Virus record (IMG/VR): IMGVR_UViG_3300032284_000553
Coordinates: 1-20,175 of that record
Reading direction: 5' to 3' (one strand)
Source: a virus
Length of the DNA stretch: 20,175 nt
Part shown: in pieces, positions 1 to 20,175 of the stretch
How the letters are laid out: every line of letters begins with the position of its first letter
Position numbering within the stretch: position 1 is the stretch's first letter
The notes under the pieces: generated by a model
Database searches by the model: none
What the model saw: the letters and a program-made list of their open reading frames with translations, nothing else
Told to the model about the DNA's origin: nothing
Translations under genes and position numbers: made by a program

Positions 1-1
1 A

Positions 2-109
2 CACAATTATCCAGAATATCGCATCTATCGTATTATGGAAATGGATACAACCATATGGTATGGTCAGCCAACTCCTAGTGATCCAAGAATAGAATATATT
101 GGTGCCTGA
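2..109 (+). CDS. C-terminal end of an upstream gene (5' truncated by the window)
   Basis: An open frame runs from the window edge to a TGA at 107-109 and gives 35 residues, hydrophilic, Tyr- and Ile-rich (ends ...RIEYIGA). Nothing in this fragment identifies a family. An in-frame ATG at 35 would give only a very short peptide, so the gene most likely begins upstream of the window. It ends 18 bases before the first tRNA, the same tight gene-to-tRNA spacing seen elsewhere in the window. Confidence 0.5.
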   Translation, partial: HNYPEYRIYRIMEMDTTIWYGQPTPSDPRIEYIGA

Positions 110-127
110 GTAGGATGGCAAAGAATT

Positions 128-218
128 GCGTGGGCTGCAGAGACGGTGGTTCTGCGACGGACTGTAAATCCGTTCCCTAAGGGTAACATTGTAGGTTCGA
201 ATCCTACCCCACGCACCA
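128..218 (+). tRNA. tRNA-Tyr (GTA)
   Basis: Acceptor arms GCGTGGG/CCCACGC, anticodon stem ACGGA/TCCGT closing loop CTGTAAA (anticodon GTA), T-arm GTAGG-TTCGAAT-CCTAC, encoded CCA. It keeps the long variable arm expected of bacterial tRNA-Tyr (class II). Confidence 0.95.
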
Positions 219-312
219 TAAGCGCCATCGGACCGTGCCCCACTGTGCGGCAGCCGATGTAAAAGAAGCCGTGTGGCGAGTCAGGAGCCAGTTAACGGTG
301 GGTAGAGTTTAA
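219..312 (+). other. Spacer between tRNA-Tyr and tRNA-Cys with possible RNA structure
   Basis: No ORF and no T-arm signature. CATCGG (226-231) can pair with CCGATG (254-259), enclosing a G-U-containing helix CCGTGC/GTGCGG with a six-base loop. A small GCC-GTGT-GGC hairpin follows near 268-277. A competing pairing CGCC (223-226)/GGCG (275-278) exists, so the fold is not unique. It may be a leader or processing spacer or a small stable RNA; support is weak. Confidence 0.3.
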
Positions 313-387
313 GTTGCCTGAGTCAGACGGTAAGGCGCGGGTCTGCAAAACCTTGAGAATCCGGTTCGACTCCGGAAGGTAACTCCA
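313..387 (+). tRNA. tRNA-Cys (GCA)
   Basis: Acceptor GTTGCCT/AGGTAAC with one G-U pair, loop CTGCAAA (anticodon GCA), T-arm TCCGG-TTCGACT-CCGGA, discriminator T, encoded CCA. The outermost anticodon-stem pair is a mismatch. Confidence 0.9.
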
Positions 388-391
388 GTAT

Positions 392-469
392 GTTTCGGTA
401 GCTCAACTGGATGAGAGCATCGCGCTACGAACGCGAAGGTTGGGGGTTCGAATCCCTCTCGGAACACCA
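392..469 (+). tRNA. tRNA-Arg (ACG)
   Basis: Acceptor GTTTCGG/TCGGAAC, anticodon stem TCGCG/CGCGA with loop CTACGAA (anticodon ACG), encoded CCA. A34 would need deamination to inosine, presumably by host TadA, to read CGU/CGC/CGA. Confidence 0.93.
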
Positions 470-473
470 ATTC

Positions 474-548
474 GCCGATGTAGCTCAGCGGTAGAGCACT
501 CGCTTCATACGCGAAGGGTCGTAGGTTCAAGTCCTACTTTCGGCACCA
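474..548 (+). tRNA. tRNA with CAT anticodon (elongator Met or Ile2)
   Basis: Acceptor GCCGATG/TTTCGGC, anticodon loop TTCATAC (CAT), T-arm GTAGG-TTCAAGT-CCTAC, encoded CCA. It lacks the three G-C pairs and the 1:72 mismatch of initiator tRNA, so it is not fMet. The T-loop TTCAAGT resembles bacterial tRNA-Ile2, in which TilS converts C34 to lysidine, but Met and Ile cannot be separated with certainty by eye. Confidence 0.88.
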
Positions 549-556
549 ATAAGATA

Positions 557-633
557 CGGAGATTAGCGCAGTCTGGTAGCGCATCTGCTTTGGGAGCAGA
601 GGGTCGCAGGTTCGAACCCTGCATCTCCGACCA
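557..633 (+). tRNA. tRNA-Pro (TGG)
   Basis: Acceptor CGGAGAT/ATCTCCG, anticodon stem TCTGC/GCAGA with loop TTTGGGA (TGG), T-arm GCAGG-TTCGAAC-CCTGC, encoded CCA. Confidence 0.95.
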
Positions 634-639
634 CCTCTT

Positions 640-714
640 GCGGAGGTAGCTCAGTGGTAGAGCTTCTGCTTGCCAAGCAGACGGTCGTGGGTTCGATCCC
701 CATTCTCCGCTCCA
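640..714 (+). tRNA. tRNA-Gly (GCC)
   Basis: Acceptor GCGGAGG/TCTCCGC, anticodon stem TCTGC/GCAGA with loop TTGCCAA (GCC), encoded CCA. It starts six bases after tRNA-Pro. Confidence 0.95.
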
Positions 715-719
715 TTAAT

Positions 720-796
720 GCCCTCGTAGTCCAACTGGCAGAGGCGCCGGTCTTAGAAACCGGATGTTGTAAGTTCGAATCTTACCGGGGGCACCA
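720..796 (+). tRNA. tRNA-Leu (TAG), class I body
   Basis: Acceptor GCCCTCG/CGGGGGC, anticodon stem CCGGT/ACCGG with loop CTTAGAA (TAG, reads CUA/CUG), T-arm GTAAG-TTCGAAT-CTTAC, discriminator A, encoded CCA. The variable region is only five bases, whereas bacterial leucine tRNAs normally carry a long variable arm. The tRNA-Ser and tRNA-Tyr genes of this same array do keep theirs. Its anticodon arm resembles that of E. coli tRNA-Trp apart from the anticodon. Confidence 0.88.
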
Positions 797-800
797 TAAT

Positions 801-939
801 TCGATGAGCAGAATCGCGTCCGATCTGAGAGTAAGCCACTATGTGGACCGTCTTTTCTCAGGTGAGCTCGGGGTAAGACATCTTACATAAGCTTGGTAAC
901 CCGGATTCTGAAAAGAGGGTCGACACTCGTCCTCATCGA
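801..939 (+). ncRNA. Candidate structured stable RNA inside the tRNA array
   Basis: This interval has no tRNA and no credible ORF but contains nested perfect helices. P1 pairs 801-808 with 932-939 (8 bp). P2 continues directly, 809-815 with 904-910 (7 bp), leaving a 21-base insertion at 911-931 that can form GAC-ACTC-GTC. Inside are 823-830/856-863 (8 bp, one G-U) holding a CCAC-TAT-GTGG hairpin (836-846), then 869-872/900-903 and GTAAG-ACAT-CTTAC (873-886). A further pairing 864-868/890-894 would make a pseudoknot. The outer helices frame the region exactly between two tRNAs. The T4 tRNA cluster also carries two stable non-tRNA RNAs (species 1 and 2) of unclear function, so this could be a counterpart; homology is not claimed. 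Confidence 0.65.
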
Positions 940-947
940 TAATATTC

Positions 948-1022
948 GCATCCTTAGCTTAGCGGTAGAGCGTTCCCTTGACATGGGAGAGGTCGTTGGT
1001 TCGATCCCAGCAGGATGCACCA
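948..1022 (+). tRNA. tRNA-Val (GAC)
   Basis: Acceptor GCATCCT/AGGATGC, anticodon stem TTCCC/GGGAG with loop TTGACAT (GAC), encoded CCA. Confidence 0.94.
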
Positions 1023-1024
1023 TT

Positions 1025-1101
1025 GCCCATATAGCCAAACTGGTAAAGGCGGCAGTCTCAAAATCTGTAATCTGTAGGTTCAAATCCTACTGTGGGCACC
1101 A
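1025..1101 (+). tRNA. tRNA-Leu (CAA), class I body
   Basis: Acceptor GCCCATA/TGTGGGC, loop CTCAAAA (CAA, reads UUG), T-arm GTAGG-TTCAAAT-CCTAC, discriminator A, encoded CCA. As with the TAG tRNA at 720, the variable loop is five bases rather than a long arm. The innermost anticodon-stem pair is T-T. It starts two bases after tRNA-Val. Confidence 0.85.
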
Positions 1102-1102
1102 T

Positions 1103-1179
1103 GATTACGTAGCTCAGCAGGATAGAGCATCGGTTTCCTAAACCGAGGGTCGCATGTTCGAGTCATGCCGTGATCACCA
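1103..1179 (+). tRNA. tRNA-Arg (CCT)
   Basis: Acceptor GATTACG/CGTGATC, anticodon stem TCGGT/ACCGA with loop TTCCTAA (CCT), encoded CCA. Only one base separates it from the preceding tRNA. Confidence 0.93.
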
Positions 1180-1180
1180 T

Positions 1181-1256
1181 GCTGTCTTAGTGTAACTGGT
1201 AAGCACGTGAGATTGTGAATCTCGAGGTTTTGGTTCGAACCCAGAAGACAGTACCA
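1181..1256 (+). tRNA. tRNA-His (GTG)
   Basis: Acceptor GCTGTCT/AGACAGT (first pair G-U), anticodon stem TGAGA/TCTCG with loop TTGTGAA (GTG), encoded CCA. The G-1:C73 pair typical of bacterial tRNA-His is not visible (discriminator A, T at -1), so histidylation would depend on other features. Confidence 0.88.
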
Positions 1257-1264
1257 TATAAATA
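1257..1264 (+). promoter_or_regulatory. T4-type late promoter box TATAAATA
   Basis: Exact match to the T4 late -10 consensus recognised by gp55, starting immediately after the CCA of tRNA-His. It would drive the small ORF at 1269 and the GATase-like gene. The start point would fall at about the ATG of the small ORF, so transcripts may be leaderless for it or serve mainly the gene at 1376. Confidence 0.6.
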
Positions 1265-1268
1265 TGGC

Positions 1269-1379
1269 ATGTTCAAGATATACGAAAAAGTACTAGATCA
1301 TGTATTGAAACTCATCTGGTTGGCCTTGATGATTCACTGGCTACTGGATGGTATATCTGTAAGCAGTATCTTCAAATGA
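1269..1379 (+). CDS. Small predicted membrane peptide (36 aa)
   Basis: An ATG-to-TGA frame of 36 residues whose stop overlaps the ATG of the next gene in an ATGA tetranucleotide, the usual sign of translational coupling. Residues about 12-31 (starting VLKLIWLALM) form one hydrophobic segment, so a single-pass membrane peptide is possible; the N-terminus is charged. No Shine-Dalgarno sequence is visible upstream because tRNA-His ends 12 bases before the ATG. Function unknown. The junction is the main support, and it could instead be a chance frame. Confidence 0.45.
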   Translation: MFKIYEKVLDHVLKLIWLALMIHWLLDGISVSSIFK

Positions 1380-2032
1380 AGAAGCTAGCTCTCTTCAACC
1401 ACCACCCAGAATGTTCTGATCAGTGTTGTCTTGGTATGACTAGAGCTCTTTCTCCAAATTATGAAGTCAAATGGTTTTCACTACGTGATAATATTGATGA
1501 GGTGCTAAATGATGTGAATGGAATTGTTTTCCCTGGCGGCATTGGCGACAGTGACAGTTATCACGATTTCTTTACACGCACTAAAGCTAACAAGATCGCA
1601 GCGTTTCTTGCTAGAGGTGGTAGGTATATCGGCGTTTGCATGGGTGCTTATTGGGCTGGTTCTAGATATTTTGACCTTCTCGATAAGGTAGATGCAGTTC
1701 AGTATATCAAGAGACCAACTGCAGATATAAAACGAAGCTATGGAACTGTTGCTCAAGTCGAGTGGCTTGGTGAGAAGCAAAACATGTTCTTTTATGACGG
1801 CTGCACGTTTACAGGTAGTGGCAGTTATGATATAATAGCTAAATATTCGAATGATGAACCTATGGCTATCATTCAAGGGAATGTTGGTATCATAGGTTGT
1901 CATCCGGAGAGTGAAGAATTCTGGTACGAGAAACCGTACCAATACATAAACGAGCACTGGCATGGAGGCTATCATCACAAGCTTCTGCTAGAGTTCGTTG
2001 ACAGGTTATGGAGCTTTCGTCTAGCGGTTTAG
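1376..2032 (+). CDS. Class I glutamine amidotransferase-like (BPL_N-type) protein
   Basis: A 218-residue protein with the layout of the BPL_N/class I GATase fold. A PGG turn lies at 53-55, the nucleophile elbow is GVCMGA with Cys88, and the closing motif is CHPE with His176 and Glu178, giving a complete Cys-His-Glu triad. In this family the domain transfers amide nitrogen or acts as an amidase, but BPL_N members have no well-defined reaction and the substrate here is unknown. The start overlaps the preceding small ORF by four bases. The TAG stop at 2030-2032 lies inside the D-arm of tRNA-Glu (2010-2086), so the last seven residues are encoded by tRNA sequence. A late promoter box lies at 1257. 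Confidence 0.75.
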   Translation: MKKLALFNHHPECSDQCCLGMTRALSPNYEVKWFSLRDNIDEVLNDVNGIVFPGGIGDSDSYHDFFTRTKANKIAAFLARGGRYIGVCMGAYWAGSRYFDLLDKVDAVQYIKRPTADIKRSYGTVAQVEWLGEKQNMFFYDGCTFTGSGSYDIIAKYSNDEPMAIIQGNVGIIGCHPESEEFWYEKPYQYINEHWHGGYHHKLLLEFVDRLWSFRLAV

Positions 2033-2086
2033 GACATCGCCCTCTCACGGCGAAGATCACGGGTTCAAATCCCGTAAGCTCTACCA
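2010..2086 (+). tRNA. tRNA-Glu (CTC), overlaps preceding CDS
   Basis: Acceptor GGAGCTT/AAGCTCT, anticodon stem TCGCC/GGCGA with loop CTCTCAC (CTC), T-arm CGGG-TTCAAAT-CCCG, encoded CCA. The first 23 bases are shared with the 3' end of the GATase-like CDS, whose stop codon is the conserved TAG of the D-arm. Confidence 0.93.
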
Positions 2087-2090
2087 ATAC

Positions 2091-2167
2091 CCCGTGTTCT
2101 TCTAATGGCCTAGGAAGCCTCCCTTTCAAGGAGTACAATGTCGGTTCAACTCCGTCACACGGGACCA
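2091..2167 (+). tRNA. tRNA-Glu (TTC)
   Basis: Acceptor CCCGTGT/ACACGGG, loop CTTTCAA (TTC), T-arm GTCGG-TTCAACT-CCGTC with one mismatch, encoded CCA. A second glutamate isoacceptor next to the CTC one; the sequences are clearly diverged, so it is not a recent duplicate. Confidence 0.88.
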
Positions 2168-2169
2168 AA

Positions 2170-2245
2170 GCCTTCTTGGTATAGCTGGTGCGTACGCTGG
2201 TCTGAAGAACCAGAGGATGCGGTTCGATTCCGTGAGAAGGCACCA
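2170..2245 (+). tRNA. tRNA-Phe (GAA)
   Basis: Acceptor GCCTTCT/AGAAGGC, anticodon stem CTGGT/ACCAG with loop CTGAAGA (GAA), encoded CCA. Confidence 0.94.
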
Positions 2246-2252
2246 TAAATAT

Positions 2253-2342
2253 GGAGAGTTGGCCGAGAGGCTTAAGGCACACGTTTGCTAAATGTGCGAG
2301 GGGTAGAATCCTCCGTGAGTTCGAATCTCACACTCTCCGCCA
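2253..2342 (+). tRNA. tRNA-Ser (GCT)
   Basis: Acceptor GGAGAGT/ACTCTCC, anticodon stem CACGT/ATGTG with loop TTGCTAA (GCT), a long class II variable arm, T-arm GTGAG-TTCGAAT-CTCAC, discriminator G, encoded CCA. Confidence 0.95.
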
Positions 2343-2346
2343 CTAT

Positions 2347-2420
2347 ATCGGTGTCGTATAATGGTAGTACAAGGGTCTCCAAAACCTTTAGCGTGGGTTC
2401 GATTCCTACCACCGGTGCCA
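2347..2420 (+). tRNA. tRNA-Trp (CCA)
   Basis: Acceptor ATCGGTG/CACCGGT, loop CTCCAAA (CCA), discriminator G as in bacterial tRNA-Trp, encoded CCA. Confidence 0.93.
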
Positions 2421-2428
2421 TATAAATA
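2421..2428 (+). promoter_or_regulatory. T4-type late promoter box TATAAATA
   Basis: Exact late -10 consensus starting at the first base after the CCA of tRNA-Trp, as at 1257 after tRNA-His. It would transcribe the structured RNA at 2430-2614, tRNA-Ser(TGA) and the oxygenase genes. Confidence 0.55.
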
Positions 2429-2429
2429 G

Positions 2430-2614
2430 TTCGTCTGCCACGGAATGTCAGTCGGATAATAGTTAGTAGCTAGTCACTGCAACTACCGAGCCAACCGTGC
2501 CTCTAGATCTTGTTGTATCAGACTGGTATAACTTAAGGAGTGACTTCCGAGATTGGCTGGATAGAGGGCGCTGTTGTGGGGCAGCAGGCAAGTAGCGGAG
2601 AGCTACACCCACAA
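2430..2614 (+). ncRNA. Second candidate structured RNA, between tRNA-Trp and tRNA-Ser
   Basis: About 185 bases with no tRNA signature and no convincing ORF, but with several helices. TAGTT/AACTA pairs 2460-2464 with 2481-2485, extended by CGG/CCG. AGCCAA (2489-2494) pairs with TTGGCT (2553-2558) around a hairpin 2512-2518/2526-2532 (7 bp with two G-U). A separate two-level hairpin has TTGTGGG (2574-2580)/CCCACAA (2608-2614) enclosing GTAGC-GGAGA-GCTAC (2592-2606). The last hairpin is the most convincing. An alternative pairing 2439-2443/2495-2499 would conflict with or form a pseudoknot with the others. It could be a stable RNA or a processing leader for the next tRNA. Confidence 0.5.
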
Positions 2615-2620
2615 GAATTA

Positions 2621-2704
2621 GGAGGGTAGCGTCTATGGTAGACATACAGTCTTGAAAACTGCGCCACCTCACGGTTGATGGTTCGATTCCTTTACCCTCC
2701 GCCA
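2621..2704 (+). tRNA. tRNA-Ser (TGA)
   Basis: Acceptor GGAGGGT/ACCCTCC, anticodon stem ACAGT/ACTGC with loop CTTGAAA (TGA), long variable arm, T-arm GATGG-TTCGATT-CCTTT, discriminator G, encoded CCA. Confidence 0.92.
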
Positions 2705-2733
2705 TATACGGTTAGTCGCGGTAAATAGACTCG

Positions 2734-2756
2734 TGTGGGCCCACGGTTAGCCCACA
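2734..2756 (+). repeat. Inverted repeat/hairpin after the tRNA array
   Basis: TGTGGGC (2734-2740) and GCCCACA (2750-2756) form a 7-bp hairpin with a nine-base loop, 18 bases upstream of the start of the next CDS. No U-tract follows, so it is more likely a 5'-UTR stability or processing hairpin than an intrinsic terminator. Confidence 0.5.
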
Positions 2757-2774
2757 ACTTCTATGGAGTTTATT

Positions 2775-3353
2775 ATGCAATTCATGAATCTATGGGCAAC
2801 ACCTGTTGCTATCTTTCAAAATAGAGACTATAGAGATATTAACGCAGAGATCCTTAAGTATGAGGAGCTCAGAGGTTGCAATTTCCTAAAGAAGAAGGAC
2901 GTGTGGGATTATAAGGATGAAATCCCTGCGCTTGGTTCTCTCTATGATTGGATGTTAGATTGTACTGCTAAGTATGCCGAGGAATGCTTCGGCATGGAAT
3001 ATCGCCCTGACTACTTTCGACATGGTCATGGATCGATCAATTTCCGTGGTAAGGGCGAGGAAGCTCTTCTACACACGCATCGATTGACTACGGTTGTGAT
3101 GACATATTATGTCGACGTCTATGATAACTGTGGTGACATTAGACTTCTAGATCCTAGAAGCACTCTTGGTTGGATCAGTCGTAACGATGGTCGACCCTAC
3201 AATCAATACACACATAGCCCAAATAATGGTGAGCTGATCATGTTCCCAGGTTGGGTTACACATATGGTTGCGCAAAACCAATCTGATAAAGAGCGTGTTG
3301 CTCTCACGTCTAACGTGTACCTAAAAGATGAGCATAAAGATAAGGTGTACTGA
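2775..3353 (+). CDS. 2-oxoglutarate/Fe(II)-dependent oxygenase (TIGR02466-like)
   Basis: A 192-residue double-stranded beta-helix oxygenase. LLHTHR supplies the proximal histidines (His100 and His102), a GDIRLLDPR strand follows at 120-128, and GELIMFPGWVTHMV supplies the distal His163. Arg174 in KERVAL is the expected 2-oxoglutarate-binding residue. The pattern fits the phage and marine-bacterial 2OG-FeII_Oxy_5/TIGR02466 family, whose substrates are largely unknown. The ATG at 2775 is preferred over 2763 because TGGAG at 2764-2768 is a Shine-Dalgarno sequence six bases upstream of it. The stop overlaps the next ATG (TGATG), so it is coupled to a second, unrelated-looking oxygenase. Confidence 0.8.
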   Translation: MQFMNLWATPVAIFQNRDYRDINAEILKYEELRGCNFLKKKDVWDYKDEIPALGSLYDWMLDCTAKYAEECFGMEYRPDYFRHGHGSINFRGKGEEALLHTHRLTTVVMTYYVDVYDNCGDIRLLDPRSTLGWISRNDGRPYNQYTHSPNNGELIMFPGWVTHMVAQNQSDKERVALTSNVYLKDEHKDKVY

Positions 3354-3844
3354 TGAATAGATTCTTTGTAATTGATGACGTCTTTGATGAGCAGACACGT
3401 ATTAAGATTCGTGACTTCGAGTATGGGCCTGCATCACCACAAAAGTGGTACGATCTAGGTACTAACCCGGATCACGAGAAGATCTTCGATATTGCTATCG
3501 AGCTTGGGTTTGGATTCATTCATGGTGCCGGTATTATTGGCTATGAGATGTGGTGCAACACTAGGGCCGTTGGATGGCATTACGATCATGATGAGGTAGC
3601 CTCACGTGAGGCTGGTAAGCTAATTACACCTACATTTGCTGCCGTATACTATGCAGAGATTGCTAATCTTGAAGGCGGTGACCTAGTCACCGAGACCCAT
3701 AGAATCACTCCTGTAACCAATAGATTGGTCATCATGAGTGGTGGATTCAGACATGCTGTATATCCATACGCCGGTACGCGTAAGGCTATCACGCTTAATC
3801 CATGGGATCATAAAATCGATAACGCGGGTGTAGCTCAGGGGTAG
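3353..3844 (+). CDS. Prolyl 4-hydroxylase-like 2OG-Fe(II) oxygenase
   Basis: A 163-residue protein with the P4Hc pattern: WHYDHDE supplies His76 and Asp78, the distal His134 lies in GGFRHAVYPY, and Arg143 in GTRKAITLNPW is the 2-oxoglutarate ligand. Family members hydroxylate protein side chains or small molecules; the phage substrate is unknown. It starts within the stop codon of the preceding oxygenase, so the two are probably made in fixed ratio. The TAG stop (3842-3844) sits in the D-loop of tRNA-Gly(TCC), so the final residues (AGVAQG region) are encoded by tRNA sequence. Removal of the tRNA by RNase P would strip the stop codon from the mRNA. Confidence 0.8.
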   Translation: MNRFFVIDDVFDEQTRIKIRDFEYGPASPQKWYDLGTNPDHEKIFDIAIELGFGFIHGAGIIGYEMWCNTRAVGWHYDHDEVASREAGKLITPTFAAVYYAEIANLEGGDLVTETHRITPVTNRLVIMSGGFRHAVYPYAGTRKAITLNPWDHKIDNAGVAQG

Positions 3845-3898
3845 AGCTTCAGTCTTCCAAACTGAATGTCGAGGGTTCGAATCCCTTCGCCCGCTCCA
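3824..3898 (+). tRNA. tRNA-Gly (TCC), overlaps preceding CDS
   Basis: Acceptor GCGGGTG/CGCCCGC, anticodon stem TCAGT/ACTGA with loop CTTCCAA (TCC), encoded CCA. The first 21 bases overlap the oxygenase CDS. Confidence 0.95.
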
Positions 3899-3910
3899 TT
3901 AAGGTATATC

Positions 3911-4648
3911 ATGTTTACATTCTTCCATCGTAAAAAGAGGATCACTGTCGATTGCTTCACGGCATTATCGCCAGCGTTCGAGTACACACCAATCGTAAGA
4001 GCGTCTAAGACGATTCCCGATTGGTGGAAGAACTTACCAAAGGTAGGTCCTCTTAAGGATGATAATGGTACATTTCGTATTGACAATAATATGAGACGGT
4101 GCTATGGATTCCTCGAGCTCTACAAGCGTGGAGCTATCATTGAAGCATGGTGTGATAACCACCTTGAAATAAACCCTGACAACTATCGCTTTCATGTCAC
4201 TATTGGTGAAAAGCCAACTTGGCATGAACGCGAGCAGTTTCAGGGTGCTTTCAATAACTATCATCATGTAAAGCTCATGAGCCCGTGGCACCTCCGTGAT
4301 AAGACTGGAATGCCTTTCATGTTCATGGGTGCCGAGTGGAACAATGAGCTTCCATACAAGGTGCTTCCCGGTATCGTTGAGTATCAGAATGTATCTGGTA
4401 CACACATCAACCTGATGGTTCCAAAATACACATCTTCATATGACATGGATATTAAGCTGGGGACACCTCTTGTCCACATTATCCCGCTGCGTGATGATGT
4501 GCATGTAGACTTCAAGTGTCATCTCCTGACACAGGATGAGCTTCAGAAAGTAGCCTTACACGGTGGTATCTCGTATGATGGCATTCGTGGGATGATTGGC
4601 CTACGCAAGCGTAATGAATCTAGAGGCTGTCCGTTCGGCTTCGGATAA
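3911..4648 (+). CDS. Conserved phage protein of unknown function (245 aa)
   Basis: It begins MFTFFHRKK and has a soluble, mixed composition with many Trp, His and Tyr residues (for example IPDWWKNLP at about 39-47, CYGFLELYKRG near 65, and a C-terminal GLRKRNES-type basic tail). It resembles uncharacterised proteins of marine and alphaproteobacterial T4-like phages, but I cannot assign a function. ATG 3911 follows AAGG at 3901-3904 and starts 12 bases after tRNA-Gly. An upstream in-frame start at 3866 would lie inside the tRNA and is rejected. Its TAA is embedded in GATAAATA, a near-match to the late promoter box just ahead of the next gene. Confidence 0.7.
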   Translation: MFTFFHRKKRITVDCFTALSPAFEYTPIVRASKTIPDWWKNLPKVGPLKDDNGTFRIDNNMRRCYGFLELYKRGAIIEAWCDNHLEINPDNYRFHVTIGEKPTWHEREQFQGAFNNYHHVKLMSPWHLRDKTGMPFMFMGAEWNNELPYKVLPGIVEYQNVSGTHINLMVPKYTSSYDMDIKLGTPLVHIIPLRDDVHVDFKCHLLTQDELQKVALHGGISYDGIRGMIGLRKRNESRGCPFGFG

Positions 4649-4651
4649 ATA
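4644..4651 (+). promoter_or_regulatory. Degenerate late promoter box GATAAATA
   Basis: One mismatch from TATAAATA, overlapping the stop codon of the upstream gene and placed so that transcription would begin shortly before the hairpin at 4667. It is a candidate promoter for the outer-membrane barrel gene. Confidence 0.35.
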
Positions 4652-4666
4652 AGCACATGAACGCGT

Positions 4667-4710
4667 CGTTATGAAATCCTGATGATTGATTAATCTTCAA
4701 TTTCATAACG
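4667..4710 (+). repeat. 11-bp perfect inverted repeat in the 5' UTR of the barrel gene
   Basis: CGTTATGAAAT (4667-4677) and ATTTCATAACG (4700-4710) are perfect complements around a 22-base loop. The stem ends at the first G of the GGAG Shine-Dalgarno sequence (4710-4713), six bases before the ATG. It should form in any transcript that enters the gene, so it may protect the mRNA or shape ribosome access. Confidence 0.7.
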
Positions 4711-4719
4711 GAGCTTCAG

Positions 4720-6552
4720 ATGAAGAGATTTTTAGTAGCCCTAATCGGGCTATGCGCATTTACATGTGCTGCCGTAGCACAGAACCTACCAGCCGGTTCA
4801 TTAGGTATCGTTAATAACAATACGCCAAACACATGGCAGACATTTACCTACTCATTCACACCATCAACGACTGGTGCTAACTTCGTAGGTTTTGCATTTC
4901 GTCAGGATCCAGCGTTCTGGACTTTCGACAATGTCAGACTAACAGCAGCTGGTTCATCAACCAACCTGCTAACTAACGGTGCCTTTGATACAGGTGGACA
5001 GTTCAGTGTAACAACCACTAACGGTCCTTCCTCTATGCAGGCGCCAACTAATTGGGGCGTATGGTATCAAAATGGAACTTATCCTGCAGCAGCTGGTACC
5101 TGGACTGATATTGGGGGCACTCATGGTGGTGTATGGTATGACGGAGCTGTTGGCTCGTTCGACGGCATTTATCAAGGCGTGGTTCTCCAGGCGGGGACAA
5201 GTTACACAATTTCTTTTGAAGTTAGTGGCAACAATACTGCTGACAGTAATTCTATTCAGCTTGGCGTTTATGGCGGCGCGTGCGCAACTGTAAGTATTGC
5301 TGCTAATCAGTGTACGATCCCAGCAGCCGCCGGTTTTACCACACTAGCTACACCTGCACAAGGTGCGGCTGCTGGTACTCCAACTCCGCCAGCGCCAACT
5401 ATCGTAAGCACTGCACCTGGTCAATCTAGTGTATCATCATCTAGTTCTCCAGGTACGACCGTTATTACGACTGCTAGCACAAGAGGCACTTCAACGACGG
5501 CAATTGCCCGTTCAGATGCAGCCGCAAGATCCGTTAACAATATCAATGTGACAAGAACTACTGTGACCACAGTTACGACACCGGTTACAACGATTACCAC
5601 ACGTACAACTCCTATCGTCACAACGACAACAACCATACCTAGAACAGTCACAACATGGAGCGATGGCACCACAACGACTGCTGATGGAACACCGGTTGTT
5701 ACTCGTACGACAACTAACCAGATTGTCACATCATCAGCGATTGCTAACGATGTACAGTCTACAACCGGAACACAGTCACAGTCTGTTAGCTCCAATGGTG
5801 CTAAGAGTGCTGTGTCTTATCGTAACAACAATCCATTCATCGTTGACGCACTAAGTCAGAAGGATGGAGCATGGATTAGCCCGACCGCAAGCTACTACAA
5901 GTCTGTAGGCAGCATGTCATCTGGCGGTGTGTCTGTTGGTTACCAGTGGACGGTTGACAACAACACATTTGGTACAGCGTTTGCCTACAACAATTCAAAA
6001 AGCGGTGGGCTTGTTGGTTCTGATGTACAGGTTGCAACCTACGATGGTGTTGCATACATCCTAAGCAAGCAGGAAGACGTGTGGGTTAAGGGAACTATCG
6101 GTTACGGCTATGGTGACTATACGGCCAACACATCGATCCCAACGTTTGCCCTATATAATATGGGTAAGCTAAAGCAGAAAAACTACGTAGCTGATCTAAC
6201 ACTTTACAGTGCAGATGACTACGTTGGTTTCCGTCCATTGATTGGTGCTACGATCAATAAGAGCCAGATTGAGGCTTCTGCTGTTGGTAGCCCACTGCTA
6301 GACACTACGGGTGACATCATGTCTACAACTACGGTAAATCCATACGTAGGTGCTAGATATGACTTTACAGACAGTGTTGGTATCGAGATGAGAGCCACAC
6401 AGACTAAGGACTTCAAGACAGTCGGTGGAATCCGCGCTGTTGCCAAGACTGAGCTGTTTGATGGTGTGTTCCTGAATGCTACGGTAGGACTAGATAAGGG
6501 AACAGGCTACCAGGGCGCATCCGGTACCCTTGGTATCAAGGTCGCCTTTTAA
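4720..6552 (+). CDS. Secreted Thr-rich protein with C-terminal outer-membrane beta-barrel (autotransporter-like)
   Basis: A 610-residue protein with four parts. Residues 1-20 are a Sec signal peptide ending AVA-Q. Residues about 22-195 form a Gly/Thr/Trp-rich beta domain that resembles a carbohydrate-binding jelly roll (two GGxWYDG/WTFDNV-like strands). Residues about 240-340 are a Thr-rich, low-complexity stalk with many TT, TTV and TTP units. Residues about 368-610 have alternating amphipathic strands and end in a terminal Phe (GIKVAF), the signature for BAM-dependent insertion in the outer membrane. The whole fits a type V-like surface protein displayed on the infected host. It could instead be a virion fibre, but a signal peptide and a terminal aromatic residue argue for the host envelope. 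The GGAG Shine-Dalgarno sequence lies six bases before the ATG. Confidence 0.75.
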   Translation: MKRFLVALIGLCAFTCAAVAQNLPAGSLGIVNNNTPNTWQTFTYSFTPSTTGANFVGFAFRQDPAFWTFDNVRLTAAGSSTNLLTNGAFDTGGQFSVTTTNGPSSMQAPTNWGVWYQNGTYPAAAGTWTDIGGTHGGVWYDGAVGSFDGIYQGVVLQAGTSYTISFEVSGNNTADSNSIQLGVYGGACATVSIAANQCTIPAAAGFTTLATPAQGAAAGTPTPPAPTIVSTAPGQSSVSSSSSPGTTVITTASTRGTSTTAIARSDAAARSVNNINVTRTTVTTVTTPVTTITTRTTPIVTTTTTIPRTVTTWSDGTTTTADGTPVVTRTTTNQIVTSSAIANDVQSTTGTQSQSVSSNGAKSAVSYRNNNPFIVDALSQKDGAWISPTASYYKSVGSMSSGGVSVGYQWTVDNNTFGTAFAYNNSKSGGLVGSDVQVATYDGVAYILSKQEDVWVKGTIGYGYGDYTANTSIPTFALYNMGKLKQKNYVADLTLYSADDYVGFRPLIGATINKSQIEASAVGSPLLDTTGDIMSTTTVNPYVGARYDFTDSVGIEMRATQTKDFKTVGGIRAVAKTELFDGVFLNATVGLDKGTGYQGASGTLGIKVAF

Positions 6553-6554
6553 GG

Positions 6555-6583
6555 TGTACAATGTCTCTCCATCGTGGTATAAT
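6555..6583 (+). promoter_or_regulatory. Sigma70-like promoter TGTACA-N17-TATAAT
   Basis: A -35 element TGTACA (6555-6560), a 17-base spacer and a consensus TATAAT (6578-6583). The start point would be near 6590, just upstream of the gene at 6605. The same hexamers and spacing recur in front of uvsX. The -10 box lies in the loop of the inverted repeat at 6561-6606. Confidence 0.75.
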
Positions 6584-6606
6584 ACTTAAATGATGGAGAG
6601 AGACAT
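6561..6606 (+). promoter_or_regulatory. Inverted repeat that masks the RBS and surrounds a promoter
   Basis: TCTCTCCATC (6564-6573) pairs perfectly with GATGGAGAGA (6592-6601); two more pairs can be added inside. In an alternative register a 2-base bulge lets ATGTC (6561-6565) pair with GACAT (6602-6606), covering part of the start codon. The right arm contains the GGAGAG Shine-Dalgarno sequence. The TATAAT box is in the loop, so transcripts starting near 6590 lack the left arm. Confidence 0.7.
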
Positions 6607-6835
6607 GGCTGAAGTTATCCAGTTTCCACTGCAAGCACGAGGCGCTACGATCATTCAGGGAGTAGCGTCTCAGAGACCTTATAACCAGACTAAGTATATC
6701 GCCCTTATCGAGAGGTTCTTGACCGAGGACGATTTTGACTTTGTGATGAGGGCTATTGAGGAACCATTCCTCTATTCAGCTCTTGAACCACAACTGCAAA
6801 AGATCGTGGACTGTTACTTCAGTTACGATCGATGA
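6605..6835 (+). CDS. Small hypothetical protein (76 aa)
   Basis: Starts MAEVIQFPLQ and continues as a soluble, mostly helical protein with an acidic centre (FLTEDDFDFVMRAIEE). No family is recognised. ATG 6605 is chosen because GGAG at 6595-6598 is well spaced; an upstream in-frame ATG at 6590 lies at the predicted transcription start and is unlikely. Its translation start is enclosed by the inverted repeat at 6561-6606, which suggests expression only from its own promoter rather than from read-through of the barrel gene. Confidence 0.7.
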   Translation: MAEVIQFPLQARGATIIQGVASQRPYNQTKYIALIERFLTEDDFDFVMRAIEEPFLYSALEPQLQKIVDCYFSYDR

Positions 6836-6837
6836 TG

Positions 6838-6845
6838 TATAAATA
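6838..6845 (+). promoter_or_regulatory. T4-type late promoter box TATAAATA
   Basis: Exact late -10 consensus just after the stop of the 76-aa gene and 28 bases before the ATG of the ArfA-like gene. It probably drives the ArfA-like gene, tRNA-Lys and the asparagine-synthetase-like gene late in infection. Confidence 0.7.
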
Positions 6846-6872
6846 GACTTACGAAACACGCAAAGGTGCACC

Positions 6873-7001
6873 ATGACTAAGCAGATTACATACCGTAATC
6901 CAGTTGCTAAGGCTCTGAAGGGCCAGTCTTTCCGTGCGCGTGTGGTCGCTGCTAAACGCGGCAAGGGTTCCTACAAACGTCAGAGCTTCAAAAAGTTCTG
7001 A
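6873..7001 (+). CDS. arfA-like: ArfA-like alternative ribosome-rescue factor (42 aa)
   Basis: A 42-residue basic protein. Its segment AKALKGQSFRARVV (12-25) followed by GKGSYKR (30-36) matches the ArfA pattern AL..PLFR.RV...KGKGSYxR, including the GKGSY motif that lies in the mRNA channel. ArfA of gamma- and betaproteobacteria binds ribosomes stalled on non-stop mRNA and recruits RF2 for release. The phage protein lacks the hydrophobic C-terminal tail that makes full-length E. coli ArfA unstable, so it resembles the short active form. The Shine-Dalgarno sequence AAGGTG lies at 6862-6867. Its stop is six bases upstream of tRNA-Lys. The protein is short, so similarity could mislead; another small basic family is possible. 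Confidence 0.55.
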   Translation: MTKQITYRNPVAKALKGQSFRARVVAAKRGKGSYKRQSFKKF

Positions 7002-7007
7002 GGTTAT

Positions 7008-7084
7008 GGATCCTTAGCTCAGTAGGTTAGAGCGGCGGTCTTTTAAACCGAAGGTCCTGGGTTCGAGTCCCAGAGGATCCACCA
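7008..7084 (+). tRNA. tRNA-Lys (TTT)
   Basis: Acceptor GGATCCT/AGGATCC, loop CTTTTAA (TTT), T-arm CTGGG-TTCGAGT-CCCAG, encoded CCA. It is wedged between two CDS, six bases after the ArfA-like gene and four bases before the next ATG. Confidence 0.95.
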
Positions 7085-7088
7085 TTAT

Positions 7089-8375
7089 ATGTGCACCTTT
7101 AAGATTACTAATTGTCCGCACGAACTTGACATTGACAGGTTCCTCCATTTAGGTGGGCCTGATGTTACGTGGACAGTGAAAAAAGAAGGCATATCATTTA
7201 CACACTCCTTATTGAGTGTGACCGGTCAGAGAACTGTACAGCCTATTGAGCAAGGCGAAAGACTTTATATGCTCATGGGTGAGGTGTACAACTATGATCG
7301 AAAGTTCAAGAGCGATGTGTATTATGTCGCTAGTATGTATGAATTGTATGGTGATAAATTTATCGACAAACTAGACGGTGAGTATCTAGTTATTGTATAC
7401 GATAAGCGTATCATTCATATCTTCACGGATACGTGGAGCACTAGACAAGTTTGGTATGAAAAGATTGGTGAGTACTTTTATTTTGGTACGTATCCATTAG
7501 ATGAGGTGGCTAACAAGCGATTTCATCGTGATTTGAGTATGCGAAATGTTACTGCTACTAGATTAAAGCATAACAGTCATTATGCCTTCGATCCCAGCCT
7601 CAATGAGTTAACTCTTGTTGACGGCGAACTTCATAAGTGGGATCTGAACCAGTATAAGATTGACTTAACTGATTGGAACAAAGCCTTTGAAAAGGCAGTT
7701 GTTAAGAGATGGCATGAAAAAACGATGCTGTCTCTTAGTGGTGGTTTAGATAGTAGTGCGGTTGCTTTATGTTTAGCCGATTATGGTTTGAAATATAGCA
7801 GCATTAATTTGTGTATGACGGATGCCGAGGATATGCTAACATATGCTCAAGTTCTGCAGTACACTAGAAAATATAATGACGCGTATATGGTCAAGGAGCC
7901 GGATAATGCTGGACCTTCCATACAGCGTAAGAGACTTATAGATGCAGGTGTGTATCATCATGCGTACTCTAGAGTAGCTAAGGAAACCAACAAACGTGGT
8001 TTCCGTGTTATTCTAACCGGTCATGGCGCTGATGAGATTATGTGCAACTATATGAATAAGCCTATCGTTCAACCTCGATCAGAGTTTGATAGATGGCCTG
8101 ATGATCTGACCAGTATCTTTCCGTACCATCATTTTTATGGTGGCTATCAGAGAGATATTATAGATAAGCATGAGTATACATCTCTGACATATGCGTTAGA
8201 GTGTCGAAATGTATATCTAGATAATGAGCTGACTCAAGAATGGTTGTGGTTATCGCCGGAGATAAAAAACATGGGGATTAAATATCCACTAGTTAGTTAT
8301 TTGAAAGATCGATCGATAACACTACCATCAAAGGTTGCGGCTTTTGCTGGACAAGAAATTAGAAGTTTTATATGA
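7089..8375 (+). CDS. Asparagine synthetase (glutamine-hydrolysing)-like protein
   Basis: A 428-residue protein with the two-domain layout of AsnB but about 120 residues shorter. The class II GATase half begins MC, so Cys2 becomes the N-terminal nucleophile, and has GGPD (22-25) and GEVYN (64-68). The synthetase half has the ATP-binding PP-loop SGGLDSS (217-223) and GHGADE (311-316). Compared with E. coli AsnB, the glutamine-binding Arg49 is Leu41 and Asn74 is Met63, so glutaminase activity may be weak or altered. Family members amidate aspartate or form other amide bonds, so the substrate may not be aspartate. No free Shine-Dalgarno sequence: the only candidate, GAGGA (7073-7077), lies inside the tRNA-Lys acceptor region. 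Confidence 0.75.
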   Translation: MCTFKITNCPHELDIDRFLHLGGPDVTWTVKKEGISFTHSLLSVTGQRTVQPIEQGERLYMLMGEVYNYDRKFKSDVYYVASMYELYGDKFIDKLDGEYLVIVYDKRIIHIFTDTWSTRQVWYEKIGEYFYFGTYPLDEVANKRFHRDLSMRNVTATRLKHNSHYAFDPSLNELTLVDGELHKWDLNQYKIDLTDWNKAFEKAVVKRWHEKTMLSLSGGLDSSAVALCLADYGLKYSSINLCMTDAEDMLTYAQVLQYTRKYNDAYMVKEPDNAGPSIQRKRLIDAGVYHHAYSRVAKETNKRGFRVILTGHGADEIMCNYMNKPIVQPRSEFDRWPDDLTSIFPYHHFYGGYQRDIIDKHEYTSLTYALECRNVYLDNELTQEWLWLSPEIKNMGIKYPLVSYLKDRSITLPSKVAAFAGQEIRSFI

Positions 8376-8473
8376 TGGAAAATATGCGTGACTTTATTAT
8401 GGTAGTGATTATGTGCAACTTGATTGCAATCTTAGCTTCTGGCTTTTTGATTGTGTTAAGTTATTGGAATTAG
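8372..8473 (+). CDS. Small single-pass membrane peptide (33 aa)
   Basis: A 33-residue frame whose ATG overlaps the stop of the preceding gene as ATGA. Residues about 9-30 (starting IMVVIMCNLIAILA) are hydrophobic and end with SYWN, so one transmembrane helix is likely. It fills the gap to the next gene and was probably missed because of its size. Function unknown. The overlap mirrors that between the 36-aa peptide and the GATase-like gene. Confidence 0.5.
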   Translation: MMENMRDFIMVVIMCNLIAILASGFLIVLSYWN

Positions 8474-8494
8474 AAACAACTAAGGAGCAATAAA

Positions 8495-9046
8495 ATGCAA
8501 AAGACTATCATTACGGCGCTTGTTCTTCTTGCGTCGACAGCAGTGGCTTCCGCTACTGATCTGCCAAGCAAGACGAAGGCACCGTCTCTACCCACACTTG
8601 CACAGTCAGATGACTTCTATGCAGGCGTGAATGCAGGCGGTAACTTCAACGATGCACGCGTCTATTCTGGTGGTGCTGTTGCTGGCTGGAACGTCCTTCC
8701 GTTCCTCGCAGTAGAAGGTACATACGACTTCTCTCGTCCTGAGACGAAGATCCGTGGCGACTACAACTACCAGAATACGGTTGCTGTAAACGCTGTACCG
8801 CAGTACAAGGTTCCTGCTCTTCCTGTCACCGTCTATGCACTAGGCGGCGCGGGTTATCGCTGGAACACTGCAGCTACCGTAGCGGATATTTCCGTTTATA
8901 ACTTCGGTGCTGGTGCCAAGTATGAGTTCGCTAAGGGCTTTGAAATCGACGGTCGTTATCGTCGTATCGATGCCATTGAGAGCAAGTACCGTACTTCGAC
9001 TTCGGCCGAAGATCGTGCTACAATCGGTCTGAACGCTAAGTTCTAA
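8495..9046 (+). CDS. Small outer-membrane beta-barrel protein, rhizobial Omp-like
   Basis: A 183-residue protein with a signal peptide (about 1-20, ending ASA-T), followed by DLPSKTKAP, a post-cleavage segment typical of rhizobial Omp25/31-type porin-like proteins. The rest shows alternating strands (DFYAGVNAGGNF, VYALGGAGYRW, NFGAGAKYEF) and ends in AKF with the terminal Phe needed for outer-membrane assembly, consistent with an eight-stranded barrel. It was probably acquired from a host. Possible roles are altering the host surface, for example blocking superinfection; this is inference. Shine-Dalgarno AAGGAG at 8482-8487. The next gene starts in its stop codon (TAATG). Confidence 0.8.
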   Translation: MQKTIITALVLLASTAVASATDLPSKTKAPSLPTLAQSDDFYAGVNAGGNFNDARVYSGGAVAGWNVLPFLAVEGTYDFSRPETKIRGDYNYQNTVAVNAVPQYKVPALPVTVYALGGAGYRWNTAATVADISVYNFGAGAKYEFAKGFEIDGRYRRIDAIESKYRTSTSAEDRATIGLNAKF

Positions 9047-9474
9047 TGATTGAACCCAAGGTCAGACCCGCTACTTTGGATGACCTTGATCAGATCGAAA
9101 GCATAGAAAAAACTTTCGGCGCAGATGCCTTTTCAAGAAGGTCTCTGCGCCGATTGCTTTCTAAGACGATCGTAGTTGACTACGATGGGGTTGTGGCATA
9201 CTGCACATTCTTCAAACACAAGAAGGCCACAAGGATCTACAGCATAGCGGTTGATCCAAGATGCAGACGAATGGGTTTCGGCAAGACCCTGATGAAGGAA
9301 GTCGAGTGGCAGGCTAAGCAACTAGGCCACACTACGATGCTTCTGGAGGTTGCCAAGACGAATACAGAAGCTAGGCTATTATATGGCCTAATAGGCTACG
9401 TAGAGGTCAAGGACTTAGTAGACTACTACGAAAAGGGCAAACACGCTATCAAATTGGCTAAGCAGCTTAATTAA
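9046..9474 (+). CDS. GNAT-family N-acetyltransferase (RimI-like)
   Basis: A 142-residue protein with the GNAT core: RPATLDDLDQI at the N-terminus, the acetyl-CoA-binding motif A in IAVDPRCRRMGFGKTLM (the R/Q-x-x-G-x-G/A loop as RRMGFG), then LLEVAKTNTEARLLYGLIGY. The last pattern is typical of RimI-type N-terminal or protein acetyltransferases. It presumably transfers acetyl from acetyl-CoA to an amine on a protein or small molecule; the target is unknown. Its ATG overlaps the stop of the outer-membrane barrel gene, so the two are cotranslated, which may be packing rather than shared function. Confidence 0.85.
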   Translation: MIEPKVRPATLDDLDQIESIEKTFGADAFSRRSLRRLLSKTIVVDYDGVVAYCTFFKHKKATRIYSIAVDPRCRRMGFGKTLMKEVEWQAKQLGHTTMLLEVAKTNTEARLLYGLIGYVEVKDLVDYYEKGKHAIKLAKQLN

Positions 9475-9477
9475 CTG

Positions 9478-9505
9478 TGTACTTGCCCGTCAGCTGTGAT
9501 ATAAT
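9478..9505 (+). promoter_or_regulatory. Sigma70-like promoter TGTACT-N16-TATAAT
   Basis: TGTACT (9478-9483) and a consensus TATAAT (9500-9505) 16 bases apart (17 if GTGTAC is taken as the -35). It lies in the gap between the GNAT gene and the gene at 9533 and shares the TGTAC half with the promoters at 6555 and 17335. Confidence 0.65.
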
Positions 9506-9532
9506 ATTCATATTGGTTGAGAGGACTTCACT

Positions 9533-9874
9533 ATGAACGATTTCAATGTGGCACTAACAAAGAACTATACGAAGTTGACCCTTATCACGGTCGCTTCACT
9601 ATCTAGTACCCTGGGTCTCCGTACCGAGTTGGCTATCATCCTGAATGATATGGCTATGGCTACGTGGATCTCTATCATCTGGGTTTTTGTGATCATCGCT
9701 GTCTTGGCCTACTACAAGTCCAAGGCTGATGTGGAGCTTCTGAAGTTCCGTGAGGGTGACAAAAATCGCATCTTGGCTGGCTTTAAGCCGCTCTCGACAT
9801 ATACATATACAGGTCAGACAGAATCTCTTGTCAACCGACTGAATAGCATGGACTCTACCGTCACGGAGAAATAA
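9533..9874 (+). CDS. Predicted inner-membrane protein (113 aa)
   Basis: A 113-residue protein with a strong transmembrane segment at about 45-61 (WISIIWVFVIIAVLAYY) and a weaker hydrophobic stretch at about 15-37. A hydrophilic C-terminal tail of about 50 residues follows. A two-helix topology would fit a small membrane effector or a holin, but nothing specific supports holin function. It has its own sigma70-like promoter at 9478 and a GAGAGGA ribosome-binding site, and heads a compact run of envelope-directed genes. Confidence 0.65.
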   Translation: MNDFNVALTKNYTKLTLITVASLSSTLGLRTELAIILNDMAMATWISIIWVFVIIAVLAYYKSKADVELLKFREGDKNRILAGFKPLSTYTYTGQTESLVNRLNSMDSTVTEK

Positions 9875-9875
9875 G

Positions 9876-10073
9876 ATGAACCGCTTCATTGTAAAGTACG
9901 ACATCAAGCATATTGCTCAGACCTCGACTCTCCACGGCTATCTGACCCCAGAGACGTGTAAGTTTGGTACTCTACAAGACGCTATCAAGTTCGTTCGTAC
10001 CATGCGTGGACGCCGCACGAATAAATATGAAGTCGTGGGCATGCCTGTTATCGAAAGGATCTCAAATGCGTAA
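9876..10073 (+). CDS. Small hypothetical protein (65 aa)
   Basis: A soluble, basic 65-residue protein (MNRFIVKYDI..., DAIKFVRTMRGRRTNKYEVV) with no recognised family. It follows the membrane protein by one base, with GGAG in the end of the preceding gene as Shine-Dalgarno sequence. It overlaps the start of the next gene by eight bases. The beta-alpha-beta look of the sequence suggests a small compact fold. Confidence 0.6.
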   Translation: MNRFIVKYDIKHIAQTSTLHGYLTPETCKFGTLQDAIKFVRTMRGRRTNKYEVVGMPVIERISNA

Positions 10074-10332
10074 GCTCGTTCTAGTTTTATCCCTATTAGC
10101 TATGGCAACACCGGCCATGGCCGATCCGTACGACCATCGTCGTATTCCACAACCACACCGTCGTCCTTATGAGCATCGTGGCCATGGTGCCGCTCCATGG
10201 ATTGCAGGCGCGATTGGTCTCGGTGTTCTAGGTGCTATCATCGCTAATCAGCCTCCTCGTCCAACATGCTGGAATGAGATGGTTGGGTATGATCGTTTTG
10301 GCCGTGAAGTCTGGCAGCGCGTCTGCTCTTAA
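10066..10332 (+). CDS. Small exported periplasmic or membrane-anchored protein (88 aa)
   Basis: It starts with a clear Sec signal peptide (MRKLVLVLSLLAMATPAMA, cleavage before DPYD). The mature part is rich in His, Arg and Pro (DHRRIPQPHRRPYEHRGHG), followed by a glycine-rich hydrophobic stretch (WIAGAIGLGVLGAIIAN, about 44-60) and a short C-terminal segment with two Cys that could form a disulphide. This style resembles small periplasmic proteins of rhizobia. The ATG at 10066 is preferred because it begins the signal peptide and follows AAAGGA at 10054-10059; an upstream in-frame start is not needed. Function unknown. Confidence 0.7.
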   Translation: MRKLVLVLSLLAMATPAMADPYDHRRIPQPHRRPYEHRGHGAAPWIAGAIGLGVLGAIIANQPPRPTCWNEMVGYDRFGREVWQRVCS

Positions 10333-10347
10333 TAAGGAACCTTTGTT

Positions 10348-10857
10348 ATGATGAAGTTTGTAATGATCCCGGCGCTGGCTCTTGCCTTGGCTGGTTGCGA
10401 TGAACATAAACCTTCTGCTGATCAGGTACAGCGTCAGCAGCAAGAACAGCTGTCGATGCAAGGCGTAATGTCAGTTGGCATGCCTGCTATCACTCGGTTT
10501 GCCGAGAAACGTATGCTCAAGGACATCCTCGAGCTTCGCGATCAGATGCATCCTACCTACACCTATCTGGTTGGTGAGATGAATGGTACGATTGGTGAGA
10601 AGGTTTGCGACTCACTTGGCTACGGTATCTCTGGCGCTACTCAGTATACTAATCCCCAAAAGATCGAATGGCGCTGGTCCGGAAATGCATATGCTTCTGG
10701 TGTCCTTCCTCAGGCTGATCCTAATGGTCTATTCTCTCCCGCTACCACAGAAGGTACTTGGGTGATGTGCAAGGTTCCTGGCTCTGATAAGGTAATGCCA
10801 CAGTACATCGAGCCTCGTGTTATCGTGTTGTCTTTCCCGAAGGAGTCACGTAAATGA
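10348..10857 (+). CDS. Predicted lipoprotein (169 aa)
   Basis: The N-terminus is a lipoprotein signal with lipobox LALAGC (Cys at 17 from the first Met), so the mature protein should be lipid-anchored in the host envelope. A Gln-rich linker (QVQRQQQEQ) leads to a globular domain with two further Cys (EKVCDSLGY and VMCKVPG), which may form a disulphide. The domain is not recognised. AAGGA at 10334-10338 is the Shine-Dalgarno sequence for the first of two adjacent ATGs. The stop overlaps the next ATG (ATGA). It sits in a run of membrane and exported proteins. Confidence 0.7.
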   Translation: MMKFVMIPALALALAGCDEHKPSADQVQRQQQEQLSMQGVMSVGMPAITRFAEKRMLKDILELRDQMHPTYTYLVGEMNGTIGEKVCDSLGYGISGATQYTNPQKIEWRWSGNAYASGVLPQADPNGLFSPATTEGTWVMCKVPGSDKVMPQYIEPRVIVLSFPKESRK

Positions 10858-11210
10858 GCTATAAGAATGATGCAAAAGAAGTTGCCCAGTTCTTTTCCCT
10901 GTTTGGGTTTGGTATCTGGGGGTTGACTTTAGTTGTCCTACCGTTGATCGGTGCACTTGGTTATATCTCGTACATGGCATACGCATTCTATGCTCCCAAG
11001 TACGAGCAGGTTCGCTATGATACATTCAAGCAGAGCCAGACATACAATGATGGCATGCTCCGTGACCTGCAGGATCTACAGATGGAGTACATGAAGGCTA
11101 ATGACGAACAGAAGGCTGCTATGAAGGCAATCATCCTTCACCGCTTTGCTGTCTATGACGTCGAGCGTCTGCCTATCGACCTTCGTTCATTCTATCAGAG
11201 TATCCGCTAA
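10854..11210 (+). CDS. Predicted single-pass membrane protein with helical tail (118 aa)
   Basis: A strongly hydrophobic stretch at about 14-45 (GFGIWGLTLVVLPLIG and following) could form one or two helices. It is followed by a charged, probably coiled helical domain (YNDGMLRDLQDLQMEYMKAND, EQKAAMKAII) and a C-terminal RFAVYDVERLP segment. The layout, a short N-terminus, a membrane anchor and a coiled cytoplasmic or periplasmic domain, is seen in uncharacterised T4-like phage proteins. It overlaps both neighbours by one to four bases, so it belongs to one translation unit with the lipoprotein and the coiled-coil protein that follows. Confidence 0.65.
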   Translation: MSYKNDAKEVAQFFSLFGFGIWGLTLVVLPLIGALGYISYMAYAFYAPKYEQVRYDTFKQSQTYNDGMLRDLQDLQMEYMKANDEQKAAMKAIILHRFAVYDVERLPIDLRSFYQSIR

Positions 11211-11404
11211 TGAAGTTCATGATCGATCATCAGAATTCACTGCAGTACGAGATTGATTATCTAAAGACGCAAATCAGGGAACATGATACCGGCCATATTC
11301 GTACCGCTATCTCTGTTCTAGAGGAGCGTGTAGCCGAGATCCAAAAATATATCGATGACACGTGGGCTATGATGGCCCGAGCGCAAAAGGCGATTCACGG
11401 ATGA
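11210..11404 (+). CDS. Small coiled-coil protein (64 aa)
   Basis: A 64-residue protein, almost all predicted helix with heptad-like spacing (YEIDYLKTQIREHD, ISVLEERVAEIQKYIDD). No membrane segment or signal. It starts inside the stop codon of the membrane protein (TAATG) and its own stop overlaps the next start (ATGA). It may pair with the coiled region of the upstream protein; that is inference. Confidence 0.6.
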   Translation: MKFMIDHQNSLQYEIDYLKTQIREHDTGHIRTAISVLEERVAEIQKYIDDTWAMMARAQKAIHG

Positions 11405-11964
11405 AAGTAAAGATTGGACCATACATTAACTGGATCGGGCCTTACCAGATCGCGTCTGGTATCTTCTTCTGGTTGGAGAGGTATCCGGACGATAAAAAGG
11501 CTGAACGCTGGGACTATCGTCTTCATGAGAAGTTCGGTGATTGGCTTGCTGATACGTGGGTGACTACGTTTTGCAACTGGATCCATGACAAAAATAAGCG
11601 TAATATAAAGATTCGTATCGATCCATGGGATACGTGGTCGATGGATCATACCTTGTCGCTTATCATTCTTCCTATGCTGCAGCAGCTCAAAGTTACTAAC
11701 CATGGATATGGTCGTATCGATGATGAGGACGGCTGCCCTATCGAGAAGGGTGCAGAGACTGATTACTATACTCATGAGAACGATGAGCAGCGTTGGGCTT
11801 GGTTAATGGACGAGCTGATCTGGACATTCAACGAGATTGCAAATGAAAATCCTAATGAACCAGATTGGAAAACATCTTTGCCTGAAGAGCGTGAAGCTTA
11901 TGATAAGCGCATAAGTAATGGCATGAAGCTCTTTGGTAAGTACTATCAATCCCTGTGGGACTAA
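11401..11964 (+). CDS. Conserved phage protein of unknown function (187 aa)
   Basis: It begins MKVKIGPYINWIGPYQIA and contains IDPWDTWSMDHTLSLIILPML (about 77-97), a pattern I recognise from uncharacterised proteins of T4-like and other large phages. The protein is soluble, acidic and rich in Trp and Asp. ATG 11401 is chosen over 11362 because it overlaps the preceding stop as ATGA and restores the conserved MKVKIGPY start. Its stop is four bases before tRNA-Gln. No reaction can be assigned. Confidence 0.7.
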   Translation: MKVKIGPYINWIGPYQIASGIFFWLERYPDDKKAERWDYRLHEKFGDWLADTWVTTFCNWIHDKNKRNIKIRIDPWDTWSMDHTLSLIILPMLQQLKVTNHGYGRIDDEDGCPIEKGAETDYYTHENDEQRWAWLMDELIWTFNEIANENPNEPDWKTSLPEEREAYDKRISNGMKLFGKYYQSLWD

Positions 11965-11968
11965 TTGC

Positions 11969-12044
11969 TCGGGGGTGGCGCAACTGGTGGCGCAGGGGAC
12001 TTTGAATCCCAAGGTTGAAGGTTCGAGTCCTTCTCCCCGAACCA
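11969..12044 (+). tRNA. tRNA-Gln (TTG)
   Basis: Acceptor TCGGGGG/TCCCCGA, loop CTTTGAA (TTG), T-arm GAAGG-TTCGAGT-CCTTC, discriminator A, encoded CCA. Confidence 0.93.
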
Positions 12045-12069
12045 ACTTTGAGATAAAGTGGAAAAAGCT

Positions 12070-12264
12070 ATGACAGAGACTTTAACATTCACATGCAAAG
12101 AACTATACGACCTCTATAAGTGGATTGATGCTATGGATCCAAAGCCACCACTTATTAAGATCTATAGTACGCAAACCGGTATTGGTCCAGCGCTTCGTGC
12201 TGAGATTGATAATGGTGAAGGCGAAGGGATCTATAAGGACTTTACCGACTATGAGAGTTGGTAA
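12070..12264 (+). CDS. Small acidic hypothetical protein (64 aa)
   Basis: A 64-residue soluble acidic protein (TFTCKELYDLYKWID at the N-terminus, ending in FTDYESW). No family is recognised. An in-frame GTG at 12058 would add four residues; ATG 12070 is preferred, although the ribosome-binding site is weak (purine run GGAAAAAG). It lies between tRNA-Gln and tRNA-Val with 25 and 10 bases of spacing. Confidence 0.55.
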   Translation: MTETLTFTCKELYDLYKWIDAMDPKPPLIKIYSTQTGIGPALRAEIDNGEGEGIYKDFTDYESW

Positions 12265-12274
12265 ATAGAGTAAT

Positions 12275-12350
12275 GCCCGGTTAGCTCAGAGGTAGTAGCG
12301 TTTCCTTTACACGGAAAATGTCGGCGGTTCGATCCCGTCACCGGGTACCA
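12275..12350 (+). tRNA. tRNA-Val (TAC)
   Basis: Acceptor GCCCGGT/ACCGGGT, anticodon stem TTTCC/GGAAA with loop TTTACAC (TAC), T-arm with GTTCGAT, discriminator A, encoded CCA. Its last base abuts the stop codon of the minus-strand o-spanin. Confidence 0.93.
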
Positions 12351-12641
12351 TTACTCTTTTTTAGAAGCCTCTGTGGTCTTCTTTGCACCATCCAAGAACT
12401 GATGAATCGAGTTGATGTTCTTCTGACACTGCGTGTTATTTGTGTGCAGTTGAATGAGCAGCTTCGATACCTCAACGTCTGTCAGTGTTTCCGGATTTGG
12501 GAACTTGCGCACGTTAGGGCAATTGAACAAGCTAGCATCTGGCATGATCACAACCTGTTCAGTCTTGGTCAGTACCTGAGGTGGAAGTGCCTTGGCACAA
12601 CCTGCTACGATGAATGGAAGGAGTAGTACTAGCTTCTTCAT
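12351..12641 (-). CDS. Rz1-like: o-spanin, Rz1-like outer-membrane lipoprotein
   Basis: A 96-residue protein with a lipoprotein signal MKKLVLLLPFIVAGC (lipobox ending at Cys15) and a mature region with a Pro-containing stretch after the anchor and two further Cys. Its ATG overlaps the stop of the upstream membrane gene by four bases. A small type II membrane protein followed by an overlapping lipoprotein is the classic two-component spanin arrangement. The spanins fuse inner and outer membranes as the last step of lysis. It is on the opposite strand to nearly everything else in the window and converges on tRNA-Val with no spacing. Confidence 0.85.
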   Translation of the reverse strand: MKKLVLLLPFIVAGCAKALPPQVLTKTEQVVIMPDASLFNCPNVRKFPNPETLTDVEVSKLLIQLHTNNTQCQKNINSIHQFLDGAKKTTEASKKE

Positions 12642-12985
12642 TTCGGTGCATCCTTTAGCTTGGTCACTGTCATCTTCAATACCTCAGAGGCAGGACGATC
12701 TAGCTTCTTTGTCTCTGCTGCAGACAGATAATCATCTGCCGCTTTCATCTTAGCTTCGAAAGCTTCTTTCTCATCCTTGTTCTTCTTGATAATCTCTTCT
12801 TGAGAAGCTTGGATGGCTTCCATCTTAGCTTTAAACTCTTGCTGGTCCTTGATGGCCTGCTCGATTTGTTTTTGATTGTACTCGAGTAGGGCCTCACGTT
12901 CGATGCTTGAACGCCAACCGACATAGGCTGCGGTGAGTGCTCCAAAGAACAGCAATCCACCGATGATGATAATATACAGGCGCAT
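12638..12985 (-). CDS. Rz-like: i-spanin, Rz-like inner-membrane protein
   Basis: A 115-residue protein with an N-terminal transmembrane anchor (about 3-22, starting LYIIIIGGLLFFGAL) and a long charged coiled coil in the periplasm (EAFEAKMKAADDYLSAAETK and preceding repeats). This is the i-spanin topology. The start at 12985 is preferred to 12997 because GGAGG precedes it at a proper distance on the minus strand. A minus-strand late promoter box (13008-13015) lies 23 bases upstream, as expected for a lysis gene. The endolysin lies 1.1 kb away on the plus strand. Confidence 0.85.
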   Translation of the reverse strand: MRLYIIIIGGLLFFGALTAAYVGWRSSIEREALLEYNQKQIEQAIKDQQEFKAKMEAIQASQEEIIKKNKDEKEAFEAKMKAADDYLSAAETKKLDRPASEVLKMTVTKLKDAPK

Positions 12986-13007
12986 GATAACCTCCATGTT
13001 CTAAGCC

Positions 13008-13015
13008 TATTTATA
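13008..13015 (-). promoter_or_regulatory. T4-type late promoter box, minus strand
   Basis: Reads TATAAATA on the minus strand and shares four bases with the plus-strand box at 13012-13019, giving the symmetric element TATTTATAAATA. It drives the spanin pair. Confidence 0.65.
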
Positions 13016-13019
13016 AATA
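13012..13019 (+). promoter_or_regulatory. T4-type late promoter box, plus strand
   Basis: Exact TATAAATA, with a start point expected near 13026, just before the AGGAGG ribosome-binding site of the gene at 13040. Confidence 0.65.
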
Positions 13020-13039
13020 TGATGTACCAGGAGGTCACT

Positions 13040-13267
13040 ATGATTAGACAGGTTCCACTAGTAGGTAATATGCAGATTGTCCCACAGGAGATTGTCGAAT
13101 ACTGTGCTGCACAGATTCCTGATGATGGGGAGAATACCTTTAAAGAATTCTTGAAGGTTGCTAAGCAACTGAAGTATGCAGGGTTGACACCGGTTTTCTT
13201 GTGCTCAGATGATCTGAGGGATCTATACGTAACATCACACGAAAAACTGCAAAAAAAGTTTCACTGA
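13040..13267 (+). CDS. Small hypothetical protein (75 aa)
   Basis: A 75-residue soluble protein (MIRQVPLVGNMQIVPQEIVEY..., FKEFLKVAKQLKYAGLTPVFLCSDDLRDLYVTSHEKL). No family recognised; the middle looks helical. ATG 13040 is chosen over 13019 because AGGAGG (13029-13034) precedes it by five bases and because the earlier ATG overlaps the late promoter. It is divergent from the spanins and shares their palindromic late promoter, so it is probably made late. Confidence 0.65.
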   Translation: MIRQVPLVGNMQIVPQEIVEYCAAQIPDDGENTFKEFLKVAKQLKYAGLTPVFLCSDDLRDLYVTSHEKLQKKFH

Positions 13268-13270
13268 CCA

Positions 13271-13299
13271 TGTAAGTTTTGTGCATGAGCACATATATA
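13271..13299 (+). promoter_or_regulatory. Possible promoter for hsp20 (TGTAAG-N17-TATATA)
   Basis: TGTAAG (13271-13276) and TATATA (13294-13299) with a 17-base spacer resemble the other TGTAC-type promoters but are weaker. A start near 13305 would place both hairpins of the hsp20 leader in the 5' UTR. Confidence 0.4.
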
Positions 13300-13304
13300 G
13301 GATT

Positions 13305-13356
13305 GTGGGATGCCATAAGGGTCCCATGATACACAAACTAACTCGCTTAACAGGAG
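13305..13356 (+). promoter_or_regulatory. ROSE-like RNA thermometer in the hsp20 5' UTR
   Basis: Hairpin I pairs TGGGA (13306-13310) with TCCCA (13322-13326), with an inner CC/GG step. Hairpin II pairs TCGCT (13343-13347) with AGGA (13352-13355) of the Shine-Dalgarno sequence across the loop TAAC, leaving G13345 unpaired. U(U/C)GCU facing AGGA with an unpaired G is the defining motif of ROSE elements, which control small heat-shock genes in rhizobia and other proteobacteria. The stem is short, and only two hairpins are seen. Confidence 0.55.
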
Positions 13357-13362
13357 ATAGAA

Positions 13363-13869
13363 ATGACTAATTGGCCTACATATAAGTTCGATCACACGTT
13401 CGCAGACTTCAACAAGTTTGACAAGTACTTCGTCGGAGCCGACAAGTTCTTCGATCGTCTCAAGGAGACAAGTGATCTGATTGCTAACACTGCTGCTGTA
13501 ACCTATCCGCCATTCAACCTCAAGAAGACTGATGAGAACGTCTACGTCCTTGAGATGGCTGTTGCAGGTTTTGCAAAGCATGACATCGAGCTTACACTCG
13601 AGGACAACAAGCTGAAGATTGCTGGTAAGGTAGAAGCTGACGATGAGAAGACTGATGAGTACCTGCACAAGGGTATCTCTGCTCGTCCCTTCCAGCGTTC
13701 ATTCGTTCTGAATGATAATGTCGTTGTCAACAACGCACAATATATTAATGGATTGCTGAAGATCTGGCTTGAGCACATTATCCCTGAGGATAAGAAGCCT
13801 AAGAAGATCAACATTGAGGATACAGACACTCTTGCTCCTAAGGGCAAGAAGCAGTTCCTCGCAGAGTAA
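13363..13869 (+). CDS. hsp20: Small heat-shock protein, Hsp20/alpha-crystallin (IbpA-like)
   Basis: A 168-residue protein with a short N-terminal arm containing F-D and F-x-x-F motifs typical of IbpA-like proteins, then an alpha-crystallin domain from YPPFNLKK (about 48) through EMAVAGFAKHDIELTLEDN, YLHKGISARPFQRSFVL and NGLLKIWLEHIIPE. In place of the canonical I-x-I tail is IEDTD/INI. Family members hold unfolding proteins in a refoldable state. Several T4-like cyanophages also carry Hsp20, and here the nearest style is IbpA/HspA of proteobacteria. The AGGAG ribosome-binding site sits in a ROSE-like leader. A strong intrinsic terminator follows. Confidence 0.9.
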   Translation: MTNWPTYKFDHTFADFNKFDKYFVGADKFFDRLKETSDLIANTAAVTYPPFNLKKTDENVYVLEMAVAGFAKHDIELTLEDNKLKIAGKVEADDEKTDEYLHKGISARPFQRSFVLNDNVVVNNAQYINGLLKIWLEHIIPEDKKPKKINIEDTDTLAPKGKKQFLAE

Positions 13870-13875
13870 TTCCCC

Positions 13876-13897
13876 GCCAATAGATACGTCGATTGGC
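13876..13897 (+). repeat. Hairpin in the hsp20 3' UTR
   Basis: GCCAAT (13876-13881) pairs with ATTGGC (13892-13897) immediately ahead of the terminator hairpin; it may protect the mRNA 3' end. Confidence 0.5.
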
Positions 13898-13899
13898 CC

Positions 13900-13925
13900 C
13901 TCCCGGCTCCGGCCGGGAGCTTTTT
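13900..13925 (+). terminator. Intrinsic terminator after hsp20
   Basis: CTCCCGGC (13900-13907) and GCCGGGAG (13912-13919) form a perfect 8-bp GC-rich stem with loop TCCG, followed by CTTTTT. It is the only textbook rho-independent terminator seen in the window, which fits hsp20 being a separately regulated, captured unit. Confidence 0.92.
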
Positions 13926-13942
13926 ATTTAAGGAATAAGAAA

Positions 13943-14122
13943 ATGACACAACTATTATCAACTTTCAGCAATTGGCTGAAGGATACATCGTACTATTACA
14001 ATACAATTTACGAACTATCTAGATTGACAGATAGAGAGCTACAGGATATTGGGCTTACACGTAATGAGATCGTTCATGTTGCGAGCGAGCAATATGTAAG
14101 GCGCGTGATAAATAATTCGTGA
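13943..14122 (+). CDS. DUF1127 (YjiS-like) small protein (59 aa)
   Basis: A 59-residue protein with the DUF1127 signature near the centre: ELSRLTDRELQDIGLTRNEI, matching the family pattern L-x-x-L-x-D-x-x-L-x-DIGL-x-R. DUF1127 proteins are abundant in rhizobia and other alphaproteobacteria; some have been linked to small-RNA and phosphate or stress regulation, but their biochemistry is unclear. ATG 13943 is preceded by AAGGA (13930-13934) at suitable spacing. It directly follows the hsp20 terminator and precedes the endolysin. It was probably acquired from a host genome. Confidence 0.8.
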   Translation: MTQLLSTFSNWLKDTSYYYNTIYELSRLTDRELQDIGLTRNEIVHVASEQYVRRVINNS

Positions 14123-14146
14123 TTCACAATAACTTATGGAGTGCAT

Positions 14147-14761
14147 ATGTCTATTACTAAAGAACAACTCTCATCATTCTTCGAAGATACAGATAATGGT
14201 GTGATTGAGGCTTTTATCGATCCTCTCAATAAGACATTTGAGAAGTTTGAAATCAATAATCCAAATCGTATTGCTATGTTCCTCGCTCAGGTTGGTCATG
14301 AGTCTGGCGGTCTTACTAAGACTCAAGAGAATCTGAACTATAAGCCAGAGCGTCTAGCACAGATCTTTCCGAAGTATTTCCGTAATGTTGATCCGCATGA
14401 CTATGCACACAATCCTGAAAAGATTGCTAATCGTGTATATGCTGATCGCATGGGTAATGGTGACGAAGAGTCTGGTGATGGTTACAAGTTCCGTGGTCGT
14501 GGGCTGATTCAGCTTACCGGCCGTGACAACTATGAATCATTTGCTGAGGATATGGGTATGGATCTAGACGCAGCAGTTGCTTATCTAGGTACACCTGAAG
14601 GTGCAGCTATGTCTGCAGGTTGGTTCTGGGATCAGCACGATCTTAACGAGCTGGCTGATGCCGGTGACGTCACACGATGCACTAAGAAGATCAATGGTGG
14701 TACCATCGGTCTTGAAGAGCGCACTGAGCTCTTCGAAGAGGCAAAGACAATTTTTGCCTGA
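14147..14761 (+). CDS. Endolysin, glycoside hydrolase family 19 (chitinase-like)
   Basis: A 204-residue protein with the GH19 lysozyme-like fold: QVGHESGG with catalytic Glu52, ENLNY, then YKFRGRGLIQLTGRDNY and CTKKINGGTIGLEER at the C-terminus. Phage GH19 proteins act as endolysins that cut the glycan of peptidoglycan. There is no signal peptide, so a holin is needed for export. ATG 14147 is chosen because GGAG (14138-14141) is five bases upstream; the GTG at 14141 overlaps that site. It works with the spanins at 12351-12985. Its stop is followed directly by the left arm of the polymerase inverted repeat. Confidence 0.88.
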   Translation: MSITKEQLSSFFEDTDNGVIEAFIDPLNKTFEKFEINNPNRIAMFLAQVGHESGGLTKTQENLNYKPERLAQIFPKYFRNVDPHDYAHNPEKIANRVYADRMGNGDEESGDGYKFRGRGLIQLTGRDNYESFAEDMGMDLDAAVAYLGTPEGAAMSAGWFWDQHDLNELADAGDVTRCTKKINGGTIGLEERTELFEEAKTIFA

Positions 14762-14764
14762 TTC

Positions 14765-14840
14765 TAGAACCGAGTCATTTACTTTTACGTGAAATTATTG
14801 TATAATGTATCTACAATGGAGGTCAGATGACTCGGTTCTA
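14765..14840 (+). promoter_or_regulatory. 14-bp inverted repeat spanning the polymerase promoter and start codon
   Basis: TAGAACCGAGTCAT (14765-14778) is the perfect reverse complement of ATGACTCGGTTCTA (14827-14840), which is the start codon and first four codons of the polymerase gene. The 48-base loop holds the TATAAT box and the Shine-Dalgarno sequence. Read-through RNA from the endolysin gene would pair the start codon; RNA from the internal promoter (start near 14813) cannot. Confidence 0.8.
14778..14806 (+). promoter_or_regulatory. Sigma70-like promoter TTTACT-N17-TATAAT for the polymerase gene
   Basis: TTTACT (14778-14783) and TATAAT (14801-14806) with a 17-base spacer; the start point would be about 14813, 14 bases before the ATG, with GGAGG at 14818-14822. 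Confidence 0.7.
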
Positions 14841-17334
14841 CACACACGTCTATATGCGCGGCAACAAGATCTATGTCCGTGGCTATCAGAATGGCAAGCC
14901 CTTCAAGGAAGAGGAGCACTACCAGCCATATCTGTTCGAGTACGTTCCTAATCAGAATTCTAAGTACAAGTCACTCGATGGTCGTCCTGTCCGTCGACGT
15001 GACTTTCGTAGTATCAAGGAAGCACGCGACTATGTGAAGTCGATGGAGGGTGTGTCCAACAAGCAGATGTTTGGCTTGACACACTATCAGTACACGTACC
15101 TCAATGATGAGTTCTCAGGTGAGGTTGAGTACGATCCATCCGTCATCTCTGTAGTCAGCATCGATATTGAGACGCCGACCGATCAAGGCTTTCCTGATCC
15201 TGAAGCTGCTGATGTTCCTGTCAGCAATATCACGATCAGCAAGAACGGCAAGATCGTTGTGTTCGGTTGTGAGTACTACAAGGTCAAGGAACCTAACGTC
15301 TACTACTTCCTCTGTAAGGACGAGGAAGAGATGCTGCATAAGTTCCTGATGGTGTGGAATGATGAAGACTGGGCACCCGATGTTCTGACTGGTTGGAACA
15401 TTGATGGGTTCGACATACCGTATCTGTTCAATCGTATCACTAAGGTCCTCGGTGAGAATGAGGCACGCAAGCTGTCACCATGGCGTATGGTCGAAGCTCG
15501 CGAGGTAAAGATGAAGACTGGCGAGACAAAGATCATCTACGATCTTGTCGGCATTGCTGTGCTTGACTACCTCGAGCTGTATAAGAAGTTCTCGTTCACC
15601 AATCAGGAGAGCTACAAGCTTGATCATATCGCCAACATCGTCCTTGGTGAGAACAAGCTTGACTACTCTGAGTTCAACTCACTGTATGAGTTCTACAAGA
15701 AGGACTATGAGCGATTTGTCGACTACAACATCCACGATACTGTTCTAGTTGAGCGTCTTGAGGATAAGCTTGGCATGATCAAGCAGGTGTTCGCCCTTGC
15801 CTATGATGCTAAGGTGAACTTCAATGACGTATTGACGACCACACGTCCGTGGGATGTTATCATCCACAACTACCTGATGAATCAGAATATCGTTGTGCCA
15901 TTCTTCACTCCATCAAAGGAGGACTTCACTCTTGTCGGTGGTTACGTCAAGGAAGTACAGACTGGTATGCATAAGTGGGTTGTGTCATTCGACTTGAACT
16001 CACTCTATCCTCATCTCATCATGCAGTACAACATCTCTCCTGAGACGTTTGTACGCCGTCAGCGTAATGTGCCATCGATCGATAACATCATCAAGGGGAT
16101 GTATCGTGCACCAGATGGTGACGAGGCTGTAGCGGCTAATGGTTGTACGTACACCAAGGAGAAGCAGGGATTCCTTGCAGCTCTGATGGAGAAGATGTAT
16201 GATGATCGTGTGATCTACAAGAACATGATGCTTGATGCGAAGAAGCGTTATGAGCAGACGAAGAGCAAGGAGGATGAGAAGCTAATCTCACGCTATCATA
16301 ACCTCCAGCTCGCCAAGAAGATCCAATTGAACTCAGCTTACGGTGCTCTCGGCAATCGTTACTTCCGTTGGTTCTCATTCGATAACGCCGAGGCCATCAC
16401 GACATCCGGCCAGCTCTCTATTCGTTGGATCGAGAGCCGTATGAACGAGTACATGAACAAGATCTGTAAGACGAAGGGTGTTGACTATGTCATCGCATCT
16501 GATACAGACTCTATCTACGTCACGTTCAAGAACCTGATTCCTGTAGGTGCTGATGAGCTTGAGTCTGTTAAGCTTATCGATGAGTTCTGTGAGACTAAGA
16601 TCCAATCATACATCAACAGCTGCTACGATGAGTTGGCTGGTATGATGAACGCCTATCAGCAGAAGATGCAGATGAAGCGTGAGACGATCGCCAACAAGGC
16701 GATCTGGAAAGAAAAGAAGATGTACATCCTCAACGCTTGGAACATCGAGGGTGTGCAGTTCGACAAGCCTAAGCTCAAGATGTCCGGTATCGAAGCTGTT
16801 CGTTCATCCACTCCTAAGAAGTGCCGTGATGCTATTAAGACTGCTCTTGAAGTCTTGATGAATCAGACTGAGCCTGAGTTCCAGAAGTTTATCGCTGACT
16901 TCAAACTCAAGTTCATGGAGATGCCGTTCGAGGAGGTTGCCTTCCCGCGTGGTGTTCGCCTGATGGGATATAAGACATCGCCTACCGGTGGTTCGTACAA
17001 GTTTGAGTATAAGCTTGGTGATAAGTCGCTACCTATCCAGGTTCGTGGTGCACTAGTCTACAATGACATGATCAAGCGTATGGGGCTAGAGAAGAAGTAT
17101 GACATGATCAAGGAGGGTGACAAGATCAAGTTTGCGTATCTGACATCACCTAATCCACTACGATCAAATGTCGTAGCAGCTCCGGATGTGTTGCCACCTG
17201 AGTTTAAGCTGGACATGTATATCGACCGTGATATGCAGTTCGAGAAGACATTCCTCGATCCACTCAAGTCCATTACCGAAGTTATCGGATGGCAGATCGA
17301 GAAGAAGGCAACACTACAATCTTTCTTCTACTGA
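14827..17334 (+). CDS. 43: Family B DNA polymerase (T4 gp43-like)
   Basis: An 835-residue replicative polymerase, slightly shorter than T4 gp43 (898). The 3'-5' exonuclease motifs are intact: Exo I SIDIET with Asp113/Glu115, Exo II NIDGFD with Asn191/Asp196, Exo III YNIHD with Tyr300/Asp304. The polymerase motifs are intact too: A as DLNSLYP with Asp389, B as KIQLNSAYG with Lys498/Tyr505, C as SDTDS with Asp559/Asp561. It copies the phage genome with proofreading. GGAGG precedes the ATG by only four bases. Its first 14 bases form the right arm of the inverted repeat at 14765-14840. T4 gp43 represses its own mRNA by binding a leader hairpin; the element here is different in layout. Confidence 0.97.
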   Translation: MTRFYTHVYMRGNKIYVRGYQNGKPFKEEEHYQPYLFEYVPNQNSKYKSLDGRPVRRRDFRSIKEARDYVKSMEGVSNKQMFGLTHYQYTYLNDEFSGEVEYDPSVISVVSIDIETPTDQGFPDPEAADVPVSNITISKNGKIVVFGCEYYKVKEPNVYYFLCKDEEEMLHKFLMVWNDEDWAPDVLTGWNIDGFDIPYLFNRITKVLGENEARKLSPWRMVEAREVKMKTGETKIIYDLVGIAVLDYLELYKKFSFTNQESYKLDHIANIVLGENKLDYSEFNSLYEFYKKDYERFVDYNIHDTVLVERLEDKLGMIKQVFALAYDAKVNFNDVLTTTRPWDVIIHNYLMNQNIVVPFFTPSKEDFTLVGGYVKEVQTGMHKWVVSFDLNSLYPHLIMQYNISPETFVRRQRNVPSIDNIIKGMYRAPDGDEAVAANGCTYTKEKQGFLAALMEKMYDDRVIYKNMMLDAKKRYEQTKSKEDEKLISRYHNLQLAKKIQLNSAYGALGNRYFRWFSFDNAEAITTSGQLSIRWIESRMNEYMNKICKTKGVDYVIASDTDSIYVTFKNLIPVGADELESVKLIDEFCETKIQSYINSCYDELAGMMNAYQQKMQMKRETIANKAIWKEKKMYILNAWNIEGVQFDKPKLKMSGIEAVRSSTPKKCRDAIKTALEVLMNQTEPEFQKFIADFKLKFMEMPFEEVAFPRGVRLMGYKTSPTGGSYKFEYKLGDKSLPIQVRGALVYNDMIKRMGLEKKYDMIKEGDKIKFAYLTSPNPLRSNVVAAPDVLPPEFKLDMYIDRDMQFEKTFLDPLKSITEVIGWQIEKKATLQSFFY

Positions 17335-17363
17335 TGTACAAGCATGCACACTCGTGTTATAAT
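17335..17363 (+). promoter_or_regulatory. Sigma70-like promoter TGTACA-N17-TATAAT for uvsX
   Basis: TGTACA (17335-17340), 17-base spacer, TATAAT (17358-17363), starting immediately after the polymerase stop codon. Hexamers and spacing are identical to the promoter at 6555-6583. Confidence 0.8.
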
Positions 17364-17389
17364 AACTGAAGTAACCAAAAGGAGACTAC

Positions 17390-18448
17390 ATGTCGCTTAA
17401 GGACAAACTTATTAAGAACAGCACTATTGACTGGACGTCAACACTGACCGACAGTAAAATCTTTACTAAGAAGGACATCATCCAGACTCCTGTGCCTATG
17501 ATCAACGTAGCACTATCAGGCACTGTCGATGGTGGTTTGACACCTGGCGTGACCATGCTTGCCGGTCCTTCTAAACACTTCAAGACTGGCTTCGCTCTTC
17601 TCCTTGCATCTGCATTTCTAAAGAAGTACAAAGATGGTGTCATCCTTTTTTATGATTCTGAGTTTGGTACCCCTCAGTCTTATTTTCAAACGTTTGGTAT
17701 TCCTTTTGATAGCGTGGTTCATACTCCTATCACTGACATCGAAGAACTGAAGTTCGATATTATGCAGCAGTTGAAGGAGATCACGCGCGATGAACATGTG
17801 ATGATCGTCATCGACTCTATCGGTAACATCGCTTCGAAGAAGGAAGTTGATGATGCTCTCGATGGTAAGTCTGTCGCTGACATGTCACGTGCTAAGCAGT
17901 TGAAGTCCTTGTTCCGTATGATCACTCCTCATCTGTCTCTCAAGGACATTCCAATGGCCGTGATCAATCATACATACAAGGAAATCACGATGTATCCTAA
18001 GGACATCGTGTCCGGTGGTACCGGCTCGTACTATGGTGCAGATAATATCTGGATCCTTGGTCGTCAGCAGGATAAGGATGCCGATGGCATTCAGGGTTAC
18101 CACTTCGTTATTAACGTGGAGAAGTCACGCTATGTACGTGAGAAGTCGAAGATACCTATTACAATCTCATTTGAGGGCGGCATTAATCGTTGGTCTGGCC
18201 TGCTTGATGTGGCACTTGAGGGCGCCTACATCGTCAAACCCAAAGCCGGTTGGTACGCACTCGTCGATCGTGAGAGTGGAGAGGTTAAGCAACCTTCAAT
18301 GAGAGCCGCTGACATTGTCGACAACAAGGAATTCTGGATGAAGATGTTCTCAGAGACAGACTTCGCCAAGTTCATCGAGGCAAAGTATCGCATGGCTACT
18401 GCATCGATCATGGAGGATCAAGAAGATGGCGTGGAAACAAGTATCTGA
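17390..18448 (+). CDS. uvsX: UvsX-like RecA-family recombinase
   Basis: A 352-residue strand-exchange protein (T4 UvsX has 391). Walker A reads AGPSKHFKTG (58-67), close to the unusual T4 GPSKxFK form, and Walker B reads VMIVIDS with Asp142. An intact L1/L2 region (about 150-215) follows with INHTYKE and SGGTGSYYGADNIWIL. It forms filaments on single-stranded DNA for recombination-dependent replication and repair. It has its own strong sigma70-like promoter and AGGAG ribosome-binding site. The C-terminus ends in a short acidic tail (MEDQEDGVETSI), and its last 23 bases overlap the next ORF. Confidence 0.96.
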   Translation: MSLKDKLIKNSTIDWTSTLTDSKIFTKKDIIQTPVPMINVALSGTVDGGLTPGVTMLAGPSKHFKTGFALLLASAFLKKYKDGVILFYDSEFGTPQSYFQTFGIPFDSVVHTPITDIEELKFDIMQQLKEITRDEHVMIVIDSIGNIASKKEVDDALDGKSVADMSRAKQLKSLFRMITPHLSLKDIPMAVINHTYKEITMYPKDIVSGGTGSYYGADNIWILGRQQDKDADGIQGYHFVINVEKSRYVREKSKIPITISFEGGINRWSGLLDVALEGAYIVKPKAGWYALVDRESGEVKQPSMRAADIVDNKEFWMKMFSETDFAKFIEAKYRMATASIMEDQEDGVETSI

Positions 18449-18641
18449 GCATGTTAGCCAGGATATGAAGAAGCATGCACATGTGAACCATGACATGGAA
18501 CTTGATTGCTACTTCATTGACTTTTACCTTGATGATGTGTATGTTATCACAGAGCGTTATCCGGGTAAAAGTCAACACTTCGCTGAAGATGCTGCCGAAA
18601 ATTATGTGCTAGGAATTTTGAATGTACCACAAACAACCTAG
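18426..18641 (+). CDS. Small protein at the gene 40 position (71 aa)
   Basis: A 71-residue acidic, His-rich protein (MAWKQVSEHVSQDMKKHAHVNHDMEL...) with a beta-rich middle (DCYFIDFYLDDVYVITERYPG). It overlaps the end of uvsX by 23 bases, with GGAGG (18412-18416) nine bases before its ATG. In T4 the gene between uvsX and 41 is gene 40, a head-vertex assembly protein of 114 residues; I see no sequence similarity and call it only a positional counterpart. Function unknown. Confidence 0.65.
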   Translation: MAWKQVSEHVSQDMKKHAHVNHDMELDCYFIDFYLDDVYVITERYPGKSQHFAEDAAENYVLGILNVPQTT

Positions 18642-18671
18642 TTCCGTTAAGTATGATTACTCTAAAGAGGA

Positions 18672-18738
18672 GACCGTACGTATATGTCCATTGAGAAAAC
18701 CATTCTTAGCAATCTCGTCTACAATGAAGCGTACGGTC
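18672..18738 (+). repeat. 9-bp inverted repeat flanking the helicase start
   Basis: GACCGTACG (18672-18680), adjoining the GAGGAG ribosome-binding site, is the reverse complement of CGTACGGTC (18730-18738) inside the coding region. The 49-base loop contains the ATG. CGTACG is self-complementary, so some of the match is easier to obtain by chance. Confidence 0.45.
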
Positions 18739-20090
18739 GCAAGGTTATCCCATTCCTCAAAGATGAATACTTTTCGGATGTTCCTATTAGAACAGTATAT
18801 CAACTCATCGATGCGTACGTTAAACAATACAACGCATTCCCATCCAAAGAGGCGCTGGCTATCGACCTATCCAATCGAGCTGGTACTCCAGAAAACGTGT
18901 TCAAGTCTTCTAAAGATATTGTAGAGAGTTTAAGCTTTGACAAAGATACGCAAGTCGAATGGCTTGTCACCCAGACAGAAAAGTTTTGTCAAGAGAAGGC
19001 AGTATACAATGCGATCATGTCATCCATCCAGATATTGGATGACCGTGATGGGAAAGTCTCTAAAGGGGCCATACCGCAAATCCTATCAGACGCGCTCGGC
19101 GTATCATTTGATACGAACATCGGGCATGATTTCATTGAAGACTCGGATGCGCGCTATGAGTTCTATCATACAAAAGAAAATCGCATCCCATTCGATCTTG
19201 ACTACCTAAATAAGATTACGGGTGGTGGGCTTCCTAACAAGACGCTGAATATCATCCTTGCCGGTACTGGTGTTGGTAAGTCGTTGATGATGTGTCATAT
19301 GGCAGCTGCCAATCTGATGATTGGTAAGAATGTTCTGTATATCACTATGGAGATGGCTGAGGAGCGTATCTCTGAACGTGTTGATGCAAACCTGCTTGAT
19401 GTTCCTCTGGATCAACTTAAGGTTATTCCTAAGGACATCTATGAGAAGAAGATGGATAAGATCCGTAAGAAAACTCAAGGCAAGCTTATCGTTAAGGAAT
19501 ATCCTACTGCATCTGTTGGTTCTGCAAACTTTCGTCATCTGCTCAATGAGTTGAAGCTTAAGAAGAAGTTTGTCCCCGACATCATCTACATCGACTATCT
19601 GAATATCTGTACGTCTTCGAGGATTAAGCATGGAGCCCAAGTCAATTCTTATACCCTTATCAAGGCAATCGCAGAAGAGCTCAGGGGCTTGGCAGTCGAG
19701 TTCAATGTACCTGTCGTCTCTGCGACTCAGACAACTCGAAGCGGATATTCGAGCAGCGACCTGGAGTTGGGAGATACGTCAGAATCCTTCGGACTCCCAG
19801 CCACAGCTGATTTTATGTTTGGTATCTCCACATCAGAAAAGCTGGATGAACTCGGTCAAATCATGGTTAAGCAGCTCAAGAATCGCTATGGTGATCCCAG
19901 CTCTAATCGTAGGTTCGTTGTTGGGGTGGATCGCAGCCGTATGCGTCTCTACGATGTAGAGCAATCTGCACAGGATGACATCATGGAAGATCGTCCTGTC
20001 ATGGACAACGGCCACTTCATGACTGAGGACACAGAACGTAATAAGCCAAGGCAGAAATTCACAAAGGACGTATTTGCGGGGTTCAAATGA
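18684..20090 (+). CDS. 41: Replicative DNA helicase (T4 gp41/DnaB-like)
   Basis: A 468-residue hexameric helicase (T4 gp41 has 475). The N-terminal helical domain (about 1-150) is followed by a RecA-fold motor with Walker A AGTGVGKS (193-200), MEMAEERISER, Walker B IIYIDYLN with Asp304, SATQTTRSGY (sensor-like) and an arginine-finger region near NRYGD. The C-terminal tail (DERPVMDNGHFM to FAGFK) is acidic then basic, as in gp41, where it contacts the loader. It unwinds DNA 5'-3' ahead of gp43 and works with primase. GAGGAG lies 11 bases before the ATG, rather far. The stop overlaps the next ATG. Confidence 0.96.
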   Translation: MSIEKTILSNLVYNEAYGRKVIPFLKDEYFSDVPIRTVYQLIDAYVKQYNAFPSKEALAIDLSNRAGTPENVFKSSKDIVESLSFDKDTQVEWLVTQTEKFCQEKAVYNAIMSSIQILDDRDGKVSKGAIPQILSDALGVSFDTNIGHDFIEDSDARYEFYHTKENRIPFDLDYLNKITGGGLPNKTLNIILAGTGVGKSLMMCHMAAANLMIGKNVLYITMEMAEERISERVDANLLDVPLDQLKVIPKDIYEKKMDKIRKKTQGKLIVKEYPTASVGSANFRHLLNELKLKKKFVPDIIYIDYLNICTSSRIKHGAQVNSYTLIKAIAEELRGLAVEFNVPVVSATQTTRSGYSSSDLELGDTSESFGLPATADFMFGISTSEKLDELGQIMVKQLKNRYGDPSSNRRFVVGVDRSRMRLYDVEQSAQDDIMEDRPVMDNGHFMTEDTERNKPRQKFTKDVFAGFK

Positions 20091-20175
20091 AAGGTTTTGT
20101 AATATCACACCCAGATCCAAAGATGCGGGAGCATTGCTGGGGATACTGGACATTCGCACCTACTGCATCGGAAGC
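20087..20175 (+). CDS. Start of a gene cut by the window end
   Basis: ATG overlaps the helicase stop as ATGA and the frame stays open to the window end (29 codons seen, beginning MKGFVISHPDPKM, then HCWGYWTF). No family can be assigned. The overlap supports a translationally coupled gene of the replication module. Confidence 0.65.
   Translation, partial: MKGFVISHPDPKMREHCWGYWTFAPTASE

Follow-up and report, generated by a model that had tools for sequence, protein, structure and literature searches.

A promoter-nested hairpin predicted to silence late read-through RNA of a T4-type DNA polymerase gene

In a viral record of 20,175 bases (the window, i.e. the whole stretch of DNA that we analysed), the start of a T4-type DNA polymerase gene (gene 43) is complementary to a sequence just behind the upstream endolysin gene, and the -10 box of the gene 43 promoter lies between the two arms. 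This promoter-nested hairpin probably shields gene 43 from late read-through, in this phage by silencing translation. The sequence-only reading of this DNA had proposed that translation of gene 43 depends on the promoter from which the RNA originates, and most of the sequence-level predictions that we tested were favourable, so that we grade the proposal as supported. We infer that both transcripts exist, where the promoter-born one starts and how strongly translation is affected.

The endolysin–gene 43 junction

The window holds a tRNA cluster and, from 14147, genes for an endolysin, gene 43, a UvsX-like recombinase and a DnaB-like helicase. The endolysin gene (14147-14761, + strand) is a GH19 chitinase-like, late lysis gene (PHROG 181 endolysin, E 2.6e-82), and gene 43 (14827-17334, + strand) encodes a family B polymerase of 835 aa (PHROG 262, E 1.4e-303; Pfam DNA_pol_B). 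A gap of 65 bases separates the endolysin stop (14759-14761) from the polymerase start at 14827. An outer-membrane beta-barrel protein gene (Pfam OMP_b-brl; 8495-9046) and DNA matches of the window to Sinorhizobium phages suggest that the host may be alphaproteobacterial.

The two genes had been thought to differ in their promoters, and the motifs agree: the T4-type late promoter motif GATAAATA ([GTA]ATAAATA; 14107-14114, + strand) lies upstream of the endolysin, and gene 43 has a different, sigma70-like promoter, with a -10 TATAAT at 14801-14806, a -35-like TTTACT at 14778-14783 (10/12 consensus, spacer 17; both + strand) and a predicted transcript start at around 14812-14813. The 167,756-base record of a close relative, L004, has two promoter classes: 25 genes have ATAAATA, the T4 late type, in the 80 nt before them (4.0 expected), and TGTACA-N-TATAAT, a class related to the gene 43 promoter, is found 23 times in the forward direction and twice in the reversed control. 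By its motif, and by analogy with T4, the gene 43 promoter is probably early or middle. Since the late motif precedes the endolysin and the TATAAT type precedes gene 43, a late-type gene would here stand before an early or middle promoter, which is the reverse of the T4 cases. In T4 and RB49 themselves, it is regA and not an endolysin gene that precedes gene 43.

The junction contains a 14-bp perfect inverted repeat, exactly where it had been reported, with arms at 14765-14778 (TAGAACCGAGTCAT) and 14827-14840 (ATGACTCGGTTCTA) that are 100% complementary and 48 nt apart. When the window was dinucleotide-shuffled 200 times, no 14-bp inverted repeat with a gap of at most 60 arose, and those of 13 bp averaged 0.025 per shuffle. 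The left arm starts three bases past the endolysin stop, and the right arm is the beginning of the polymerase gene (ATG, codons 2-4 and two bases of codon 5), also as proposed. An Rfam search of the window returned tRNAs only.

In the predicted fold of the read-through RNA the helix is longer than the repeat: 14765-14780 pairs with 14825-14840, with one bulged base, and 14781-14785 then pairs with 14819-14823. The left arm (14765-14785, + strand) thus comprises the 14-bp core, two more pairs to 14780 and a segment complementary to the Shine-Dalgarno sequence GGAGGT (14818-14823, + strand), and the right arm (14825-14840, + strand) covers the start codon and reaches into codon 5. The hairpin has a minimum free energy of -37.1 (z -3.65), equalled by none of 200 shuffles. 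The sequence-only reading had placed both the promoter and the Shine-Dalgarno sequence in the loop. The -10 box does lie between the arms, but the -35-like box overlaps the left arm, and the Shine-Dalgarno sequence, because of its pairing with 14781-14785, belongs to the stem. The predicted promoter-born RNA (from 14813) shows no stable fold at the ribosome site.

Opening costs computed for both RNA forms lead to the same contrast. The start codon costs 9.0 kcal/mol to open in the read-through RNA, however far upstream that RNA begins, and 1.3-1.4 kcal/mol in the promoter-born RNA; for the whole ribosome site the costs are 13.4 and 5.7 kcal/mol. With the same method, the ribosome site of T4 gene e, our positive control, gave 15-16 against 1.4-3.6 kcal/mol. 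The gap at gene 43 is therefore smaller than that of e for the whole ribosome site and larger for the start codon itself. This fits the expectation of a start codon hidden in read-through RNA and open in promoter-born RNA, to a degree roughly comparable to T4 e. Gene 43 had the highest opening cost among 117 genes of L004. The largest gain in openness upon leader shortening among these genes belonged to a gp44-like clamp loader gene (L004 103147; L166 3110-3150; 311 aa, named from its N-terminal sequence), whose ribosome site pairs with CAAACTC just upstream.

Conservation and recurrence of the design

A scan of viral contigs for the exact arms matched only the contig of L004. Between the window and L004, 226 of 835 third codon positions differ in the polymerase (27%) and 72 of 207 in the endolysin (ca. 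35%); in the junction, only 2 of 65 intergenic bases have changed, neither of them in an arm, and the first 15 codons of gene 43 show no change (0/45). This low divergence is not confined to the arms but spans the interval from end to end; it speaks for constraint on the junction without singling out the arms, and it is possible that it partly reflects a recent recombination patch. As L004 is the sole close relative and its arms are identical, the comparison yields no compensatory change between the arms of the window hairpin. The expectation that relatives would keep the complementarity was thus borne out in L004 but not in the next relatives, L001-L003, which lack the hairpin. These have the same gene pair with a terminator hairpin that holds the -10 box in its left arm, and for this reason the conserved feature is more likely the insulation of the junction than the particular hairpin of the window.

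We compared 95 distinct gene 43 leaders, 48 with an endolysin gene upstream and 47 with other upstream genes. Promoter-nesting hairpins occur in 27 of the 48 and in three of the 47, these three being all weak. Counting any strong hairpin, the figures are 28/48 and 7/47 (Fisher p 1.5e-5, with leaders of shared ancestry counted as independent); the 20 endolysin–gene 43 junctions without one indicate that insulation is not essential everywhere. Among the 27, the stem is followed by a U-run in 14 (class T), nine have no U-run (class N) and four extend over the ribosome site: the window, L084 (from the contig of L004), L294 and, weakly, L049. A -10 box within a terminator hairpin before gene 43 was seen in L001-L003, L008 and others. 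The class N hairpins (leaders L011, L021, L028, L035, L047, L085, L090, L282 and L296) are strong, covarying and promoter-nesting, and their right arm ends about 19-22 nt before the start codon; lacking a U-run and falling short of the start, they suggest neither termination nor hiding of the ribosome site in any obvious way. In a set of 12 aligned stems from relatives, picked because they form hairpins, 94% of the cells pair, seven pairs have changed on both sides and the covariation score was reached by no shuffle. Such compensatory changes indicate that in these relatives pairing is kept rather than sequence. We did not count 9-bp pairings over the start in L003 and L059, because a terminator is already present in L003 and TGTACA is palindromic in its own right.

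The window contains a second copy of the design, again behind a late-type gene. A gene of 610 aa with no assigned function (4720-6552, + strand), preceded by the late motif GATAAATA at 4644-4651 (+ strand), lies directly upstream of a hairpin at 6555-6606. Its left arm (6561-6575, + strand) is within the spacer of the promoter TGTACA(6555)-17-TATAAT(6578-6583), and its right arm (6590-6606, + strand) covers the Shine-Dalgarno sequence of a 76-aa gene and reaches its start codon at 6605, the promoter spacer TCTCTCCATC pairing with GATGGAGAGA. Opening costs are 15.1 in the read-through and 2.6 in the promoter-born RNA. The arms are kept in L004 and in the contig of L002, whose gene differs from that of the window at 40 of 73 third positions; the phages sharing this copy include one whose polymerase is about 82% identical. 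Searches with the 76-aa protein retrieved L004 and one weak match only. The region from the late motif at 4644 to the 610-aa start at 4720 also holds an 11-bp perfect inverted repeat (4667-4710; CGTTATGAAAT/ATTTCATAACG), which would sit in the leader of the late RNA of that gene; its left-arm sequence recurs in L004 at 115908.

In G002 (polymerase ca. 61% identical), a ribosome-site hairpin likewise surrounds a promoter before a 276-aa gene; its sequence is different, and it stands behind a gene with the late motif AATAAATA. Across 20 promoters of L004, complementarity spanning the transcript start exceeded that of permuted pairs (p 0.0004). This was the second of two measures tried, based on contiguous helices; it replaced RNA duplex energies between promoter flanks (permutation p 0.053), which we dropped as too noisy because they allowed long internal loops. 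Pooling five records gave p 0.00035, a signal carried by L004, and G002, G003 and G005 were not significant on their own. Two L004 promoters (119103 and 166300) follow late motifs without such a hairpin. At 161671 in L004 (L169 1678-1712), the right arm of a nested hairpin includes the start codon; the predicted leader is of about 6-9 nt, and in the short RNA the start opens almost free of cost.

Insulation of gene 43 and alternative explanations

In the reading that we favour, late RNA running on from the endolysin would carry both arms, bury the gene 43 Shine-Dalgarno sequence and start codon in a helix some 21 pairs long, and hence yield no polymerase. RNA made from the nested promoter would lack the left arm, leave the ribosome site open and be translated. 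The origin of the RNA alone would decide, with no need for a sensor protein. In many relatives, read-through RNA would instead be stopped within the very element from which the own RNA of gene 43 starts, whereas the lineage of the window would make it untranslatable rather than terminate it. Extending this to the group, we see about an even chance that its T4-type phages wall off early or middle genes from late read-through through hairpins that hold the gene's own promoter, and that one and the same junction can switch between terminating and ribosome-hiding forms, so that nothing but the origin of the transcript would stop polymerase production late.

The main rival is translational coupling, in which gene 43 would be translated from read-through RNA when ribosomes finishing the endolysin unfold the left arm. 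With the arm three bases past the stop, within reach of a terminating ribosome, such ribosomes could partly open it, and in L004 the ribosome site of the gp44-like gene is covered by a hairpin of this coupling type, whose loop holds the preceding stop codon. A terminating ribosome, however, covers part of the arm only, and the Shine-Dalgarno side would stay paired; the promoter sits between the arms; and a terminator, as relatives have at the same site, cannot couple. We thus regard coupling as unlikely. Still less probable is an inverted duplication or chance repeat with no regulatory effect. The hairpin is kept in one close relative only, and local recombination could explain the low divergence, but the absence of comparable repeats from 200 shuffles, the second copy in the window and the same-junction hairpins in other lineages argue against it. 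The right arm also includes, as polymerase codon 3, the only CGG among the 101 arginine codons of five window genes (CGG makes up 1.8% of arginine codons in L004); this speaks in the same direction, although a single codon is only suggestive. The least probable of these alternatives, and a very improbable one, is an operator at the DNA or RNA level, with the repeat bound by a protein such as gp43. In its autogenous control, T4 gp43 indeed binds an operator hairpin that precedes the start of its gene (PMC3014915). The stems of relatives, however, vary in sequence while keeping their pairing, unlike a fixed binding site, and the predicted nested-promoter RNA, without the left arm, could not carry the operator.

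Comparison with known systems

Insulation by a promoter-nested hairpin would add a cis-acting, protein-free stop to polymerase synthesis late in infection. The junction family also comes in natural variants, with a terminator, a hairpin lacking a U-run, a ribosome-site hairpin or none of these, which can serve to study how neighbouring genes are insulated in compact phage genomes.

PeSLs, known from T4-like phages, are described as composite motifs of an early promoter and a terminator (Arbiol 2010 and Comeau 2014, as cited in PMC4503421). As far as this description goes, the hairpin of the window resembles them in that stem-loop and early promoter form a single element. It differs in that its right arm is followed by CACACACG, with no U-run of the kind seen in class T relatives, and in that the ribosome site and start codon of gene 43 itself make up its 3' arm. 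In phage RB49, a promoter inside a terminator stem at 3192 fits a PeSL. Phrase searches on a promoter inside a terminator gave nothing relevant in the literature searched, to which the original PeSL papers do not belong. Unlike the T4 gp43 operator, the left arm would be absent from the promoter-born gene 43 mRNA, which would therefore have no operator hairpin.

The transposase genes of IS10 and IS50 are protected from outside transcription by a fold-back, in which read-through RNA would fold over the start and RNA from the own promoter would not. There, a mobile element guards against landing by chance behind a promoter, whereas the window presents a fixed phage gene junction.

Among the closest parallels are T4 e, soc, 49, I-TevI and segB and Aeh1 mobE, whose ribosome-site hairpins have an internal late promoter: the long upstream RNA hides the ribosome site, and the RNA from this promoter, which lies between the arms or next to them, is without the 5' arm and is translated (PMC2988022, PMC3014915). 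The hairpin of e lowers lysozyme synthesis about 100-fold (reviewed in PMC3014915). Gene 43 shares this layout, with the 5' arm before the predicted transcript start and the 3' arm over the Shine-Dalgarno sequence and start codon, and likewise its ribosome site is predicted to be hidden in read-through RNA and open in nested-promoter RNA. In T4, however, the genes so protected are late ones carried on early or middle transcripts (PMC2988022), and the internal promoter is late, whereas in the window a sigma70-like promoter and its replication gene stand behind a late gene, and the design is found at least twice. The principle is thus already known, and what is new is the reversed temporal order, the target gene and the repeated use in one genome: if our reading holds, an early or middle replication gene is silent on late RNA, the mirror image of T4 late genes silent on early RNA.
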